From contig CANMPK010000001.1 in assembly GCA_947499725.1 (NCBI GenBank), positions 124,001-188,000 of the forward strand: 64,000 nucleotides of DNA, written 5' to 3'. This DNA is from an uncultured Paracoccaceae bacterium. GTDB lineage: Bacteria > Pseudomonadota > Alphaproteobacteria > Rhodobacterales > Rhodobacteraceae. The notes beneath the pieces are model-generated. The model saw nothing but the letters and a program-made list of their open reading frames with translations, was not told the DNA's origin and made no database searches. Each line of letters opens with the position of its first letter. Position 1 is the first letter of the stretch. A program made the position numbers and the translations under genes. Below, piece after piece: positions 1-64,000 of this stretch.

Positions 1-38
1 AACCCACGTTGAACATTCCTCAGACGGGATCTCCAGAG

Positions 39-52
39 TTGATTTTTATCAA
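39..52. promoter_or_regulatory. Perfect FNR/FnrL-type palindrome
   Basis: The sequence TTGATTTTTATCAA matches the FNR-family consensus TTGAT-N4-ATCAA exactly. It lies 219 bases beyond the stop codon of the leftward integrase gene and near the window edge, so its target gene is probably outside the window on the left. The match is seen directly; binding is inferred. The rest of bases 1-270 shows no convincing gene. Confidence 0.3.
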
Positions 53-270
53 CATGACGCCCGGTTGGTGCAAATCTTTCACTTAGCTCGCCGGCCTTTG
101 GTTTACTTGCTCCTAAGCCGTACAAGGCCCATGCCCAGCAAGTTGCAAACCTAGCAGGGCGATGTTTGTATCCGACAGTTCCTCTAGGCCTACCGCGCTT
201 GACTTGCTGGGGTAGGCTTTTCTGAAATCTGCTTGAACGTTGCGTCTTTGAAGATGCTTTGGGGCCTCTC

Positions 271-1458
271 TTAGCCAACTTTGCTTACCTCAGAACTTTT
301 AACTCCCCCCATCAGCGCCGCCGTTTCCGCGCCAATTGCTTCACGCAGCTGATCCGTTTCATCGCTGGCCATCTGAACATATCGCATGGCCATGACGCTG
401 GTTTTGTGCCCTAGCAGGTCTTGCAACAGGGGGACGGACGCACCCCGCCTTGCTGCGTTTGACATTGCCGTTCGTCGGAGGTCGTGAAGTCTCGCGCCTG
501 AAATGCCTGCTTCGTCACATGCGGCTGCGAACAGTCGGCCAATCGCCCGATAGTCCAGGGGCGCCTTGTCAGTCTTTCCTGCGATGACAAATTTTCCAGT
601 TCTGGGACTGTCAGCGACCAGTGCTAGGGCAGGGGCGGGCAACGTATGCACCCTCGCGCCGGTTTTTGTGTCTGGAAGTTCAAGGCGTCCGGTCTTCACA
701 TCAAGATTATCCCATTCGATGCTTTGCACTTCGCCAATTCTAAGGCCTGTTAGGGCGGCGAGACGAATGGCAAGTATAGCCCAAGGGTTTGCATCACTCA
801 TTGACGATAATGCGCGGCCGAGGGCACCGATTTCATCAGGACTTAGTGTTCGCAGTCTCGCGCGTTCTGTGGCGCGTTCCACACCTCGAACAGGGTTAGT
901 ATGTTGAGGTCGAAACTTCCAATCCTCTCCGAGCCGAAATAACTTGGATGTTAGGGCTAAGACACGATTTCTCATTACAGGGGCGAGGTCGCGCACCATT
1001 TTCTCAACGTGAGCGCTTGTTACGTCTTCGACCAGCAAAGCACCAAGGGCAGGGCGAATGTTCCCCTCAATCTGTCGCTGGTATCCTGATATGGTTTTCG
1101 GCTTGAGTTTGCCTAGCTCTAGGCGCTTTGGCATGTACTCGTGTAAATATCGGTCCAGCATCTCGGAAACTGTGATCCGCGCGCGTCTTGACGCCTTTTC
1201 GTCTAGCGGATCCACTCCTCGCGAAAGCCCCCTCTGAGCCTCTCTCGCAGCGTCCCTTGCTTGATGAAGTGTGAAGGCTTCAGCGGTGCCAATTGTCCAG
1301 CGGCGCTTTCTACCCGATGCATTTCGATAGTCCAAAACCCACGTGCGGCGACCAGAGGTGCCCACACGTAAGGACAGGCCCGCTGGATCATCATCGCGCA
1401 GATTATAGACCGTATCCTTGGGCCTCGCGTCCCGAACCTGTTTGACCGTTAGCCCCAA
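271..1458 (-). CDS. Tyrosine recombinase (genomic island integrase)
   Basis: A 395-residue site-specific recombinase of the phage/island integrase type. Residues 1-90 look like the DUF4102-type arm-binding domain (LSLRVGTSGRRTWVLDYR). Residues 95-180 form a SAM-like core-binding domain, and the rest is the catalytic domain. The catalytic set is visible: Arg240 (TGLRIGEV), Lys265, His325-x-x-Arg328 (HDLRR), His351 (LLGHKT) and Tyr360 (MRYVQMA). The start codon is about 150 bases from a tRNA-Arg 3' fragment, the usual layout for an integrase beside its attachment site, and the gene reads away from that site. It appears intact and is the likely enzyme acting at both attachment-like repeats here. 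The rest of the island should lie left of the window. Confidence 0.93.
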   Translation of the reverse strand: MGLTVKQVRDARPKDTVYNLRDDDPAGLSLRVGTSGRRTWVLDYRNASGRKRRWTIGTAEAFTLHQARDAAREAQRGLSRGVDPLDEKASRRARITVSEMLDRYLHEYMPKRLELGKLKPKTISGYQRQIEGNIRPALGALLVEDVTSAHVEKMVRDLAPVMRNRVLALTSKLFRLGEDWKFRPQHTNPVRGVERATERARLRTLSPDEIGALGRALSSMSDANPWAILAIRLAALTGLRIGEVQSIEWDNLDVKTGRLELPDTKTGARVHTLPAPALALVADSPRTGKFVIAGKTDKAPLDYRAIGRLFAAACDEAGISGARLHDLRRTAMSNAARRGASVPLLQDLLGHKTSVMAMRYVQMASDETDQLREAIGAETAALMGGVKSSEVSKVG

Positions 1459-1610
1459 AACGCACCTTTTCGTTGCTTGTCACCAGATTGTCACCACGCA
1501 ACCCAAAAGCACCGGAAACGTGAGGAATGAATTTCAAACGAATATATAGCTGATTTATATAATATAAAAGGCTTGTCGGCATTTTTGGGAATCTAAAGGA
1601 AACCGTAGGA

Positions 1611-1671
1611 AACTCAATGGTACTGACTTCTAATCAGCAGGTTGAGGGTTCGAGTCCTTCAGGGATCGCCA
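1611..1671 (+). repeat. tRNA-Arg(UCU) 3' fragment, attachment site
   Basis: The anticodon arm (CTGA, loop CTTCTAA with anticodon TCT at 1629-1631, TCAG), a complete T arm (GAGGG/CCTTC with TTCGAGT loop) and the acceptor 3' strand AGGGATC-G-CCA are present. The matching 5' acceptor strand (GATCCCT) is absent and the D arm is damaged, so this is not a working tRNA. It is what an integrase leaves when it recombines in a tRNA 3' half. The intact gene should lie to the left if this end is distal. The remainder of 1459-1881 holds an AT-rich stretch upstream of the integrase and an inverted repeat, but no gene. Confidence 0.75.
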
Positions 1672-1706
1672 CCCCCACTTAAGTCCTTGATCTAATTTAG
1701 TAATTT

Positions 1707-1730
1707 TTTCCAACTTGCAAAAGTTGGAAA
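1707..1730. repeat. Inverted repeat TTTCCAACTT / AAGTTGGAAA
   Basis: Perfect 10-base arms (1707-1716 and 1721-1730) are separated by GCAA, 36 bases inside the left attachment repeat. The same TTCCAACTT word recurs as an inverted pair near the right end at 3361-3420. This could be a recombinase accessory site or a transcription-stopping hairpin. Confidence 0.55.
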
Positions 1731-1881
1731 CAAATGCTGATCATAAGTTATTGAAAACAAAGAAATAGGGCTAGTCCTATGCGGATTTACAGTGGCAACT
1801 ACCTTGGAGGAAGATAAGGCGCGACGAGTGACTTTCGACGTTAGAAATTTTTCTTCAAAAAAATCCATTTAGGGAGCAGCC

Positions 1882-2349
1882 ATGCTAATCTTGATTGATA
1901 AGTTGTTTCGGGATCTCATCGTGCCTGAAGCCGCGATAGAGGCTGAAATTCTTCATTTAAAGACACGCGAAGAAATAAGAGATCAAAGCGCTGCCGATGA
2001 AGTGATCGAGTATATGGATGCAATAGATGCCAAGGCATCAGGTATGCTGACGCATCTATCAATTTTCGCAGCAATAGCCGGATTTATTCAGCAGACCGAA
2101 CATAGCGGGGGTTTTCTCGCTCAGGCGCTTCTCGTTGAGTTCATTTTTTTGCTATTCCTTACTATCGTATGTTTGCGGTGTCTCAGGATTTTGACCACCC
2201 CTAGAGCCATGACAAACTCTGACGACATGTTTCGATACAATATCAAGGAAATGCTCTACCGACGACGATTGTACATCTTTGTTCATGAAGCGGGTGGGTT
2301 GGTCACGTTGTCAATTATCGCGACCACCCTGTTTAGCTACCTGAATTAA
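1882..2349 (+). CDS. Small membrane protein, possibly PycTM-like
   Basis: A 155-residue protein I do not recognise with certainty. An acidic, helical N-terminus (residues 1-50) leads into DAIDAKASGMLTHLSIFAAI. Hydrophobic segments follow at about residues 53-70, 81-102 and 133-152, with a basic linker (EMLYRRRLY) before the last. The pattern of a helix with an (I/A)DxKA motif entering a pair of membrane helices resembles the transmembrane effector domain of Pycsar anti-phage systems (DUF5706/PycTM). No nucleotide cyclase is present nearby, so this is only a resemblance. It is the first gene of a three-gene run on the island segment. The ATG at 1882 follows a GGGAGCAGCC ribosome site. Confidence 0.5.
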   Translation: MLILIDKLFRDLIVPEAAIEAEILHLKTREEIRDQSAADEVIEYMDAIDAKASGMLTHLSIFAAIAGFIQQTEHSGGFLAQALLVEFIFLLFLTIVCLRCLRILTTPRAMTNSDDMFRYNIKEMLYRRRLYIFVHEAGGLVTLSIIATTLFSYLN

Positions 2350-2376
2350 AACCGAGACAATAAAAGGAGCAAAGAA

Positions 2377-3042
2377 TTGAGCTTGCTAGAGCATGGAGAT
2401 CACAGAAAGGCGGGGCGGGCGCTGATAATTGTATCGTCCATGACGCTGCTTCTGTCTCAATGTACTCCCTATTTCGATCAGATTACGCTTCTCGGATTCG
2501 ACACGCATTTGAATCACGCAGAGCTTTCTGGGCTGTTGCACACTTTGGTCTTCGTTTACTTAGCCTTGTTTCTTTGGCGAATTTTTCGGTCCGATATTTT
2601 GTTTCTGTTTCACGATATTAACGACAACGTTTTGGAGCGTCGTGCGCGAACCAACAGGATTGCAGCCGAATGGCTTAAGGAGGCTAAATCAAAAGATAAT
2701 TGGTTCTATAGGCGGTTTTCCGGGGTGACGAAGAGCAGCGAGGTGGAATCTTCTGATTTTCCGAAGTTAACTGTTCGAAAGCGTTCTTTTGGCGAATTAC
2801 AGATGGGACTGGAAGCGAAAATCGTGAGGTTTTATCACGTTCGAGGATGGCTTGAGTATGGTTTGTTGCTTTTGATTGAGGTTTTCTTTCCCATCACCTT
2901 TGCACTTGGGGCGCTATATTTCAATTTAGGTAGTCGGATTTGCCCGTCGCATTTCTACTCTCAAGAAAGGGGTGGATATATCAATGAATTCAATTTCTGG
3001 GTTCAGAAAATCACCGAAACACTTTCGCATTTGGGTCCATAA
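2377..3042 (+). CDS. Hypothetical membrane protein
   Basis: A 221-residue protein of unknown function. Membrane segments are apparent near residues 15-35 (ALIIVSSMTLLLSQ), 50-67 (LLHTLVFVYLALFLW) and 160-182 (GLLLLIEVFFPITFALGALY). A charged cytoplasmic-looking stretch between the second and third contains RARTNRIAAEWLKEAKSK. The chosen start is TTG at 2377, 8 bases after AAAAGGAGC; no ATG fits better. It begins 27 bases after the previous gene and ends 13 bases before the next, so the three are probably co-transcribed. Codon use and GC content are AT-richer than in the chromosomal genes to the right, consistent with transfer. Confidence 0.6.
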   Translation: MSLLEHGDHRKAGRALIIVSSMTLLLSQCTPYFDQITLLGFDTHLNHAELSGLLHTLVFVYLALFLWRIFRSDILFLFHDINDNVLERRARTNRIAAEWLKEAKSKDNWFYRRFSGVTKSSEVESSDFPKLTVRKRSFGELQMGLEAKIVRFYHVRGWLEYGLLLLIEVFFPITFALGALYFNLGSRICPSHFYSQERGGYINEFNFWVQKITETLSHLGP

Positions 3043-3055
3043 TAGGAGAACTGCG

Positions 3056-3325
3056 GTGTCGTTTAAATTCAGATCTGATTTAATACAAAGTGCGAAGAAC
3101 TTCGCCGCCAAACGACCAAAGGAAGTGAAGTGGACCGTCATCGGCGGAGCTAGTGGTGTACCTGTCGGGTTGGCAATTGGTGGTGTAGGTGTTGTAGCGC
3201 TTGGTGGGGGAGTGGGAATTCCCGCTGCTGCGCTGTGTTCCGTTGTTGGTGCCGCCATTGGGAACCGTTTCGGTGTTGGAAAAGACCGACCACTGCCTAA
3301 AGATGAAAAGCAAGAGACCAACTAA
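3056..3325 (+). CDS. Glycine-zipper small protein
   Basis: An 89-residue protein. GTG at 3056 follows AGGAGA with 6-base spacing, so it is preferred over an in-frame ATG at 2972 that would overlap the preceding gene by 71 bases. The N-terminal 30 residues are basic (FKFRSDLIQSAKNFAAKRPK). Residues about 34-70 are a Gly/Ala/Val-rich hydrophobic run (GLAIGGVGVVALGGGVGIP) typical of glycine-zipper membrane segments that pack or oligomerise. The tail is charged (KDRPLPKDEKQ). Such segments occur in pore-forming peptides and in structural membrane proteins. The function here is unknown, and the link to the two upstream membrane proteins is inferred from spacing only. Confidence 0.5.
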   Translation: MSFKFRSDLIQSAKNFAAKRPKEVKWTVIGGASGVPVGLAIGGVGVVALGGGVGIPAAALCSVVGAAIGNRFGVGKDRPLPKDEKQETN

Positions 3326-3360
3326 GGAGGGTTGCTTGTAGTCACCTCAATCCGCTGCGG

Positions 3361-3420
3361 AAAAGTTGGAAGTCGGGCTCTAAGCTATTGATTTCATAGG
3401 GGGGCGTTTTTCCAACTTTT
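3361..3420. repeat. Inverted pair AAAAGTTGGAA ... TTCCAACTTTT
   Basis: Arms of 11 bases (3361-3371 and 3410-3420) are perfectly inverted, 38 bases apart, shortly before the right attachment repeat. They share their core with the hairpin at 1707-1730, so related sites flank both ends of the segment. Nothing else is seen between 3326 and 3568 besides these arms, the repeat and the start of the eamA region. Confidence 0.5.
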
Positions 3421-3450
3421 CGACGTAAGCCATTGAATATATTGAAATAT

Positions 3451-3473
3451 GGTTGAATCTTCAGGGATCGCCA
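3451..3473 (+). repeat. Degenerate tRNA-Arg 3' end, second attachment repeat
   Basis: GGTT-GA-AT-CTTCAGGGATCGCCA aligns with the T arm and acceptor end of the fragment at 1611-1671; the last 15 bases (3459-3473) are identical. It marks the probable junction with ancestral chromosome, because ordinary core-type genes begin just to the right. Confidence 0.6.
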
Positions 3474-3568
3474 TTTTTCGTCATTTTTAAGAAAATCCAA
3501 GCTGCCATTCCCCGCGCAGCGCCTATTTGTTAAGTAAGTCCCAAGTTTAGACTTTTAGGACAATCACC

Positions 3569-4435
3569 TTGACCATCGCAGCCCTCTGTCGCCTTGCGGC
3601 CATCGTCTTTACCGCTGTCACAATCATCGTGATTGGCGACACAGCGGGCACTATCCTGTCCCGTCAGGGAGTTGACCCGACACTGGTCGCATGGTCGCGC
3701 TTCGTATTGGCCGCAGCGGTCTTGCTGCCCTTCAGTGGGCTCTCAATCTCAGAACTCAAATACCTCAAAGACTGGCGCGTCTTGATCCGCGGGGCCTTCA
3801 TCACCGGTGGGATTTTCTGCATCCTCACCGCCCTGAAAACCGAGCCTATGGCCAATGTCTTCGGTGCCTTTTTCATTGGCCCAATCGTGTCTTACGTCTT
3901 GGCCATCGTGTTTCTGGGCGAAAAACCGTCATGGCAACGCACGGCCTTGCTGGCCCTTGGGTTCTTCGGCGTTATGCTGGTGGTGAAACCGGGCTTTGGC
4001 GCCTCATGGGGCCTGCTGCTCGCTTTGATCGCGGGCACCTGCCACGGATCCTACCTCGCGGTCACCCGCGCCACGGCGGGCTCCTACCGGCCTCGATTCC
4101 TGCTGATTTCGCAGCTTTTGGTGGGGTCCATCCTGCTCACCCCACTTGGTCTGACAGTCGGCATTCCAGAGCTCAATCTGTCGGTCGTCGCCCTGATCTG
4201 CCTCAGTGCCTTCAGCTCCGCCATTGGCAACTACATGCTGGTGATCGCCAATAAAACCGCCGAGGCCAGCCTAATCGCGCCACTGGTCTATGGCCAATTG
4301 ATCTCGGCCACAGTGATCGGAACCTTGGTGTTCAGCGAATGGCCAGATGGGCTGACAATCGTGGGGCTCTCTCTGATCATTGTCTCAGGCTTTGGCTCGT
4401 TAGTAATGCACCGCCTGAAGACCCAAGCGACCTAA
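3569..4435 (+). CDS. EamA/DMT-family membrane exporter
   Basis: A 288-residue inner-membrane protein with about ten hydrophobic helices in two repeated EamA halves, the layout of drug/metabolite transporters such as RhaT/RarD relatives. Family landmarks include the proline-glycine turn VFLGEKPSWQR after helix four and VFSEWPDG in the second half. The substrate cannot be predicted. The start is TTG at 3569 after TTAGGA. The stop overlaps the stop region of the convergent Lrp-type regulator by four bases, so the two genes are tightly packed but not co-transcribed. It is the first chromosomal-looking gene right of the island junction. Confidence 0.85.
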   Translation: MTIAALCRLAAIVFTAVTIIVIGDTAGTILSRQGVDPTLVAWSRFVLAAAVLLPFSGLSISELKYLKDWRVLIRGAFITGGIFCILTALKTEPMANVFGAFFIGPIVSYVLAIVFLGEKPSWQRTALLALGFFGVMLVVKPGFGASWGLLLALIAGTCHGSYLAVTRATAGSYRPRFLLISQLLVGSILLTPLGLTVGIPELNLSVVALICLSAFSSAIGNYMLVIANKTAEASLIAPLVYGQLISATVIGTLVFSEWPDGLTIVGLSLIIVSGFGSLVMHRLKTQAT

Positions 4436-4902
4436 GCACGCGGCAAGGGCAGGGCGGTTTCGTCAAAGATTTCGTCCATCACCACTTGGCTTTGTACCCG
4501 TCCAATCGCCGGATGGGGCAACAGCACATCTTGGATCAACCGGTTCAGCGCCCGCAAATCTTCGCAATAGACGCGAAACATATAATCCGCCTCGCCCGTC
4601 AGGGTCCACGCGCCCACAATCTCTGGCTGGCTTTGCAACAAGGCCTCAACGGCCAAATGCGACGTATCCGAATGTGCCGCCGTCTGCACCTGCACAAAGG
4701 CCTGCACCGACAGGCCCAACTTGGCTGGGGACAGCCGCGCAGGGGTTGCGCGAATATACCCTTCCGCCTCCAACCGTTGCCGCCGCCGCCCCACTTGCGA
4801 GGCAGACATGCCAAGGTGTTCAGACAGCTCCAGCGAGGTGGCCATCCCGTTCTTCTGCAACAGCTCTAAAAGCTGACGATCTTTAGAGGTGAGTGTATCC
4901 AT
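4432..4902 (-). CDS. Lrp/AsnC-family transcriptional regulator
   Basis: A 156-residue regulator. Residues 1-55 form the AsnC-type winged helix-turn-helix (DRQLLELLQKNGMATSLELS, then MSASQVGRRRQRLEAEGYI). Residues 70-150 form the ligand-binding RAM domain (AHSDTSHLAVEAL, IVGAWTLTGEADYMFRVYC). Such proteins usually sense amino acids and control amino-acid genes. It is transcribed away from the 4-hydroxyphenylpyruvate dioxygenase gene, and a near-perfect palindrome lies just upstream of its own start. Tyrosine or phenylalanine catabolism is therefore its likely target, plus autoregulation. The ligand is inferred, not seen. Confidence 0.9.
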   Translation of the reverse strand: MDTLTSKDRQLLELLQKNGMATSLELSEHLGMSASQVGRRRQRLEAEGYIRATPARLSPAKLGLSVQAFVQVQTAAHSDTSHLAVEALLQSQPEIVGAWTLTGEADYMFRVYCEDLRALNRLIQDVLLPHPAIGRVQSQVVMDEIFDETALPLPRA

Positions 4903-4912
4903 GCGTACATCC

Positions 4913-4936
4913 TGCGCATTATTTCAATAATGTGCA
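4913..4936. promoter_or_regulatory. Palindromic operator between lrp-type gene and hppD
   Basis: TGCGCATTATT and AATAATGTGCA are inverted arms of 11 bases with one mismatch and a 2-base spacer. Related GCGCAA/TGCGCC half-sites follow at about 4940-4980. The size and dyad fit an Lrp/AsnC site and sit between the two divergent starts. Confidence 0.55.
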
Positions 4937-5034
4937 AGTAATGCGCAACATGGGTTGAAAATACGACGCATTTGCGCCCCCAATGCATCCTCTGTGCCAT
5001 ATCCTGACATCAACATATTTCAGGAGGACACCCC

Positions 5035-6144
5035 ATGGGACCATTCCCACATGACGCCCCAAAGGCCACGATTTCCGAAGAAAACCCAGCAGGCACCGAT
5101 GGGTTCGAATTCGTTGAATTCGCACACCCAGAGCCAGAACAGCTGCGCGCGCTCTTTACCAAAATGGGCTACACCCATACCGCCAACCACAAATCCAAAC
5201 AGATCGAGCTGTGGCAACAGGGCGATATCACCTATGTGCTAAACAACGAGCCAGGCAGCCACGCGCTGAACTTCGTCACCGAACATGGCCCTTGCGCGCC
5301 GTCCATGGCGTGGCGCGTCGTAGATGCCCAACATGCCTTTGATCATGCCGTCGCCAAAGGCGCGACGCCCTACACGGACGATGGAAAAACTATGGATGTG
5401 CCTGCAATCGAAGGCATCGGCGGCTCGCTGATCTATTTCGTAGATCAGTATTACGAAGCCAACCCATACAACGAAGAATTTGACTGGATCGCGAAAACCC
5501 ACCCAAAGGGCGTTGGGTTCCACTACCTCGATCACCTCACTCACAACGTCCACAAAGGCAATATGGACGTATGGTTCAAATTCTACGGAGAGCTGTTCAA
5601 CTTCAAAGAAATCCGCTTCTTTGACATCGAAGGCAAATTCACCGGCCTCCTAAGCCGCGCGCTCACATCCCCATGTGGCCGCATCCGTATTCCGATCAAC
5701 GAAGACCGCGGCGAAACCGGCCAAATCGTTGAATACCTCAAGCGTTACAATGGCGAAGGCATTCAACACATCGCTGTCGGCGCTTATGACATCTACCGCG
5801 CCACCGATGAAATCGCAGATCGCGGCCTGAAATTCATGCCATCCCCGCCAGAGGCTTATTACGCCCTCAGCACCTCTCGTGTGGTCGGCCACGAAGAGCC
5901 ACTGGACCGCATGAAGAAACACGGCATCCTGATCGATGGCGAAGGTGTTGTGGGCGGCGGTGAAACCCGCATCCTGCTGCAAATCTTCTCTAAAACGGTG
6001 ATTGGCCCGATCTTCTTTGAGTTTATCCAACGCAAAGGCGACGACGGCTTTGGCGAAGGCAACTTCAAAGCGCTGTTTGAAAGCATCGAAGCCGATCAAA
6101 TCGCGCGCGGTGTGTTGGACACATCCGACAGCCCAGCGGCCTAA
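5035..6144 (+). CDS. hppD: 4-hydroxyphenylpyruvate dioxygenase
   Basis: A 369-residue Fe(II) enzyme that converts 4-hydroxyphenylpyruvate to homogentisate in tyrosine degradation. It has two vicinal-oxygen-chelate halves. The C-terminal half carries the expected iron ligands His167 (LDHLTHNV), His245 (GIQHIAV) and Glu329 (FFEFIQRKGDDGFGEGNF), and the family signature around GGETRILLQIFSK is clear. The length is typical of bacterial members. The ATG has an excellent ribosome site (CAGGAGGA). It stands alone; homogentisate dioxygenase and later steps are not in this window. The divergent Lrp-type gene and the palindrome at 4913-4936 suggest amino-acid-responsive control. Confidence 0.97.
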   Translation: MGPFPHDAPKATISEENPAGTDGFEFVEFAHPEPEQLRALFTKMGYTHTANHKSKQIELWQQGDITYVLNNEPGSHALNFVTEHGPCAPSMAWRVVDAQHAFDHAVAKGATPYTDDGKTMDVPAIEGIGGSLIYFVDQYYEANPYNEEFDWIAKTHPKGVGFHYLDHLTHNVHKGNMDVWFKFYGELFNFKEIRFFDIEGKFTGLLSRALTSPCGRIRIPINEDRGETGQIVEYLKRYNGEGIQHIAVGAYDIYRATDEIADRGLKFMPSPPEAYYALSTSRVVGHEEPLDRMKKHGILIDGEGVVGGGETRILLQIFSKTVIGPIFFEFIQRKGDDGFGEGNFKALFESIEADQIARGVLDTSDSPAA

Positions 6145-6145
6145 A

Positions 6146-6183
6146 CAAAAAACGCGCCCAGCCATGTTTCAGGTCTGGGCGCG
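6146..6183 (-). terminator. Intrinsic terminator of the glycosyltransferase operon
   Basis: CGCGCCCAG (6153-6161) and CTGGGCGCG (6175-6183) pair perfectly. Read leftwards the hairpin is followed by a TTTTTTG run, so it ends the leftward operon that stops at 6227. It may also slow transcripts from hppD. Confidence 0.8.
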
Positions 6184-6226
6184 ATCCAGGAATACCCTGC
6201 GGGGACCAAGCAGGGGACAGGCCGTC

Positions 6227-7225
6227 TTATGCGGCTTTTTCAATCTCTTGGGGCAGCATCTCGTTGATCAACCCAACCCAAGCCTCTTGAAACGTGTCAT
6301 GGGCAGGGGCCGCCAAAGGCGCTGTGGCGGGCAAACGCCCTCCAATCACCTGACGCAGGGCTTTCACCCAGTCATTCATGCTCTTCCCTTCAACCGCTCT
6401 TGCGCCTTGGTGCAACTGATCCAGCAACCCATCCACTGGGGCCACCAAAACAGGGCGCGAGGCGGCAAGCCCTTCTTGGGCCACAAGCCCAAAGGCCTCC
6501 CAGCGCGAGGGCACACACAGCACGTCAATGGCGGCCATCGCTTGGGTCGGATCATCACAATGCCCTTCCAGCGACACGCGCGGATCTTCCGCAGCCAAGA
6601 CTTCTAGCGTCGCGCGTTCTGGTCCTTCACCGAAGATCTTCAAGCACACATCTGGATCATCAACCTTCGCAAAGGCCTTGATCAACACATCAAACCCCTT
6701 CTGCGTATGCAGTCGCCCGACAGCGCCAATCACCTTGGGCGTCTCAATCGGGGCAGGCACCGCCTCAAATGCGGTCAGATCCACAGCCGAGCGGATCACC
6801 CGCATTTTCTCTTGCGTCACCAACCCGCGTGTCACCAGCCAGCTGCCTTGGGCACGGCTCACCGCCACCACAGAGTCAAACAGCGCGTAGGCCGTGCGCA
6901 ACAAAGTAAAGAAGCGATCGCGCTTTGGCACATTCACCGCTGTGAAGCTTTGCGTGTAGCTATGTTCAACATGGATCAACCGTGCCGTCGGGTGTTTAGC
7001 CCGCAGTGAAATCAACATCGGCAGGCTGCGCCAGCTGACCGTCGTATGAGAGACAATAATATCCGCCTTCAGCGTCGGCGCCACAAAGGCTGTTTTCGCA
7101 ACCTGCACCACCTGATGCTGGGCTTGTGCACGCAGCATCGGGGCATTCAGAATATGATCCACCACGCGCATCACGCCGCCCGGTGTTGTGTCATCAATCA
7201 GGTGAATAACTTTAGCCTGTGTCAT
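6227..7225 (-). CDS. GT4-family glycosyltransferase
   Basis: A 332-residue GT-B glycosyltransferase. The N-terminal Rossmann half begins VIHLIDDTTPGGVMRVV. The C-terminal donor-binding half contains IGAVGRLHTQKGFDVLIKA, IFGEGPERATLEVLA and the GT4 EX7E-like element PSRWEAFGLVAQEGLA. It is cytoplasmic or peripherally membrane-bound, adding a sugar to a lipid-linked intermediate. It is the last gene of the leftward run flippase, GT2, GT2, GT4, starting 45 bases after the previous gene with AAAGGA upstream of the ATG. The sugar and linkage are not predictable from the sequence. Confidence 0.9.
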   Translation of the reverse strand: MTQAKVIHLIDDTTPGGVMRVVDHILNAPMLRAQAQHQVVQVAKTAFVAPTLKADIIVSHTTVSWRSLPMLISLRAKHPTARLIHVEHSYTQSFTAVNVPKRDRFFTLLRTAYALFDSVVAVSRAQGSWLVTRGLVTQEKMRVIRSAVDLTAFEAVPAPIETPKVIGAVGRLHTQKGFDVLIKAFAKVDDPDVCLKIFGEGPERATLEVLAAEDPRVSLEGHCDDPTQAMAAIDVLCVPSRWEAFGLVAQEGLAASRPVLVAPVDGLLDQLHQGARAVEGKSMNDWVKALRQVIGGRLPATAPLAAPAHDTFQEAWVGLINEMLPQEIEKAA

Positions 7226-7270
7226 GTAAAATTCCTTTCCGTTCTGAAAAAGCGTATGTTTGTTAGAAGG

Positions 7271-8236
7271 TTAGCGTTGCCCAAGCAGACCCATTGGGCT
7301 CGCTTTGAAGGTCTTGCAAAACAGCGCGGCCGCATAGGTGATTGCCGTCTTCACCGGCTCTTCCCGCAAAGGCACGAAAGACTGCGCAAAGGCTTCTTTC
7401 AGATAGGCCATTGCCGCATCGCCATCCCCACCACTCACAGAGCGGCGCGCCAAATAGCGCAACTGGTAAGCCCGCGCCGCAGGTTCATGCTGCTCAAAAA
7501 ACGCAGGGTTCAGCGGGCGTAGCTTGTTGATCACATTCTCCCAAGAGGCCAACTGCCGCCCGGTATGAGCCGACAAGCCCCCTCCAGCCACGCGATACAG
7601 GGTCAAATCTCCCCGCAGCCCCTCGATCTCCCAATCCGTGGTGAGGGCGAGGCGCAACCAGCACTCAATGTCTTCGGACTGTCGAAAGGTCTCATCAAAG
7701 AAAGCCCGACGCTGGCTTGGCCCATCAGGGAAGAAGCCAATGTCTTCCAAAGCAGCACGGCGCATCACCGCGGCAGAGCCATTGCCCACGGGATTACGTT
7801 TCAGCACATGGGCCGCATCAATCCCCGTCAGGCGCGGACGCTGAGACAGCCCCAAAGCCTGACTCTCCCCATCAATCATAGCGGACCCCGAAAAGCTCAG
7901 ACCCAAGCGCGGGTTTGTCTCAAGGTGGGCCACATGTTGGCGCAGTTTATCGGCGTGCCACAGATCATCCGCGTCACAAAACCCAATGTAGGCGCTGCGC
8001 GCTTCGGCGATCCCACGATTGCGCGCTCCGGCAAGGCCGCGATTGGCCTGTTTGATATATCGCACCCGCGGATCGATCAGAAAGGGAGACACAACCTGAG
8101 CCGTCTCATCACTAGAGCCATCATCAATGATAACAATTTCCATATCGCGCAGGGTCTGCGCCACAAGGCTTTCCAGCGTTTCCGCAATGGTCTTGGCCAC
8201 ATTAAAGGCAGGGACAACGATACTCGCTTTAGGCAT
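7271..8236 (-). CDS. GT2-family glycosyltransferase
   Basis: A 321-residue inverting GT-A enzyme. The start MPKASIVVPAFNVAKTIAET was chosen at 8236 because ATAGGAGAACC precedes it; an upstream extension lacks a ribosome site and a GT2 N-terminus. Visible motifs are IVIIDDGSSDETAQV (nucleotide binding), the DXD-type GFCDADDLW, and a long C-terminal helical tail. It lies 11 bases after the next upstream GT2 gene. The two share the same fold and similar C-terminal LRYLARR stretches, suggesting an old duplication. It acts in exopolysaccharide repeat-unit assembly at the cytoplasmic face. Confidence 0.9.
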   Translation of the reverse strand: MPKASIVVPAFNVAKTIAETLESLVAQTLRDMEIVIIDDGSSDETAQVVSPFLIDPRVRYIKQANRGLAGARNRGIAEARSAYIGFCDADDLWHADKLRQHVAHLETNPRLGLSFSGSAMIDGESQALGLSQRPRLTGIDAAHVLKRNPVGNGSAAVMRRAALEDIGFFPDGPSQRRAFFDETFRQSEDIECWLRLALTTDWEIEGLRGDLTLYRVAGGGLSAHTGRQLASWENVINKLRPLNPAFFEQHEPAARAYQLRYLARRSVSGGDGDAAMAYLKEAFAQSFVPLREEPVKTAITYAAALFCKTFKASPMGLLGQR

Positions 8237-8247
8237 ATCAGGTTCTC

Positions 8248-9165
8248 CTATTTGGCAAACAGTGCAAGGCGTAGGGCATTGGGCATCACAGGCGCGCAAA
8301 GCGCTGCCAGCGCGGTCAAAGCCCCGCGATGCAAAGGAAACAGAAAGGCAGTTGGGCTTTTGGCCAAACCACTCAGCGCATAGCGCAGCGCGCTCAGTCC
8401 TGTTTGGTTCAACCGCAAAGCACGGCGCGCCAGATAGCGTAGGTAGATCGCTTCCGTCGTCGCGCTGGGCTTATAGCCAAAGCGCTCGGCTGTGCGCAAA
8501 GCGCGGCGTCGCGATTGCGCCATGGCCTTTAGATCAGACGATAGCCCGCCTTGCGTTGTGCGATACCAGACATGAAACGCATCCATTCCCTTGATATGCG
8601 CACCCATCCCAACCAAGCGGATCAACCATTCCAGATCTTCGTTATGCACAAAGTCCGTGGCCAAACCTTCGCTGCGATTGAACAGCTCTCGGCGCAGACT
8701 TATGTTGCTCATCGTGCAAACTGGGTTTTCCCCCATCAGCATCGGCACAGTCAAAGCCTGCTTTGGCACCGTCGAAAACGTCGAAGGTTGTCCAACAGCG
8801 CTGAAAAACGCCACCTTGCCAAACACGCCATCTACGTCTTTTTCCTGAAACGCGCGGTCCAAAAGGCCGAGCTTTTCTGGCACCCACATGTCGTCGGCGT
8901 CCAGAAAGCACAAGATCTCTCCCTGCGCGCAGCGCGCCCCAAAATTGCGCGCGCGCGACGGGCCTTCACCGGTCAAAGTGATCACCACAAAACGACTGTC
9001 TTTCTGAGCCCACTTGTTCAGAATGGCACCGGTCCAATCGGTGGAACCATCGTCCACGCAGATCAGCTCCCAATCTGTATAACTCTGAGCGCGCACCGAA
9101 TGCAGCGTCGCCTCCAATGTGGCTTCTGCATTGTGGCAGGGCAGGATGATCGAAAAACGTGGCAT
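8248..9165 (-). CDS. GT2-family glycosyltransferase
   Basis: A 305-residue GT-A enzyme starting MPRFSIILPCHNAEATLEAT at 9165 with AGAGGTG upstream; the open frame extends further but without family similarity. Motifs are LICVDDGSTDWTGAIL and the metal-binding DXD region CFLDADDMWVPEKL. The C-terminal part contains YLRYLARRALR, echoing the following GT2 paralogue. It starts only two bases after the flippase stop codon, so translation is probably coupled. It is predicted to add one sugar of the polysaccharide repeat. Acceptor and donor are unknown. Confidence 0.9.
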   Translation of the reverse strand: MPRFSIILPCHNAEATLEATLHSVRAQSYTDWELICVDDGSTDWTGAILNKWAQKDSRFVVITLTGEGPSRARNFGARCAQGEILCFLDADDMWVPEKLGLLDRAFQEKDVDGVFGKVAFFSAVGQPSTFSTVPKQALTVPMLMGENPVCTMSNISLRRELFNRSEGLATDFVHNEDLEWLIRLVGMGAHIKGMDAFHVWYRTTQGGLSSDLKAMAQSRRRALRTAERFGYKPSATTEAIYLRYLARRALRLNQTGLSALRYALSGLAKSPTAFLFPLHRGALTALAALCAPVMPNALRLALFAK

Positions 9166-9167
9166 CG

Positions 9168-10406
9168 TTACACCTCTTGCTTTTGAAGAATCGGGGTAGG
9201 GGACAATTGCGCGATGGCCGCGCAGCTTAAGATCAAAGTCAGCGTCAGGGCGTAGCCCGTCGCCATAGCGCTCAGCCCATGCGGCGCGGTCAGCACAGCA
9301 CTCACCGCCAGCGCGCAGGTCACAGCCAAGGTCACGCCAAACTCCACTTGCGGACGCCCTTGCAGACGCAGATCCGCTGCGGCGACAGACCAAAGTGTAA
9401 GGGGCAGGGCGCACAGGCACAGGATAGATACCACCGGCACCGCCGCGTCCCAGCCATCACCCAGCAGCAGGGGCACATAGAAGGGCGCGCACACCGCTTG
9501 CAAAATCACGATCGGCGCAATCAATCCAAGGCCGCGCAATGCCATGCTCAGCGCACTACCGTTGCGGGTGGCCAGATGTGGGAATACCACTTTCTCAAAG
9601 GCCGCCACAAAGCTGGTCGCAAGGCTCAGGCCTGCATTAAAGGCCATAAAGTAAACACCCAGACCATCAGCGCCCAGCAAAATCCCAACCAGCAGCTTAT
9701 CCGCATGCAGGCGCATCGCCTTCACCAATTCGATCCCCATCACCGGCACGCCATAACGCACAAAAGGCACAACAGGTGACGGGGAGACACTGCGATCCGG
9801 CGCCCAAGGGCGCAAACGCCGCATCGCAATAAGCCACAATGGGGCTGTCAAAATGCGCGGCAGCACCAGCACCAGTGCAGAGGGAACCACCAGCACCAGC
9901 GCCACCGACAAGAGGTTGGCAGAGAGAATTTGCGCTCCGGCAATCCCAGCCGTTTGGCTCAGTTTACCTTCCCGCATCGCCAACGCTGCCTGAACCAATC
10001 CGCCAGGCATAAACACGTATTCGAGCGCACCAAGCGCAACCAACCCGCCAACCACGGGATGAAACCAAAACGCCAAACCCAAGGCCAGCAACAGCTGCAG
10101 CAGGATCAAAGCGCCCGTAAAACTCCAAAACAAATGATGGGCACGACGACAGATGCTTTCCAGCTCATCGTCTTTCGCAGCAATAATGCGCTGCCCAATA
10201 CCATTCTCAGTCAGACCTTTCAGAATGTCACATACCGCCAAGGCCGCTGCGGCCAAACCAATCTGTTCCACACCTAAGGTGCGCGCCACCATCACCACAA
10301 CGAACAGGCGAGACAGCTTGCTGACGACCTCTGACGCCCCATAGGCCATCAGATGGCGCATAAAGCCGCCCGTCTGTTTTTGTGATGATGTCGCGTGCAA
10401 TGGCAT
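9168..10406 (-). CDS. Wzx-type polysaccharide flippase
   Basis: A 412-residue multispanning protein of the MOP exporter superfamily. It starts MPLHATSSQKQTGGFMRHLM at 10406 after CGGAGA. About twelve hydrophobic helices run throughout, and the N-terminal GASEVVSKLSRLFVVVMVAR resembles Wzx/RfbX proteins, including an early charged Lys/Arg in helix one. It should move undecaprenyl-linked repeat units across the inner membrane. It heads the leftward operon, divergent from the export lipoprotein gene. The shared intergenic region holds the EPS motif at 10502-10530. Confidence 0.85.
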   Translation of the reverse strand: MPLHATSSQKQTGGFMRHLMAYGASEVVSKLSRLFVVVMVARTLGVEQIGLAAAALAVCDILKGLTENGIGQRIIAAKDDELESICRRAHHLFWSFTGALILLQLLLALGLAFWFHPVVGGLVALGALEYVFMPGGLVQAALAMREGKLSQTAGIAGAQILSANLLSVALVLVVPSALVLVLPRILTAPLWLIAMRRLRPWAPDRSVSPSPVVPFVRYGVPVMGIELVKAMRLHADKLLVGILLGADGLGVYFMAFNAGLSLATSFVAAFEKVVFPHLATRNGSALSMALRGLGLIAPIVILQAVCAPFYVPLLLGDGWDAAVPVVSILCLCALPLTLWSVAAADLRLQGRPQVEFGVTLAVTCALAVSAVLTAPHGLSAMATGYALTLTLILSCAAIAQLSPTPILQKQEV

Positions 10407-10501
10407 ATCAATCTCCGTAAATCTGAGATCAGAATGCCGGTTTTCACGCCGTGTCACGTCGGCGCCTTTGGTCAGCTGGCAGAAAAAATGGTGCAAAAAT
10501 G

Positions 10502-10515
10502 ACCCAAACGGATAG
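10502..10515 (-). promoter_or_regulatory. EPS-locus motif, site A
   Basis: Read on the minus strand this is CTATCCGTTTGGGT, identical to site C at 17480-17493. A related GTATCCACCC follows on the plus strand at 10521-10530. It lies between the divergent flippase operon and the export lipoprotein gene. Confidence 0.5.
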
Positions 10516-10570
10516 TCAGAGTATCCACCCAGGGCTGCAATAGTGATGATTTTCGCGCGCTATAGTGTTA

Positions 10571-11806
10571 ATGCTTAGAAAAAAGAAGCAGGTTTTAAAA
10601 GTGACTCGGTTTAAGGCGACCCCGTTCAGCACGCTTATTGCGGCTGCCGTTCTGGCAGGCTGCGCCGCTGTGCAACATCCAAACAACATCGAACCCACCG
10701 AAACAGGACAAGGCTATCAGGCCCAGTACCGCGATGTGGTGACCCGTCAGGAAGACACATTCCTGACCTCGGCCACCATGAACGCCTCGTCCTGCTTGCC
10801 CCTACGCGGCGGCGCTGGCGGCAAAGGCATCGGTGCGCCGATCCTGCTGGGAGAGCGGTTTTCACGAAATGACTTGCTCGATGTACGCATTGCCGACGAT
10901 GAAGATCTCACCGGCAAATACGTCATCTCCCGCGATGGCACGCTGAAACTGCCTTTCCTGAAATCCGTACCTGCTCAGGGTCGGTCTTCAACCGAAGTCG
11001 AGCAATCCCTGCGCTGGGCGCTCACCAATTCTGGCCTCTACGACACCCCACCGTCGATTTCCGTACGCGTGGCAGATTTCGCATCTGTCAGCGTCGGTGT
11101 CTCTGGCGCGGTTTTTGAGCCCCATCAGATCGAGATCGGCGGCGTGCAAGGCGAAGCCATCGACAACAACCGCGCCCAAGCGCTGGGCGCTTCCACCGAA
11201 GCGCGTAATTTGTCCGCCGCCATCCGCGCCGCAGGCGGCGTACGTCCTGATGCTGACCTCTCTGCCATTGAGCTGCGCCGCAAAGGCAAACTCTATAAGC
11301 TTGATCTGCGCGGTGTCTTTGAAGGGCGCGATATGGTGGATGTGATGCTTCTGACGGGCGACACCATCTTTGTGCCCTCGCGCCAGTGTTTCCAAGACGA
11401 TCTGATGCGCCCAAGCCCGATCAGCCCGCCCGGTGTGACCATGTTCTTGTCGAACCTCACACAGCCGGCCACCGGCAACGCACCCTCCGCCATTGGCCGT
11501 GAAGTGCGCGAAATGCCTTATGGCACAAAGTATCTGCAAGCCGTGGTCGACGCCAACTGCGTCGGTGGTCCTCGGGCAACCAGCGCGCACCGCTCTGCCT
11601 TGCTGATGTCTCGCAACCCAGAAACCAAAGTCTCTGTGGTGATCGAGCGTGACATCGAAGACATGCTGCGCCGCGCAGACCGCGACGACTATGATCCATT
11701 CCTTCTGCCAGGCGACGCCGTGGCTTGTTACGACAGCACTGTCACCAATATCGCCGAAGCAGCCCGTGTCTTGGGTCTGATCACTGTGGGCGCTGCGCTG
11801 AACTAA
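10571..11806 (+). CDS. Wza-like polysaccharide export outer-membrane lipoprotein
   Basis: About 411 residues. The N-terminus has a lipoprotein signal ending in the lipobox LAGC (STLIAAAVLAGCAAV), so the mature protein should be anchored in the outer membrane. The poly-export domain lies near residues 90-175 (LLDVRIADDEDLTGKYVISRDG), followed by SLBB-like repeats (VSVGVSGAVFEPHQIEIGG). It would form the export channel for the polysaccharide made by the surrounding genes. The start is uncertain: ATG 10571 is listed, but GTG 10601 gives a more standard signal peptide (MTRFKATPFS). A short hairpin overlaps the stop codon at 11795-11813. No inner-membrane Wzc kinase domain is seen in this locus. 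Confidence 0.88.
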   Translation: MLRKKKQVLKVTRFKATPFSTLIAAAVLAGCAAVQHPNNIEPTETGQGYQAQYRDVVTRQEDTFLTSATMNASSCLPLRGGAGGKGIGAPILLGERFSRNDLLDVRIADDEDLTGKYVISRDGTLKLPFLKSVPAQGRSSTEVEQSLRWALTNSGLYDTPPSISVRVADFASVSVGVSGAVFEPHQIEIGGVQGEAIDNNRAQALGASTEARNLSAAIRAAGGVRPDADLSAIELRRKGKLYKLDLRGVFEGRDMVDVMLLTGDTIFVPSRQCFQDDLMRPSPISPPGVTMFLSNLTQPATGNAPSAIGREVREMPYGTKYLQAVVDANCVGGPRATSAHRSALLMSRNPETKVSVVIERDIEDMLRRADRDDYDPFLLPGDAVACYDSTVTNIAEAARVLGLITVGAALN

Positions 11807-11817
11807 TCAGCGCGCGC

Positions 11818-12792
11818 TTATAGCCCTGCGAAAATCTCTTCCACCAACTCCGTGCTAACGCGCCCATCAGCGGCGCTGCACGGGTTTGGCGCATCATCCA
11901 GAAAATGCGCCACAACGCGCTCGACAAAAGGCTGATGCACATGGGCAGGGTCGGGCAGACTAATCGCTTCGGCCGCGCCATCCACCACCAGCTCAATCTC
12001 GCTCGGGCGAAACAGCCCCATCTTGGCTGTGCCCTTGGTGCCATGCAGCAGGGCATACTCTTCTTCAATCGCAGCCGAATAATGACACAGGCTCGACACC
12101 GTCACCCCGCCAAAATCCGCCAAATAGCTCACGAAATCCTCTGCCGCGTGCAAATCTAAAACCTGTTTCTTCAGCCCCTTGATCTGCGCCGGACGCCCAT
12201 ACACATAACTCAGCCAATCCAGCGTATGGGTCTGCATGTCGACAAAACTACCGCCACCGCCCACGCTCGGATCAATCTTCCAGCTTTGCCCAGAGACATC
12301 ATCCGCCCGCTTAAACTGGCGGACTTCGATTAGGTTCACATCCCCAATCACATCACCCTGCGCAATCTCGCGCAGCGTCTCAAACCTCGGCAAAGCGCGC
12401 CGATAATAGGCCACACTCAGCTTGCGACCGGTCTCTTGCACAGCCGCTTCGATGGCGTCGCATTCTGCCATTGTCAAAGCAATCGGCTTCTCCAGCAACA
12501 CATCCTTCCCAGCCCGTAACGCGCGCGCGGCATAGTCTGCATGGGAATTAGGAGGAGTCGCCACATAAACCGCTGTCACCTCAGGATCATGGATCAAAGC
12601 ATCCGCATCATCCGTGGACCGAGGCACATTGTGCCGCGCCGCATAATCCGCCGCCTTCGCCCCATCGCGTCGCATCACCGACACCAGACGAGACCGCGCG
12701 GCCTTCTGCAAAGCCGGCCCGCTTTTCACCTCGGTCACGTCCCCGCAGCCAATGATCCCCCATTGCACTGCGCCAAACTGTTGTGAAGTCAT
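11818..12792 (-). CDS. Gfo/Idh/MocA-family NAD(P)-dependent oxidoreductase
   Basis: A 324-residue protein. The N-terminal Rossmann domain starts WGIIGCGDVTEVKSGPA and contains the family lysine motif LLEKPIALTMAE. The C-terminal alpha/beta domain includes DMQTHTLDWLSYVYG. Family members oxidise or reduce sugars, inositol or nucleotide sugars. Its place among polysaccharide genes suggests a role in making a precursor sugar, but it could be an unrelated dehydrogenase. The start at 12792 is supported by AAAAGGGAGAG. It is convergent with the export lipoprotein gene, with an 11-base gap, and follows the kinase gene in the same direction. Confidence 0.85.
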   Translation of the reverse strand: MTSQQFGAVQWGIIGCGDVTEVKSGPALQKAARSRLVSVMRRDGAKAADYAARHNVPRSTDDADALIHDPEVTAVYVATPPNSHADYAARALRAGKDVLLEKPIALTMAECDAIEAAVQETGRKLSVAYYRRALPRFETLREIAQGDVIGDVNLIEVRQFKRADDVSGQSWKIDPSVGGGGSFVDMQTHTLDWLSYVYGRPAQIKGLKKQVLDLHAAEDFVSYLADFGGVTVSSLCHYSAAIEEEYALLHGTKGTAKMGLFRPSEIELVVDGAAEAISLPDPAHVHQPFVERVVAHFLDDAPNPCSAADGRVSTELVEEIFAGL

Positions 12793-12844
12793 GATGCTCT
12801 CCCTTTTGAAGGCATCTAACAATCAACGCGCTTCAGTGTACAGC

Positions 12845-15367
12845 TTAGCCCACCAAAGCCGCGCGATCTTTGTCCCAAGCGGCTTTTGCCTCGGCAATCA
12901 AATCGGTCAAATCAGGGTCGCCCTCGGTTTTGCCAGCGCGTTCCAAAGCCGCCAAAGCCGCGTGATAGCCCTTGGCGCCAAACATCGACGCGGTCGAGCT
13001 GATCTTATGACAGCGCGCCACAACCTCATCGCGCGGCGCATCCACAGACAACCACTCAGACAACTCATCCGCTTCACCCAGGAAACGCTCTAGAAACGGC
13101 TCGTAGTTATCGCCCAGCATCAACTGCGCCTCACTTTGCGGCGCAGCCTTGCCCACAACCACATCGCGCCCAAACACCGCGCTGCCCAACGCCGCGCGCA
13201 TTTCGTCAATCTGCACAGGCTTGCCAATAAACCCATCCATCCCGTTTCGACGGAATTTCTCGGTCTCTTCCGGCAATACATTGGCCGAGAAGGCAAAAAT
13301 CGGAGTATCTTGCGCCTGAGGGATCTCATCGCGAATGCGTTTTGTCGCCTCAAGCCCGCCCAAACGCGGCATGTTGATATCCATCAGGATCACATCAAAC
13401 ATCGCCTTATGCGCCCAATCGATGGCCTCAAGCCCATCCTGCGCCCAGGTCACATTGTGCCCTTCGTTCTTCAGCATCTTCTCGACGACAAAGGCATTCA
13501 TGTCGTTGTCTTCCACCAGCAAAATTTCAAGCTGGCGCAGTGTTTCATCGCGCTCGATGTCGCTATCAATCGAAACAGGCCGCGCGCCTTTCACCAAAGG
13601 CAAACGCACCCAAAACACACTGCCTTCCCCCAAGGTGCTTTCCACACCAATCGAGCCATCCAGTAATCCAACAAGCCGTTTCGCAATCCCCAGCCCAAGG
13701 CCCGTGCTGTCGATCATTCCACCCGGACGGGCCGAGGTTTCAAAATCTTCAAAAATGCGTTCCAGATCGCCCTCGGCGATCCCAATGCCCGTGTCGATAA
13801 TGCGAAATTCGACGAGCGGTACACCGGTCTCATCACCGATCTGCTCAAGTTCAATATCGATCCGGCCATTTTCGGTGAACTTGATGGCATTGCCCACAAG
13901 GTTCATCAAGATTTGCTGGATGTGATCGCGGTCGCTCTGCACCCAATCCATTGCGGGTCCCATCCATTGCCAACTCATGGCCGTGTTGCGGTTCTCGGCT
14001 TGGCTACTCTGGGCATCGACAATCTCTTGCACCAACCGCGCCAAATGAAAGGTCTCATCGCGCACAGCCACACGGCCGCTTTCAAATTTGGCAATGTCCA
14101 AGATCGCATTCACATGGCCCATCAACTGACGGCCTGAAATATCCATATTGCCTGTAAACTGCGCCTGTTCCTTCGACAGCCGCGTGCCGCCCAGCAGTTG
14201 CAGGTTCCCGAGCAAGCCACTTAATGGCGTGCGGATCTCATGGCTCATCACGGCCAGAAACTCTGCCTTAGCCTTTTCGCCCGCCAAAGCCGCATCCCGC
14301 GCCTCGCGCAATTCCTGCTCGGCTTCCACCTGTGCAGAGATATCCCGCAAGAAGGCAATGATGATCTCGCCATCCTCGCCCATGCCGCTTTCCAAGGCCA
14401 ATTCCACCGGAAACAAGCTGCCATCAGCACGGCAGGCTTCGATCCGAATGCGCCCATGGCCCACCAGCTTTTTCTGCCCCGTGGCCAACATGCGCCGCAT
14501 TCCTTCGGCATGAGCCTCACGCAGGGCAGGGGGCACGATCAGCTCGCCAATGTTCTTGCCCATAATATCGGCCATCTTATAGCCAAACATCTTCTCTGCG
14601 GCGGCACTGAAATCCAACACATTGCCGTGGCGATCCGACACGATCACCCCGTCCAAAGAGGTCGACAGAATCGTTTCCAAATGCGCATTGGCACGCGTCA
14701 GTTTCTGACCGCGAAGTTCGCTATGGCGGTTCGCATTGCGCAAATACAGCGCCAGCACGATCAAAAGCCCCATCAACAACAGGGTCGCGCCAGTGAGCTG
14801 CAACAAGGTCTCTGACAGTCGCGCCCGAAGACCATCATTGGCCTCAGCAAAATAGGACAGGCCAGACGCATAAAGCCCCCGCACAATCGGCGTTAACGCT
14901 TCAGAGCGTTCGATCAATGCGGGTAAAGCCGTAACCAGATCAGCGTCTGCGCCGTCAATGAAAGGGGCGGTTTCGGTCAGATAGGCATCAATCGCCTGAT
15001 CGGCCACGCTAAAACTGTCTTGATCCCGCGCGCCGGAAAAAACAGCCCCATGCGCGATGATGTCATGGCGACTAAAGAACACATCAAAGTCTTTGCGCAG
15101 AGTCCGTAAATCCTCAGCCGAGCCAGACTGCGCCTTGTTCAGGCTCATCTGATAACCCAAAAATTCGCTTTCCACCTGCGACAGGGTCCATTGGACTGAA
15201 TCCGTGCGCGCCGCGCGGAGCTCTGACAGGTCTTCTAAAACACTGCGTGCCAAAATACCGATCAGTACGATGCACAGCAGCGCAAAGCTCGGAACAATCC
15301 ATGCCTTTGAAAATGTAATACTAAAACGGCTTTCGCCTGAGTCTGTTTGGTCCGTGGCCAAGGTCAC
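12845..15367 (-). CDS. Hybrid sensor histidine kinase with REC and HPt domains
   Basis: An 840-residue inner-membrane kinase. Transmembrane helices at about 25-43 and 190-209 enclose a ~145-residue periplasmic sensor. A PAS domain follows (about 230-345). HisKA carries the phospho-His376 (VMSHEIRTPLSG), and the HATPase domain has the N box ILMNLVGNAIKF and glycine loops DTGIGI and GLGLGIAKRL. The receiver domain has Asp663 (LMDINMPRLGG). A C-terminal HPt has His787 (ARCHKISSTASMFGAKG). The start codon is GTG at 15367 with a weak ribosome site. It follows the SUOX-like gene by 16 bases. The nearby LuxR-type regulator is the likely phosphate acceptor via the HPt domain. Confidence 0.93.
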   Translation of the reverse strand: MTLATDQTDSGESRFSITFSKAWIVPSFALLCIVLIGILARSVLEDLSELRAARTDSVQWTLSQVESEFLGYQMSLNKAQSGSAEDLRTLRKDFDVFFSRHDIIAHGAVFSGARDQDSFSVADQAIDAYLTETAPFIDGADADLVTALPALIERSEALTPIVRGLYASGLSYFAEANDGLRARLSETLLQLTGATLLLMGLLIVLALYLRNANRHSELRGQKLTRANAHLETILSTSLDGVIVSDRHGNVLDFSAAAEKMFGYKMADIMGKNIGELIVPPALREAHAEGMRRMLATGQKKLVGHGRIRIEACRADGSLFPVELALESGMGEDGEIIIAFLRDISAQVEAEQELREARDAALAGEKAKAEFLAVMSHEIRTPLSGLLGNLQLLGGTRLSKEQAQFTGNMDISGRQLMGHVNAILDIAKFESGRVAVRDETFHLARLVQEIVDAQSSQAENRNTAMSWQWMGPAMDWVQSDRDHIQQILMNLVGNAIKFTENGRIDIELEQIGDETGVPLVEFRIIDTGIGIAEGDLERIFEDFETSARPGGMIDSTGLGLGIAKRLVGLLDGSIGVESTLGEGSVFWVRLPLVKGARPVSIDSDIERDETLRQLEILLVEDNDMNAFVVEKMLKNEGHNVTWAQDGLEAIDWAHKAMFDVILMDINMPRLGGLEATKRIRDEIPQAQDTPIFAFSANVLPEETEKFRRNGMDGFIGKPVQIDEMRAALGSAVFGRDVVVGKAAPQSEAQLMLGDNYEPFLERFLGEADELSEWLSVDAPRDEVVARCHKISSTASMFGAKGYHAALAALERAGKTEGDPDLTDLIAEAKAAWDKDRAALVG

Positions 15368-15383
15368 CTACCGATGCAAAAAA

Positions 15384-15884
15384 TTAACGAACAATCTCTA
15401 TCGTATTAAGCTGCCAAACAGAGCGCGCGTAAATGGTCTGTGTGCGAAATTTTGCATGACTGTCATATGGATACATAAGCCAAACCGGCCCTTTGCCCCG
15501 CCGCGACATCGGCGCGCCGTCCATTTCAAGGGCCAAAATCGGCCCATCCTCATCTTCGGCGGGCACAGGCAGGCGAACCGCATAGTCGTTGATCGCCGTC
15601 GCAATCACCTCATCTGCCGTTACATTTAAGTGCTTCAGCAGCTCTTTTAAGCAAACGCCGCGAAACTCATGCACCCCATCTGTCCAAATCGTACTCGTTT
15701 CGAAACTCTCTTGATCAAGCGCTTGCAGCGCCGCCATCGACAACATGAACGGCTCTTGGCTCGATTGCACAATTTTTAGAACGGCAGGGGCCTCCGCATC
15801 GGTTTGCGCTTTGACCCACCCCGTCATCAAAGCAAGTAGCCCCATGACAAAAATCGTATAACGTAGGAAACTGAAAACATACAT
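15384..15884 (-). CDS. Exported SUOX-fold (molybdopterin-domain-like) small protein
   Basis: A 166-residue protein. A signal peptide (FVMGLLALMTGWVKAQ) precedes a single domain resembling the oxidoreductase molybdopterin-binding fold. Family-like features are HEFRGVCLKELLKHLNV, INDYAVRLPV and GPVWLMYPYD. In sulfite oxidase and YedY relatives the cofactor cysteine lies at the start of the fold; here that stretch reads STIWTDG, without cysteine. Catalysis with molybdenum is therefore doubtful and a binding or sensing role is more likely. It sits immediately upstream of the hybrid kinase and probably shares its transcript, so it may be a periplasmic partner of the kinase sensor domain. That partnership is inference. 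Confidence 0.7.
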   Translation of the reverse strand: MYVFSFLRYTIFVMGLLALMTGWVKAQTDAEAPAVLKIVQSSQEPFMLSMAALQALDQESFETSTIWTDGVHEFRGVCLKELLKHLNVTADEVIATAINDYAVRLPVPAEDEDGPILALEMDGAPMSRRGKGPVWLMYPYDSHAKFRTQTIYARSVWQLNTIEIVR

Positions 15885-15904
15885 GGTGCGCTCCTTTCAC
15901 AAGA

Positions 15905-15929
15905 AACATGCCCCAAAGCGGGGCATGTT
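15905..15929 (-). terminator. Hairpin after the PGT fusion gene
   Basis: AACATGCCCC and GGGGCATGTT are perfect arms with an AAAGC loop; leftwards the hairpin ends in TTTCTT. It should end transcripts of the gene finishing at 15972. It also lies in the leader of the SUOX-like/kinase pair, so it could attenuate read-through. Confidence 0.6.
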
Positions 15930-15953
15930 GCGTGATAGCAGGCGGCTAGCGCC

Positions 15954-15967
15954 CTATCCGTTGGGGT
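15954..15967 (+). promoter_or_regulatory. EPS-locus motif, site B
   Basis: CTATCCGTTGGGGT matches the motif with one change and sits 70 bases upstream of the SUOX-like/kinase pair, next to the stop codon of the fusion gene. Confidence 0.45.
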
Positions 15968-15971
15968 AGGA

Positions 15972-17342
15972 TTAGTAAGCGCCACGCCCAGACAGCACCG
16001 CGCGGAAGGTCAGCCAGATCAAGATCATGTCCAACAGCACCGATTTTGATTGCGCATAGGCCAGATCCATCTCCACCATCTGATCAAACCCAATGTCCGC
16101 CCGACCAGACACTTGCCACAACCCCGTCAGCCCCGGTTTTACAGCAAGGCGACCTAAAGCGCGGTTCGGATAGGCGGCCACTTCTTCAGCCAAAGCCGGA
16201 CGTGGGCCCACAATCGACATATCGCCCTTTAGAACATTCAGGATTTGCGGCAGCTCATCCAAAGAATAGCGACGCAGCAAACGACCCACTCGCGTCACAC
16301 GCGGATCATTCTTGGCCTTAAAACAAACCCCTTCACGGTCAGAAGTTTTCAGCAAAGCCGCCCGTCGCGCCTCAGAATCCGTCGCCATAGAGCGGAACTT
16401 ATAGATCGTGAACGGTTTGCCATTCTTCCCAACGCGAGTCTGAGTGAACAGGGGCGAGCCTTTGCTTTCCAAACGAATGGCAAGCGCGACCATCATCAAG
16501 GGCAGGAACAGAGCAGTCAGTGCGCCCAGGCTCAGGCCAATATCCATCATGCGCTTTGGCAGAGCATGGGGTTGGCGTTGACGCATGGCATAGGCAGCAG
16601 CCCGCGCCATAAAGGTGAAATTACCAATCAAATAGCGCTGCGCCATGCGGCGGGGCTCCATCAACAGACGCCAAGCCCATTCTGATTTCATCCGGCGCAC
16701 CAGCTTTGGCGCGCGGCGCACATTGCCCGCCCAGAAATCAAACAGCCCGCCAACTGACAAGCAAATGCGCGGCGTCAGCTCGTTGAAATGACGGTCGAGC
16801 CACATTTCCTGCATTGGCACGCCCATGGCGACCAGCAGAATATCTGCGCCAGAAGCATTGATCGCCTCAACCGCGTTCTTTTGCCCCTCGTACCCATCGC
16901 GGGTACCTGCAATGCGCAAATTCGGCTCTTGCTCTGAAATCATCTTGGCCGCCCGCGCCGCAGTTCCGGCTTTGCCCCCAAACAGAAAGACACTCATCCC
17001 TTTACGTGCAGCCAGCTTCAAAAGTTCAGGCGCCAAATCCGTTCCATTTAGGTTTTCGGTGATCTCTTTACCATCCATCTTCGCAGCAAGCTCAACGCCA
17101 ATCCCATCCGGCAGCACCATATCAGCCCGTGCCAAAGCCGCTCTGTAGTGAACGTCCTTCGCAGCGATATTTGCGCAATGCGCATTCAAGAAAGACACGT
17201 TACGACGCCCCGCGCTCAGAATGTTCTGCGCAACCTGCGTCATCGACCCTTGGGTCAAGCGATGGCCCATAACAGTAATCTCGGGAAAAACAGCACTGGT
17301 TTCGGCTGTTAAAAGGGAAGGGTGGAACGCTTGGAAGGTCAT
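15972..17342 (-). CDS. WecG/TagA glycosyltransferase fused to sugar phosphotransferase
   Basis: A 456-residue fusion. Residues 20-230 are a GT26 WecG/TagA/CpsF enzyme: LNAHCANIAAK, the catalytic region VLPDGIGVELAAK with Asp79, NGTDLAP, and LLVAMGVPMQEMW. After a linker, residues 262-456 are a monotopic phosphoglycosyl transferase (WcaJ/PssY type). That half has a KRMMDIGLSLGALTALFL membrane helix, KFRSM, the Asp-Glu pair in YSLDELPQILNVL, and VGPRPALAEEV. The C-terminal part should load the first sugar phosphate on undecaprenyl phosphate, and the N-terminal part the second sugar. The gene is monocistronic between two motif-bearing promoter regions. It probably starts the repeat unit for the whole locus. 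Confidence 0.92.
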   Translation of the reverse strand: MTFQAFHPSLLTAETSAVFPEITVMGHRLTQGSMTQVAQNILSAGRRNVSFLNAHCANIAAKDVHYRAALARADMVLPDGIGVELAAKMDGKEITENLNGTDLAPELLKLAARKGMSVFLFGGKAGTAARAAKMISEQEPNLRIAGTRDGYEGQKNAVEAINASGADILLVAMGVPMQEMWLDRHFNELTPRICLSVGGLFDFWAGNVRRAPKLVRRMKSEWAWRLLMEPRRMAQRYLIGNFTFMARAAAYAMRQRQPHALPKRMMDIGLSLGALTALFLPLMMVALAIRLESKGSPLFTQTRVGKNGKPFTIYKFRSMATDSEARRAALLKTSDREGVCFKAKNDPRVTRVGRLLRRYSLDELPQILNVLKGDMSIVGPRPALAEEVAAYPNRALGRLAVKPGLTGLWQVSGRADIGFDQMVEMDLAYAQSKSVLLDMILIWLTFRAVLSGRGAY

Positions 17343-17479
17343 AGGCTTTCTCCTGTTGGCTGCCTCAGGAGTGCCGCATTTCGCTTAACCTTTCTTTAAT
17401 CCTTTAGGCGGAATGAAGGGGCGTTTGTTTCGCAAATGTACGGAAAGATAGGAAAATATCGAAAAGAGACTAAGCAAAC

Positions 17480-17493
17480 CTATCCGTTTGGGT
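17480..17493 (+). promoter_or_regulatory. EPS-locus motif, site C
   Basis: CTATCCGTTTGGGT lies in the 251-base region between the divergent fusion glycosyltransferase gene and the response-regulator gene, about 114 bases before the regulator start. Confidence 0.5.
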
Positions 17494-17593
17494 GGAGGAT
17501 TAACCAGAAGTTTCCCCTTTTCGGATCCGCTTTTGGTCATAAATTATATTCATATTTAAGGGGCGAATGACTTACCGAAGTAAGGACGTTGTA

Positions 17594-18208
17594 ATGAGAG
17601 TATTAATCGCGGATGACCATGAACTGCTGCGCGACGCGCTAGTAGCCTTCATGGAAAACGAAGAAAACATGGAGACCCACACAGCGAAAGATTTGGCAGA
17701 AGCCTGCGCGCTGCTCGATGGGGACTACACTTACGATCTGGTTTTGTTGGATTACAACATGCCAGGCATGAATGGATTGGAAGGACTGAAAACCGCCTCG
17801 GAACGAAACGGGGTGCATCGCGTTGCCCTAATGTCCGGAGAGGCCACACGCGAAATCGCGGAACAAGCGCTCGATATGGGAGCCATTGGTTTTGTCCCGA
17901 AAACCCTACCGGCCAAATCTCTGGTCAACGCCATCAAATTTATGGCGATGGGTGAAAAATACGCACCGCTGGAATTCATGACAGCAGAGCCAGAGCCAAA
18001 CAACCATCCCCTGTTGTCCGGCCTGACAGAGCGTGAAACCCAAATGCTGCGCGGCTTGACCGAAGGCAAATCCAACAAAGAGATCGCACGCGATCTGGAA
18101 TTGTCCGAACCAACGGTAAAGCTGCACGTGAAGACCCTGTATCGCAAACTGGGCGTGGCTAACCGCACTCAAGCGGCCCTGATCGCACGCGACCAAGGGG
18201 TATTCTAA
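17594..18208 (+). CDS. LuxR/NarL-type response regulator
   Basis: A 204-residue regulator. The receiver domain is at 1-120 (VLIADDHELLRDAL, phospho-Asp in VLLDYNMPGMNG, then MSGEAT and FVPKT). A LuxR-type helix-turn-helix is at about 140-200 (LTERETQMLRGLTEGKSNK, EPTVKLHVKTLYRKLGVANR). It is a DNA-binding transcription regulator. ATG 17594 with TAAGGA seven bases upstream is preferred; an in-frame ATG at 17567 is possible. It lies 117 bases before the chain-length gene and beside the locus's hybrid kinase, so it is the probable output of that kinase. Motif sites A-D are its best candidate targets. Confidence 0.93.
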   Translation: MRVLIADDHELLRDALVAFMENEENMETHTAKDLAEACALLDGDYTYDLVLLDYNMPGMNGLEGLKTASERNGVHRVALMSGEATREIAEQALDMGAIGFVPKTLPAKSLVNAIKFMAMGEKYAPLEFMTAEPEPNNHPLLSGLTERETQMLRGLTEGKSNKEIARDLELSEPTVKLHVKTLYRKLGVANRTQAALIARDQGVF

Positions 18209-18209
18209 C

Positions 18210-18223
18210 CTATCCTTTTGGAC
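18210..18223 (+). promoter_or_regulatory. EPS-locus motif, site D
   Basis: CTATCCTTTTGGAC is the most divergent copy. It starts immediately after the regulator stop codon and 103 bases before the chain-length gene's first codon end. Confidence 0.4.
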
Positions 18224-18325
18224 CAAGGGCATCTCGTATGTCCTTGGGTCCTGTCTAATAGCGTCCTCTGAAAGGCCCGCTCCCCCATCTACCGTTAACC
18301 AAGATTTTCTTGAGGTAGAAAACCC

Positions 18326-19789
18326 ATGGCCTTTCAAAGCGACGCATTTCCAACGCAACCACCTTATCAAAGCAATGCCGCCTATCTGACACGGCTCGAT
18401 AAGCTTTTGAAAAAAGGCCGCCCACATGAACCGGGCTATCTGATCAAACGCTGGATCCGCTACGGTCTGGTCTTCTCACTCTGGAGCGCAGGTGTCTGGG
18501 TGCCGATCACGGGCTACCTAACATCCACACCTCCAAGCTATACCTCACATATGTCGCTGATCCTGCCGGGCTCTGGTGCCTCGTCATCGGTCAACATCGA
18601 CAGCATTGGCCAAGCCAGCAGCCACGCCAGCTCTGCCTTTGCCAATAATTCTGTGAGCCCAACGCAAACCTACAAACGTCTGATCCGGGCAGACCGCATC
18701 CTAGATGCCGCCGCTGCCACTCTGGGAACAGACCCCAAAGCCCTGCCGCGCCCAAAAGTCACGCTGGTGGATCAAACCGGCCTGATCCATGTGGAAATCA
18801 CCGGCGGCAGTGCCGATGAGGCGCGCGATCGCAACCAAGCTGTTCTGGACGCCTTCTTTTCCGAAGTCGAAGCCTTGCGCACCGATGATCTGAACGTGCG
18901 CGAACAAGGGGCGGTGCGTGCCATCGAAGAATACCGCAACTCCGTTCTGGCCAATCGCAACGCGGTTTCGACGCTCCAAAACGAAACGGGCTTCCTGTCA
19001 CGCGATCAATTCGCCGCCCAAGTGGCCGTGAACGATGAACGCCAAGCCAGCAGTTTCACCCTCAAAGCCAAACTGGATGAAAAAACCGCCTACGTGGCCT
19101 CGCTCGAAGCCCGACTGGGCCTCAGCGCAGAACACGCTGCCCGTGCGCTGGACCTTTATTCAGATCAAGAATACCTCGCGCTTGTGGCCGACGTCGCCGA
19201 CAAAGCCGCAGGTCTGGCAGAGGCCCGCGCCCGCTACGGCAGCAACCACCCACGCCGCCGCGAAGCCGAACAGGCCTATATCCAATCGCAAGAGGCCACA
19301 TTGCGCGCGGCCATGTCGATCACTGCGCTGCCCCGTGCCATCGCCGCGCGCCTAAACGTCTCGCAATTTGGCGACCGCACCCAATTGCTGGCCGAACTGC
19401 TGCGCGCCGAAGCAGACCGCTCTGGTCTGTCCGCGCAATACAATACGCTCAGTCAAAGCGTTGCGACCGAGAAATCCCGCCTTGAACGCGCCAGCCGCGC
19501 CGCGGCGCAACTGGAAGATTTGCAACGGGATTTCCAAGTGGCTGAAGCCGTCTTTGCCTCTGCTATCGCCCGTGCGCAATCGTCTAAAACCGATGTCTTC
19601 GCATCTTATCCGCTGGTGCAAGTGCTGGAAAACCCAAGCTTGCCAGATGGACCAAGCTCGCCTCGCCGAAAACTTGCCATTGTCGCAGGGGCAGGGGCCA
19701 CAATGCTGATCCTCATGGCGCTCACGCTGGGCTGGGTGCGCCGCGGCCTGATCCGCTGGCTGATCGGCCAACGCAAAGACGAAGACTAA
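18326..19789 (+). CDS. Wzz/GumC-like polysaccharide chain-length determinant
   Basis: A 487-residue inner-membrane protein with the Wzz layout. One helix lies near residues 50-70 (IRYGLVFSLWSAGVWVPI). A large periplasmic region follows with long coiled-coil stretches (about 165-410, including LRDQ-like heptads and RSGLSAQYNTLSQSV). A second helix near 450-470 (LAIVAGAGATMLILMALTLG) leads to a short basic tail. There is no C-terminal tyrosine-kinase domain, so this is the copolymerase part only. It sets chain length together with the Wzy-like gene that starts 13 bases downstream. The ATG follows GAGGTAG. Confidence 0.88.
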   Translation: MAFQSDAFPTQPPYQSNAAYLTRLDKLLKKGRPHEPGYLIKRWIRYGLVFSLWSAGVWVPITGYLTSTPPSYTSHMSLILPGSGASSSVNIDSIGQASSHASSAFANNSVSPTQTYKRLIRADRILDAAAATLGTDPKALPRPKVTLVDQTGLIHVEITGGSADEARDRNQAVLDAFFSEVEALRTDDLNVREQGAVRAIEEYRNSVLANRNAVSTLQNETGFLSRDQFAAQVAVNDERQASSFTLKAKLDEKTAYVASLEARLGLSAEHAARALDLYSDQEYLALVADVADKAAGLAEARARYGSNHPRRREAEQAYIQSQEATLRAAMSITALPRAIAARLNVSQFGDRTQLLAELLRAEADRSGLSAQYNTLSQSVATEKSRLERASRAAAQLEDLQRDFQVAEAVFASAIARAQSSKTDVFASYPLVQVLENPSLPDGPSSPRRKLAIVAGAGATMLILMALTLGWVRRGLIRWLIGQRKDED

Positions 19790-19802
19790 AGCAGGCGCAA
19801 CC

Positions 19803-21104
19803 ATGAACGAGTGTTCCCCTCAAAACCCCGCAGAAAAACTCTGCTACAAGGCGATCGTCTACACATGGCCGCTCTATGCGCTGGGCGCGCTCTATGTCAG
19901 CGGCCCTGTGTTGGGCTGGCTGTTAGGCGGGCTCGCGGTCATTGCCGGCTACCTCGGCCCCGCCATGCGCCCAGACCTGCGCCCCCATCCGATTCCGCCT
20001 GCCACATGGGCGTGGATCATCGGCATGGGCCTGATGCTGCCCATCCTTTGGATCGGCCACGTCAATTGGGCTTTCCCCATGACAACCACCATCCGCTCCA
20101 GCATCGGCTGGGCCAAAGGCTGGGCGCTGATGGGGCTGTTCCCCCTCGCAGGGGCCGTGCTGCCCATCCGCCGCGCCATTCTTGTGCGCGGTCAATGTGT
20201 GCTGGGCCTGACCGTGCTCTGTGTGGCGCCCTTTCTATTGGCCGCGCCGTATATTGGCCTGCCAGAACGTATCTTTACCTCACCGTTCAAAGTGCTTGGT
20301 GGACCGGGCCCAGAATATTTCACGGTCTTTCTGTTCACCTATGATCCCGCCACATGGACCCCACGCTGGCAGTTCTTCGCCCCATGGTCCCCCTTCGCCG
20401 CGCTTCTGGGCGTGATGATGGTGCTCTTTGCACTGGAAGAAAAAGAACTGAAATGGCGCAGCTTTGGAATCGCCGCAGGCACGCTGATGGTGCTGGCGTC
20501 TAAGTCCCGCATGGGGCTCGTGGGCCTTGTGGTCTGCACAATCCCCCCACGCCTTCTGGGCCTGATGGGCCGCCGCTGGGCATGGATGCTCTTGGCCGGC
20601 CTCACCGCCAGCCTCGCCATGACCGCTGACCGCCTGATCAACGGCGCCACCAGCGCCATCGCCACTTTCAAAAACGCCCGCGCCGACAGCACCCGCGTGC
20701 GCGCCACGCTGCAACGCATCGCCGAGGAACGCTGGTGGGAAGAGGCCATCTGGTTCGGCCACGGCCGCCCAGCCCCTGGAGGGCACATCGTTGAATACAT
20801 GCCAATCGGCAGCCATCACACATGGTACGGCCTACTGTTCGTGAAAGGCGTCACAGGTTTCGCGGCGCTTCTCTTGCCGCTGCTCTTCCAGATGCTGCTG
20901 GCACTGGTGGATTCCATTGCCTCCAGCCGAGGCCGTCTGCCGCTGGGCATCCTCTTGGTGATCGTCCTGCTGTCCTTTGGCGAGAACATCGAGATCGAGG
21001 CTTACCTGCTTTGGCCAGGCCTCATGATGCTGGGCATCCACGCCCGCGAAATGGCAGAGGCGCCCTTTGACAGCCTCATGCCCGCGCAGCCACAGCCTGC
21101 GTGA
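19803..21104 (+). CDS. Wzy-like polymerase / O-antigen ligase family protein
   Basis: A 433-residue multispanning inner-membrane protein with about ten to twelve helices. The family-typical large periplasmic loop comes late (about residues 290-340, with FGHGRPAPGGHIVEYMP) and is followed by SHHTWYGLLFVKGVTGFAAL, the conserved His-containing end of the WaaL/Wzy domain. It should join lipid-linked repeat units in the periplasm. It is the last gene of the rightward pair with the chain-length gene. Its stop codon directly abuts that of the convergent phosphatase gene, with no room for a separate terminator. Confidence 0.85.
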   Translation: MNECSPQNPAEKLCYKAIVYTWPLYALGALYVSGPVLGWLLGGLAVIAGYLGPAMRPDLRPHPIPPATWAWIIGMGLMLPILWIGHVNWAFPMTTTIRSSIGWAKGWALMGLFPLAGAVLPIRRAILVRGQCVLGLTVLCVAPFLLAAPYIGLPERIFTSPFKVLGGPGPEYFTVFLFTYDPATWTPRWQFFAPWSPFAALLGVMMVLFALEEKELKWRSFGIAAGTLMVLASKSRMGLVGLVVCTIPPRLLGLMGRRWAWMLLAGLTASLAMTADRLINGATSAIATFKNARADSTRVRATLQRIAEERWWEEAIWFGHGRPAPGGHIVEYMPIGSHHTWYGLLFVKGVTGFAALLLPLLFQMLLALVDSIASSRGRLPLGILLVIVLLSFGENIEIEAYLLWPGLMMLGIHAREMAEAPFDSLMPAQPQPA

Positions 21105-21956
21105 TCAATCGTAAAAGGCAGCTTTGATCTTCGCCTGCACAGCCTTGTCGCGATGCGAAAAGGTCCACAAAGGCACCTTAGGCGCGGCCGGATCATACGG
21201 CGCGCCATCATGGCTCACGACCTCACCGCCGCATTCCAAAGCAATCAAAGCGCCCGCCGCATGGTCCCAAGGCTTGGCCGCATGGTTCAGTACGAAATCC
21301 ACCTTCCCAAGCGCCAACTGGCGATATTCCTGACAAGAACTGCGCAGCGCCGTCACACGGCGAAACTTTGGATAGCCCTGCAGAATTCGCGCCTGTTCCT
21401 GTGGCGCAAACATATAGCTTGGGCAGAACCCATACATATCAGCGGTATCTTCCTTGGCCGGGGCCGAGGTCAGCTTGCGCTTATCGCCTGCCGCATTCTC
21501 AAACCAAACCCCTTGGCCCTTTTCGCCCCAAATCCAATCATCCAAAACCGGATCATACAGCAAGCCAAACACGGTCTCGCCATTCATCATCAGGGCCACA
21601 ATCACCCCAAAGTTCGCAACCCCTGCCGCGTAATTGCCGGTGCCATCGATAGGATCAATGATCACCGTTAAATCAGACGCGGGCATCTGCGCCAAAATCG
21701 AAGGGGCTTCCTCAACCGCCTCTTCACCCACAATCAAAGCGTCCGGCATCAACTGACGCGCCGCCGCCGCAATCACCACCTCCGCGCGCTTATCCGCAAT
21801 CGTCACCAAATCATCCGCGCTGGTTTTGGTTTCAATCGCATCTGGGTCCAGATTGCGAAAGCGCGGCATGATCTCAGTGCGGCCTGCTTCGCGCACAGCC
21901 GCGAGCAGCCCATCTTTGATTTCTTGGGGCAGGGGCAGCGTAAGGGAAGCAGACAT
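21105..21956 (-). CDS. Inositol-monophosphatase-family phosphatase
   Basis: A 283-residue Mg2+/Li+-type sugar phosphatase. Metal-binding motifs are GEEAVEE, IIDPIDGTGNYAAG and PWDHAAGALIALECGG. Residues 33-60 carry KTSADDLVTIADKRAEV. Candidate substrates are inositol phosphate, fructose bisphosphate, PAP or histidinol phosphate. The his genes begin 3 kb away, which makes a HisN-like role possible, but the motif order is closer to generic IMPases. The start at 21956 has GAAAGGAATT upstream. It is a single gene between the polysaccharide locus and an AT-rich insertion. Confidence 0.88.
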   Translation of the reverse strand: MSASLTLPLPQEIKDGLLAAVREAGRTEIMPRFRNLDPDAIETKTSADDLVTIADKRAEVVIAAAARQLMPDALIVGEEAVEEAPSILAQMPASDLTVIIDPIDGTGNYAAGVANFGVIVALMMNGETVFGLLYDPVLDDWIWGEKGQGVWFENAAGDKRKLTSAPAKEDTADMYGFCPSYMFAPQEQARILQGYPKFRRVTALRSSCQEYRQLALGKVDFVLNHAAKPWDHAAGALIALECGGEVVSHDGAPYDPAAPKVPLWTFSHRDKAVQAKIKAAFYD

Positions 21957-22056
21957 GGGGAATTCCTTTCAAAATCCCCACTGTCCTGCGGACAAATCTG
22001 CATCGGCGCAAGGGCTTTGGCGCGATGTTAGGAAAATTTCATAAGAGTTCTCGGGT

Positions 22057-23016
22057 CTAAAGATCGTTTGTGCTTTTGGCGTTTTTCAGCTTTTCCAAAG
22101 AGGTATATCTCTGACCTTGGGTATAAGCGTATGAACGACCTTGGTCGTTCTTCAAATCATTTGTTATCGAACCGAGCAGGTCCTGCGTGTCTGCCTCTGT
22201 GTTTTTTGACAGAATGAAAACTTTCAAAGTCCTGCCATAGCCCCAGGGGTGAGCGTCTAGCCAGCTCTTCACTGCATTTGGCGTATCTTCCGGTAAATCT
22301 TCTCGTTTTTCGGGAAAGGAGACATCTTCCGCCGACTTGATTTTAGCGATCTTGGATTTGATCTCCCCATCCGCATAAAACCCAAGATAGTCGACCTTTT
22401 TAAAGCTTCGCCCTGCCTGACACACATACACACCATGAGCCTCATAAGCGGGCCAGGCAATTTTCGCGGCAACAATCACAACTTCGTCTTTCACAGGGAG
22501 AAGGCCTGTTTCAGCAAAGAATATCTGCAGGTTTTTCAAAAGAAACTGATCTCTCTCGGACAAAATCAGGTCTTCGGAGCGCATGAGTTCATCTATGAAT
22601 GTGTTAAGGTCATGGAACGACTTCCAACCAATTTTATCTTCCTGTTTATTATCCTGTTTGTCCTCCTTAAGGAGAGCAGGGCGTTCTGTATCAGGCGTTA
22701 GATAAATCAACTTTCCGTTGTTGATTTTAGCTAATTCAATGTGGCCTTTAAGTTGCGCCTCGTTAATGGCTTCCCGAACCACCTTCGTCTCAAAGATTAA
22801 GTTGAAATTAGAGGAAATTACTGCATCTGGAACCGTTCTACTTGTCTTGGACGTCACCTGATTTTCGAATGTAAAAAAGTTCGTGCTTTGACTCTCATCA
22901 AAGAACGATAGGAAACGTTCAACGACATTCACCGGCAAGTTTCGTAGGACTTCGATCAGCGTGGCGGTGACACGGTTTTCGCCTTGGCTATAGGTTGAGA
23001 AAATACTTTGGGACAT
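22057..23016 (-). CDS. PD-(D/E)XK nuclease-like hypothetical protein
   Basis: A 319-residue protein I do not recognise by name. Residues 60-95 contain VPDAVISSNFNLIFETKVV followed by a Gln-rich helix (EAQLKGHIELAK). This is the PD-x(n)-(D/E)xK arrangement of the restriction-endonuclease fold: Asp in PDA, Glu-Thr-Lys, then a QLKGH helix. The N-terminus GENRVTATLIEVLRNLP resembles standalone nuclease-fold proteins of defence islands. The C-terminal half (FKKVDYLGFYADGEI) may be a specificity or substrate domain. It is much AT-richer than both neighbours, is monocistronic and has a weak ribosome site, all consistent with recent acquisition beside tRNA-Tyr. No methylase or helicase partner is adjacent. 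Confidence 0.5.
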   Translation of the reverse strand: MSQSIFSTYSQGENRVTATLIEVLRNLPVNVVERFLSFFDESQSTNFFTFENQVTSKTSRTVPDAVISSNFNLIFETKVVREAINEAQLKGHIELAKINNGKLIYLTPDTERPALLKEDKQDNKQEDKIGWKSFHDLNTFIDELMRSEDLILSERDQFLLKNLQIFFAETGLLPVKDEVVIVAAKIAWPAYEAHGVYVCQAGRSFKKVDYLGFYADGEIKSKIAKIKSAEDVSFPEKREDLPEDTPNAVKSWLDAHPWGYGRTLKVFILSKNTEADTQDLLGSITNDLKNDQGRSYAYTQGQRYTSLEKLKNAKSTNDL

Positions 23017-23110
23017 AGGTTTTCGATAATTGCTTTTCGTAGAAATTACTTAGTTTATCGAACCTATAACGATGTTCTAAAGGCGACCAAGTTCAAAAAC
23101 GGTTTGCCCA

Positions 23111-23150
23111 AAACAAAACCGGCGGCCCCAATCGGGAACCGCCGGTTTTT
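23111..23150 (-). terminator. Terminator after tRNA-Tyr
   Basis: AAAACCGGCGG and CCGCCGGTTTT pair perfectly around a 13-base loop. T-rich tails occur on both sides, so it may work in both directions; it lies just downstream of the leftward tRNA-Tyr. Confidence 0.8.
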
Positions 23151-23183
23151 GCTATCCTAAGCACCTGACGTGCTTTGATAAAA

Positions 23184-23267
23184 TGGTGGGCGACCCTGGA
23201 ATCGAACCAGGCGTGAGTCGCCTCGAGGGAGTTACAGTCCCCTGCCACACCTTGCGGCCTGTCGCCC
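23184..23267 (-). tRNA. tRNA-Tyr (GTA)
   Basis: An 84-base class II tRNA with encoded CCA. The acceptor arms GGGCGAC and GTCGCCC pair fully, the anticodon GTA reads from 23235-23233, a long variable arm is present and the T loop is TTCGATT. It lies between the AT-rich nuclease-like gene and rlmB. No partial copy of its 3' end was noticed near the nuclease-like gene. Confidence 0.97.
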
Positions 23268-23395
23268 ACTTGTTCGGCATCGCTGCTGAACGTGAGGGGC
23301 TGATTACAGACGTCTCACGGGGGCGTCAACAAGAAAATCGCTTGAAGATCACGCGTCTTTCTTACATTGGTAGCCCTCACCTTCAAATAAGGCTT

Positions 23396-24187
23396 ATGAC
23401 GATGAAAAAACCTAAGTGGGTCGTGGAAAAAGAACAGTCCAAAAAAGCAGCAGCGGCAGAGACCGTCTGGCTGTTCGGCCTGCATGCGGTGCGCGATGCG
23501 TTGCAAAACCCAGCGCGTGAAAAACTCCGCCTGATCGTCACACGCAATGCGCAAGATAAGCTGGCCGAGGCCATCGAAGCCTCTGGGATGACACCAGAAA
23601 TGGTGGATCCGCGCAAATTCCCGAAGGTGCTAGACCCGCAATCCGTCCACCAAGGCGCCGCGCTTGAGGTAAAACCGCTCAATTGGGGCAGCCTGCAAGA
23701 CCGTGCGATTGGCGGCGACGCTGACCTGCCGCCCCGTCTGGTGCTGCTGGACCGCGTGACAGACCCGCATAACGTCGGCGCGATTCTACGCTCTGCCGAG
23801 GTGTTTGGCGCGCAGGCTGTGATCGGCACCCGCCACCACTCTGCGCCTGAAACCGGCGCTTTGGCAAAAACCGCCTCTGGCGCGCTAGAACGCCAGCCTT
23901 ACCTGCGTATGCGCAACTTGGCCGACACAATCATCGAGCTGCAAGGCATGGGTTACATCGTTCTGGGCCTTGATGGCGAAGCCGAGATGAGCATCGAAGC
24001 CGCAATTGACGGCAAACGCGACCGCCCAATCGCTTTGGTGCTTGGCGCTGAAGGCCCGGGCCTGCGTCAGAAAACCAAAGAAACCGTGGATCACCTCGTG
24101 AAAATCGACTTCGCCCGCGGCTTTGGCTCGCTCAACGTGTCCAACGCGGCAGCCGTTGCGCTTTATGCGGCCCGCGGCAACGGCTAA
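23396..24187 (+). CDS. rlmB: 23S rRNA 2'-O-ribose methyltransferase RlmB (SpoU/TrmH family)
   Basis: A 263-residue SPOUT enzyme that methylates the ribose of G2251-type guanosine in 23S rRNA using S-adenosylmethionine. The N-terminal substrate-binding part is WLFGLHAVRDALQNPAR. The trefoil-knot motifs are DPHNVGAILRSAEVFGA (motif 1), LVLGAEGPGL (motif 2) and FGSLNVSNAAAVALYAA (motif 3). The frame is open upstream into the tRNA, so ATG 23396 (with ATAAGG upstream) is the first credible start. A shorter TrmH-type role cannot be excluded, but the N-terminal extension favours RlmB. Confidence 0.92.
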   Translation: MTMKKPKWVVEKEQSKKAAAAETVWLFGLHAVRDALQNPAREKLRLIVTRNAQDKLAEAIEASGMTPEMVDPRKFPKVLDPQSVHQGAALEVKPLNWGSLQDRAIGGDADLPPRLVLLDRVTDPHNVGAILRSAEVFGAQAVIGTRHHSAPETGALAKTASGALERQPYLRMRNLADTIIELQGMGYIVLGLDGEAEMSIEAAIDGKRDRPIALVLGAEGPGLRQKTKETVDHLVKIDFARGFGSLNVSNAAAVALYAARGNG

Positions 24188-24245
24188 CCCCTTGTAATTC
24201 AGCCTGTCTGCGCAATATCTTTTAACAACAAGTATCGAGGCAGAC

Positions 24246-24554
24246 ATGGCACCCAAAATCGCAACCTGTTGTTACTGCGGCACCCGCGCGGCGCTGAAAC
24301 TCTGCGGCACCGTGCAACACGAGTTGGCCTGCGCCAGCTGCGGCGCGCCTTTGCACGAGCTGAAACAGATGCCGATGCAAAGCGACAAACGTGAGAAAAA
24401 GCAGCATTACGAGACCCCGCGCTATGCGAAGAAGGTCGATAAATCTGGGAAGAAACAGAAGAAAAAGAAATCCAAAAGCTGGGGCAAGAAGCTGTTTGAC
24501 GGCTTTGATGACGTCGGCGATCTGTTTGAAGACGTTCTGGATATCTTCGATTAA
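24246..24554 (+). CDS. Small zinc-ribbon protein
   Basis: A 102-residue protein of unknown function. The N-terminus has two Cys pairs (CCYCG and CASCG, residues about 8-12 and 29-32) that would bind one zinc as a ribbon. The middle is very basic (KSGKKQKKKKSKSWGKK) and the last 20 residues are acidic and hydrophobic (DDVGDLFEDVLDIFD). This charge layout suggests nucleic-acid or ribosome contact plus a protein-docking tail, but that is inference. ATG 24246 follows ATCGAGGCAGAC. It is followed by a region that looks like a separate small RNA. Confidence 0.7.
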   Translation: MAPKIATCCYCGTRAALKLCGTVQHELACASCGAPLHELKQMPMQSDKREKKQHYETPRYAKKVDKSGKKQKKKKSKSWGKKLFDGFDDVGDLFEDVLDIFD

Positions 24555-24604
24555 ACCTAACGGTTTCCCACGTAACGCTTTGTTCACGTTATTCTTACAT
24601 CCTC

Positions 24605-24721
24605 TTTAAAGATGAGGATTCAGGCTTATCTCATCTACAGGAAGACGAAACCGGAACTTTCGTTTTCAGTTCACTGTCCCTCGTTCCGCACTGCGCCCAG
24701 CTCCGTGCTGGGCGCTTTTTT
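24605..24721 (+). ncRNA. Candidate structured small RNA
   Basis: Three successive hairpins are visible: AGATGAG/CTCATCT (24610-24616 with 24630-24636), ACGAAA/TTCGT-type arms (24645-24650 with 24658-24663) and a strong terminator hairpin (24693-24715 plus T6). They fill most of the 195-base gap between two co-oriented genes. A loose promoter (TTGTTC, then TTTAAA about 17 bases on) lies upstream. It could instead be the 3' untranslated end of the zinc-ribbon gene's mRNA. Confidence 0.4.
24693..24721 (+). terminator. Strong intrinsic terminator
   Basis: GCGCCCAG and CTGGGCGC pair perfectly around CTCCGTG and are followed by six T residues. Confidence 0.9.
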
Positions 24722-24749
24722 GCATCTGAATTCTGCGCTAGGGTGAGCC

Positions 24750-25184
24750 ATGGATCATTTAACAGATAACGATCTCGTCGAGATCTTTGAAAACACACGT
24801 ACAATCGCCGTTGTAGGCTTTTCGATGAACCCAGCGCGGGCCAGCCATTATGTTTCGGAATTTCTGGTCTCTAAGGGCTATCGCGTCCTTCCAGTGAATC
24901 CGGGGCACGCAGGCAAAGAGATCTTGGGCAGCAAGGTCTACGCCAGCTTGGCAGAGATCGACGAGCCTGTGGATATGGTCGATATCTTCCGCCGATCAGA
25001 CGCGGTGCCAGAGGTGGTCGAAGCCGCTTTGCGGGATCTGCCAGACCTCAAAACCATCTGGATGCAGCTTGGCGTGATCCACGAAGAGGCCGCGCAACAG
25101 GCGCGCGACGCAGGGCTGCGTGTTGCCATGAACCGTTGCCCAAAGATTGAATATCCGCGGCTGATGTCGGGTCGGGTGGGTTAA
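24750..25184 (+). CDS. CoA-binding domain protein (YccU type)
   Basis: A 144-residue single-domain Rossmann protein of the CoA_binding_2 family. Landmarks are IAVVGFSMNPARASHYVSEF (nucleotide loop), YRVLPVNPGHAGKEILG, VDMVDIFRRSDAVPEVV and IWMQLGVIHEEAA. The last motif carries the conserved W-x-Q-x-G seen in this family and in succinyl-CoA synthetase alpha subunits. A cytoplasmic, probably CoA-sensing role is typical; the reaction is unknown. It follows a strong terminator, so it has its own promoter. A dispersed-repeat-like element follows the stop codon. Confidence 0.9.
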   Translation: MDHLTDNDLVEIFENTRTIAVVGFSMNPARASHYVSEFLVSKGYRVLPVNPGHAGKEILGSKVYASLAEIDEPVDMVDIFRRSDAVPEVVEAALRDLPDLKTIWMQLGVIHEEAAQQARDAGLRVAMNRCPKIEYPRLMSGRVG

Positions 25185-25195
25185 CACCAGAAGAG

Positions 25196-25254
25196 AAGGG
25201 GCTTTGCCCCTCGGCCTGCGGCCTCACCCCAAGGTATTTGGATCAAGAAGAAGC
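25196..25254. repeat. Intergenic dispersed-repeat-like element, copy 1
   Basis: It comprises an AGGGGC-TTT-GCCCCT hairpin, a CCTGCGG stretch and then TATTTGGATCAAGAAGAAG. A shortened inverted relative occurs at 27757-27783. From memory, elements of this shape are common between genes in Rhodobacteraceae genomes. Here it separates two convergent genes and may act as a terminator. Confidence 0.5.
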
Positions 25255-25572
25255 CTAGCTGGGCTTGCGCGCGGCTTTTTCAGCAATACCGCTGGTGCCT
25301 TGGCGTTTGGCGAGTTCAGCTAGAACTTCATCCAAAGCGATGCCGCGTGATTGCAGCATCACTAGCAGGTGAAACAGCACATCAGCCGATTCTGAAATCA
25401 GCCCTTCGCGATCATCTTTGATCGCTTCGATGATCGCTTCCACAGCCTCTTCGCCGAATTTCTCCGCGCATTTCTCTGGGCCTTTGGCCAGCAGCTTGGC
25501 CGTCCAACTGCTGTCAGGATCAGCCTTGGCGCGTTCAGCGATGGTTTGGGCCAGTTGCTCTAGCGTATTCAT
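25255..25572 (-). CDS. hisE: Phosphoribosyl-ATP pyrophosphatase
   Basis: A 105-residue cytoplasmic enzyme that removes pyrophosphate from phosphoribosyl-ATP, the second step of histidine synthesis. The all-alpha MazG-like fold is clear from [34 protein letters not shown] and the metal-binding [17 protein letters not shown]. The length is usual for a standalone HisE; HisI is not in the window. Its start overlaps the hisF stop codon by four bases, so the two are translationally coupled. Confidence 0.96.
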
Positions 25573-26330
25573 GTCAGCCTCATTGGAATGCCATTGGCGA
25601 TCATATGTTCTTTGGCTTCTTGTACCGTATATTCCCCAAAGTGGAAAATAGACGCGGCCAGAACAGCCGAAGCCCCACCTTTGGTGACGCCTTCCACCAA
25701 ATGATCCAAGTTGCCCACACCGCCAGAGGCAATCACCGGCACGTTCACCGCATCCGAGATCGCTTTGGTCAGGGGCAGGTTAAAGCCGGATTTTGTGCCG
25801 TCACGGTCCATGCTGGTCAGTAGGATTTCACCCGCGCCTTTGCTGGCCACCAGTTTGGCAAATTCCACCGCATCAATGCCGGTTTCTTTACGCCCGCCAT
25901 GGGTGAAAATCTCCCATTTGCCCTCGGACACCGTTTTGGCATCGATGGCGCATACAATGCACTGGCTGCCAAATTGATCAGCGCTTTCAGCGATGACATC
26001 AGGGTTGGCCACAGCCGCAGAGTTGAACGAAACTTTGTCGGCCCCAGACAGTAGCAAAGCGCGCACATCGTCTTTGGTGCGCACACCGCCGCCCACAGTC
26101 AAAGGCACAAAGCATTGTTCTGCCGTGCGGCGCACCATGTCAAACATGGTGCCACGGTTTTCATGAGTGGCATGGATATCCAGAAAACAAATCTCATCCG
26201 CGCCAGCGGCATCATAGGCACGCGCGGCTTCAACAGGGTCGCCCGCATCACGCAGGCCCACAAAATTCACGCCTTTCACAACACGGCCATCGGCCACATC
26301 AAGGCAAGGGATCAAACGGGTTTTCAGCAT
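25569..26330 (-). CDS. hisF: Imidazole glycerol phosphate synthase, cyclase subunit
   Basis: A 253-residue TIM barrel that forms imidazole glycerol phosphate and AICAR from PRFAR, using ammonia from HisH. Catalytic Asp11 ([16 protein letters not shown]) and Asp129-type residue (CIVCAIDAK) are present, as are the phosphate-binding loops [11 protein letters not shown] and [12 protein letters not shown]. The length is standard. It is followed by overlapping hisE and preceded by a DUF2867 gene that separates it from hisA. Its partner hisH lies 4.4 kb away in the same direction. Confidence 0.97.
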
Positions 26331-26363
26331 ATTGGCACCTCTTGGCGCCCTCTTACCTGTTTC

Positions 26364-26840
26364 CTAAGCCCGCGCCAATGGCGGATGTGCCATCGCCGCG
26401 CGTGCCACCCCGTTTCGAGCGATCAAAACGTGAAAGGGCAGGATCGCTGCGAGGTAGATCCGCCCACCAATATTGTTCCGATGTACCCATGTCGCCAGCG
26501 AAAGCTGACCGTCCTTGCACATCACGCTCACCCGAAAATTCAAGTGTTTGTCGTTAAAGCCGGCAATGATCTCATGCTCGGTTTCTTGCTCGACCGGAAA
26601 AGGACCAAGCTTATCCGCCGCGTCTGGCCCGTCTTGCGACAATCCAAACGGAGCCGTCACGAGACCACGGAGTTTCAACAAAGGCTGCGCCCATCCCGGA
26701 AAATCCACAATGATCTCAGCCGCTTCGCGCGGCGACATGTCAGCCTGCGTTGCAAAGCAATCCACAAAGTCGCCCTTTTGCATGTACCCATGCAACAGGC
26801 TGTCCGCGGGCAGGGGGATCTTGCGCACCTCTGGGGTCAT
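26364..26840 (-). CDS. DUF2867 family protein
   Basis: A 158-residue protein with family features LPADSLLHGYMQKGDFVDCF, GPFPVEQETEHEIIAGFNDK and WVHRNNIGGRIYLAAILPFH. These match the DUF2867 pattern, an SRPBCC-like fold of unknown function. The start was taken at ATG 26840 with AGAAGGACG upstream rather than the longer frame. It sits between hisA and hisF, 33 bases before hisF and in the same direction, so it may share their transcript. No histidine-pathway role is known for the family. There is no signal peptide. Confidence 0.75.
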   Translation of the reverse strand: MTPEVRKIPLPADSLLHGYMQKGDFVDCFATQADMSPREAAEIIVDFPGWAQPLLKLRGLVTAPFGLSQDGPDAADKLGPFPVEQETEHEIIAGFNDKHLNFRVSVMCKDGQLSLATWVHRNNIGGRIYLAAILPFHVLIARNGVARAAMAHPPLARA

Positions 26841-26957
26841 ATCAAAAACGTCCTTCTGAAAACCAATCTGAAAATCAAAGCCACAAAACAAAAGGGCCAA
26901 TCCAAAGATCAGCCCTTATACCGTATCAAACAAGCCCCTGCGGGCGCATGTCGCAGC

Positions 26958-27680
26958 TTAGTCTTTCAGAACCGCCAGCGCCTCGGCCAGATCAATCGCG
27001 CCATCATACAGCGCACGGCCCGAAATCGCGCCGTTCAGATCCGCGCCACAAGACTTGAGCGCCCGTAGATCTTCCAAGGAAGACACGCCGCCTGAAGCAA
27101 TCACAGGGATAGACACAGCCTTCGCCAAATCCGCAGTCGCCTGAACATTCGGACCTTTCATCGCGCCATCACGCATAATGTCTGTGTAGATGATCGCCGC
27201 AACGCCAGCGTCTTCAAAAGACTTCGCCAGATCGGTCACCATCACATCGGTTTCCTCAGCCCAGCCTTTGGTCGCCACTTTGCCGTTACGCGCATCAATG
27301 CCAACAGCAACCTTGCCCGGAAATTCCTTCGCCGCTTCGCGCACCAAATCCGGGTTTTCCACCGCAACCGTGCCCAAGATCACACGCGCCAAGCCGCGAT
27401 CAATCCAACGTTCAATCGTCTTCATGTCACGAATGCCGCCACCCAATTGGGCTGGCACTTTGGTTTGCTTCAAAATCTCTTCCACTGGCGCCGCATTCAC
27501 TGGCTCGCCGGCAAAGGCACCGTTCAAATCCACCAAATGCAGCCAATCACAGCCGGCTTTCACGAATTCCAACGCCTGCGCCGCAGGGTTGTCGTTAAAG
27601 ACCGTGGTCTTATCCATGTCCCCATGCAAAAGGCGTACGGCCTGTCCATCTTTCAGGTCAATCGCGGGGTAGAGGATCAT
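26958..27680 (-). CDS. hisA: ProFAR isomerase
   Basis: A 240-residue TIM-barrel enzyme that isomerises ProFAR to PRFAR in histidine synthesis. The start is [20 protein letters not shown] with the catalytic Asp8 in PAIDL. Asp130-type residue [11 protein letters not shown] and the phosphate loops [10 protein letters not shown] and [13 protein letters not shown] follow. ATG 27680 has AAGGAAAAAACC upstream. It is related to HisF by ancient duplication and lies upstream of the DUF2867-hisF-hisE run. A rightward DUF2147 gene begins just before it, so hisA must have its own promoter. Confidence 0.97.
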
Positions 27681-27756
27681 GGTTTTTTCCTTCATGGCTG
27701 TTGCTGCCGCCCCTTTCGCATGACGCCAAGGAAAAAGCAACGTGACCCCAAGTCAA

Positions 27757-27783
27757 TCTTGATCCAAACAGGGGGCAAAGCCC
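27757..27783 (-). repeat. Dispersed-repeat-like element, copy 2 (short)
   Basis: On the minus strand this is GGGCTTTGCCCCC, then TTTGGATCAAGA, the same parts as copy 1 at 25196 with the middle missing. It lies in the divergent gap between hisA and the DUF2147 gene. Confidence 0.45.
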
Positions 27784-27814
27784 AACCTACACCCGTAAAA
27801 TGGGAGGATTTTGC

Positions 27815-28210
27815 ATGAAACACCTAGTTCTGGCAGCCGCGATGGGCCTTGCCGCAACCACAGCCATGGCCGACCCTGCCGCAGGCACATGGCAAACCGA
27901 AGCCGGAGACACCGGTGGCTATCTACACGTCAAGATCAGCACCTGTGGTGCAGCGCTGTGCGGCACAATCGCCAAAGCCTTCGCAGCAGATGGCGCGTCC
28001 TCTGCCGATTACGAACATCTCGGCAAGAAAATGATCTGGGATATGAACGCCGATGGCGGTGGCGCCTACTCCGGCGGGAAAATCTGGGCCGCAGATAAAA
28101 ATAAAACCTACGCCTCCAAGATGAGCCTCAGCGGCAATAGTCTCGAAGTCAAAGGCTGCGTAGCAGGCGGTGCGATCTGCCGTGGTCAAACATGGAAACG
28201 CGTGAACTGA
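27815..28210 (+). CDS. Exported DUF2147 protein
   Basis: A 131-residue protein with a clear signal peptide (MKHLVLAAAMGLAATTAMAD). The mature domain GTWQTEAGDTGGYLHVKI, a Cys pair around STCGAALCGTI and a later pair in VKGCVAGGAICRG are typical of DUF2147, a small lipocalin-like beta-barrel family found in the periplasm. The four cysteines could form two disulfides. The function is unknown. ATG 27815 follows GGGAGG. It is a single gene divergent from hisA and convergent with the WGR gene. Confidence 0.85.
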   Translation: MKHLVLAAAMGLAATTAMADPAAGTWQTEAGDTGGYLHVKISTCGAALCGTIAKAFAADGASSADYEHLGKKMIWDMNADGGGAYSGGKIWAADKNKTYASKMSLSGNSLEVKGCVAGGAICRGQTWKRVN

Positions 28211-28220
28211 TCCCGCAACC

Positions 28221-28472
28221 CTAGCCAAACATACCAAGCTGAACGGGAATCACGGCATAGCCGTTCTTCAGCTTCTGCGCTTTCAAGCGCTCCATCTCTT
28301 GTTTGGCAAGCTCAGCAGCGGGCAGATAATCGGTCTGCTGCTGACCACTTCCCCCAATCACACCCCATTCCCGCTCTAGGCAATATTCGCCAAACAACGT
28401 CTGCGTCAAACGCAGCGCGTAATAGCGTTTCTGCTTGCGCGTATGGTTGAATTTTTCAAGGCGGATATGCAC
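28221..28472 (-). CDS. WGR-domain protein
   Basis: About 83 residues forming one WGR domain. An N-terminal HIRLEKFNHTRKQKRYYALR leads to the defining CLEREWGVIGGSGQQ; the signature reads WGV rather than WGR. The region ends with a Lys-rich helix and KLKNGYAV. WGR domains bind DNA ends or nucleic acids in PARPs and bacterial regulators; standalone bacterial copies are of unknown role. The GTG at 28472 gives the family-typical start; an ATG at 28517 would add 15 atypical residues, so the start is uncertain. It is convergent with the DUF2147 gene. Confidence 0.7.
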   Translation of the reverse strand: MHIRLEKFNHTRKQKRYYALRLTQTLFGEYCLEREWGVIGGSGQQQTDYLPAAELAKQEMERLKAQKLKNGYAVIPVQLGMFG

Positions 28473-28597
28473 GAAAAGGGGCCCAGTTGTGAAAACTGCG
28501 CCCCCTATGCCTGTCATTGCAGGCTGTGTCTATGCGCCCAGATCGACACGCACGCGAACGTTACGCATCGGTCACAGCGCAGCAAACATCGCAGCGC

Positions 28598-29134
28598 TTA
28601 AACAGCGCCTGTGTATTCGCCGCGTGCTGGGTAATCATTGGCAATTGCGAAATCCAACGCGCCCAGCAGCTCTTTGAAATGCGGACGAGAGAACGGCATT
28701 GTTTGAACAGAGGCGTAATACAGCGTCTGCTCTGGCGTCACCATGAACAGGCCCGGCTCAGAGAACAGCGCAGGCTCTTCAATGCCAATGGATGTTTTAC
28801 CGCGAGAGGTCGAGATAAACAGACCCCAGTCCTTCGCAACAGACAAAGGCAGATCATAAGCAATACGCAGATCGGTGCTTTCGATCTTCTCCTGCATCGC
28901 TTCTGCGCGCTCGGCAATGTCAGAGCTCACAGCAACCACATTCACGCCACGCTCAGCGAAATCCGCTTTCAACGCGTCCAGCTCTTTCAGATAGTTCGCG
29001 CAGATCGGGCAGTGCAGGCCGCGATAGAAACAAATAATTGTGCCGCGCTCGCCTGTTTCAGCAGACAGATCAAATGTGCCGCCGCCAACAAGCGGAAGGG
29101 TCAGACCTGGTGTTTTTTGGCGTGGTGTAAGCAT
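28598..29134 (-). CDS. AhpC/TSA-family peroxiredoxin-like protein
   Basis: A 178-residue thioredoxin-fold protein. The active-site segment is CFYRGLHCPICANYLKELDA, with Cys-Pro-x-Cys in the peroxiredoxin position. ERGVNVVAVSSDIAERA and a later YASVQTMPFSRPHF complete the domain. It probably reduces peroxides or acts as a thiol oxidoreductase in the cytoplasm; there is no signal peptide. ATG 29134 has GGAGATACC upstream. It is divergently transcribed from an AraC-type regulator 104 bases away, the usual arrangement for a regulator and its target. Confidence 0.88.
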   Translation of the reverse strand: MLTPRQKTPGLTLPLVGGGTFDLSAETGERGTIICFYRGLHCPICANYLKELDALKADFAERGVNVVAVSSDIAERAEAMQEKIESTDLRIAYDLPLSVAKDWGLFISTSRGKTSIGIEEPALFSEPGLFMVTPEQTLYYASVQTMPFSRPHFKELLGALDFAIANDYPARGEYTGAV

Positions 29135-29238
29135 CGGGGTATCTCCAATAGATTGACTTTGAACAGCGTATGGCAGATTTATATGTTAGAAAATACCGAC
29201 AAACCTGATCAAAATCCCGAAATCAGCAAGGTCTCCCA

Positions 29239-29979
29239 ATGGATCGCATCACAACGCTTCTCACCCGTTTTCACCGTAGCGTGCGCTCGGCCCCCAATGA
29301 TCAGGCCAATTTCTTTGTGCTGGGCGCTGATGCGCACACCCCGTCTCAAATCCTGTTCTACCCGCAAAACAAAGGCCAGCATCGCCCCACAGGGGCAGAG
29401 CTTTGGTCCGCCTGCGTCGACTGGGCAGGGGACAACAATCCAATGCGCACAGCCCTGCCTGCGATGGTGGAATTTGATCTGACCCAAGACCCAGAAACCC
29501 GCGCCTTGGTGGGCGTCATCCTGCAAGAGGTCCACGCCACACGTTGCGGCATGGATCTGGTTCTAGATCGCATTGCGGATGTTCTGCTGGTGCGCCTGTT
29601 GCGTGATCAAATCGATCGTGGCTCCACCGAACCGGGCCTGATCGCCGGATTGTCCGACGCCCGCCTAAGCCGCGCCATTGTCGCGATGCACGATCATCCA
29701 GGAAAACTCTGGACCAACGCTGATCTGGCCATCGAAGCAGGCCTGTCTCTCTCAAGATTTAATGAACTCTTCGCACGCCACGTTGGCGAAACCCCAATGA
29801 GTTATCTGCGCCGCTGGCGTTTGATCTTGGCCCGACAAGACCTAATGCGCGGAGATCGCGTGGATCGCGTCGCCCATCGCTACGCCTATTCCTCCGCCGA
29901 GGCATTCTCACGTGCGTTTAAAAGAGCTTACGGCACCGCACCCATCGCCCTGCGCAAAACCGCCATGGCGGCAGAGTAG
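29239..29979 (+). CDS. AraC-family transcriptional regulator (cupin type)
   Basis: A 246-residue regulator. The N-terminal ~125 residues form a cupin-like effector domain of the AraC-N/cupin_6 type (RSAPNDQANFFVLG, and PAMVEFDLTQDPETRALVG). The C-terminal ~100 residues have two helix-turn-helix motifs (WTNADLAIEAGLSLSRFNEL and HRYAYSSAEAFSRAFKRAYG). GETPMSYLRRWRL links them. The layout is that of regulators beside oxidoreductases, and its likely target is the divergent peroxiredoxin-like gene. The inducer is unknown. It starts at ATG 29239 after AAGGTCTCCCA. Confidence 0.92.
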   Translation: MDRITTLLTRFHRSVRSAPNDQANFFVLGADAHTPSQILFYPQNKGQHRPTGAELWSACVDWAGDNNPMRTALPAMVEFDLTQDPETRALVGVILQEVHATRCGMDLVLDRIADVLLVRLLRDQIDRGSTEPGLIAGLSDARLSRAIVAMHDHPGKLWTNADLAIEAGLSLSRFNELFARHVGETPMSYLRRWRLILARQDLMRGDRVDRVAHRYAYSSAEAFSRAFKRAYGTAPIALRKTAMAAE

Positions 29980-30075
29980 GGGAGAGGCGTTTTCGCCCAA
30001 TTGTACATTTCACACCCTGAAAGGGGCGAATTGTACAGTTAACCACACATGAAGGCTGCGTGCAGGACGCCTAAA

Positions 30076-30714
30076 TCAAGGCGCCCACTTCAGGAAATTG
30101 CCGATCATTTTCAGCCCAACATGCTGGCTCTTTTCAGGGTGGAATTGCATCCCAACCATCGTGTCTTTGCCCACAATCGCAGTGATATCACCGGCATAAT
30201 CCACATGCGCAATCCGCTCTGCTGGGTTGGCGACGGTGAAATGATAGCTGTGCACGAAATACACGTGCTGCCCGTTCTCAACGCCTTCCAAAAGCGCGTG
30301 CGGCTGATCGATCACCAGATCGTTCCACCCCATGTGCGGCACCTTAAGGCTTTGATCTGACGGTGTAATTTTCTCAACATCGCCCGCAACCCAACCAAGG
30401 CCGTCGGTCTTTTCATACTCATGGCCGGTCGTGGCCATCAGCTGCATCCCAACGCAAATCCCCAGAAACGGACGGCCTTTTTGCTCCACCGCTTCGACCA
30501 TTGCATCGTAAATGCCCTTATGGCCGCGCAGTTCTGCTGCACAAGCTGGGAAAGCGCCGTCCCCTGGCAAAACCAAACGATCCGCCTTGGCCACCACATC
30601 CGCGTCCGACGTCACCACAACGTCACCCGCATCAACCTCTAACGCCATGCGTTGAAACGCTTTTTCCGCGCTGTGCAGGTTTCCGCTTTCGTAATCGATG
30701 ATTGCGGTGAGCAT
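30076..30714 (-). CDS. hisH: Imidazole glycerol phosphate synthase, glutaminase subunit
   Basis: A 212-residue class I glutamine amidotransferase that feeds ammonia to HisF. The nucleophile Cys is in FLGICVGMQLM and the His-Glu pair in GMQFHPEKSQHVG. The N-terminus MLTAIIDYESGNLHSAEKA is typical. ATG 30714 was chosen over a longer frame. It is separated from hisA by the DUF2147/WGR/peroxiredoxin/AraC block and from hisB by the TetR/DUF2306 pair, so the his genes here are not one operon. Confidence 0.97.
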   Translation of the reverse strand: MLTAIIDYESGNLHSAEKAFQRMALEVDAGDVVVTSDADVVAKADRLVLPGDGAFPACAAELRGHKGIYDAMVEAVEQKGRPFLGICVGMQLMATTGHEYEKTDGLGWVAGDVEKITPSDQSLKVPHMGWNDLVIDQPHALLEGVENGQHVYFVHSYHFTVANPAERIAHVDYAGDITAIVGKDTMVGMQFHPEKSQHVGLKMIGNFLKWAP

Positions 30715-30768
30715 GACAATCGTTCCTTTTTTGGCTTGCCTACCAACTGCCGCCAAACGCGCGCGGGG

Positions 30769-31374
30769 TCAAGATGGTGCAGCCGATAAGCTGTCCAAAA
30801 GCGCGATCACCTGATCAAAAAGCCCTTGATCCGCGTCCTTTTCAGGAAGATCCCCAAACCGGCCAGAGGTATAAAGCTGCGTGAACCCATGGATCAAAGA
30901 CCACACCTGAACCTCGACGATTTCAGGGGTGCTGCCCTCTGGCACAAAAGGCGCACACGCCTCACGTAAAACTGCGTAACTGTCTGATTCATCAGGAACT
31001 TTGCTGGCCTTTAAAAACGCAGAGGCAGGCAATCCGAACATCACATCCAGCAAACCCTTGTGGTTTAATCCAAAGCGCAAATACCCCCGACAAATCCCTT
31101 TGAGCCGCGCGCGATCATCCGAACCTTCCGCCTCTGCCGCTTGGATCATGGCCTCTCGAAACAACCCAAAGGCCCGCGCAGAAATCGCTTCTTTCAAACC
31201 GTCCAAATTGCCAAAATGATGCGCAGGGGCCGCATGAGACACACCAGCCTTCGCTGCGCATTTGCGCAGGCTCAACCCATCGAGGCCATTTTCTTCAAGG
31301 ATATCTAAACCCGCTGAAATCAAAGCGTTTTTCAGATCGCCATGGTGGTGTTTTGTCTTTGTATTTTGGCTCAT
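30769..31374 (-). CDS. TetR/AcrR-family repressor
   Basis: A 201-residue regulator. The N-terminal helix-turn-helix is LDILEENGLDGLSLRKCAAK followed by GVSHAAPAHHFGNLDGL, as in TetR proteins. The C-terminal ligand-binding part has GYLRFGLNHKGLLDVMFGLP and an FADLPEK-like tail. ATG 31374 lies beside two palindromic operators in the gap shared with the divergent DUF2306 gene. Autorepression plus control of that gene is therefore likely. The ligand is unknown. It reads in the same direction as hisH, 54 bases upstream of it, and may give some read-through into hisH. Confidence 0.9.
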   Translation of the reverse strand: MSQNTKTKHHHGDLKNALISAGLDILEENGLDGLSLRKCAAKAGVSHAAPAHHFGNLDGLKEAISARAFGLFREAMIQAAEAEGSDDRARLKGICRGYLRFGLNHKGLLDVMFGLPASAFLKASKVPDESDSYAVLREACAPFVPEGSTPEIVEVQVWSLIHGFTQLYTSGRFGDLPEKDADQGLFDQVIALLDSLSAAPS

Positions 31375-31395
31375 GAATGCAGTTTTATCGCCCAA

Positions 31396-31435
31396 CTTGA
31401 CAGTGTCAAGCGAATCTGATCTTTACACTGTCAAG
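31396..31435. promoter_or_regulatory. Paired operator for the TetR-type repressor
   Basis: CTTGACA-G-TGTCAAG (31396-31410) is a perfect odd palindrome. CTTTACA-C-TGTCAAG (31421-31435) is a copy with one mismatch, its centre 25 bases away. Both lie between the divergent starts at 31374 and 31461. Confidence 0.7.
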
Positions 31436-31460
31436 TTGGATCATTTGAAAGGATGTCGGA

Positions 31461-32063
31461 ATGCGTTTTTCCCTAATGCCACGTGTGATGGTGCAATGGC
31501 TTTTGCCGATTTTGGTGGCCTTGGTGTCTTTTCGATTTGTGGCAGGCGTGGAAATGACGATGCCTCATATGCTCTCTCATTTTCAGCAGCGACCATTGGC
31601 CTTTTATGGGCATCTGATCTTCGCCCCCATCGCGCTTGCTGTGCTGCCTTTTCAGTTTTGGAAAAAACTGCGTCTAGAAAAATCAAGCCTTCACAGAAGG
31701 TTAGGGCAGGTGTACGGCGTATCGATCTTGATTTCAGGGGTGGCGGCCATGTCTCTTGCAGGCACCACGCCCGCTGGCCCTATTGCAGGCGCGGGCTTTG
31801 GATTGCTTGGCGTGATTTGGCTGTTTACCACGGTGTACGCCATCTATCTGGCAATGCAGAAGAACATCGCGGATCACCAGAAATGGATCATTCGCTCTGC
31901 CGCGCTGACCTTTGCAGCCGTCACCTTGCGGATTTACCTGCCGTTTCTGGTAATGGGGTTTGGATTTGAAACCGGCTATTTGATCGTGGCGTGGCTCTGC
32001 TGGGTGCCGAACCTGATCTTGGCAGAGTACCTGATCCGCTCAAGACTCTATCAGCGCATATAA
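31461..32063 (+). CDS. DUF2306 membrane protein
   Basis: A 200-residue inner-membrane protein with about six hydrophobic segments. Family landmarks are HFQQRPLAFYGHLIFAPIAL (conserved His after a loop), SSLHRRLGQVYGVSILISG and ADHQKWIIRSAALTFAAVTL, with recurring His residues that could bind haem or metal. The role of the DUF2306 family is unknown. ATG 31461 follows GAAAGGA. It is probably repressed by the divergent TetR-type regulator through the operators at 31396-31435. A bidirectional terminator separates it from hisB. Confidence 0.82.
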   Translation: MRFSLMPRVMVQWLLPILVALVSFRFVAGVEMTMPHMLSHFQQRPLAFYGHLIFAPIALAVLPFQFWKKLRLEKSSLHRRLGQVYGVSILISGVAAMSLAGTTPAGPIAGAGFGLLGVIWLFTTVYAIYLAMQKNIADHQKWIIRSAALTFAAVTLRIYLPFLVMGFGFETGYLIVAWLCWVPNLILAEYLIRSRLYQRI

Positions 32064-32064
32064 A

Positions 32065-32100
32065 AAAGGCCTGCAAAAGCAGGCCTTTACGTTTTTTTAT
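32065..32100. terminator. Bidirectional terminator between DUF2306 gene and hisB
   Basis: AAAGGCCTGC and GCAGGCCTTT pair perfectly around AAAA. A T7 run follows on the plus strand and an A-rich run precedes, giving T residues for leftward transcripts. Confidence 0.9.
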
Positions 32101-32111
32101 TCCAAAAGGGC

Positions 32112-32699
32112 TTACAGCGCGCCTTTGGTCGATGGAATGTCTTCCGCCTTGCGCGGATCGGTTTCCACAGCCGTGCGCAAGGCACGCGCCACAGCTTTGA
32201 AAGCCGCTTCCACAATGTGGTGGCTGTTCACGCCGTGCAGCTGATCCACGTGCAGGGTGATCCCGCCGTGTGTCGCAAAGCCTGTAAAGAACTCACGCAC
32301 CAATTCCGTATCAAACGTGCCGATCTTCTGCGTGGGAATATCAACGTTCCACACAAGGAAAGGGCGCGCGGACAGGTCCAGCGCGGCACGGACTTGTGCG
32401 TCATCCATCGGCAGGTGGCATTCGCCGTAACGATTGATTCCGCGTTTATCCCCAAGGGCTTGCACCAAAGCCTGACCCAGAGCGATGCCTGTGTCTTCGA
32501 CCGTGTGGTGGTCATCAATGTGATAGTCGCCTTTGGCGCGAATTTTGAAATCGATCAAAGAGTGGCGCGACAATTGATCCAGCATATGGTCAAAAAAGCC
32601 GACACCGGTTTGGTTGTCGTACTCACCTGTCCCATCCAGATTGATCTCTACAGAAATCTCGGTCTCTGCAGTTTTACGGCTGACGCTGGCTGTGCGCAT
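32112..32699 (-). CDS. hisB: Imidazoleglycerol-phosphate dehydratase
   Basis: A 195-residue cytoplasmic enzyme of histidine synthesis that dehydrates imidazole glycerol phosphate. The two manganese-binding repeats are visible: [19 protein letters not shown] with [18 protein letters not shown], and later [20 protein letters not shown] with [17 protein letters not shown]. This is the monofunctional form; no phosphatase domain is attached. ATG 32699 has GAAGGAAACAC upstream. It reads leftward like hisH but is separated from it by the TetR/DUF2306 pair. Confidence 0.97.
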
Positions 32700-32815
32700 G
32701 CGTGTGTTTCCTTCTTAATCGACAGCGCGCTTATAGCGGGGGGATCACGCAACGCCAAGATGCCCGCGTGCGGGAATTCAAGACCGTGTCTATTCTACCA
32801 AGGAAATCAACATTT

Positions 32816-32890
32816 TGGAGCGGGCGAGGCGATTCGAACGCCCGACCCTAACCTTGGCAAGGTTATGCTCTACCCCTGAGCTACGCCCGC
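32816..32890 (-). tRNA. tRNA-Gly (GCC), copy 1
   Basis: 75 bases with encoded CCA. The acceptor GCGGGCG pairs with CGCCCGC, and the anticodon GCC reads from 32858-32856. It is identical in sequence to the two copies upstream and is the most promoter-distal of the three. Confidence 0.97.
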
Positions 32891-32911
32891 GCTACAAAAT
32901 GTCTGAACCGA

Positions 32912-32986
32912 TGGAGCGGGCGAGGCGATTCGAACGCCCGACCCTAACCTTGGCAAGGTTATGCTCTACCCCTGAGCTACGCCCGC
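32912..32986 (-). tRNA. tRNA-Gly (GCC), copy 2
   Basis: 75 bases, the same sequence as copies 1 and 3; spacers of 21 and 25 bases separate the three, so they are probably cut from one precursor. Confidence 0.97.
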
Positions 32987-33011
32987 AAACCGTCAGTTCT
33001 ATGTCACTCTT

Positions 33012-33086
33012 TGGAGCGGGCGAGGCGATTCGAACGCCCGACCCTAACCTTGGCAAGGTTATGCTCTACCCCTGAGCTACGCCCGC
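33012..33086 (-). tRNA. tRNA-Gly (GCC), copy 3
   Basis: 75 bases, the first transcribed copy of the tandem set. The promoter should lie in 33087-33206, shared with the divergent small exported-protein gene. Confidence 0.97.
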
Positions 33087-33206
33087 TTCCTTGAGTGAGG
33101 CGTGAAATATAAACTCTCTCACTGCGCCGCAAGTCTAAAATCGCTTTGTTTGCAAAAAAATACGCAAGATGCGACGGAATAAGGGATTTCATCCGTTGGA
33201 GCCTAT

Positions 33207-33575
33207 ATGAGAACAGTAAACATACTCATCGCATTGATCTTTTCAGGCCTGCTCCTTTCGGCTGGAGGCCATGTATTGGCCCATGAAGGCCATGCCTTGT
33301 CATCCGTGATCGCCGATGCGCAGGACGTATCAGTTGCAGGCACACAGGTGACGCTGACCGTGAAATTGCAAGGGCTCGAGGGACATCTGCCTGATTTGGT
33401 AGATGTTTTTGCGCATGACTTGGCGCAGGCCTCATTCCAGCAGCTTGCAATTGGCGCACGGGATCAAGCGACATATCTGATGCATTTGGCGTTTTCCACG
33501 CCCGTGCCAGGGATTTTCACGGCTGTTCTGGATTTTGGGGAAGCGGGACAAGCGCCGCTTCTGGTTATTCCGTAA
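33207..33575 (+). CDS. Small exported hypothetical protein
   Basis: A 122-residue protein with a signal peptide (VNILIALIFSGLLLSAGGHVLA) followed by HEGHA at the mature N-terminus, a His-rich start that could bind copper or another metal. The remainder looks like an immunoglobulin-type beta sandwich (VAGTQVTLTVKLQGLEGHLP, and FSTPVPGIFTAVLDF). I do not recognise the family. It ends 16 bases before the YHYH-protein gene and the two are probably co-expressed in the periplasm. The ATG at 33207 lies after GTTGGAGCC. Confidence 0.65.
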   Translation: MRTVNILIALIFSGLLLSAGGHVLAHEGHALSSVIADAQDVSVAGTQVTLTVKLQGLEGHLPDLVDVFAHDLAQASFQQLAIGARDQATYLMHLAFSTPVPGIFTAVLDFGEAGQAPLLVIP

Positions 33576-33591
33576 GGCAGGAGGGGTCAGA

Positions 33592-34488
33592 ATGGCTCAA
33601 TATGATAATCTGAAACTGGGGCTTCTGGCAGGGGCCTTGGCTTTGACAGCAGCAGTAGATGTAGACGCGCAGAACCGCCCACGCATGCGCCAACACACAG
33701 CAACAGAGGCTGAGGCGTTGAGTTTGGTGAAGGCCAACCAGTCCATCAGCCGCAATCAGGTGCAGATCAGCGAAAATGGCGGGCAGCGCACAGTGACATC
33801 AAATGGCGTGCCGGATCACGACGTTGGCAGCTTCCCTAACCGTGGCAACCCGCATGAAATCACAGCGCAGTCCTATCGCTTTTCCATGGATGCGGATCCG
33901 GTGAAAGGCAGCGCTACAACCGTTGCACGCGGCTATTTGGTGGGCGTTGCGGTGAATGGCGTGCCCTTTGATCCGGGCGCGGCAGAGTTTTGGCAGGGCA
34001 ATCCACGCAGTGGTTGGCAGTACGAGGCCCTAGGAGGGGCCGTGGCACTGGGGTTAGACACGAATTACGCCCATGTGCAGCCGACGGGCGCCTATCACTA
34101 CCACGGGATGCCTGTGGGGCTGATGCAAGAGCTTGGATGGGCTTCTAGCGAAGCCTCTCCGCTCATTGGTTATGCAGCGGATGGGTTTCCGATCTATGCG
34201 ATCACAGCAGAAGTGGATGGCGCGGTCACTGAAATGACCAGTTCTTATCGACTGAAATCCGGCAGCCGCCCGGGGGGTGATCAGCCGGATGGTGCTTATG
34301 ACGGCGCCTTCGTGCAGGATTACACCTATGTCGACGGGGCAGGGACGCTGGATGAATGCAATGGGGCCTTTGTGACCACGCAAGAGTATCCAGAAGGCAC
34401 CTACGCCTATTTCCTAACGCAGTCCTATCCCGTGATCCCGCGCTGTTTGATGGGCGACATTGACGCGAGCTTTAACAAACGTGGTTAA
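33592..34488 (+). CDS. Exported YHYH-domain protein
   Basis: A 298-residue protein. The signal peptide (LKLGLLAGALALTAAVDVDA) precedes a YHYH domain: the name-giving motif is in TGAYHYHGMPVGLM and is followed by GYAADGFPIYAITAEVDGA and ETPEGTY-like EYPEGTYAYFLTQ. YHYH proteins are secreted and of unknown function, sometimes found with copper or redox genes. ATG 33592 follows GGCAGGAGGGG, a very strong site. It forms a pair with the small His-rich exported protein upstream and ends before a strong convergent terminator. Confidence 0.85.
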   Translation: MAQYDNLKLGLLAGALALTAAVDVDAQNRPRMRQHTATEAEALSLVKANQSISRNQVQISENGGQRTVTSNGVPDHDVGSFPNRGNPHEITAQSYRFSMDADPVKGSATTVARGYLVGVAVNGVPFDPGAAEFWQGNPRSGWQYEALGGAVALGLDTNYAHVQPTGAYHYHGMPVGLMQELGWASSEASPLIGYAADGFPIYAITAEVDGAVTEMTSSYRLKSGSRPGGDQPDGAYDGAFVQDYTYVDGAGTLDECNGAFVTTQEYPEGTYAYFLTQSYPVIPRCLMGDIDASFNKRG

Positions 34489-34510
34489 TTAACCGCGAGA
34501 CACAAAAGCA

Positions 34511-34543
34511 AAAGGGCGCTGCGGATGATCCGCAGCGCCCTTT
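34511..34543. terminator. Strong bidirectional terminator
   Basis: Two perfect 15-base arms, AAAGGGCGCTGCGGA and its complement, flank TGA. It separates the YHYH gene from the convergent pyruvate carboxylase gene and can serve both. Confidence 0.85.
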
Positions 34544-34564
34544 CTCAGGTCTAGCCGTTAGGTC

Positions 34565-37500
34565 TTATTCGAACTCGACCAACAGGTCTTTCGCGTCGAT
34601 CTGGCCACCTGCAGTCACGTGTACGGCTTTCACAACCGCGTCACGCTCTGCGTGGATGCCTGTTTCCATCTTCATCGCTTCGATGGTCAGCAGCAGATCG
34701 CCTTCAGAGACCTTCTGGCCTGCTGTGACTCCGATAGAGGCCACAACACCCGGCATCGGCGCGCCGATGTGGTTGGCATTGCCCAGCTCTGCCTTCGGAC
34801 GGCTTGCTGTTGCAGAGGCAACCATACGGTTTGGCACGCGGATCACACGAGGCTGACCGTTCAGTTCGAAGAACACTTTCACGTCGCCGTTTTCATCGGT
34901 TTCACCGATGGCTTGCAGGCGAATTTCCAGCGTTTTACCTGGGTCGATTTCTGCAGAGATCTCTTCACCCGGTTCCATACCGTAGAAGAAAGTCTTGGTC
35001 GGCAGGGTGCGCACAGGGCCGTACTGACGGTGGCGACCCATGTAGTCCAAGAAGACCTTTGGATACATCAGGTAACCGTTCAGATCCTCATCATCGACTG
35101 TGAAGCCCTCAAGCTGATCAGACAGCTCTTTGCGGGTTTCTTCCAGATCGATTGGCTCAAGGTGCGCACCGGGGCGTGCTGTGTTTGGCGCATCGCCTTT
35201 CAGAACCTTGGCAACCAGTGCCTCTGGGAAACCACCCGGAGGCTGACCCAAGTTGCCGCGCATCATATCGACAACAGAGTCAGGGAAGGCCACGTCTTTG
35301 TCTGGGTTTTCCACGTCATCGCGGTCCAGACCTTGGCTCACCATCAAAAGCGCCATGTCGCCAACAACTTTGGAAGATGGGGTCACTTTCACGATGTCAC
35401 CGAACATTTGGTTCACATCCGCATAGGTTTGCGCAACCTCATGCCAGCGCTCTTCCAAGCCCAAGGAACGCGCTTGCGCTTTCAGGTTGGTGAACTGGCC
35501 ACCTGGCATCTCGTGCAGGTAAACCTCAGAAGCTGGCGCGGCTGTGCCGCTTTCGAAGGCTGCATATTGTGCGCGTACGCCTTCCCAATAGTCGCTGATT
35601 TCACGGACAGACTTGATGTCCAGACCCGTGTCGCGATCGGTGTTGCGCAGCGCTTCAACGATGGAACCCAAGCAAGGCTGGGATGTACCGCCAGAGAAGG
35701 CATCCATCGCTGCGTCAACAGCGTCTACACCGGAGTCTGCTGCCGCCAGAATGGTCGCGCCAGCGATGCCGGATGTGTCGTGCGTGTGGAAGTGGATCGG
35801 CAAGCCGGTCTCTTCTTTCAGGGCACGGATCAACAGACGGGCAGAGGCTGGTTTCAGCAGGCCTGCCATGTCTTTCAGACCCAGAACATGGGCGCCAGCG
35901 GCTTCCAGTTCTTTCGCCATGCCGACGTAGTATTTGATGTCGTACTTAGAACGCGCAGGGTCCAGAATGTCGCCTGTGTAGCAAACAGTGCCTTCGCACA
36001 CTTTGCCGGCTTCTTGAACCGCATCCATCGCAACGCGCATGTTTTCCACCCAGTTCAGCGAGTCAAACACGCGGAACACGTCAACGCCAGATGTTGCAGC
36101 TTGTTTCACAAAGGCTTCAACAACATTGTCAGGGTAGTTCGTGTAGCCCACACCGTTGCTGGCGCGCAGCAACATTTGGGTCATCACGTTTGGCACACGC
36201 TCGCGCAGATCGCGCAGACGCTGCCAAGGGCATTCTTGCAAGAAGCGATACGCCACGTCGAATGTCGCGCCGCCCCAGCATTCCATAGAGAACAGCTGTG
36301 GCAGGTTCGCCGCATAGCTTGGCGCAACCTTCAGCATGTCAATCGAGCGCATACGCGTTGCCAGCAAAGACTGGTGGCCATCGCGCATGGTTGTGTCTGT
36401 TAGAAGCAGTTGTTTCTGTTGCTTCATCCAGTCAGCAACGGCCTGCGGGCCTTTTTGCTCTAGAAGGTTACGCGTGCCGTAAGCAGGCTCTGCCTTCTTG
36501 GCTGGCGCAACCGGTGTCTTCAGATCATCCGCTGGTGCGGCGCGACCTTCGGTTTCTGGGTGACCGTTCACAGAGATATCGGCGATATACGTCAGAACCT
36601 TCGTGCCGCGGTCGCGACGCTTTTTGAAGTTAAACAGCTCTGGCGTCTCGTCGATGAACTTCGTGGTATAAGAATAATCCAGGAAGGTCGGGTGCTTCAG
36701 CAGGTTCTCAACAAAAGAGATGTTGGTGGATACGCCACGGATACGGAATTCGCGCAGAGCACGGTCCATACGGTTGATGGCTTTCTCTGGTGTTGGCGCC
36801 CATGCGGTCACCTTCGTCAGCAGAGAGTCATAGTAACGTGTAATCACACCGCCGGAATAGGCTGTACCGCCGTCCAGACGAATGCCCATACCTGTCGCTG
36901 TACGGTACGCTGTGATGCGGCCGTAGTCAGGGATGAAGTTGTTCGCAGGATCTTCTGTTGTCACACGTGTTTGCAGCGCGTGGCCGTTCAGGCGGATGTC
37001 TGCTTGAGACGCTTTGCCTGTCGCTTCGGCAATTGGTTTGCCTTCTGCGATCAGAATTTGGGACTGAACGATGTCGATGCCTGTGACTTCTTCCGTCACA
37101 GTGTGTTCCACCTGAACACGTGGGTTTACTTCGATGAAGTAGAACTTGCCGGTTTCCATATCCATCAGGAATTCGACAGTACCCGCACATTCGTAGTTCA
37201 CGTGCTTACAGATTTTATAGCCCAGCTCACAGATCTCTGTGCGCTGCTCTTCTGTTAGGTAAGGGGCAGGGGCGCGCTCAACCACTTTTTGGTTGCGGCG
37301 CTGAACAGAACAGTCGCGCTCGAACAGGTGATACATCTCACCATGCTTGTCACCAAGGATCTGAACCTCAACGTGACGGGCGCGTGTGATCATCTTTTCC
37401 AGATAACCTTCGCCGTTGCCAAAGGCCGCTTCCGCTTCGCGGCGACCTTCCAGAACTTTCTCTTCAACTTCATCTTCGCCAAAGATTGGACGCATACCGC

Positions 37501-38005
37501 GACCACCGCCACCCCAAGAGGCTTTCAGCATCAGCGGGTAACCCACTTCTGCAGCTTCTTTTTTGATGGCGTCCATGTCATCGCCCAGAACCTCGGTCGC
37601 TGGGATCACTGGCACGCCAGCTTCAACCGCAACGCGGCGGGCAGAGGCTTTGTCGCCCAGAGCGCGCATGGTCTCGGCTTTTGGGCCAATGAAGGTGATG
37701 CCATTCGCGGCACAGGCGTCTACGAAGTCTGGGTTTTCAGACAGCAGACCATAGCCTGGGTGAATCGCATCTGCGCCGGATTCAATCGCGACGCGGATAA
37801 TTTCTTCGATGCTCAGATAGGCCGCAACCGGACCTAGACCCTCGCCAATGCGATAGGCTTCATCCGCTTTGAAGCGGTGTAAGCTAAGTTTATCTTCTTC
37901 GGCATAAACGGCAACCGTTTGCTTGCCCATCTCATTGGCTGCGCGCATCACACGGATCGCAATTTCACCGCGGTTGGCTATGAGAATTTTCTTGAAGTCT
38001 GTCAT
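34565..38005 (-). CDS. pyc: Pyruvate carboxylase
   Basis: A 1146-residue enzyme that carboxylates pyruvate to oxaloacetate using ATP and bicarbonate, refilling the TCA cycle. Domains in order are biotin carboxylase (1-~450; KILIANRGEIAIRVMRAANE, MLKASWGGGGRGM, FIEVNPRVQVEHTVTEEVTG), carboxyltransferase (~530-800; TTMRDGHQSLLATRMRS, metal ligands in HFHTHDTSG), the tetramerisation region, and biotin carboxyl carrier at the end with the biotinylated Lys in IEAMKMETG. The length is normal for alphaproteobacteria. The start at 38005 matches the family; a 52-residue upstream extension does not. It is monocistronic with a 323-base gap to the divergent helicase gene. Confidence 0.98.
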   Translation of the reverse strand: MTDFKKILIANRGEIAIRVMRAANEMGKQTVAVYAEEDKLSLHRFKADEAYRIGEGLGPVAAYLSIEEIIRVAIESGADAIHPGYGLLSENPDFVDACAANGITFIGPKAETMRALGDKASARRVAVEAGVPVIPATEVLGDDMDAIKKEAAEVGYPLMLKASWGGGGRGMRPIFGEDEVEEKVLEGRREAEAAFGNGEGYLEKMITRARHVEVQILGDKHGEMYHLFERDCSVQRRNQKVVERAPAPYLTEEQRTEICELGYKICKHVNYECAGTVEFLMDMETGKFYFIEVNPRVQVEHTVTEEVTGIDIVQSQILIAEGKPIAEATGKASQADIRLNGHALQTRVTTEDPANNFIPDYGRITAYRTATGMGIRLDGGTAYSGGVITRYYDSLLTKVTAWAPTPEKAINRMDRALREFRIRGVSTNISFVENLLKHPTFLDYSYTTKFIDETPELFNFKKRRDRGTKVLTYIADISVNGHPETEGRAAPADDLKTPVAPAKKAEPAYGTRNLLEQKGPQAVADWMKQQKQLLLTDTTMRDGHQSLLATRMRSIDMLKVAPSYAANLPQLFSMECWGGATFDVAYRFLQECPWQRLRDLRERVPNVMTQMLLRASNGVGYTNYPDNVVEAFVKQAATSGVDVFRVFDSLNWVENMRVAMDAVQEAGKVCEGTVCYTGDILDPARSKYDIKYYVGMAKELEAAGAHVLGLKDMAGLLKPASARLLIRALKEETGLPIHFHTHDTSGIAGATILAAADSGVDAVDAAMDAFSGGTSQPCLGSIVEALRNTDRDTGLDIKSVREISDYWEGVRAQYAAFESGTAAPASEVYLHEMPGGQFTNLKAQARSLGLEERWHEVAQTYADVNQMFGDIVKVTPSSKVVGDMALLMVSQGLDRDDVENPDKDVAFPDSVVDMMRGNLGQPPGGFPEALVAKVLKGDAPNTARPGAHLEPIDLEETRKELSDQLEGFTVDDEDLNGYLMYPKVFLDYMGRHRQYGPVRTLPTKTFFYGMEPGEEISAEIDPGKTLEIRLQAIGETDENGDVKVFFELNGQPRVIRVPNRMVASATASRPKAELGNANHIGAPMPGVVASIGVTAGQKVSEGDLLLTIEAMKMETGIHAERDAVVKAVHVTAGGQIDAKDLLVEFE

Positions 38006-38187
38006 CGGGTGGAGGCCCTTTTCTGAGTAACCGTCTTTATGGATCGCCCTTGCGTAAAGTCCCGAATATTCGGAATCAATACCAAGGAATACGGATCGCT
38101 GAGGGATTTGTGATGGTTTTGTGACCTTTTTCCACCCTAAAGTTAAGGGAATTGGCGTCAAACTTAAAAATATCGATAGTTTTTTTC

Positions 38188-38197
38188 TGCAATTGCA
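38188..38197. promoter_or_regulatory. Palindrome upstream of pyc
   Basis: TGCAATTGCA is a perfect palindrome within a T/A-rich stretch about 183 bases upstream of pyc and 132 bases upstream of the helicase gene. It could be an operator for a carbon-metabolism regulator, but no regulator gene is near. Confidence 0.25.
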
Positions 38198-38273
38198 AAG
38201 TTTGGGTAAGCATCCCTGCCATACTAGCCGTTATGCTGGAGGTTTTGCTGATATAGCGTCCGCTAAAACTGAG

Positions 38274-38288
38274 GAACATTAAGCGAAC
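38274..38288 (+). promoter_or_regulatory. LexA (SOS) box upstream of uvrD
   Basis: GAAC-ATTAAGC-GAAC is a perfect match to the alphaproteobacterial SOS consensus GAAC-N7-GAAC (equivalently GTTC-N7-GTTC). It lies 40 bases before the helicase start codon. Confidence 0.75.
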
Positions 38289-38328
38289 GCTTCTTTTCTT
38301 CGGTCTTCAGACAGGCTAACTTGCCCCC

Positions 38329-40893
38329 ATGAGCAGCTTTGATGAATACGACGCCTTCGACGGCGCTTCTCTTTCCGCGCGCGCCATGGCTGTGCGCCCG
38401 TCACCCTATCTGGACGAGTTGAACCCAGCGCAGCGTGAGGCTGTCGAAAAGCTGGATGGTCCTGTCTTGATGTTGGCGGGGGCGGGTACGGGTAAAACCA
38501 AGGCGCTGACCTCGCGCATTGTGCATTTGCTGAACACACGCCGCGCGCAACCGAATGAAATCCTGTCGGTGACCTTCACCAACAAAGCCGCCCGCGAAAT
38601 GAAAGACCGTGTGGCGCGTATGCTGGGCCAAACCGTAGAAGGCATGCCTTGGCTGGGCACGTTCCACTCGATCTGTGTGAAACTGCTGCGCCGTCATGCG
38701 GAATTGGCTGGGCTGAAGTCAAATTTCACGATCTTGGACACGGATGATCAAATCCGTTTGCTGAAACAGCTGATCACAGCCGCCAATATCGACGAAAAAC
38801 GCTGGCCTGCGCGCCAGCTTGCCTCGTTGATTGATGGTTGGAAGAACAAAGCCTACACGCCCGAGAACCTGCCGTCTGCGGATGCCGGCGCTTATAATCA
38901 CCGAGGCGGTGAGATGTATGCGCAGTATCAAATTCGCCTGCGCGAGCTGAACGCCGTGGATTTTGGTGACTTGCTGCTGCACGTGGTCACGATCTTCCAA
39001 AAGCATCCTGATGTTCTAGAGCAATACCAACGCTGGTTCCGCTATGTCTTGGTGGACGAATACCAAGATACCAACGTCGCCCAATATCTATGGCTGCGAT
39101 TGATTGCGGGCGGTCATAAGAACATCTGCTGCGTTGGCGATGACGATCAGTCGATCTATGGCTGGCGTGGCGCTGAAGTTGGCAACATCCTGAAGTTCGA
39201 AAAAGACTTCCCCGGCGCTCATGTGGTGCGGCTGGAACAGAACTATCGATCCACCCCGCATATTCTGGCGGCGGCCTCTGCAGTGATTGCAGGCAATGAA
39301 AACCGCCTTGGAAAAACGCTGTGGACCGATCGCGAAGAGGGCGAAAAGGTGCGCCTGATCGGCAATTGGGATGGCGACGAAGAAGCGCGTTGGATCGGTG
39401 AAGAAGTCGAAGCGATGCAAAAGGGAACGCGCGGGCTTCGGCCCTATGGGCTGGAGGATATGGCGATCCTCGTGCGCGCGTCCCATCAGATGCGCGCCTT
39501 TGAAGATCGCTTCCTGACGATTGGCCTGCCGTACCGCGTGATCGGCGGCCCGCGCTTCTACGAGCGGATGGAAATCCGCGATGCCATGGCCTATTTCCGT
39601 GTGGTGACCTCGCCCGAAGATGATCTGGCGTTCGAGCGTATTGTGAACACGCCTAAACGCGGTTTGGGCAACGTGGCGCAACAAAAGATCCAAGCCTGCG
39701 CGCGTGAAAATGGCGTGTCGCTGGTCGAAGGCGCGCGGATTTTGCTCGCCAACAAAGGCATTGGCGGCAAAGGCGCTAAGGAATTGGCCACATTGGTCGC
39801 CTCGATTGATCGCTGGCGTGAGGCAGTAACAGGGCGACCTAAAAGCATTGTTGAGCCGCAAGTAAAGGAACGCTCTTCGGCTGAAGAAGAAAAGATGGAA
39901 GCACCAGTCGTACAAACTGACGACGAGGTCATTGATCAAGAAGAAGGGGGCTTCGAAGACATTGGCTACAATCGTGGGCTATTTGAAGATTACGAGATGA
40001 AAAGTGGTGCATCGGCAAGCAACGAAGGCGTTTTCGAGGAGCTGAACCCGACAATGCCCCACACAGAGCTGGCCGAGGTTATTCTGGATGAATCCGGCTA
40101 CACGGCGATGTGGCAGAACGACAAAACACCAGAAGCCCCGGGACGGCTTGAAAACCTCAAAGAACTCGTGGGGCAACTGCATAACTTTGAGAACCTGCAA
40201 GGGTTCCTCGAACATGTCAGCCTTGTGATGGACAATGACTCGGAAGATGCAGAGGCGAAGATTTCGATCATGACGCTTCACGCCGCCAAGGGCTTGGAAT
40301 TCCCCGTGGTCTTCCTGCCGGGTTGGGAAGATGGATTGTTCCCCTCGCAGCGCTCAATGGATGAAAGCGGCCTTAAGGGCCTCGAGGAAGAGCGCCGCTT
40401 GGCCTATGTGGGTATCACCCGCGCCGAAGAAGTCTGCACGATCTCTTTTGTCAGCAATCGCCGTGTGTTTGGCCAATGGCAATCGCAATTGCCAAGCCGT
40501 TTCATTGATGAACTGCCAGAAGAACATGTGGAGGTGCTGACTGCGCCGGGCATCTATGGCGGCGGGTACAGCGGCACAGCAGGGGATTTCGGTGCGAGTT
40601 CCTTCCAATCCAAAATGGATTCCGCCAACACCTATAATTCCCCTGGTTGGAAACGCATGCAGGACCGATCTGGCCAGCGTGGCACCAGCCAGCCCAAGGA
40701 AACCCGCAACACAATCATCGACCTTGAAGCTGTCAGCGTGCATTCCGTCGGTGAGCGCGTGTTCCATCAGAAGTTCGGCTATGGCGAGATCATGGAGATC
40801 GAAGGCGACAAGCTGGTGGTGGAATTTGATAAGGCAGGCGCCAAGAAAGTGGTGGCGAAATTCGTCACCTCATCAAATGATGTGCCATTCTAA
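38329..40893 (+). CDS. uvrD: UvrD/PcrA-type DNA helicase II
   Basis: An 854-residue superfamily 1A 3'-5' helicase for nucleotide excision and mismatch repair. Motifs are Q/motif I LNPAQREAVE with LAGAGTGKTKAL, motif II VLVDEYQDTN, motif III DDDQSIYGWRGAE, motif IV LEQNYRS, motif V MTLHAAKGLEFPVVFLPG and motif VI RRLAYVGITRAEE. The C-terminal tail ends in a Tudor-like region (GERVFHQKFGYGEIMEIEG). Residues about 505-575 are an acidic, low-complexity insert between two conserved blocks. The perfect LexA box upstream implies SOS induction. The start is ATG 38329. Confidence 0.95.
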   Translation: MSSFDEYDAFDGASLSARAMAVRPSPYLDELNPAQREAVEKLDGPVLMLAGAGTGKTKALTSRIVHLLNTRRAQPNEILSVTFTNKAAREMKDRVARMLGQTVEGMPWLGTFHSICVKLLRRHAELAGLKSNFTILDTDDQIRLLKQLITAANIDEKRWPARQLASLIDGWKNKAYTPENLPSADAGAYNHRGGEMYAQYQIRLRELNAVDFGDLLLHVVTIFQKHPDVLEQYQRWFRYVLVDEYQDTNVAQYLWLRLIAGGHKNICCVGDDDQSIYGWRGAEVGNILKFEKDFPGAHVVRLEQNYRSTPHILAAASAVIAGNENRLGKTLWTDREEGEKVRLIGNWDGDEEARWIGEEVEAMQKGTRGLRPYGLEDMAILVRASHQMRAFEDRFLTIGLPYRVIGGPRFYERMEIRDAMAYFRVVTSPEDDLAFERIVNTPKRGLGNVAQQKIQACARENGVSLVEGARILLANKGIGGKGAKELATLVASIDRWREAVTGRPKSIVEPQVKERSSAEEEKMEAPVVQTDDEVIDQEEGGFEDIGYNRGLFEDYEMKSGASASNEGVFEELNPTMPHTELAEVILDESGYTAMWQNDKTPEAPGRLENLKELVGQLHNFENLQGFLEHVSLVMDNDSEDAEAKISIMTLHAAKGLEFPVVFLPGWEDGLFPSQRSMDESGLKGLEEERRLAYVGITRAEEVCTISFVSNRRVFGQWQSQLPSRFIDELPEEHVEVLTAPGIYGGGYSGTAGDFGASSFQSKMDSANTYNSPGWKRMQDRSGQRGTSQPKETRNTIIDLEAVSVHSVGERVFHQKFGYGEIMEIEGDKLVVEFDKAGAKKVVAKFVTSSNDVPF

Positions 40894-40903
40894 GTTAGCT
40901 TGA

Positions 40904-41929
40904 TTAAGAACGCGCTGATTTCAGCGCGTCTTTTGCTTTGGTTTGCCCTTGGACCAGCCATTCAACCGACAGATCATCGCTGCCGGTTAGGTCCGCCTGT
41001 AGGGCATCCAAATCTGAATCCATGCAGTTTTTCAGCCAAACCACGTTACGGCCACCTTGCGCCGCGCGTTTCACAAAAGAAATGCACATATGCGCTGGCC
41101 AAGGCTGCGCGCTGCCCGCGCTACCAAGCAAGCTACGCTCTGCATCGCGGCGGGCCAGTTCCAGAATGTCTTCGTCTGTCTGATCTTCAAAGAAGATTTC
41201 ATCGGCTTCTTGCAGGCGTTCTACTGCGCGCAAAGAAATCAGATCAGCCGCGCCAGCACTTGTATCGATCACAGTGATCGCACCTTGCGAGGTCATATTG
41301 GCGCCATCGCGGATCGCCGTTTTGAAATCCGCCAAAGCTTGCCGTTCAGACCCAGATTTGAACTTCTGCCAAATCGAGCCCGTGAAAATCTCGCGCCAGA
41401 AAGCGCGACGCTGATCTTGCGGCACATAGCGCGCTACCATATCGCGCAGATCACCCGCGGCTTGCGCAAAGCGGCCTAGGTTCGGATCAAGCATCTGCTC
41501 AACCCGTGTTTTGATACGACGCGCCAAAACAGGCGCAGTACCTTCTGTCCCGATGGCAACCACAACAGGGTCACGATCGACAATAGAAGGCGTGGTGATG
41601 TCACACAGGGCAGGGCGGTCGACCACATTGACCAAAACGCCCGCCTGTTTTGCGATATCATGGATGCACACATCCGCCGCAGGGCTGCCCGTTGCGATAA
41701 AGCCCAAGGTCGCCCCTTCAAAAGAGGCTGGCGTGATCGGCCCAGCCACCTGAGACATGCGCCCCTTTTTGATGAAGGCTTGCAGCTCGTCATCCGGATC
41801 ATTGCTGAGAAGTTTGATATGAACGTCCGACTTCATCAACAGACGGCTCTTCTGAGCGGCCTGCTCGCCGTCCCCGACCACCACAAAATGGCGATCGGTG
41901 GTTTTGATGAACATCGGGAAGCTTTGCAT
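40904..41929 (-). CDS. CysG-like siroheme synthase with shortened methyltransferase part
   Basis: A 341-residue protein. Residues 1-~150 are the NAD-dependent precorrin-2 dehydrogenase/ferrochelatase domain (HFVVVGDGEQAAQKSRLLMK, and LGFIATGSPAADVCIHDIAK, then CDITTPSIVDRDPVVVAIGT). A helical dimerisation domain follows to ~215. Residues ~220-325 resemble only the start of the uroporphyrinogen methyltransferase fold: ISLRAVERLQEADEIFFED is kept, but the SAM-binding GAGPGDP is replaced by DTSAGAAD and the second half is missing. It can probably oxidise and insert iron into precorrin-2 for NirB and needs a separate methylase. It begins two bases after nasA and ends the operon. Confidence 0.8.
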   Translation of the reverse strand: MQSFPMFIKTTDRHFVVVGDGEQAAQKSRLLMKSDVHIKLLSNDPDDELQAFIKKGRMSQVAGPITPASFEGATLGFIATGSPAADVCIHDIAKQAGVLVNVVDRPALCDITTPSIVDRDPVVVAIGTEGTAPVLARRIKTRVEQMLDPNLGRFAQAAGDLRDMVARYVPQDQRRAFWREIFTGSIWQKFKSGSERQALADFKTAIRDGANMTSQGAITVIDTSAGAADLISLRAVERLQEADEIFFEDQTDEDILELARRDAERSLLGSAGSAQPWPAHMCISFVKRAAQGGRNVVWLKNCMDSDLDALQADLTGSDDLSVEWLVQGQTKAKDALKSARS

Positions 41930-41931
41930 GA

Positions 41932-44544
41932 TTACTCCGCAGCGGTGCTTAAGTTGGTCTGTGCCAATAGCGCTGAAAGCTCTGGTCGGCAAGAACCACA
42001 GTTCGTGCCCGCATCCAGTGCTTCGCCAATGGCGTCCACTGACAATAGCTGATTTTCATCGATTGCGTTCAAAATTGTGTTCACACCTACGTTAAAGCAC
42101 GCACAGACGATTGCACCCGGATCAGGCTGATCCGCGCTTGGGCGGCCTGCCAAGATAGGCACATCATCATCCAAAGCATCGGTCACGAAGGTGCGTGCGA
42201 TGGAGACAGGAGATTGCGAGGTGAACAAAGCCGCCTCGATCTTGCCGTCCACCATAAAGGCAACGCGGCAGCTCGCGGCATTTGCGCCTGTCACGATGCT
42301 GATGTCAGCGTTTTCAAGGCCGAACATGTCTTTGGCGTAGGCTTCCCAATCGCTTGGGATCTCTGCACCGGCCAGCTCGTATTGATAGCCTTTCGGAAGC
42401 TTTGCCTTGGCCCAATAGTCGGCATTCGGGCGCAAATTGGATTTGCAAACCGCGAACCCATACCATTTCGCGCCAAAGTCAGCCACGCTCACCGGCGCTG
42501 CTTTACTTTCAGGCTGCCCAGACACCGCATCCACATTGGCAGTGACCAAAGCATTGATGCGACCGTGCGAGGATGTATCAGCCGTCCAGTGCAAAGGTGT
42601 AAACACAGTGCCAGGGCGGGTTTTGTCTGAAATCAAAACACGCAGAATTGCACTGCCGTGCTGATTGGACACTTTCGCCATGCCAGCAGGTTTCAAGCCG
42701 TACTTCAGCGCGTCTTCTGGGTGCACTTCCAAATAAGGTTCACCCATGTGGCGCGTCAGACGGGCAGACATGCCAGTACGGGTCTGTGTGTGCCAATGAT
42801 CGCGCACGCGGCCAGAGTTCATACGCAGCGGGTATTCGTCACTGGTCTCTTGCGCAGGAGCGCGGTGTGTCAGGGCCAGCATGTTGGCTTTGCCATTTGG
42901 CGTATAGAACGCACCATCTGCAAAGAAGCGACCACCTGTTTTCTTGGCGGACACCGGCCAGCGCGTTGGCTCCAGTGCGTCATAGTCTGCGTCGCTGATC
43001 TCTGCGAGACCAGTGATATCGAAGTCTTTGCCAAAGTCAGCAGCCACACCAGACAGGGCAGCATGCTCGCGGAAAATCTCAGCAGGGGAGGCGAAGTTAA
43101 ACGCATCTTCCCAACCCATGCGCTTGGCCACTTCGCACATGATTTCCCAGTCGTGTTTGGATTCGCCCAGTGGCGCCATGATCGAGCGTTGACGGCTCAT
43201 CATACGATCACTGTTGGTCACGGTACCGGTTTTCTCACCCCAGCCTGTGGCTGGCAGCAAAACATCCGCCGCTTGTGCTGTTTCAGTGGAGCCAAACATT
43301 TCAGAGACAACCACAAATGGGCAGTCTTCGATGGCCGCGCGCACGCGATCGGCTTCCGGCAGGGATTGCGCAGGGTTCGTACACATCACCCAAAGCGCTT
43401 TGATCTCGCCGCTTTCCACGGCGTTAAACATATCGATGGCTTTCAGGCCCGGCGCTTCTGGCATAGTTGGCGCATTCCAGAAGGATTGCACGCCCGCGCG
43501 GTGATCTGGGTTTTCCACATCAAGGTGCGCAGCCAGCATATTGGCCAAGCCGCCAACCTCGCGGCCGCCCATCGCATTAGGCTGACCGGTTACCGAGAAG
43601 GGACCCATCCCAGGGCGACCAATGCGGCCGGTTGCCAAATGGCAGTTCAGGATCGAGTTCACCTTGTCTGCGCCGCTGGTGGATTGGTTCACACCCTGCG
43701 AGAAAACGGTGACAGTTTTTTCCGTATTGATCCAAAGATCCACAAAAGCCTCAAGCGTTTCAGCATCAAGACCTGTGACAGACGGATCGCTTTGCTTGGC
43801 AGCTTCAAGCGCGTCAACAAAGCCGTTCACATGGCTATCTACAAAAGACTGATCTACAGCGCCGCGTTCGGCGATCTGGGCCAGCAAGTGGTTGAACAGG
43901 GCAACATCGCTACCAGATGCAAGCTGAACATGGAAATCAGCAAGATCCGTGGTGGCTGTGCGGCGCGGGTCGATGTTCACGATCTTCATATGCGGGCGCG
44001 CGGCTTTGGCGGCGGCGATACGTTGATACAGAACAGGGTGGCACCACGCGAGGTTACTGCCCACAAGGAAGATCGCGTCTGCTTCTTCCAAATCTTCATA
44101 GGTGCCCGGCACGGTATCGGTGCCAAAGGCGCGCTTGTGGCCAGCTACAGTAGAGGCCATGCACAAACGAGAATTCGTGTCGATATTTGCCGTGCCCATG
44201 TAGCCTTTGATCAGCTTGTTGGCCACGTAATAGTCTTCGGTCAACAGCTGCCCAGACACATAAAAGGCAACCGAATTTGGACCGTGTTCTGCAATGGTCT
44301 GGCTGAACTTCTGTGCAACCAGATCCAAAGCGTCGTCCCAACTCGCGCTATGATCTCCGATCTGCGGCGTGAGAAGACGACCCTCAGCAATGAGGGTTTC
44401 GCCGAGCGCCGAGCCCTTTGAACACAAGCGACCAAAGTTTGCTGGGTGCTTGGTGTCACCCGCAATCTCTACTCCTTCAGGGGTTGGGGTGGCGAGAACG
44501 CCACACCCAGTCCCGCAATACGCGCAAGTTGTCTTGATCGTCAT
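41932..44544 (-). CDS. nasA: Assimilatory nitrate reductase catalytic subunit
   Basis: An 870-residue cytoplasmic molybdenum enzyme that reduces nitrate to nitrite. The N-terminal 4Fe-4S site is CAYCGTGCGVLATP with a later Cys in LCSKG. Molybdopterin domains are marked by NSRLCMASTVAG, FLVGSNLAWCHP and MSRQRSIMAPLGE. A C-terminal extension has the BFD-like 2Fe-2S motif (CACFNVGV and CGSCRPEL), as in NasA proteins that take electrons from ferredoxin or NasB-type partners. The start overlaps the nirD stop codon (ATGA). No separate NADH reductase subunit is seen in the operon. Confidence 0.96.
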   Translation of the reverse strand: MTIKTTCAYCGTGCGVLATPTPEGVEIAGDTKHPANFGRLCSKGSALGETLIAEGRLLTPQIGDHSASWDDALDLVAQKFSQTIAEHGPNSVAFYVSGQLLTEDYYVANKLIKGYMGTANIDTNSRLCMASTVAGHKRAFGTDTVPGTYEDLEEADAIFLVGSNLAWCHPVLYQRIAAAKAARPHMKIVNIDPRRTATTDLADFHVQLASGSDVALFNHLLAQIAERGAVDQSFVDSHVNGFVDALEAAKQSDPSVTGLDAETLEAFVDLWINTEKTVTVFSQGVNQSTSGADKVNSILNCHLATGRIGRPGMGPFSVTGQPNAMGGREVGGLANMLAAHLDVENPDHRAGVQSFWNAPTMPEAPGLKAIDMFNAVESGEIKALWVMCTNPAQSLPEADRVRAAIEDCPFVVVSEMFGSTETAQAADVLLPATGWGEKTGTVTNSDRMMSRQRSIMAPLGESKHDWEIMCEVAKRMGWEDAFNFASPAEIFREHAALSGVAADFGKDFDITGLAEISDADYDALEPTRWPVSAKKTGGRFFADGAFYTPNGKANMLALTHRAPAQETSDEYPLRMNSGRVRDHWHTQTRTGMSARLTRHMGEPYLEVHPEDALKYGLKPAGMAKVSNQHGSAILRVLISDKTRPGTVFTPLHWTADTSSHGRINALVTANVDAVSGQPESKAAPVSVADFGAKWYGFAVCKSNLRPNADYWAKAKLPKGYQYELAGAEIPSDWEAYAKDMFGLENADISIVTGANAASCRVAFMVDGKIEAALFTSQSPVSIARTFVTDALDDDVPILAGRPSADQPDPGAIVCACFNVGVNTILNAIDENQLLSVDAIGEALDAGTNCGSCRPELSALLAQTNLSTAAE

Positions 44545-44873
44545 GCTGCGTTCCGCGCCTGCAATGCATCTGCGTCCAGCATGATCCGGCCATTCTCAAC
44601 CTTCGTTGCGAATGTCGCGATAGAGCCTTCATCAGCCCCCTGCGCTTCACCGGTTTCCAGAGAGAACACCCAGTTGTGCAATGGGCATGTCACGCTTTTG
44701 CCGTGCACAATCCCTTCGCTCAGTGGGCCGTCTTTGTGAGGGCAACGATCGGAGGTCGCAAAGACCTCCTGCTCGTCGGTACGGAAGACTGCAACGCAGC
44801 CTACCGCGGTTTTCACAATACGTGCGCCACGCACAGGGATGTCTTCGATTGAGCCGATATCGAGCCAGTTCAT
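44541..44873 (-). CDS. nirD: Nitrite reductase small subunit (Rieske type)
   Basis: A 110-residue NirD protein starting MNWLDIGSIEDIPVRGARIV. The Rieske-like fold with CPHKDGPLSEGIVHG and CPLHNWVFSLETG keeps both Cys-x-His boxes, so unlike many NirD proteins it can probably bind a 2Fe-2S cluster. It should associate with NirB. Both ends overlap neighbours by ATGA junctions (nirB before, nasA after), indicating translational coupling and fixed stoichiometry. A longer open frame upstream lies inside nirB and is not used. Confidence 0.93.
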   Translation of the reverse strand: MNWLDIGSIEDIPVRGARIVKTAVGCVAVFRTDEQEVFATSDRCPHKDGPLSEGIVHGKSVTCPLHNWVFSLETGEAQGADEGSIATFATKVENGRIMLDADALQARNAA

Positions 44874-47311
44874 TCTGCGGCCTCCAAGTTCAGGTTTGCC
44901 ATTGGGCCAAAGGATGGGGCGTTCTCTGGGGATGCCAGTTCTGCCCATGGGTCTTTTTGATAGATTGTCTGGGACAATTCGAAACGCGCGACCAAGGCTT
45001 TGCGGTTCTCAATGTCTTCAACGACCTGTTCTTTCACCCAATCCAATCCAACTTTCGCAACCCACTTGTATGGGCGGTCCAAATACTTGGCGTTTTCGCG
45101 ATATAGCTGCATGAAGGCAGTGATGATCTCGATGGTTTCTTCTTCATCTGTGCTGTCTGTCAGACGTTCCGTTTCCTTCACGTCCATACCAGCCGCGCCA
45201 GCGACACCAATCTGATAGCCACTGTCTACACAGATGACACCGATATCCTTACAAGTTGCTTCCGCACAGTTGCGTGGGCAACCAGATACGGCGAGCTTTA
45301 CCTTGTGAGGAGACCAAGAGCCCCAGAGCTTTTCTTCCAGCTTGATACCCAGACCTGTGGAGTCTTGCGTACCAAAGCGGCAGTGATCTTTACCGACACA
45401 AGTTTTCACTGTGCGCAAGCCCTTCGCATAGGCGTGGCCAGAGACCATGCCTGCAGCATTCAGGTCTGCCCAGATCGCTGGCAGGTCTTCACCCTTCACA
45501 CCCAGCAAATCGATACGTTGACCGCCTGTCACGTGGACAGTTGGAACATCGTATTTATCTGCAGCATCAGCAATTGCGCGCAGCTCGTCTGGGGTTGTCA
45601 TGCCGCCGAACATACGTGGGACAACAGAGTAGGTGCCGTCTTTCTGAATGTTCGCGTGACGACGTTCGTTCACGAAGCGAGACTGTGGATCGTCTTGATA
45701 TTCCAGTGGCCAATCTGCCAGCAGATAATAGTTCACCGCTGGACGACACACGTGACAGCCGTTTGGTGTGTTCCAACCCAATTCCTGCCAAACCGCGGCT
45801 TGCGATTTTAGCTCTTTGGATTTGATCAAACGGCGCACATCTTCGTGCGATAGGTCTGTACAGCCACAAACGGATTTCGCTTCTGGCATGACAAAGTCAT
45901 CACCCAGAGTTGTTGCCAGAACCTGTTCAACCAGACCTGTACAGGTCCCACAAGACGCAGACGCCTTCGTGGTGGCCTTTACAGCATCAAGGTCTGTTGC
46001 CCCTGCATTAATAGCATCGACGATCTGCCCTTTGCATACACCGTTACAACCGCAGATCTCCGCATCAAGCGGTAAGGCTGCAACGGCCGCCATGGGGTCC
46101 GCGGATTCGCCCCCCTGATAGGCTGGGCCGAAGATCAGTGTTTCCCGCATCTCAGAGATGTCGGTCTTGTCTTTGATCAGGCCAAAGAACCAGTTGCCGT
46201 CCGCTGTGTCGCCATACATTACGGCGCCAACGATCACGTTGCCTTCTAGAACCAGACGCTTGTAAACCCCGCGCGCCGGATCACGGAACACGATGTCTTC
46301 ACGGCCTGGGCCTTCTGCGAAGTCACCTGCGCTGAACAGATCACAGCCTGTGACCTTCAGCTTGGTTGCAACTTCTTTTGGCTCAAACGTGGCGTCTTCT
46401 TCCAGAAGCGTTTTCGCAACAACTTTCGCTTGGTCATAAAGCGGCGCAACCAGACCAAACAATTGGCCACGGTGCTCTACACATTCACCAACCGCCAGAA
46501 CGTCTGGGTCAGAGGTGCACATGTTGTCAGAAACTTTGATACCACGCTCACAATCTAGACCTGCTGCACTTGCAACACGTGTTTCTGGGCGAATACCAAC
46601 GGCCATAACAACCAGGTCCGCATCCAGAACAGTGTCGTCTTGCAGACGGACACCTTCCACTTTGTCTGTGCCAAGGATCTCTGCAGTAGAGGCCTGACAC
46701 TTGATTTCGATGCCTTTGTCTTCCAGCGCACGACGCAGCAAGTAACCCGCTGCTTCATCCAACTGACGTTCCATCAAGTGGCCCATCAGGTGCAGGACAG
46801 TCACGTCCATGCCACGCGCTTTAAGGCCGGCGGCGGCTTCCAGACCAAGCAAGCCGCCGCCGATGACGACCGCTTTTGCCCCCTCGCGGGCACTCGCGTC
46901 GATCATAGCGTTTGTATCTTCCAGATCGCGATAAGCGATCACACCCGGCAAATCTTTGCCCGGCACAGGAATAATGAAAGGGGAGGAACCCGTCGCGACG
47001 AGAAGCTTGTCATAAGCTACTTCGCCGTTAGAGCCGACAACAACTTTACGCTCACGGTCGATCTCTTTGATGTACTCACCAAAGCGGCAAATCACGCCGT
47101 TGTCTTCATACCACTGAGCATCGTGTGTCACGATTTCTTCGAAGGCTTTCTCACCGGACAGAACCGGAGAGAGCATAATACGGTTGTAGTTACCGCGTGG
47201 CTCGCCGTTGAAAAGTGTAATTTCGTAGGCGTCTTTGTTCGCCTCGATCAGGTGCTCAAGGGCACGGCCAGAGGCCATACCCGCACCAATTACGACTAGC
47301 TTTTTTACCAT
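44870..47311 (-). CDS. nirB: NAD(P)H nitrite reductase large subunit
   Basis: An 813-residue cytoplasmic enzyme that reduces nitrite to ammonium with six electrons. It has an N-terminal FAD/NAD(P)H domain (KLVVIGAGMASGRALEHL, AVVIGGGLLGLEAAAGLKAR, DVLAVGECVEH). A BFD-type 2Fe-2S region follows (CGCNGVCKGQIVDAI, CGTCTGLVEQ, CGCTDLSHEDV). The C-terminal sulfite/nitrite reductase domains carry the siroheme-4Fe4S ligands (VGKDHCRFGTQDS, and VSGCPRNCAEATCKDIGVI). ATG 47311 overlaps the globin stop by seven bases. Siroheme is expected from the cysG-like gene two genes downstream. Confidence 0.97.
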   Translation of the reverse strand: MVKKLVVIGAGMASGRALEHLIEANKDAYEITLFNGEPRGNYNRIMLSPVLSGEKAFEEIVTHDAQWYEDNGVICRFGEYIKEIDRERKVVVGSNGEVAYDKLLVATGSSPFIIPVPGKDLPGVIAYRDLEDTNAMIDASAREGAKAVVIGGGLLGLEAAAGLKARGMDVTVLHLMGHLMERQLDEAAGYLLRRALEDKGIEIKCQASTAEILGTDKVEGVRLQDDTVLDADLVVMAVGIRPETRVASAAGLDCERGIKVSDNMCTSDPDVLAVGECVEHRGQLFGLVAPLYDQAKVVAKTLLEEDATFEPKEVATKLKVTGCDLFSAGDFAEGPGREDIVFRDPARGVYKRLVLEGNVIVGAVMYGDTADGNWFFGLIKDKTDISEMRETLIFGPAYQGGESADPMAAVAALPLDAEICGCNGVCKGQIVDAINAGATDLDAVKATTKASASCGTCTGLVEQVLATTLGDDFVMPEAKSVCGCTDLSHEDVRRLIKSKELKSQAAVWQELGWNTPNGCHVCRPAVNYYLLADWPLEYQDDPQSRFVNERRHANIQKDGTYSVVPRMFGGMTTPDELRAIADAADKYDVPTVHVTGGQRIDLLGVKGEDLPAIWADLNAAGMVSGHAYAKGLRTVKTCVGKDHCRFGTQDSTGLGIKLEEKLWGSWSPHKVKLAVSGCPRNCAEATCKDIGVICVDSGYQIGVAGAAGMDVKETERLTDSTDEEETIEIITAFMQLYRENAKYLDRPYKWVAKVGLDWVKEQVVEDIENRKALVARFELSQTIYQKDPWAELASPENAPSFGPMANLNLEAAE

Positions 47312-47784
47312 ATTTTCCACCAAGGTTTCTTAGGAGCCGCCATGGTTTCAGCAGCAACAGCTGCAGAAGGCGTCTCCTTTGGATAAGCGGCTGCGATCAT
47401 CGCGCCCGACAGGGTCGTGTATGCCGCAATCCAGCTTTCTTTCAGTTCAGGAGTGAATTCGTCGCCAAGACCTTTTTCCAAGGTAAAGATCAGCGCTTCG
47501 CCTACGGGTTGATAGTGTTCTTCCTTCACCCCGTAGTCGATGTGCTTCACGGCGAGCTGCTCAGCCACCGGAACAATCGCATCCAAATTTTTAAGGCCGT
47601 TCACGACAACCCCGAGTGTGGTCATCAGTTTTTTGCCCTGCTCAGAAATATCGCCTTTAAACATTGGCTTAACTTCTGGAGCGATCTCAAAAAGGCGCGT
47701 GTAGAAGATATCGGCTGCGACATCTGCAATTGGTGCGACTTTAGTGAAACTGGCTTGAATTAGGTCGATTTGTTCCGTCTTCAT
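47305..47784 (-). CDS. Single-domain globin in the nitrate operon
   Basis: A 159-residue haem protein. The classical globin fold is seen in LIQASFTKVAPIADVAADIF, YTRLFEIAPEVKPMFKGDI (CD-loop Phe) and LAVKHIDYGVKEEHYQPVG with the proximal His in AVKHIDYG. There is no reductase domain, unlike flavohaemoglobins. The C-terminal ~25 residues form a low-complexity tail ending PKKPWWKIW. Within a nitrate assimilation operon it probably detoxifies nitric oxide formed from nitrite or passes electrons. It starts five bases after the ABC ATPase gene and overlaps nirB by seven bases, so coupled expression is clear. Confidence 0.9.
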   Translation of the reverse strand: MKTEQIDLIQASFTKVAPIADVAADIFYTRLFEIAPEVKPMFKGDISEQGKKLMTTLGVVVNGLKNLDAIVPVAEQLAVKHIDYGVKEEHYQPVGEALIFTLEKGLGDEFTPELKESWIAAYTTLSGAMIAAAYPKETPSAAVAAETMAAPKKPWWKIW

Positions 47785-47789
47785 GGCTT

Positions 47790-49472
47790 TTACTCCGCTG
47801 CGATTTTAGACTTTTCTTCCTTTTTCTTCGGTTTCGCCCCGTGCTCGTACTCCTCAAGGAAGTCCAAAACATCTTGGCGGAACTTGTAGTAGTCTGGGTG
47901 CTCTAGCAGCGCTTTACGTGTGCGTGGACGCGGCAAGTCCACGTCAACAATCTTACCGATTGTCGCCTGTGGGCCGTTCGTCATCATCACAACACGGTCT
48001 GCCAGAAGGATCGCTTCGTCCACGTCGTGTGTCACACAGATCGCGGTCACTTTGGTGCGGTCCCAAACTTCCATCAGAACTTCTTGCAGTTCCCAGCGGG
48101 TCAAACTGTCCAGCATGCCGAATGGTTCATCCAGCAGCAGCAGTTTCGGGCTCAGAGCGAAGGCGCGGGCGATACCAACACGCTGCTTCATACCGTTGGA
48201 CATGGAATGCGCAGGGCGATCCATTGCGTCGGCCAGGCCAACACGTTCCAGATAGTATTCAACAACATCCTGACGCTCTGCCATGCTGGCTTTCGGGTAA
48301 ACTTTGTCTACGCCAATCGCCACGTTCTCTTTCGCAGTCAGCCATGGGAACAGGTTAGGGGACTGGAACACAACCGCGCGCTCAGGGTCAGCGCCCTCAA
48401 CGTGACGACCATCCAAACGAATGGCGCCTTTGGAGATTTCGTTCAGGCCGGCAGCCATTGTCAGAACTGTGGATTTACCACAGCCAGAGTGGCCGATCAG
48501 CGAGATGAATTCACCGCGGTTCAGTTTCAGATTGAAGTCTTCAACAACAGTCAGCGGACCTTTTGGGGTCGGGTAGACTTTGTGCAGTTGAGAGAAATCG
48601 AGGAAGTTCTTATCGATCAGGCCTTTTTGGGCATCCGCAACCGCCTTTGGTGCACCGTGGATCGGTGTCACGTCCGGCAGGATACGAGAGCCTTCAACTT
48701 TGCCTTCGATACCAACGTCCATCAGGTACTTGGTGACGTCAACGCGCAGTTTCTTGAACTCTTCGTTGTCGTTCATTTCCATACGGTCACGTGTACGTGG
48801 GATGGTCACTTTGAACTCTTCGCCCAATGTCCCATCTGGGTTCAACGCGATGATGCGATCGGCCAGAATGATGGCTTCGTCCACGTCGTTGGTGATCAGA
48901 ACACATGTCTTTTTGTCTGCAGACCAAATTTCTTCGATCTCATCCGCCAGATTTGCACGTGTCAGCGCGTCTAGCGCAGACAGTGGTTCATCTAGCAGCA
49001 GAACTTCTGGGTTCATCGCCAGAGCACGCGCAACGTTCACACGCTGACGCATACCACCAGACAGTTCAGCAGGGCGACGCGTTGTTGCGTGGCTCAGGCC
49101 AACCATCTTGATGTAATGCTCTACTTTCTCTTCCTTTTCTGCACGCGGCATCTTTGGGAAGACAGAGTCCATCGCCAACATCACGTTGCCCTTAACGGTC
49201 AACCACGGCATTAGAGAGTAGCTTTGGAAGATCACGCCGCGCTCTGGGCCAGGGCCCGTGATCGGCTTGTCTTTGAAAGTCACACTGCCTTTTGTTGGTG
49301 TGTCCAGACCAGCCATCAGGTTGATCAAGGTTGTTTTACCAGTCCCAGAGAAACCAAGAAGAACAAGAAACTCGCCTTCGTTGACCTCTAGGTTGATGTC
49401 CTTCAGCACGTCGGTGCGGGATGTACCCTCACCGAAGCTTTTGCTGACGTTTTCAAACTTAATGATACCCAT
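47790..49472 (-). CDS. Nitrate ABC transporter, double ATP-binding protein
   Basis: About 560 residues with two complete ABC ATPase domains in one chain (an NrtC/NrtD fusion). Domain 1 (1-~255) has Walker A GFSGTGKTT, signature LSGGMRQR, Walker B VLLLDEPLSALD, and ITNDVDEA where the H-loop His is Asn. Domain 2 (~295-530) has GHSGCGKST, signature MSNGMKQR with Asn for the first Gly, LLLLDEPFGMLD and a normal VTHDVDEA. Both departures fall in the same composite ATP site. ATG 49472 is listed; GTG 49481 overlaps the nrtB stop. The basic tail is KPKKKEEKSK. It powers NrtB. Confidence 0.93.
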   Translation of the reverse strand: MGIIKFENVSKSFGEGTSRTDVLKDINLEVNEGEFLVLLGFSGTGKTTLINLMAGLDTPTKGSVTFKDKPITGPGPERGVIFQSYSLMPWLTVKGNVMLAMDSVFPKMPRAEKEEKVEHYIKMVGLSHATTRRPAELSGGMRQRVNVARALAMNPEVLLLDEPLSALDALTRANLADEIEEIWSADKKTCVLITNDVDEAIILADRIIALNPDGTLGEEFKVTIPRTRDRMEMNDNEEFKKLRVDVTKYLMDVGIEGKVEGSRILPDVTPIHGAPKAVADAQKGLIDKNFLDFSQLHKVYPTPKGPLTVVEDFNLKLNRGEFISLIGHSGCGKSTVLTMAAGLNEISKGAIRLDGRHVEGADPERAVVFQSPNLFPWLTAKENVAIGVDKVYPKASMAERQDVVEYYLERVGLADAMDRPAHSMSNGMKQRVGIARAFALSPKLLLLDEPFGMLDSLTRWELQEVLMEVWDRTKVTAICVTHDVDEAILLADRVVMMTNGPQATIGKIVDVDLPRPRTRKALLEHPDYYKFRQDVLDFLEEYEHGAKPKKKEEKSKIAAE

Positions 49473-49477
49473 GTTGA

Positions 49478-50557
49478 TCACCGGTTCGATGTGAAGGTGA
49501 ACAGGGACTGGATCGCGTACATCACACGGTCAAGCATGAAGCCGATGATACCGATGGTGAATACCGCCACCATGATCTTCGCCAGAGAGCTGGAAGAACC
49601 GTTCTGGAATTCGTCCCATACGAACTTGCCCAGACCAGGGTTTTGCGCCAGCATTTCCGCCGCGATCAGAACCATCCAGCCAACACCCAGAGACAGACGC
49701 AGACCTGTAAAGATCAGCGGCAGGGCAGATGGCAGAACCAGCTTAGTGATCTTGGTCCATGTGTTCATTTTCAGAACTTTGGAAACAGACACCAGATCCT
49801 TGTCGATTGACGCAACACCCAGTGCGGTGTTGATCAGTGTTGGCCACAAGGAACACAGGGTCACTGTGATCGCAGAGGTCAGGAAGGATTTAGAGAACAG
49901 GCCGTCATCCACAGTGTAAGTCGCGGATACAACCATCGTAACGATTGGCAGCCACGCCAGAGGTGAAACCGGCTTAAAGATTTGAATGATTGGGTTAATT
50001 GCAGAGTTCGCAATCGGGCTCAGACCCGCCAGAATACCAACTGGTACGGCAACGGCTGTCGCGATCAGGAAGCCAAAGAACACAGTCTTGATGGATGTCC
50101 AAATCTGATCGTAATAGCTTGGGGAGCCTGTGTAAGCGATCTGCTTAACTTTTTCAGGTTGACCATTTTCAATGAAGCGCGCGTTACGTGCTTCAACACG
50201 TTCCATGAACTTCGCTTCTTTTTCCGCTTTTGCCTTCGCATCTTGATGCAAAACAACAGCTTCTGTCCAAACTTGCTTAGGGCCAGGTACGGCACCCAGA
50301 GATGTTTGAACTTGTGGCGCCAAAGTGCCCCACATCACAAGGAAGGCTGCAATCGCGAGCAAAGGAACACCCAGCAAGCGCCAGATTTCTTTCATTTGGG
50401 CGCGTGGGTTGTCACCTGCGAGAGCCTTAAGAATTGGTGTCATCCACGCCAGACCAATAACTTGGAACCAAGCGTCGGCTTTGTTGATGCGTGTGAAGAG
50501 GCGGGCGCGGCGCGCTTCACGATCTTCTTCGAGGGTTTGCGGGTCGATTGCGGTCAT
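49478..50557 (-). CDS. nrtB: Nitrate ABC transporter permease
   Basis: A 359-residue inner-membrane permease. Residues 1-60 are cytoplasmic and highly charged, then comes a helix (LLAIAAFLVMWGTLAP) and a periplasmic loop. The BPD-type permease domain (~150-350) has the coupling-helix EAA-like loop SKVLKMNTWTKITKLVLPSA with LPLIFTGLRLSLGVGWMVLI. It is longer at the N-terminus than typical NrtB/SsuC proteins. It follows nrtA after a 66-base gap with a stable hairpin. It imports nitrate (possibly nitrite or cyanate) with NrtA and the double ATPase. Confidence 0.94.
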   Translation of the reverse strand: MTAIDPQTLEEDREARRARLFTRINKADAWFQVIGLAWMTPILKALAGDNPRAQMKEIWRLLGVPLLAIAAFLVMWGTLAPQVQTSLGAVPGPKQVWTEAVVLHQDAKAKAEKEAKFMERVEARNARFIENGQPEKVKQIAYTGSPSYYDQIWTSIKTVFFGFLIATAVAVPVGILAGLSPIANSAINPIIQIFKPVSPLAWLPIVTMVVSATYTVDDGLFSKSFLTSAITVTLCSLWPTLINTALGVASIDKDLVSVSKVLKMNTWTKITKLVLPSALPLIFTGLRLSLGVGWMVLIAAEMLAQNPGLGKFVWDEFQNGSSSSLAKIMVAVFTIGIIGFMLDRVMYAIQSLFTFTSNR

Positions 50558-50584
50558 GGTCTGGTCCTATTTCGAAATGCGAAA

Positions 50585-50608
50585 GGCGAGCGGATACATC
50601 CGCTCGCC
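50585..50608 (-). promoter_or_regulatory. mRNA hairpin between nrtA and nrtB
   Basis: GGCGAGCGG and CCGCTCGCC pair perfectly around ATACAT, without a T run. Such hairpins commonly protect an upstream binding-protein mRNA and lower downstream expression. Confidence 0.55.
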
Positions 50609-50623
50609 GATCAGGTTTTTGGT

Positions 50624-51988
50624 TTAGCCCTGTACTTCGGTGCCGACGACTTTTTGGTCGCCTTTCAGGCCGATAGGCAGGCTTTCAAGGTATGCGTTTG
50701 GTGTACGGCCGTCGTAAGGAATGCCGTCGATGATGTCTTCCGCAGGTGTTACAGCTTTGTAGCCGTCGCTATCCCATGGGAAGTCAGCTTCGTTTGCCAG
50801 GCCTTCTTCAACCAGCAGCTTTGCAGCTTCCAGGTAGATTTCTGGCTTGTAAACGGATTTCGCAACTTCGTCATACCAGCTGTCAGGCTTCGCATCAGCG
50901 ATCTGACCCCAACGACGCATCTGTGTCAGATACCAAACAGCGTCAGAGTAGAACGGGTATGTCGCGTTGTAGCGGAAGAACACGTTAAAGTCTGGAACTT
51001 CACGCTTGTCGCCCTTTTCGTACTCGAAAGTACCTGTCATGGACGCCGCGATAACGTCGTAGTCTGCACCAACGTATTCAGGCTGGCTCAGGATTTCCAC
51101 AGCAGCAGGGCGGTTTGCGTTGTCGTTCTCATCCAGCCACATCGCTGCGCGGATCAGAGCTTTTACAACTGCCAGAGTTGTGTTCGGGTTTTCTTCAGCA
51201 AATTCGTTTGTGATGCCGAATACTTTTTCTGGGTTGTTCTTCCACAGTTCGTAGTCAGTGATAACTGGAACACCGATGCCTTTGAAAACAGCTTGTTGGT
51301 TCCAAGGCTCACCCACACAGTAACCGTAGATTGTGCCGGCTTCCATTGTCGCTGGCATCTGTGGTGGAGGTGTTACGGACAGCAGAACGTCTGCACCGAT
51401 CTGACCGGAGATGTTCTCAGGGCTGTAGAAGCCTGGCTCCAGGCCACCGGCCGCCAGCCAGTAACGCAGTTCGTAGTTGTGTGTGGATACTGGGAAAACC
51501 ATACCCATGTTGAATGGCTTACCTTCAGCAGTGTATTTTTCAACAACTGGCTTCAGGGAAGATGCAGAGATCGGGTGAATTGGCTTACCCGCGTCATCAT
51601 GAGGAACGTATTCCTTCATCTCGGACCAAATCTGGTTGGACACAGTAATGCCGTTGCCGTTCAGGTCCATAGAGAATGGTGTAATAATGTGTGCTTCTGT
51701 ACCGAAACCGATTGTCGCCGCGAGAGGCTGACCTGCCAGCATGTGTGCGCCGTCCAGTTGGCCGTCGATCACGCCGTCCAGCAGAACTTTCCAGTTCGCT
51801 TGCGCTTCCAGTGTTACAAACAGACCTTCGTCATCGAAATAACCTTGCTCATAAGCAACGGCCAGAGGTGCCATGTCTGTCAGTTTAATAAAGCCGAACG
51901 TCAGTTCGTCTTTTTCGAGCTCTAGTTGTGCAAGTGCTGGTGTAGCCAGCATCGTTGTTGCTGCAAGAATAGAGGCGATACGTTTCAT
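50624..51988 (-). CDS. nrtA: Nitrate ABC transporter substrate-binding protein
   Basis: A 454-residue periplasmic protein. The signal peptide is [20 protein letters not shown]. The mature protein has the NrtA/CmpA fold ([51 protein letters not shown]). Its paralogue NasS in the same cluster shares these elements without the signal. ATG 51988 follows AAGGACGGAAACA. The gene is first behind a leader with an apparent ANTAR-controlled terminator, so its transcription should depend on NasT. Confidence 0.95.
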
Positions 51989-52018
51989 TGTTTCCGTCCT
52001 TGTTGGTGCCATTTAGGC

Positions 52019-52075
52019 AAAAAAATAAGCCGCCGACTTCCCGGCCCAGGGAGGATTGGAAGGGCCGTTGGTCGA
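52019..52075 (-). terminator. Leader terminator upstream of nrtA
   Basis: On the minus strand TCGAC (52075-52071) pairs with GTCGG (52037-52033) and CGGCCC (52067-52062) with GGGCCG (52047-52042). The structure is closely followed by TTATTTTTTT (52028-52019). The run ends 31 bases before the nrtA start codon. Its 5' arm shares bases with the second ANTAR-type hairpin. Confidence 0.7.
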
Positions 52076-52142
52076 GCGACTTTGCTCAGCATGCCTCGGT
52101 AGAAGAACCGAGGTTAATATCGTAGGTGCCACGCCATTGTGG
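52074..52142 (-). promoter_or_regulatory. ANTAR-type two-hairpin NasT target in the nrtA leader
   Basis: Two short hairpins have six-base loops with A at position 1 and G at position 4. P1 is CCAC-AATGGC-GTGG (52142-52129) and P2 is GAGC-AAAGTC-GCTC (52087-52074). This loop rule is the published hallmark of ANTAR-protein RNA targets. An additional CCTCGGT/ACCGAGG hairpin lies between them. P2 overlaps the terminator's 5' arm, so P2 bound by NasT and the terminator are mutually exclusive. Confidence 0.7.
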
Positions 52143-52242
52143 TGCCGATGAATAAAATATGACCTTTTCGAGGCGGAGAGGCGACTCATTAACAGGCAGT
52201 TTTGCTGCAATGCGGCGCTTGATACTTGGTATTGATTAAAAT

Positions 52243-53421
52243 TTAGGCAGATTTTCCGGCTGGGTCATATTTTTTGCCATCAAAAAAGACGTTTCGCTCC
52301 AGAATCAGGCTGCTGCCCGTGCCAGAGGCCTCGACCGGTTCTGGTGTCGCGCCTTCGAGTTTTGAAGAGCTGCGCGGCATGGAAATCCCCATTTCCGACA
52401 GGTTTTCGCGATACCAGTCACTGCGAAACGCCTCTTGCGCGGCGGACATGGCAGTATCGGTATCAAGGCCCAATCGTTGCGAAATGCGCTCACCAATCCA
52501 AGCGGCCTGTGATTTCCATGGAAAGGGGCTATCAGAGCCGTGAAAGCGCACAAAGTTGTCGATTTGGCGCGTGTCTCCGGATTCATTGATGGTCAGTCGC
52601 CCCGTAAAGGATCGATCAATCAGGTCAGGGCCCACATCTAAGTAGCCTTTTGCAGACAAAAGCTCGCTGGCCATCATGCGGCGGCCTTCATCACCCAGCC
52701 AATCACAGGCACGCCAAACCGCACGCATCAAGCGCGCGACAGCCTCTGGATTTTCTTCCGCCCAATCCTGGCGCAGGGCCAAAACCTTTTCGGGTGCTGC
52801 CGACCAAATTTCGCTACCCGGCAACAGCAAAGCGCCGCCAACCGTATCAACAGTGACAGATCCCCAAGGCTCGCCAACACAATAGGCATCTAGATCGCCA
52901 TTGCGCACGGCTTGCGCCATCAATGGCGGAGGAACTGCGCTAATCGTAAAGTCTTCGCCTTCCACAAGCCCACAGCTGGACAGCCAAAAGGCGATCAATT
53001 CGTAGTGCATAGAAAGTGCAAAAGGCACACCAATGCGCAACGGGCGTGGCAATTGCGCCAAGGCAGCGGCAGCCGCTTGTGCATCTTTGAAGTCAAAGCC
53101 GAACCCTTGCTCATGCAAAAGCTCAGACATTTTAGGGGACACACCAAATACCGTGCCATTTACCGACATCACCATAACCGCGCTTAGCGGAGGGATTCCG
53201 TTCATCAAGCCCATCGAGGCCGCGATCGGCACGGGCGACAGCATTTGCGCTGCTTGAATTTGGCCAAAGGCCAGCATGTCGCGCAGGGTTGACCAACTGG
53301 GTGCGCTGCGCAGCTCCAGCTTCAAACCTTCCTCCTCGGCAAATCCCATTTCCTTGGCGATGATCAGCGGCGCTGCGTCAACAAGAGGAATAAAACCGGC
53401 GGAGATAGAAATATGACTCAT
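52243..53421 (-). CDS. nasS: Nitrate/nitrite sensor NasS
   Basis: A 392-residue relative of NrtA without a signal peptide (MSHISISAGFIPLVDAAPLI), so it stays in the cytoplasm. Shared binding-protein elements are QIQAAQMLSPVPIAASMGLM and DAYCVGEPWGSVTVDTVG. Known NasS proteins hold NasT inactive until nitrate or nitrite binds. The start overlaps the nasT stop codon (ATGA), the standard coupled pair. It lies 255 bases upstream of nrtA in the same direction, with the attenuator leader between. Confidence 0.92.
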   Translation of the reverse strand: MSHISISAGFIPLVDAAPLIIAKEMGFAEEEGLKLELRSAPSWSTLRDMLAFGQIQAAQMLSPVPIAASMGLMNGIPPLSAVMVMSVNGTVFGVSPKMSELLHEQGFGFDFKDAQAAAAALAQLPRPLRIGVPFALSMHYELIAFWLSSCGLVEGEDFTISAVPPPLMAQAVRNGDLDAYCVGEPWGSVTVDTVGGALLLPGSEIWSAAPEKVLALRQDWAEENPEAVARLMRAVWRACDWLGDEGRRMMASELLSAKGYLDVGPDLIDRSFTGRLTINESGDTRQIDNFVRFHGSDSPFPWKSQAAWIGERISQRLGLDTDTAMSAAQEAFRSDWYRENLSEMGISMPRSSSKLEGATPEPVEASGTGSSLILERNVFFDGKKYDPAGKSA

Positions 53422-54002
53422 GGCAGTAATTCCGAGGCGGTCACAAGCGCCCGCGCGACATCTACCACGCGTTTTCCTTGATCCATCGCCGTCTTTCGAA
53501 GCAACGTATAGGCTTCATCTTCAGAAATGCCGCGGTGTTTGGTCAGGACACCTTTGGCGCGTTCAATTGTCTTGCGATCTTCGAGGGCGCGTTTTGTGGT
53601 TTCCAATTCCGTGCGCATGCGCTGGAACATTTGGAAACGTGCAATCGCCGCGTCCATCACCGGCTTAATCCGGTCATTCTGCAAGCCGTCGACAACATAA
53701 GCCGAAACGCCTGCTTCAATCGCAGTCTTTGTCATCTGTGCATCGCTGCGATCCACAAACAAAGCAACCGGACGTTCAAGCGGTCCGGACGCCAATGCCA
53801 ACTGTTCGATAGAGTCGCGCGAGGGGTTCGCCACATCGATCAGGACAATATCAGGCATAAGCCGCATCACAGAGCGTGCCAGCCCGCTGACTTCTGCAAG
53901 CACATGAATATCATGGTCTCCGGTTTCCCGAAGACTATCCACGATCGCGATGGCGCGATCCTTGTCATGTTCTACGATTACGATGGTCAGTGTGTCGGCC
54001 AC
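53418..54002 (-). CDS. nasT: ANTAR-domain antiterminator NasT
   Basis: A 194-residue protein. The N-terminal receiver-like domain is at 1-~120 (TIVIVEHDKDRAIAIVDSLR, VLIDVANPSRDS where the phospho-Asp position is kept, and YVVDGLQNDRIKPVMDAAI). The C-terminal ANTAR domain (~135-190) has RALEDRKTIERAKGVLTKHR and EDEAYTLLRKTAMDQGKRVV. ANTAR domains bind paired RNA hairpins and stop terminator formation. It is first in the cluster, overlaps nasS and should act on the leader at 52019-52142. A perfect 9-base inverted repeat lies 80 bases upstream. Confidence 0.94.
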   Translation of the reverse strand: MADTLTIVIVEHDKDRAIAIVDSLRETGDHDIHVLAEVSGLARSVMRLMPDIVLIDVANPSRDSIEQLALASGPLERPVALFVDRSDAQMTKTAIEAGVSAYVVDGLQNDRIKPVMDAAIARFQMFQRMRTELETTKRALEDRKTIERAKGVLTKHRGISEDEAYTLLRKTAMDQGKRVVDVARALVTASELLP

Positions 54003-54083
54003 GGCTTGTCTCTTCTAGCGAGCGGTCAGAGCGTCATAATAGTGTTCAGACGCAGATTGACGAGGGGAGGGGGCAAGGACGGA

Positions 54084-54107
54084 GCGTTAATTCGATGAAA
54101 TTAACGC
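54084..54107. promoter_or_regulatory. Perfect palindrome upstream of nasT
   Basis: GCGTTAATT and AATTAACGC are inverted around CGATGA, in the 146-base gap between the xerC stop and the nasT start. There is no T run, so an operator for nasTS is more likely than a terminator. Confidence 0.45.
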
Positions 54108-54148
54108 ACTTGATTAAATTTTGGGCAAATATCGGGGTGTTGGTGCAA

Positions 54149-55063
54149 TTATGCCTTTGGGTGGGTCTTGTTGTAGACCTCCATTAACCGCGCTGTGTCC
54201 ACCGCGGTATAGGCTTGTGTGGTCGACAACGAGGCATGACCTAGAAGTTCCTGAATTGCGCGCAAATCGCCACCAGCTTCGAGCAAATGGGTGGCAAAGC
54301 TGTGGCGCATCGCGTGTGGTGTAGCAGAGGCTGGCAAACCAAGCTGCGCCCGAACATTCTGCATAACCGATTGAATTTGACGCGCATTCAAACGCCCACC
54401 TCGCGCCCCGCGAAATAAGGGGCTATCCTTTTCAACAGGGAAGGGCGCCGCTTTTACATAGCGTTCCACGGCTTCGCGTGCGGCTGGAATAACGGGAACA
54501 ATCCGCTCTTTATTGCCCTTACCGAGAATACGCATGACTTCAGGCAGTGGGTAATCAGAGCCGTTCAAGGCCAAAGCCTCGGAAATTCGCAAGCCGCAGC
54601 CATATAAAATGGTCACAACGGCCATATCCCGCGCGCCAATCCAGTCGGTGGTGGATTGGAATTCTACAGTCTCTAAAACCGCCTGCGCCGCATCTTGCGC
54701 CAAAGGCCGAGGCAGTTTCTTTTGAAACTTCGGCGCGCGCGTCGACAACACTGCGGTCGGGTCAAATCCTTCGCGTTCAGAGAGCCAGCGATAAAAGCTT
54801 TTCACAGCCGAAAGCTTACGCGCCAAAGACCGCGGGCCCAAATCGCCACCACGCATCCGCGCCATCCAAGAGCGCATATCCGAAACAGTCACGCGCGCCA
54901 AAGCGCCAAGTCCCTGCTGTTCGCCCTTATGTTGGGTCATGAACACCAGAAACTCGGTAATATCGCCGAAATAAGCAGTGATTGTGTTGTCTGACGCGCC
55001 TTTCAGCGCTTTTTCGGCCTCAAGCCATGTGTCTCGTGCCGATTGTGCCGCTGGCGAAATCAA
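54149..55063 (-). CDS. xerC: Chromosome-dimer tyrosine recombinase XerC
   Basis: A 304-residue recombinase that resolves chromosome dimers at dif with XerD. The N-terminal SAM-like domain is ARDTWLEAEKALKGASDNTI. Catalytic residues are Arg in YGCGLRISEALAL, Lys in LGKGNKERIVPV, His-x-x-Arg in HAMRHSFATHLLEAGG, His in LLGHASLSTTQ and Tyr in AYTAVDT. The start is TTG at 55063 overlapping the stop of the DUF484 gene (TTGA), a pairing seen in many proteobacteria. It has no link to the island integrase at the left end. Confidence 0.94.
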   Translation of the reverse strand: MISPAAQSARDTWLEAEKALKGASDNTITAYFGDITEFLVFMTQHKGEQQGLGALARVTVSDMRSWMARMRGGDLGPRSLARKLSAVKSFYRWLSEREGFDPTAVLSTRAPKFQKKLPRPLAQDAAQAVLETVEFQSTTDWIGARDMAVVTILYGCGLRISEALALNGSDYPLPEVMRILGKGNKERIVPVIPAAREAVERYVKAAPFPVEKDSPLFRGARGGRLNARQIQSVMQNVRAQLGLPASATPHAMRHSFATHLLEAGGDLRAIQELLGHASLSTTQAYTAVDTARLMEVYNKTHPKA

Positions 55064-55767
55064 GACAACCAGCGCCGCATTGCGCGCTCAAACACACCGG
55101 CAAAGAACGTCAGCAAATCGGACCCCTGTTGCGGCGTGAAATGATGCGGATCTTCTGCGCCCATGATCAACATGCCCGGCAAACGGCCTTCGCCTAGGTC
55201 AAGCTTCAGGCACGCTTCGGATTTCACAAAACCAGCTTTGTCGCCAAAGATCTGATCGGTGCCGCTTTCAATTTGTCGCAAAGTCACCTGACGCACAGGG
55301 ACGCTGCGGCCACGGGTCAAATAGCCCTCGACAAAGCCAGGCTCTGCCACAGAGAGCACGCTGCCCAGCTTGCGCAAAGACGGGTCTTCTTCGTTTTGTT
55401 CTGTCTCTAGAACCAGCCGCACGGCGTCGACACGCAGAATTTCAGCGACTTCGCCATCAAGGTCTTTCAGGAAGGTTTCAAACTCCAGCGGATCCATCAT
55501 GCGCAAAATAGCGCGATGCACTTGGTTCGTACCCGCCAGATTTTCATAAGCGGCGGCAATCACACTGCGATGGGTGTCTTCAAGGCGGTCCAAACGGGCC
55601 TCTAGACGTTCCATTGCGATTCCCCGCAAATCCACGATATTTCCACCCATAGAGCGCTCATTCGCAGCGATCAGGGCATTCATAAGGTCTTGATCATCAA
55701 GAATCATTTCTGGCGTTGAAATGATTTGATCCCTTAAGGATTCATCAAATTTAGCTGTGTTGGTCAT
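55060..55767 (-). CDS. DUF484 family protein
   Basis: A 235-residue cytoplasmic protein with a GAF-like fold. The N-terminal helix pair (LRDQIISTPEMILDDQDLMN, then RGIAMERLEARLDRLEDTH) is family-typical. The C-terminal domain includes GSVLSVAEPGFVEGYLTRGR and LGEGRLPGMLIMGAEDPHHF. The function is unknown, but DUF484 genes usually sit directly upstream of xerC, as here with a four-base overlap, implying a role near recombination or division. ATG 55767 is clear. Confidence 0.9.
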   Translation of the reverse strand: MTNTAKFDESLRDQIISTPEMILDDQDLMNALIAANERSMGGNIVDLRGIAMERLEARLDRLEDTHRSVIAAAYENLAGTNQVHRAILRMMDPLEFETFLKDLDGEVAEILRVDAVRLVLETEQNEEDPSLRKLGSVLSVAEPGFVEGYLTRGRSVPVRQVTLRQIESGTDQIFGDKAGFVKSEACLKLDLGEGRLPGMLIMGAEDPHHFTPQQGSDLLTFFAGVFERAMRRWLS

Positions 55768-55942
55768 GCTCGTGCCAATATTATTTGACGTAATCTTAGC
55801 AGAACTTTGCGCAGATATCTTCCCTAAAGTCGCCAGTGCTGGGTAAATCGGCGGCCAAGCGCAGCTAGCCCTTAGACATCCGGCGCATTACCGCATAGCT
55901 TGCAGCACGAAGACCCTGAAACAAGCCCCTCCCGAGGATCCC

Positions 55943-58138
55943 TTGAGCGACACTGATTTCTTTGAAGAAGGCGCATTGGTCGGCGTTTTGACGACGCAGC
56001 CCTTGGATAGGGTGTTGGACTATAAAGCGCCTGCCGGTGGCTGCTGGAAAGGCGCCTTTGTCGAGGTGCCTTTGGGCCCGCGCAAAGTGCTTGGCGTTGT
56101 CTGGGGTAAGGGGCGCGGCGATTGGGATATCTCCAAAGTGCGTTCTGTGATGCGTGTGCTTGATGTGGCGCCAATGCGCGAAGAGATGCGCGCTTTTGTG
56201 GAAAAATCCGCGCATTACACACTCACGTCTTTGCCCGCCATGCTGCGCCTTGCGACCCGCGCGCCGGGCCTGTCAGATCCGCCCTCAATGCGCAAAGTCT
56301 ACCGCATGGGCGAAGGCACGCCAGATCGCGTTACCGAGGCGCGCACACGGGTGATGGAAACGCTGAAAGAATACGGCGGCTTGTCGTTTACCCTCAAAGA
56401 GCTATCCGAGATGGCCAGCGTCACCTCTTCAGTAGTCAAAGGGCTGGTGAAACAGGGTGTCGTAGCCGAAGAAAACGCGCCGCGCGACACGCCGTTTCCT
56501 AAGATGCAGCCGGACTATGGCGCGAAAGACCTAACTCTCGAACAAGATGAGGCGGCTGAAAAGCTGCGCGTTGGCATCGAAAGCCAATCTTACGGCACAA
56601 CGCTTTTGCGCGGGGTCACTGGTTCAGGCAAAACCGAGGTCTATCTGGAAGCCATTGCGGATTGTCTTAAGATTGGCCGCCAAGCTTTGGTGCTGTTGCC
56701 TGAGATTGCTTTGACAGCTGAATTTCTCACCCGTATCGAAGCGCGCTTTGGCGCCAAACCGGCAGAATGGCATTCGGGCGTCACCATGACCGAACGCCGA
56801 CGTATCTGGAAAATGGTGGGCCAAGGCGGCGCGCAAGTGGTGATCGGCGCGCGCTCTGCGCTGTTTCTGCCGTTTCAAAATCTTGGCTTGATCGTGGTCG
56901 ATGAAGAACACGATACCTCTTACAAACAAGACGATGGCGTGCTGTACAACGCCCGCGATATGGCGGTTTTGCGCGCCAGCCTCTGTGGCGCGCGCGTGGT
57001 TCTGGCCTCTGCAACCCCATCTTTGGAAAGCTGGGCCAATGCCGATGCCGGCAAATATGAACGGGTTGAGTTGAATTCACGCTTTGGCCCCGCTGTGCTG
57101 CCGGACATGCGCGTCATCGACATGCGCAACGAAAAGCTGCCGGCCTCCACGTGGATTTCGCCAACCTTGCAAGCCGCCGTCAAAGATCGCATGGCCAAGG
57201 GCGAGCAATCGCTGCTGTTTATCAACCGGCGTGGCTATGCCCCAGTTACGGTCTGCCGCGCCTGTGGCGAACAGATCGGCTGTGATCATTGCGATGCAAG
57301 TATGGTCGAACACCGGTTCCAGAACCGGTTGCTGTGCCATCAATGCGGTGAAAGCAAACCCATGCCAGAGGCCTGCCCAAGCTGCGGTGTCGAAGGCAAA
57401 CTCGCACCAGTCGGCCCAGGGGTGGAACGTCTCGCGGAAGAGGCACAATCGCATTTTCCAGATGCGCGTCTGGCGGTTTTGTCGTCAGACCTGTTCGGAT
57501 CAGCGCGCGCCTTGAAAGAAGGCATCCGCGCCATCGCTGATGGCGGCGCAGATATCATCATCGGCACGCAGCTTGTGGCCAAAGGGCACAACTTCCCGAT
57601 GTTGACCTTGGTGGGCGTAATCGATGCAGACCTAGGCTTGCAAGGCTCAGATCTACGTGCCGCTGAACGCACCTTCCAATTGATGCGCCAAGTCGCGGGA
57701 CGGGCAGGGCGCTCTGAACGCAAAGGGGCAGCGTATCTGCAAAGTTTCCAACCGGAGCACCCCGTCATTCGCGCGATCCTCGCGGGTGACGAGGAAGGCT
57801 TTTGGCAAGCTGAAGCAGGCGAGCGCCGCCAGGCGGGTGTGCCGCCTTATGGCCGGATGGCTGGGATCATTCTGTCGTCGCCAGATGTGCAGTCAGTGTT
57901 TGATCTGGGCAACGCATTGGCACGCAATGATGGCGCCCTTCGCCAAATTGGCGCGCAGGTGTTCGGACCAGCCCCAGCTCCCATTGCCCGCGTGCGTGGT
58001 CGCCATAGGGTGCGGCTTTTGGTGAAGGCCGAAAAGACAGTGCCTTTGCAAAACGCCATTTCGAAATGGATCGGGCAATTCCCACTGAAAGGCGACATCC
58101 GCCTATCTGTCGATATCGACCCGCAGTCTTTTTATTAA
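55943..58138 (+). CDS. priA: Primosomal helicase PriA
   Basis: A 731-residue superfamily 2 helicase that restarts stalled replication forks. The N-terminal 3'-DNA-binding domain starts VGVLTTQPLDRVLDYKAPAG. Walker A is RGVTGSGKTEVYLEAI, the DEAH-type box VVDEEHDTSYKQ, and there are eight zinc-binding Cys in CRACGEQIGCDHCD, CHQCG and CPSCG. Helicase motif VI is QVAGRAGRSERKG. TTG 55943 is used as start with CCGAGGA upstream. It is divergent from the DUF484-xerC pair and followed 85 bases on by an MFS gene. Confidence 0.96.
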   Translation: MSDTDFFEEGALVGVLTTQPLDRVLDYKAPAGGCWKGAFVEVPLGPRKVLGVVWGKGRGDWDISKVRSVMRVLDVAPMREEMRAFVEKSAHYTLTSLPAMLRLATRAPGLSDPPSMRKVYRMGEGTPDRVTEARTRVMETLKEYGGLSFTLKELSEMASVTSSVVKGLVKQGVVAEENAPRDTPFPKMQPDYGAKDLTLEQDEAAEKLRVGIESQSYGTTLLRGVTGSGKTEVYLEAIADCLKIGRQALVLLPEIALTAEFLTRIEARFGAKPAEWHSGVTMTERRRIWKMVGQGGAQVVIGARSALFLPFQNLGLIVVDEEHDTSYKQDDGVLYNARDMAVLRASLCGARVVLASATPSLESWANADAGKYERVELNSRFGPAVLPDMRVIDMRNEKLPASTWISPTLQAAVKDRMAKGEQSLLFINRRGYAPVTVCRACGEQIGCDHCDASMVEHRFQNRLLCHQCGESKPMPEACPSCGVEGKLAPVGPGVERLAEEAQSHFPDARLAVLSSDLFGSARALKEGIRAIADGGADIIIGTQLVAKGHNFPMLTLVGVIDADLGLQGSDLRAAERTFQLMRQVAGRAGRSERKGAAYLQSFQPEHPVIRAILAGDEEGFWQAEAGERRQAGVPPYGRMAGIILSSPDVQSVFDLGNALARNDGALRQIGAQVFGPAPAPIARVRGRHRVRLLVKAEKTVPLQNAISKWIGQFPLKGDIRLSVDIDPQSFY

Positions 58139-58223
58139 AGCAAAACCTAGCTCTAACCCCGTTTGCTGATGCGGCTTTGACTTTCCGCTCGCCAGATACC
58201 AGCAACAGGCGTAAAGACGAAGC

Positions 58224-59450
58224 ATGTTTGAAAAAATCACCCTCGCCGATTCCGCCCAGCTTCCTGTTTGGCGGCGTCCGATTGCCTTGTTGTTTGTCAT
58301 CGCCTTTGCGATGCCGATTGCCTTTTCCACATGGTTGGCGCTGCTGAATAACTTTGTGATTGAAGTGGCGGATTTCGATGGCGGAGATATCGGCCTGCTG
58401 CACACAGTGCGCGAAATTCCCGGGTTTCTATCCTTTGCGGTGATCTTCTTGATCCTGTTGATCCGTGAACAAGTGCTGGGGCTTTTATCTTTGTTCCTGC
58501 TGGGCGTCGCATCAGCCGTCACCGCTTGGTACCCGACCCTTGGCGGTATTCTGATGATCACGCTGCTCAGCTCGATCGGCTTTCACTACTATGAAACCGT
58601 GAACCAAAGCCTGCAATTGCAGTGGATCGACAAGAAAAAAGCACCAAAGACACTGGGTTGGATCATGGCAGCGGCGTCTGCGGCCACAATCCTTGTTTAT
58701 GTGCTGATCATCATGACATGGGAGACATTGGGCCTTAGCTACAACCAAGTGTTTCTCGCCACAGGCGGCATAACAGCGATCATAGCTGTCTTCGCACTGT
58801 TGTATTTCCCGCAGTTCGAAAGCCCTACAGCGCAAACGAAAAAGATCGTTCTGAAAAAGCGCTATTGGCTCTATTACTTGCTGCAATTCCTCGCAGGTGC
58901 GCGCCGCCAGATCTTTGTGGTTTTTGCGGGCTTCATGATGGTTGAAAGGTTCGGCTTTGATGTGCACGAACTCACTGGCCTTTATCTCATTAACCTTGTG
59001 GCGAATATGGTTTGTGCGCCATTGATTGGGGGCTTGATCTCCAAGTTCGGAGAGCGCCGCGCTTTGCTGATCGAATACTTCGGTCTTGTGGCAGTGTTCT
59101 TGGCTTACGGGGGCATCTACTTCTTCGGCTGGGGTGTGATGCTGGCCATGGCGCTTTATGTGATCGACCATTTGCTCTTCTCTATGGCGCTGGCGCTGAA
59201 AACCTATTTCCAAAAGATCGCTGATCCAGAAGACATTGCGCCTACCGCTGCCGTTGCCTTTACCATCAACCACATCGCTGCTGTGTTCCTGCCAATCTTG
59301 CTGGGGCTCTTGTGGTTGAAATCCCCTGGCGCAGTCTTTGCCTTTGCAGCTCTCATGGCGTCAGGCTCGTTTGCCTTGGCGCTTTTGATCCCGCGCCACC
59401 CTGAAAAAGGGCGCGAAACCAAGCTGCAAGGGCGCTTTGCGCACTCTTGA
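58224..59450 (+). CDS. MFS-family transporter
   Basis: A 408-residue permease with about twelve hydrophobic helices in two halves (PIALLFVIAFAMPIAFSTWL at the start, GVMLAMALYVIDHLLFSMAL in the second half). A central cytoplasmic loop is rich in Lys (TAQTKKIVLKKRYW). GLISKFGERRALLIEYFG is an MFS-like signature between helices eight and nine. The substrate is not predictable. It could be co-transcribed with priA upstream or prmA downstream, as gaps are short and no terminator is seen between them. Confidence 0.85.
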   Translation: MFEKITLADSAQLPVWRRPIALLFVIAFAMPIAFSTWLALLNNFVIEVADFDGGDIGLLHTVREIPGFLSFAVIFLILLIREQVLGLLSLFLLGVASAVTAWYPTLGGILMITLLSSIGFHYYETVNQSLQLQWIDKKKAPKTLGWIMAAASAATILVYVLIIMTWETLGLSYNQVFLATGGITAIIAVFALLYFPQFESPTAQTKKIVLKKRYWLYYLLQFLAGARRQIFVVFAGFMMVERFGFDVHELTGLYLINLVANMVCAPLIGGLISKFGERRALLIEYFGLVAVFLAYGGIYFFGWGVMLAMALYVIDHLLFSMALALKTYFQKIADPEDIAPTAAVAFTINHIAAVFLPILLGLLWLKSPGAVFAFAALMASGSFALALLIPRHPEKGRETKLQGRFAHS

Positions 59451-59515
59451 CCTTACGAGGGTGGCCATTTAGGCCGCTCTTTGACTTTTCTGCCTGTCCA
59501 ATACGGAGCAAACCC

Positions 59516-60385
59516 ATGCCAACCTTCACCGCTTTGACCACTCTTGAAGGCAAAGACCCTGCCAATCGCCTCGGCGAAGCGATGGAAAACATGGATCCAG
59601 CGCCAACTGGCGTGGGTGTCTTCGAAATCGAAGACGACTCTGGCCTTTGGGAAGTGGGCGCCTATTTCACCGAAGAACCAGACGAAGCTGAACTGGCAAT
59701 TCTGCAAGTGGCCTTTGGCGCGAAACCCTTCGCCGTATCTGAATTGCCGGATGTCGACTGGGTCGCCAAGGTCAAGCGCGAGCTGTCCCCTGTGCAAGCG
59801 GGTCGCTTCTTTGTCTATGGCAGCCATGATGAAGATCAGGTGCCTGACGATTGTGAGCCTTTGTTGATCGAAGCCGCCATGGCCTTCGGCACAGGCCACC
59901 ATGGCACCACACTGGGTTGCCTTAAAGCGCTGGACCGTGTGGCGGGTGAGGGCTTCGTTGGCCAAAACGTGGCAGACATTGGTTGTGGTACAGCTGTGCT
60001 GGGCATGGCGGCTGCACGCATTTGGCCAAATCCGGTTATGGCCAGCGATATTGACGAAGTTGCAGTGGATGTCGCCGTCGCCAACGTCAAAGCAAATGAT
60101 CTGGTGGACCGCGTTATTTGCGTTGAAGCGCCTGGCTTTGACCACGATGATCTGAAAGCCAAAGCGCCGTTTGATTTGGTTTTTGCAAATATCCTGAAAG
60201 CGCCGCTTGTGATGCTGGCACCTGATATGGGGCAGTATATCGGTCAAAACGGTCATGCGATCCTTTCTGGCATCCTGAATGAACAGGCCGATGAGGTCGT
60301 TGAGGCCTACTCAGCCGCTGGTTTCGCCGTGCATACCCGTGAAGAAATCGGCGAATGGACAACGCTGACGCTTACGCGCAGCTAA
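59516..60385 (+). CDS. prmA: Ribosomal protein L11 methyltransferase
   Basis: A 289-residue class I SAM methyltransferase that trimethylates ribosomal protein L11. The N-terminal recognition domain (TALTTLEGKDPANRLGEAME) precedes FGTGHHGTTLGCLKALD, VADIGCGTAVLGMAAAR (SAM motif I) and DLVFANILKAPLVMLAPD with the Asn-Ile-Leu of motif IV. ATG 59516 has ACGGAGC upstream, and the longer frame into the MFS gene is not used. A clear terminator hairpin follows the gene. Confidence 0.95.
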   Translation: MPTFTALTTLEGKDPANRLGEAMENMDPAPTGVGVFEIEDDSGLWEVGAYFTEEPDEAELAILQVAFGAKPFAVSELPDVDWVAKVKRELSPVQAGRFFVYGSHDEDQVPDDCEPLLIEAAMAFGTGHHGTTLGCLKALDRVAGEGFVGQNVADIGCGTAVLGMAAARIWPNPVMASDIDEVAVDVAVANVKANDLVDRVICVEAPGFDHDDLKAKAPFDLVFANILKAPLVMLAPDMGQYIGQNGHAILSGILNEQADEVVEAYSAAGFAVHTREEIGEWTTLTLTRS

Positions 60386-60412
60386 TTCTCGTATCACCGC
60401 GATATTTAAATG

Positions 60413-60440
60413 AGGGGCGCTTTTGGGCGCCCCTTTGCTT
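60413..60440 (+). terminator. Terminator after prmA
   Basis: AGGGGCGC and GCGCCCCT pair around TTTTGG, followed by TTGCTT. Confidence 0.7.
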
Positions 60441-60568
60441 CGAATTCTGCCTGAAAAGCGCTTGAAATGGGGCGTTTTAAAGAAAATCTGCCCCATGCGC
60501 CTTAGTTTCGCCACATTTTCGAGGGATTAAGAACATGTTTGGTGGGGGCTCCAAATGAGACTGCTGCT

Positions 60569-60916
60569 ATGTCAAATATGACTAATGACTTTGATCGTCG
60601 CGTACGCAATCTGAACAAGAAGCGTCGCAAGGCTCCAAAATCTTCAGGACCTATAATGGTAGATCGTGATGGCTATGTGATCGTTCGTGGTCACGGGCGC
60701 CGCCGTGGTATCCCTTATACAGGATTGCTGGTGTTGTTTGCTGGCTTCATCGGCCTAAAGGCTGCGATGATGGTGCAAATGGGCACAGCAGGATATTTGG
60801 ACAAATTACAAGAATTCGAAAACGCCGAGTCGGGTGTCGCGTCTATCGGGGTTTGGACAATGAAACCGGATCTGGTTTCCAGCTTTGTTGCAGATCAAAT
60901 CCGCGACAAGCTGTGA
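60569..60916 (+). CDS. Small basic single-helix membrane protein
   Basis: A 115-residue protein I cannot assign. The first ~45 residues are strongly basic (DRRVRNLNKKRRKAPKSSG, and VRGHGRRRGIPY). One membrane helix follows (TGLLVLFAGFIGLKAAMMVQ, about 54-74) and then a small periplasmic tail ending DQIRDKL. This is an N-in, C-out anchor with a nucleic-acid- or lipid-friendly tail. ATG 60569 is preferred although its ribosome site is weak; TTG 60539 is possible. It is monocistronic, between the prmA terminator and its own strong terminator. Confidence 0.65.
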   Translation: MSNMTNDFDRRVRNLNKKRRKAPKSSGPIMVDRDGYVIVRGHGRRRGIPYTGLLVLFAGFIGLKAAMMVQMGTAGYLDKLQEFENAESGVASIGVWTMKPDLVSSFVADQIRDKL

Positions 60917-60943
60917 CGCTACTTTCTGGGGAGGAGTAGCGAA

Positions 60944-60980
60944 GAAACCGCGGCCTTTTGGGCCGCGGTTTCTTGTTTTT
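60944..60980 (+). terminator. Strong terminator after the small membrane protein
   Basis: GAAACCGCGGCC and GGCCGCGGTTTC pair perfectly around TTTTG and are followed by TTGTTTTT. Confidence 0.92.
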
Positions 60981-61016
60981 CAGGGAGCGAAAAACATACG
61001 GGTGAGGGGGCCCGTA

Positions 61017-61208
61017 TCAAGTAATGCTGTGGATGTCGTCACGTACCAGACCGATGTCCAGCAGTTCGCGATCTGTCAAACGGTTCAGCGCTTTGCGTGT
61101 TTTACGCTTGCTGTTCCAAGACACAACAGAATGAGCGATCTGGGACGCTACATTCACAAACTGTGCAAATACCGGTGCCTGAGCGGCGGAAGTCTTCATA
61201 ACGGCCAT
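61017..61208 (-). CDS. DUF1127 small basic protein
   Basis: About 63 residues. The C-terminal DUF1127 domain (SKRKTRKALNRLTDRELLDI, then GLVRDDI) is diagnostic, with the conserved L-x-x-L-D-R-x-L-x-D-I-G pattern. Short DUF1127 proteins of alphaproteobacteria affect RNA turnover and metabolism and are often stress-induced. The start is uncertain: ATG 61208 is listed, with GAAAGG nine bases upstream, and alternatives at 61217 and 61232 exist. It is divergent from ruvC, convergent with the small membrane-protein gene. Confidence 0.85.
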   Translation of the reverse strand: MAVMKTSAAQAPVFAQFVNVASQIAHSVVSWNSKRKTRKALNRLTDRELLDIGLVRDDIHSIT

Positions 61209-61420
61209 TTCCTTCATCCTTTCGTGTTTCATCTGATTGGCTTGAGCTTGAAATAGGACTCCCATGCACAAAAAACAATCAGTTTAAGAACAATCCCGCT
61301 TTGCGCTAATTGCATAGCTCGACATTTACTAAAGCTGTTGTTTTTCTTAAGTTAATTCGGTGTTTCGATGGTCTCTGCCTTGTCGAAAGGGAGCGTCGGA
61401 GGATTTCAGGCTTGGCGAAC

Positions 61421-61435
61421 GTTCTCGTTTTGTGC
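61421..61435 (+). promoter_or_regulatory. Near-consensus LexA box upstream of ruvC
   Basis: GTTC-TCGTTTT-GTGC matches GTTC-N7-GTTC with one change and lies 40 bases before the ruvC start, the same distance as the perfect box before uvrD. Confidence 0.45.
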
Positions 61436-61475
61436 TAGGTGGGTGAAAACGCCAATAATAAGGCTGGGCAGCTAT

Positions 61476-61982
61476 ATGCGTGTATTGGGTATCGATCCCG
61501 GATTAAGAAACATGGGATGGGGCGTCATCGATGTGATGGGCAGCCGGATCACACATGTGGCCAATGGGATTTGTCATTCTACGGGTGACGATCTTGCCCA
61601 ACGTCTTTTGTCGTTACACGAACAGTTGACGGATGTGGTGCATCAGTACCAACCAGACCATGCTGCGATTGAGCAAACCTTTGTGAACAAAGACGGTGCG
61701 GGTACCCTAAAGCTTGGCCAAGCACGCGGGGTTGCCTTGTTGGTGCCGGCGCAAGCAGGGCTCACCATTGGCGAATATGCTCCTAACAAAGTTAAAAAAA
61801 CAGTTGTGGGTGTGGGCCATGCGGAGAAGCAGCAGGTCGAACATATGGTAAAACTGCAATTGCCCGGTGTGAAATTGGCGGGCGCGGATGCGTCAGATGC
61901 GCTGGCTATTGCGATTTGCCACGCGCATTATGCAAAAGCCTCGGTTGGGCTGGAACAAGCATTGAAAAGAGCAGGGACATGA
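61476..61982 (+). CDS. ruvC: Holliday junction endonuclease RuvC
   Basis: A 168-residue resolvase that cuts Holliday junctions. The RNase H-like active site includes Asp7 ([18 protein letters not shown]), Glu in [11 protein letters not shown] and the acidic pair in [20 protein letters not shown] 61476 fits the family start; the longer upstream frame does not. Its stop overlaps the ruvA start (ATGA). It is first in a ruvC-ruvA-ruvB operon, probably under LexA control. Confidence 0.96.
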
Positions 61983-62665
61983 TCGGTAAAATCTCAGGTC
62001 GATTGGAATACCGTACAGCAGATCACGTTCTGATCGATGTGCGCGGGGTGGGATATATCGTTTATGTCTCGGAGCGCACACTAATGGAATTGCCAGCCAA
62101 TGGCGAAGCCGTGGCCTTATACACCGAGATGCTGGTGCGCGAAGACAATATGCAGCTCTTTGGGTTCACGAGCCTTCTTGAAAAGGAATGGCACCGTCTG
62201 TTGATTTCCGTGCAAGGCATTGGGGCAAAAGCCTCTTTGGCCATTCTTGGCACGCTAGGGCCCGATGGCGTGGGGCGCGCGATCGCGTTGGGGGATATCC
62301 CAGCGATCAAGTCTGCGAAGGGCATCGGCCCCAAAACTGCGCAGCGCGTGGTGCATGAATTGAAAGACAAAGCACCGGCTGTCATGGCGCTGGGTGGATC
62401 GCTGAGCGAGGCACAGGGCGAAGCGCCGGTGCCGGTGGACGATGTGATTGAACCCGCAGCGAAACCGGCGCCTGCAACCAAAGCGCCTGCGGCACCGGCA
62501 GCAGGGGCGGCGGCGCAGGCTGAGGCGCTTTCAGCCCTTTCAAACCTTGGCTATGGGCCGGGGGATGCGGCGGCGGCGGTGGCGGAAGCCTCTGGACATG
62601 ATCCGGATTTGGACACAGCAGGGCTTATTCGCGCAGCGTTACAGCTTTTGGCGCCGAAGGGGTAA
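61979..62665 (+). CDS. ruvA: Holliday junction branch-migration protein RuvA
   Basis: A 228-residue DNA-binding subunit. The OB-fold starts [20 protein letters not shown]. Tandem helix-hairpin-helix motifs follow ([20 protein letters not shown] and [20 protein letters not shown]). An Ala/Pro-rich linker (about 150-185; [17 protein letters not shown]) leads to the RuvB-contacting C-terminal domain ([17 protein letters not shown]). The linker is longer than in E. coli, as is common in this group. It overlaps ruvC and precedes ruvB by three bases. Confidence 0.96.
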
Positions 62666-62668
62666 GTC

Positions 62669-63694
62669 ATGGAACAGCCAGACCCGACTTTGCGTCCAGA
62701 AGAACGGCCCGAAGATGCAGATCGCGCCTTGCGACCACAGGGCTTGGGCGAGTTTATCGGCCAAGCCGAAGCGCGTGCGAACCTGCGTGTCTTTATTGAA
62801 TCCGCCAAACAACGGCATGAAGCGATGGATCACACCTTGTTTCATGGGCCTCCGGGACTTGGGAAAACGACGCTTGCGCAGATCATGGCGCGTGAGTTGG
62901 GGGTGAACTTCCGCATGACCTCTGGGCCTGTGTTGGCCAAAGCAGGGGATTTGGCGGCGATTTTGACCAACCTTGAAGCACGGGACGTTTTGTTTATCGA
63001 TGAAATCCATCGCCTCAATCCGGTTGTGGAAGAAGTTCTGTATCCAGCGATGGAAGATTTTGAACTGGATCTGGTGATCGGCGAAGGGCCGGCTGCACGG
63101 ACAGTTCGCATTGAATTACAACCGTTTACGCTGGTTGGGGCGACAACGCGCTTGGGTTTGTTGACCACGCCTTTGCGGGATCGTTTTGGGATTCCGACAC
63201 GTTTGCAGTTCTATACCGAAGATGAGCTGAACGAGATCGTTGATCGAAACGCAAGAAAACTTGGTGTTCCGGCGGAAGAGGGCGGGGCGCGGGAGATTGC
63301 GCGGCGTTCACGCGGCACGCCTCGGATTGCGGGGCGCTTGTTGCGGCGTGTTGTGGACTTTGCTTTGGTTGAAGGCGATGGGCGCATTACGACGGAATTG
63401 GCTGATGGCGCTTTGACCCGTTTGGGCGTGGATAATCTGGGTTTGGATGGGGCCGATCGGCGCTATCTTACTTTTATTGCAGAGAATTATGCCGGTGGTC
63501 CTGTGGGTGTAGAAACCATTGCAGCGGCTTTGAGCGAGAGTCGAGACGCCATTGAAGAGGTGATTGAGCCGTTTTTGCTGCAGCAAGGCCTGATCCAACG
63601 CACGCCGCGCGGGCGTATGTTGGCGCAGAAAGCGTGGCAGCATTTGGGCCTGAGCGCCCCGAAACCGAAGTCGCAGGATGATCTGTTTGAATAG
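62669..63694 (+). CDS. ruvB: Holliday junction branch-migration ATPase RuvB
   Basis: A 341-residue AAA+ motor. Walker A is [20 protein letters not shown], Walker [14 protein letters not shown], sensor 1 [20 protein letters not shown] with its arginine finger, and sensor 2 [16 protein letters not shown]. The winged-helix C-terminus is [20 protein letters not shown]-like. The length is normal. It closes the ruvCAB operon; no tol-pal genes are seen in the 306 bases that follow. Confidence 0.97.
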
Positions 63695-63961
63695 GCCAGA
63701 CCGCTGCGTTTCGCGGCGAAACCTGTGTGCTATTGGGACGATGCCTTAACATTTAGGTAATGTAGCAATTCGCGCTTTTCAGGCGCTGAAATGTACAATT
63801 CCATATTTGGGCTTTTGCTTTGCATAATTGCTGAGGTGAATCCCGTTGGCGGGTGCTTTTGCAGCGAGTGTCGGCTCTGAGACCTACGTGACCGATGCTG
63901 CGATGTGTCAAAAGTCCGCTATTTGCAGCACGACTTGCCTTCTTGGATAGGTGGACACGGC

Positions 63962-63992
63962 ACTGTTGCGTAGGAACAGTACACGCAACAGT
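63962..63992. repeat. Perfect inverted repeat at the right edge
   Basis: ACTGTTGCGT and ACGCAACAGT are inverted around an 11-base loop. No T run follows inside the window. The 306 bases after ruvB (63695-64000) show no gene or clear terminator apart from this feature. Confidence 0.5.
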
Positions 63993-64000
63993 CGCCTTCA

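What the first reader, a model, noticed from the sequence alone, without database searches (positions are those of the whole stretch)
10502..18223. One motif in four promoter regions of the polysaccharide locus
CTATCC(G/T)TT(T/G)GG(G/A) occurs at 10502-10515 (minus strand), 15954-15967, 17480-17493 and 18210-18223. These sit upstream of the flippase/export lipoprotein, the SUOX-like/kinase pair, the fusion transferase/response regulator, and the chain-length gene. No further copy was noticed elsewhere in the window. The resident LuxR-type regulator is the obvious candidate to bind it, giving an autoregulated locus.
Basis: partly seen in the sequence, partly recalled or inferred. Interest (0 to 1): 0.7.

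Follow-up and report, generated by a model that had tools for sequence, protein, structure and literature searches.

The report
Conserved polysaccharide-locus operator of a response regulator
A short palindromic DNA switch sits in front of the regulator, sensor and assembly genes of a surface-sugar locus, and the same switch is kept at the same places in many related marine bacteria, which points to one self-regulated control circuit for making the cell's sugar coat.

Summary
Confirmed and strengthened. The four motif copies are real (4 exact matches; 0.02 expected in shuffles); the whole genome holds six. Each copy is one half plus part of the other half of a palindrome, CCTATCC-N4-GGATAGG. 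Unseeded motif finding without imposed symmetry on 40 response-regulator upstreams recovers it. A matrix trained only on regulator upstreams finds sites >=13 at other junctions of the locus in relatives: SUOX|WecG 34 of 34, RR|Wzc 40 of 43, Wza|Wzx 25 of 37; five within-operon or convergent junctions have 1 of 222. Across 295 genomes, one per genus, the exact palindrome goes with the LuxR/NarL-type regulator (Fisher p=1.4e-17). It persists at sugar clusters whose regulator sits on another contig. Best reading: regulator dimers bind operators, often with a half-site 20 bp further on, and control their own gene, the SUOX-like/hybrid-kinase operon, and initiation, polymerisation, export and flipping of the polysaccharide. 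In this species two of the four copies (10503, 18210) keep only one good half. Binding, sign and signal are not shown. Ten searches of the held library listed no report of it.

The parts
10498..10517 (.). operator in the divergent Wzx/Wza promoter region; left half decayed (AATGACCC-AAAC-GGATAGTC)
   Evidence: exact motif; palindrome score 8.7; orthologous junction has a site >=13 in 25 of 37 relatives
15952..15971 (.). operator upstream of the SUOX-like/kinase operon and just downstream of the WecG-PGT gene (CCCTATCC-GTTG-GGGTAGGA)
   Evidence: score 21.1; orthologous junction 34 of 34
15944..15949 (-). candidate second half-site (CTAGCC) 20 bp further towards the SUOX-like gene
   Evidence: position read; in relatives the half-site enrichment at +20 bp is z 13.8
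17478..17497 (.). operator in the divergent WecG-PGT / response-regulator promoter region (ACCTATCC-GTTT-GGGTGGAG)
   Evidence: score 18.8; orthologous junction 37 of 44
18208..18227 (.). operator between the response-regulator stop and the chain-length gene; right half decayed (ACCTATCC-TTTT-GGACCAAG), overlapping a stem-loop
   Evidence: score 7.3; orthologous junction 40 of 43; stem-loop
17567..18208 (+). NarL/FixJ-type response regulator (receiver + LuxR HTH); the conserved part begins at the ATG at 17594
   Evidence: Pfam Response_reg 7e-23, GerE 1.7e-22; alignment of 82 regulators
12845..15367 (-). hybrid histidine kinase (PAS, HisKA, HATPase, receiver; a C-terminal Hpt match below the Pfam cut-off)
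   Evidence: Pfam
15384..15884 (-). SUOX-like protein without a conserved cysteine, in tandem with the kinase
   Evidence: Pfam Oxidored_molyb 9.6e-7; no column with >10% Cys in 66 aligned proteins
15972..17342 (-). WecG-type glycosyltransferase fused to an initiating sugar-phosphate transferase
   Evidence: Pfam
18326..19789 (+). chain-length-type protein (orthologue gives only a sub-threshold GNVR match)
   Evidence: no Pfam hit for the window protein; orthologue
19803..21104 (+). O-antigen ligase/polymerase-type protein (named after the annotated neighbour in the same place on a plasmid)
   Evidence: no Pfam hit; annotated plasmid locus
10565..11806 (+). Wza-type polysaccharide export protein
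   Evidence: Pfam Poly_export
9168..10406 (-). Wzx-type flippase, first gene of the glycosyltransferase run
   Evidence: Pfam Polysacc_synt_3

Best explanation
The motif is the DNA-binding site (operator) of the resident NarL/FixJ-type response regulator. The full site is CCTATCC-N(W)(W)N-GGATAGG, in front of the SUOX-like gene usually with a further half-site 20 bp (two helical turns) closer to the gene, so that two regulator dimers could bind one face of the DNA. The hybrid kinase, encoded in tandem with a SUOX-like protein, phosphorylates the regulator. The regulator then controls its own gene, the SUOX-like/kinase operon, and the transcription units for polysaccharide initiation (WecG-PGT), chain length/polymerisation, export (Wza) and flipping/glycosyl transfer (Wzx). 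Shown by comparative sequence: the operator, its positions, its association with the regulator. Inferred: that this regulator binds it, that phosphorylation matters, that the net effect is more likely activation with positive feedback (about 60:40), and that the SUOX-like protein feeds a periplasmic signal to the kinase.
For: Unseeded EM on 40 of 80 regulator upstreams, with no symmetry imposed, gives CCTATCCGAA.GGATAG; 26 of 40 held-out upstreams score >=10 against 0.7 in dinucleotide shuffles. With symmetry imposed, 34 of 40 against 0.85 in mononucleotide shuffles. The matrix trained only upstream of the regulator finds sites >=13 at untrained junctions: SUOX|WecG 34 of 34, RR|Wzc 40 of 43, Wza|Wzx 25 of 37. 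Control junctions: HK|SUOX 0 of 63, Wzc|Wzy 0 of 42, GT2b|Wzx 0 of 40, HK|Wza 0 of 35, GT2a|GT2b 1 of 42; these gaps are shorter (75-158 bp on average against 254-845). Reversed-letter control: 1 of all 399 junctions. In the 80 loci plus window 177 hits score >=16, training sites included, against 1.65 for permuted matrices. An annotated Sulfitobacter faviae plasmid found separately has its four best scores (21.0-22.9) at the four expected places, next best 8.3. Exact palindrome and regulator: 64 both, 7 palindrome only, 77 regulator only, 147 neither, p=1.4e-17; 1 of 7 genomes with the reversed pattern has the regulator. In three genomes with the sugar cluster on another contig (G014, G145, G270) 6 of 6 cluster junctions have a site and so does the RR/SUOX junction. 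Tandem half-site at +20 bp before SUOX, z 13.8. The paralogous RR2 has the palindrome upstream in G000, G004, G005, G006.
Against: No binding or expression data. Two of the four window sites have one decayed half and are not significant by palindrome score. 77 of 141 regulator-bearing genomes have no exact palindrome, a strict criterion. 10 of 80 regulator loci have no site >=13; 8 of these 10 have neither a SUOX-like nor a sugar-assembly gene labelled in the locus. No fixed -35/-10 was found relative to the site, so the sign of control is open.
Confidence: 0.88

Rival explanations
1. A different transcription factor, not the resident regulator, binds the palindrome and merely co-travels with the locus.
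For: Seven genomes have an exact palindrome without the regulator at E<=1e-45; binding was not tested.
Against: The palindrome sits next to the regulator even where regulator and SUOX-like gene are direct neighbours (RR|SUOX 17 of 19) and next to its paralogue; co-occurrence p=1.4e-17. Of the 7 palindrome-only genomes, loci of three were looked at (G273, G240, G152): none had a gene of this locus within 1.5 kb, as chance matches would show.
Confidence: 0.07
2. The paralogue RR2 (49% identical) binds the same operator, so both regulators share or compete for the sites.
For: In G000, G005 and G006 the SUOX2/RR2 junction carries the palindrome, and in G004 a one-mismatch copy lies 138 bp upstream of RR2; the recognition helices are similar (KLHVKTLYRK vs KLHVRSLCKK).
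Against: Most of the 141 regulator-bearing family genomes list one match only at E<=1e-45. This adds to, rather than replaces, the main reading.
Confidence: 0.35
3. The inverted repeat acts as an RNA hairpin (leader element or terminator), not as a DNA operator.
For: A perfect copy could form a 7-bp stem with a 4-base loop; one copy overlaps a stem-loop at 18220-18252. Read in the direction of the gene, G-U pairs exceed the reciprocal A-C in two of three slots (25 vs 13 upstream of the regulator, 7 vs 2 upstream of SUOX).
Against: Base identity, not just pairing, is conserved; a half-site recurs in direct orientation at +20 bp; single sites lie between divergent genes; two window copies have lost pairing but keep CTATCC; in the RR|Wzc slot G-U does not exceed A-C (11 vs 14); no Rfam match in 9500-18800.
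Confidence: 0.03
4. Chance or compositional recurrence in intergenic DNA.
For: With 1 mismatch allowed, genome counts are close to the reversed control (31 vs 26).
Against: Exact copies 4 vs 0.02 expected; positional conservation across genera.
Confidence: 0.005

Closest known systems
NarL/FixJ-family response regulators (NarL, VraR, DevR/DosR, RcsB)
   Same: Receiver plus LuxR-type HTH; nearest solved chains are VraR 5hev (1e-21) and NarL 1a04 (2.4e-21). Half-site TATCCNW resembles the NarL heptamer TACYYMT (recalled, not from a call).
   Different: Here the halves form CTATCC-N4-GGATAG, with a second half-site 20 bp away before SUOX; NarL's known arrangement is heptamers 2 bp apart (recalled). 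The RcsB half-sites given in PMC5829831 (TTAGGAA/TCTAAGA; passages) differ.
DbfQ-DbfR-DbfS of Vibrio cholerae
   Same: A small periplasmic protein encoded beside a two-component system that controls biofilm (PMC12714742, abstract and outline).
   Different: Here the accessory protein has a SUOX-like domain and the kinase is a hybrid; no sequence relation was tested.
EmbRS and BmfRS of Rubrivivax gelatinosus
   Same: LuxR-type response regulators with cognate kinases that control exopolysaccharide and biofilm, EmbRS negatively (PMC3684757, abstract, outline and passages).
   Different: In the passages seen, embRS lies beside photosynthesis genes and no SUOX-like gene or operator is mentioned (the word promoter occurs 0 times).
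Rcs phosphorelay / RcsB control of capsule
   Same: Phosphorelay with NarL-type regulator controlling a surface polysaccharide (recalled).
   Different: Different kinase set, operator and accessory proteins (recalled).

Membership tests
NarL/FixJ-type response regulator | receiver domain plus LuxR/GerE HTH | tested here: met
   Pfam Response_reg and GerE above cut-off
NarL/FixJ-type response regulator | acidic pocket, phospho-acceptor Asp and Lys of the receiver | tested here: met
   ADDH, LDYNMPG and PKT blocks lie in conserved stretches of the alignment of 82 regulators (80 relatives, window, RR2)
NarL/FixJ-type response regulator | phosphorylation-dependent dimer binding to an inverted repeat | not testable with these tools
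   Only the inverted repeat itself is shown
NarL operator | two heptamers TACYYMT spaced 2 bp (recalled) | tested here: not met
   conserved site is CTATCC-N4-GGATAG
LuxR quorum-sensing regulator | autoinducer-binding domain | tested here: not met
   only receiver and HTH domains reported above cut-off
SUOX/YedY molybdoenzyme | conserved cysteine that ligates molybdenum (recalled) | tested here: not met
   no alignment column with more than 10% Cys in 66 SUOX-like proteins
SUOX/YedY molybdoenzyme | Oxidored_molyb domain | tested here: met
   9.6e-7, 29 bits against a cut-off of 24, covering model positions 66-144 of 169
DbfQRS-like module | periplasmic protein binds the kinase sensor domain | not testable with these tools
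   gene order only
Wzx/Wzy-type polysaccharide locus | flippase, polymerase-type, chain-length, export and initiating-transferase genes together | tested here: inconclusive
   flippase, export and initiating transferase by Pfam; chain-length rests on a sub-threshold GNVR match and polymerase-type on a plasmid annotation

The most novel reading that the evidence does not exclude
A cysteine-less, catalytically dead sulfite-oxidase fold serves as the sensor partner of a widespread three-part signalling module (SUOX-like protein, hybrid kinase, NarL-type regulator). The module controls sugar-coat assembly through phased operators and is rewired lineage by lineage. In the genus of the window the operator also sits between uvrC and pgsA-moaD-moaE, possibly linking the circuit to phospholipid and molybdopterin synthesis, and in this species upstream of a sigma-factor/FliK-type operon and, more weakly, of a giant adhesin.
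Probability: 0.25. Interest if true: 0.68.

Novelty: new variant of a known kind. Interest (0 to 1): 0.57.

Why it matters
Surface polysaccharide helps decide whether marine Rhodobacteraceae swim or stick (established knowledge; compare the motility and biofilm role of rhamnose synthesis in PMC12363192, passages), and I found little on its transcriptional control. A conserved operator with a likely cognate regulator lets the regulon be read from sequence in members that carry it, gives ready-made reporters and footprint targets, and points to a SUOX-like protein as a candidate signal input. It also shows one circuit that seems to be rewired between species (extra operators at the paralogue, at uvrC|pgsA-moaDE and at a flagellar-type operon).

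Tried and rejected
Flagellar-type target: the palindrome at L010:7149 (25.6) is strong, but no site of comparable score was seen in the loci of the six other Cognatishimia genomes with the 151-aa gene (7 of 9 genomes including this one have the gene; best scores 4.4-12.4). Adhesin target: L009:6352 scores 10.9, a level expected about 42 times per genome, and the adhesin was found in 1 of 9 genus genomes; not claimed.

uvrC|pgsA-moaDE: in 9 of 9 genus genomes a site lies in this junction (8 score 12.5-24.9, G003 only 9.0), close to the uvrC end and about 270-350 bp from pgsA in seven (farther in G003; in G002 about 1.3 kb, with another reading frame of 320 aa between); none of 12 genomes of other genera reaches 9.

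Symmetry: imposed a symmetric matrix; one search repeated the search without it, and the palindrome came out again.

Promoter geometry: searched for -35/-10 at fixed distances; no strong signal except TTG-like at +20 upstream of Wzx, 0.48 of 25. Sign of control left open.

Natural negative control: 1 of 25 genomes with a full-length WecG-PGT fusion lacks the regulator (G086, searches compared by eye); it has no site at Wzx|WecG and one 13.4 hit elsewhere on an 11-kb end of contig. Too few to count heavily.

G251 was first taken as a genome with regulator and sugar cluster apart; it has a further WecG-PGT-like gene in two pieces beside the regulator, so it is left out of the 6 of 6 count. Its cluster on another contig has a site at Wza|Wzx and none at Wzc|WecG.

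Literature: ten library searches. Two returned nothing; of several only the top rows were listed (for instance 20 of 55, 15 of 28, 15 of 86, 12 of 103). In the titles and abstract starts shown I saw no paper on this motif or circuit. Read further: passages of PMC5829831, PMC12363192 and PMC3684757; abstract and outline of PMC12714742 and PMC3684757. PMC5030684 is not held. Many subscription papers are not in the library.

Limits: co-occurrence lists were copied by hand. The 80 loci are the best of 501 relatives. Junction labels come from tblastn with window proteins; only labelled neighbours less than 1200 bp apart were counted, and an unlabelled gene can lie between (for example a nucleotidyltransferase gene between SUOX and WecG). 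Shuffles were mononucleotide, those in 70 and 73 dinucleotide.
Full report
The observation. In the genome (3.15 Mb, window at C1:124001-188000) there are six exact copies; allowing one mismatch gives 31 against 26 for the reversed pattern. So exact copies are concentrated in this locus and near-matches are not in general excess.

What the motif is. One of the two extra copies, at C5:13150, reads CCTATCCAAACGGATAGG, a palindrome. I fetched 80 relatives of the window's response regulator from named records, mostly Rhodobacteraceae (the best 80 of 501 relatives), and looked at up to 300 bases upstream of each. A seeded, symmetric motif search gave CCTATCC-NWWN-GGATAGG with 59 of 80 scoring >=12, against 0.6 in mononucleotide shuffles. 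An unseeded symmetric run on a random half gave CTATCC....GGATAG; 34 of the 40 held-out upstreams scored >=10 against 0.85. An unseeded run with no symmetry imposed gave CCTATCCGAA.GGATAG; 26 of 40 held-out upstreams scored >=10 against 0.7 in dinucleotide shuffles, and the likelihood gain was 298 against 74-86 on three shuffled sets.

Where it sits. The matrix was trained only upstream of the regulator. Run over the 80 loci and the window it gives 177 hits >=16 (training sites included) against 1.65 for column-permuted matrices. Of 205 hits >=13 in the 80 loci one lies inside a labelled gene. Junction counts: RR|WecG 37 of 44, RR|Wzc 40 of 43, SUOX|WecG 34 of 34, Wza|Wzx 25 of 37, RR|SUOX 17 of 19; HK|SUOX 0 of 63, Wzc|Wzy 0 of 42, GT2b|Wzx 0 of 40, HK|Wza 0 of 35, GT2a|GT2b 1 of 42. 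The control gaps are shorter (75-158 bp scanned on average, against 254-845). The reversed-letter control has a site at 1 of all 399 junctions. RR|WecG and RR|SUOX contain the training region; the others do not. All 45 of the 80 loci that hold a sugar-assembly gene have a site; of 25 with SUOX-like only, 23 do; of 10 with neither, 2 do. One site-less case is a Cognatishimia (L073) with an 80%-identical regulator and a kinase but no SUOX-like or sugar gene labelled in its 20-kb locus. A plasmid of Sulfitobacter faviae found through the plasmid collection has its four highest scores at RR|Wzc, WecG|RR, Wzx|Wza and upstream of SUOX (22.9, 22.8, 21.6, 21.0; next 8.3).

In the window itself. Site 15952-15971 scores 21.1 and 17478-17497 scores 18.8; a first-order Markov model gives about 0.5 sites >=18 per genome. 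Sites 10498-10517 (8.7) and 18208-18227 (7.3) keep one perfect half only; by palindrome score alone they are ordinary (about 136 expected per genome at >=8.5 and 293 at >=7). Their reality rests on the exact 13-mer and on their positions. The right half at 18208 runs into a stem-loop at 18220-18252.

Array structure. Upstream of the SUOX-like gene, relatives carry a second half-site 20 bp closer to the gene (mean half-site z 13.8); upstream of Wzx there are weaker extra matches at +20 (z 3.3) and +41 (z 5.3), and other slots show only weak signals near 20-21 bp. This is close to two and four helical turns, as expected for dimers side by side. In the window the equivalent half-site is CTAGCC at 15944-15949, 20 bp from CTACCC (read).

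Who binds it. In 295 family genomes (one per genus) the exact palindrome occurs in 71 and a regulator match at E<=1e-45 in 141. Both: 64; palindrome only: 7; regulator only: 77; neither: 147; Fisher p=1.4e-17; of seven genomes with the reversed pattern one has the regulator (lists copied by hand). In three genomes where the Wzc/WecG-PGT/Wza/Wzx cluster lies on a different contig from the regulator (G014, G145, G270), 6 of 6 cluster junctions examined have a site >=13, and the regulator/SUOX junction has one too (G145 and G270; G014). The paralogue RR2 has the palindrome upstream in G000, G005 and G006, between it and SUOX2, and a one-mismatch copy 138 bp upstream in G004. These facts make the resident regulator, or it together with its paralogue, the likeliest binder. 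Binding itself is inferred.

The signalling parts. The regulator has receiver and GerE domains; the kinase has PAS, HisKA, HATPase and receiver domains and a sub-threshold C-terminal Hpt match, so a phosphorelay to the regulator is the natural route (inference). The SUOX-like protein matches the later part of Oxidored_molyb (positions 66-144 of 169), but no column of 66 aligned proteins has more than 10% cysteine, so the molybdenum-ligating cysteine of SUOX enzymes (recalled) is absent. Its conserved blocks (TiWT.G, AiNDY, RdKGPLW, YsRSIWQLdR) suggest a binding rather than a redox role (inference).

Other possible targets. In the window's genus a palindrome lies in the uvrC|pgsA-moaD-moaE junction: 8 of 9 genomes score 12.5-24.9, G003 9.0; 0 of 12 genomes of other genera reach 9. 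In G000 it scores 17.0 at C3:264388. It lies close to the uvrC end in every case, so the link to pgsA-moaDE is open. The sigma/FliK-type operon site (25.6) has no counterpart of like score in six relatives. The adhesin site scores 10.9 and is not counted as shown.

Mechanism and sign. By a Shine-Dalgarno search, starts lie a median 83 (SUOX, 59 of 63 found), 86 (Wza, 20 of 25), 93 (RR, 44 of 63), 99 (Wzc, 39 of 50), 149 (WecG, 28 of 37) and 64.5 bp (Wzx, 12 of 25) from the site centre. No -35/-10 pair at fixed distance was seen, which fits promoters that need an activator but does not prove it. I put activation at about 60%.

Novelty. In the listings of ten searches of the held library I saw no paper describing this motif or a SUOX-like/hybrid-kinase/NarL-type control of a Rhodobacteraceae polysaccharide locus. 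LuxR-type regulators of exopolysaccharide (PMC3684757) and periplasmic partners of biofilm kinases (PMC12714742) are known in other bacteria, so this is a new variant of a known kind.

Noticed in passing
L212:1177 / G000:C3:264388, with L199-L204, L211, L214: The same palindrome sits in the uvrC|pgsA-moaD-moaE junction, close to the uvrC end, in 9 of 9 Cognatishimia genomes (8 score 12.5 or more, G003 9.0) and in none of 12 genomes of other genera at 9 or more.
   Followed up: partly
L010:7149-7168 (G000:C5): A perfect palindrome (25.6) lies upstream of an operon with a 151-aa protein, a sigma-70-type factor and a FliK-like protein; no counterpart of like score in six relatives.
   Followed up: partly
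L009:1-6255 and 6352-6371: A giant DUF4347/cadherin-like adhesin (at least 2085 aa, running off the contig end) follows an outer-membrane efflux (OEP) gene, with a weak operator copy between them; adhesin found in 1 of 9 genus genomes.
   Followed up: partly
L011:5454-6773: Paralogous SUOX-like/response-regulator pair about 81 kb from the window's regulator, with its own palindrome between the two genes.
   Followed up: partly
L073 (Cognatishimia sp. SS12): Regulator and kinase are present, but no SUOX-like or sugar gene was labelled in the locus and no operator found; the gene after the regulator matches window 23183-24187 (82%).
   Followed up: no
L182, L185: Two Cognatishimia genomes share a palindrome upstream of an AraC-family regulator gene (Pfam on the L206 copy).
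   Followed up: no
L198:4510 (G000:C1:1283511): A further near-palindrome (15.9) upstream of a short gene whose start resembles a MerR-type regulator; not examined.
   Followed up: no
window 18220-18252: Stem-loop just after the response-regulator stop codon, overlapping the right half of the operator at 18208.
   Followed up: partly
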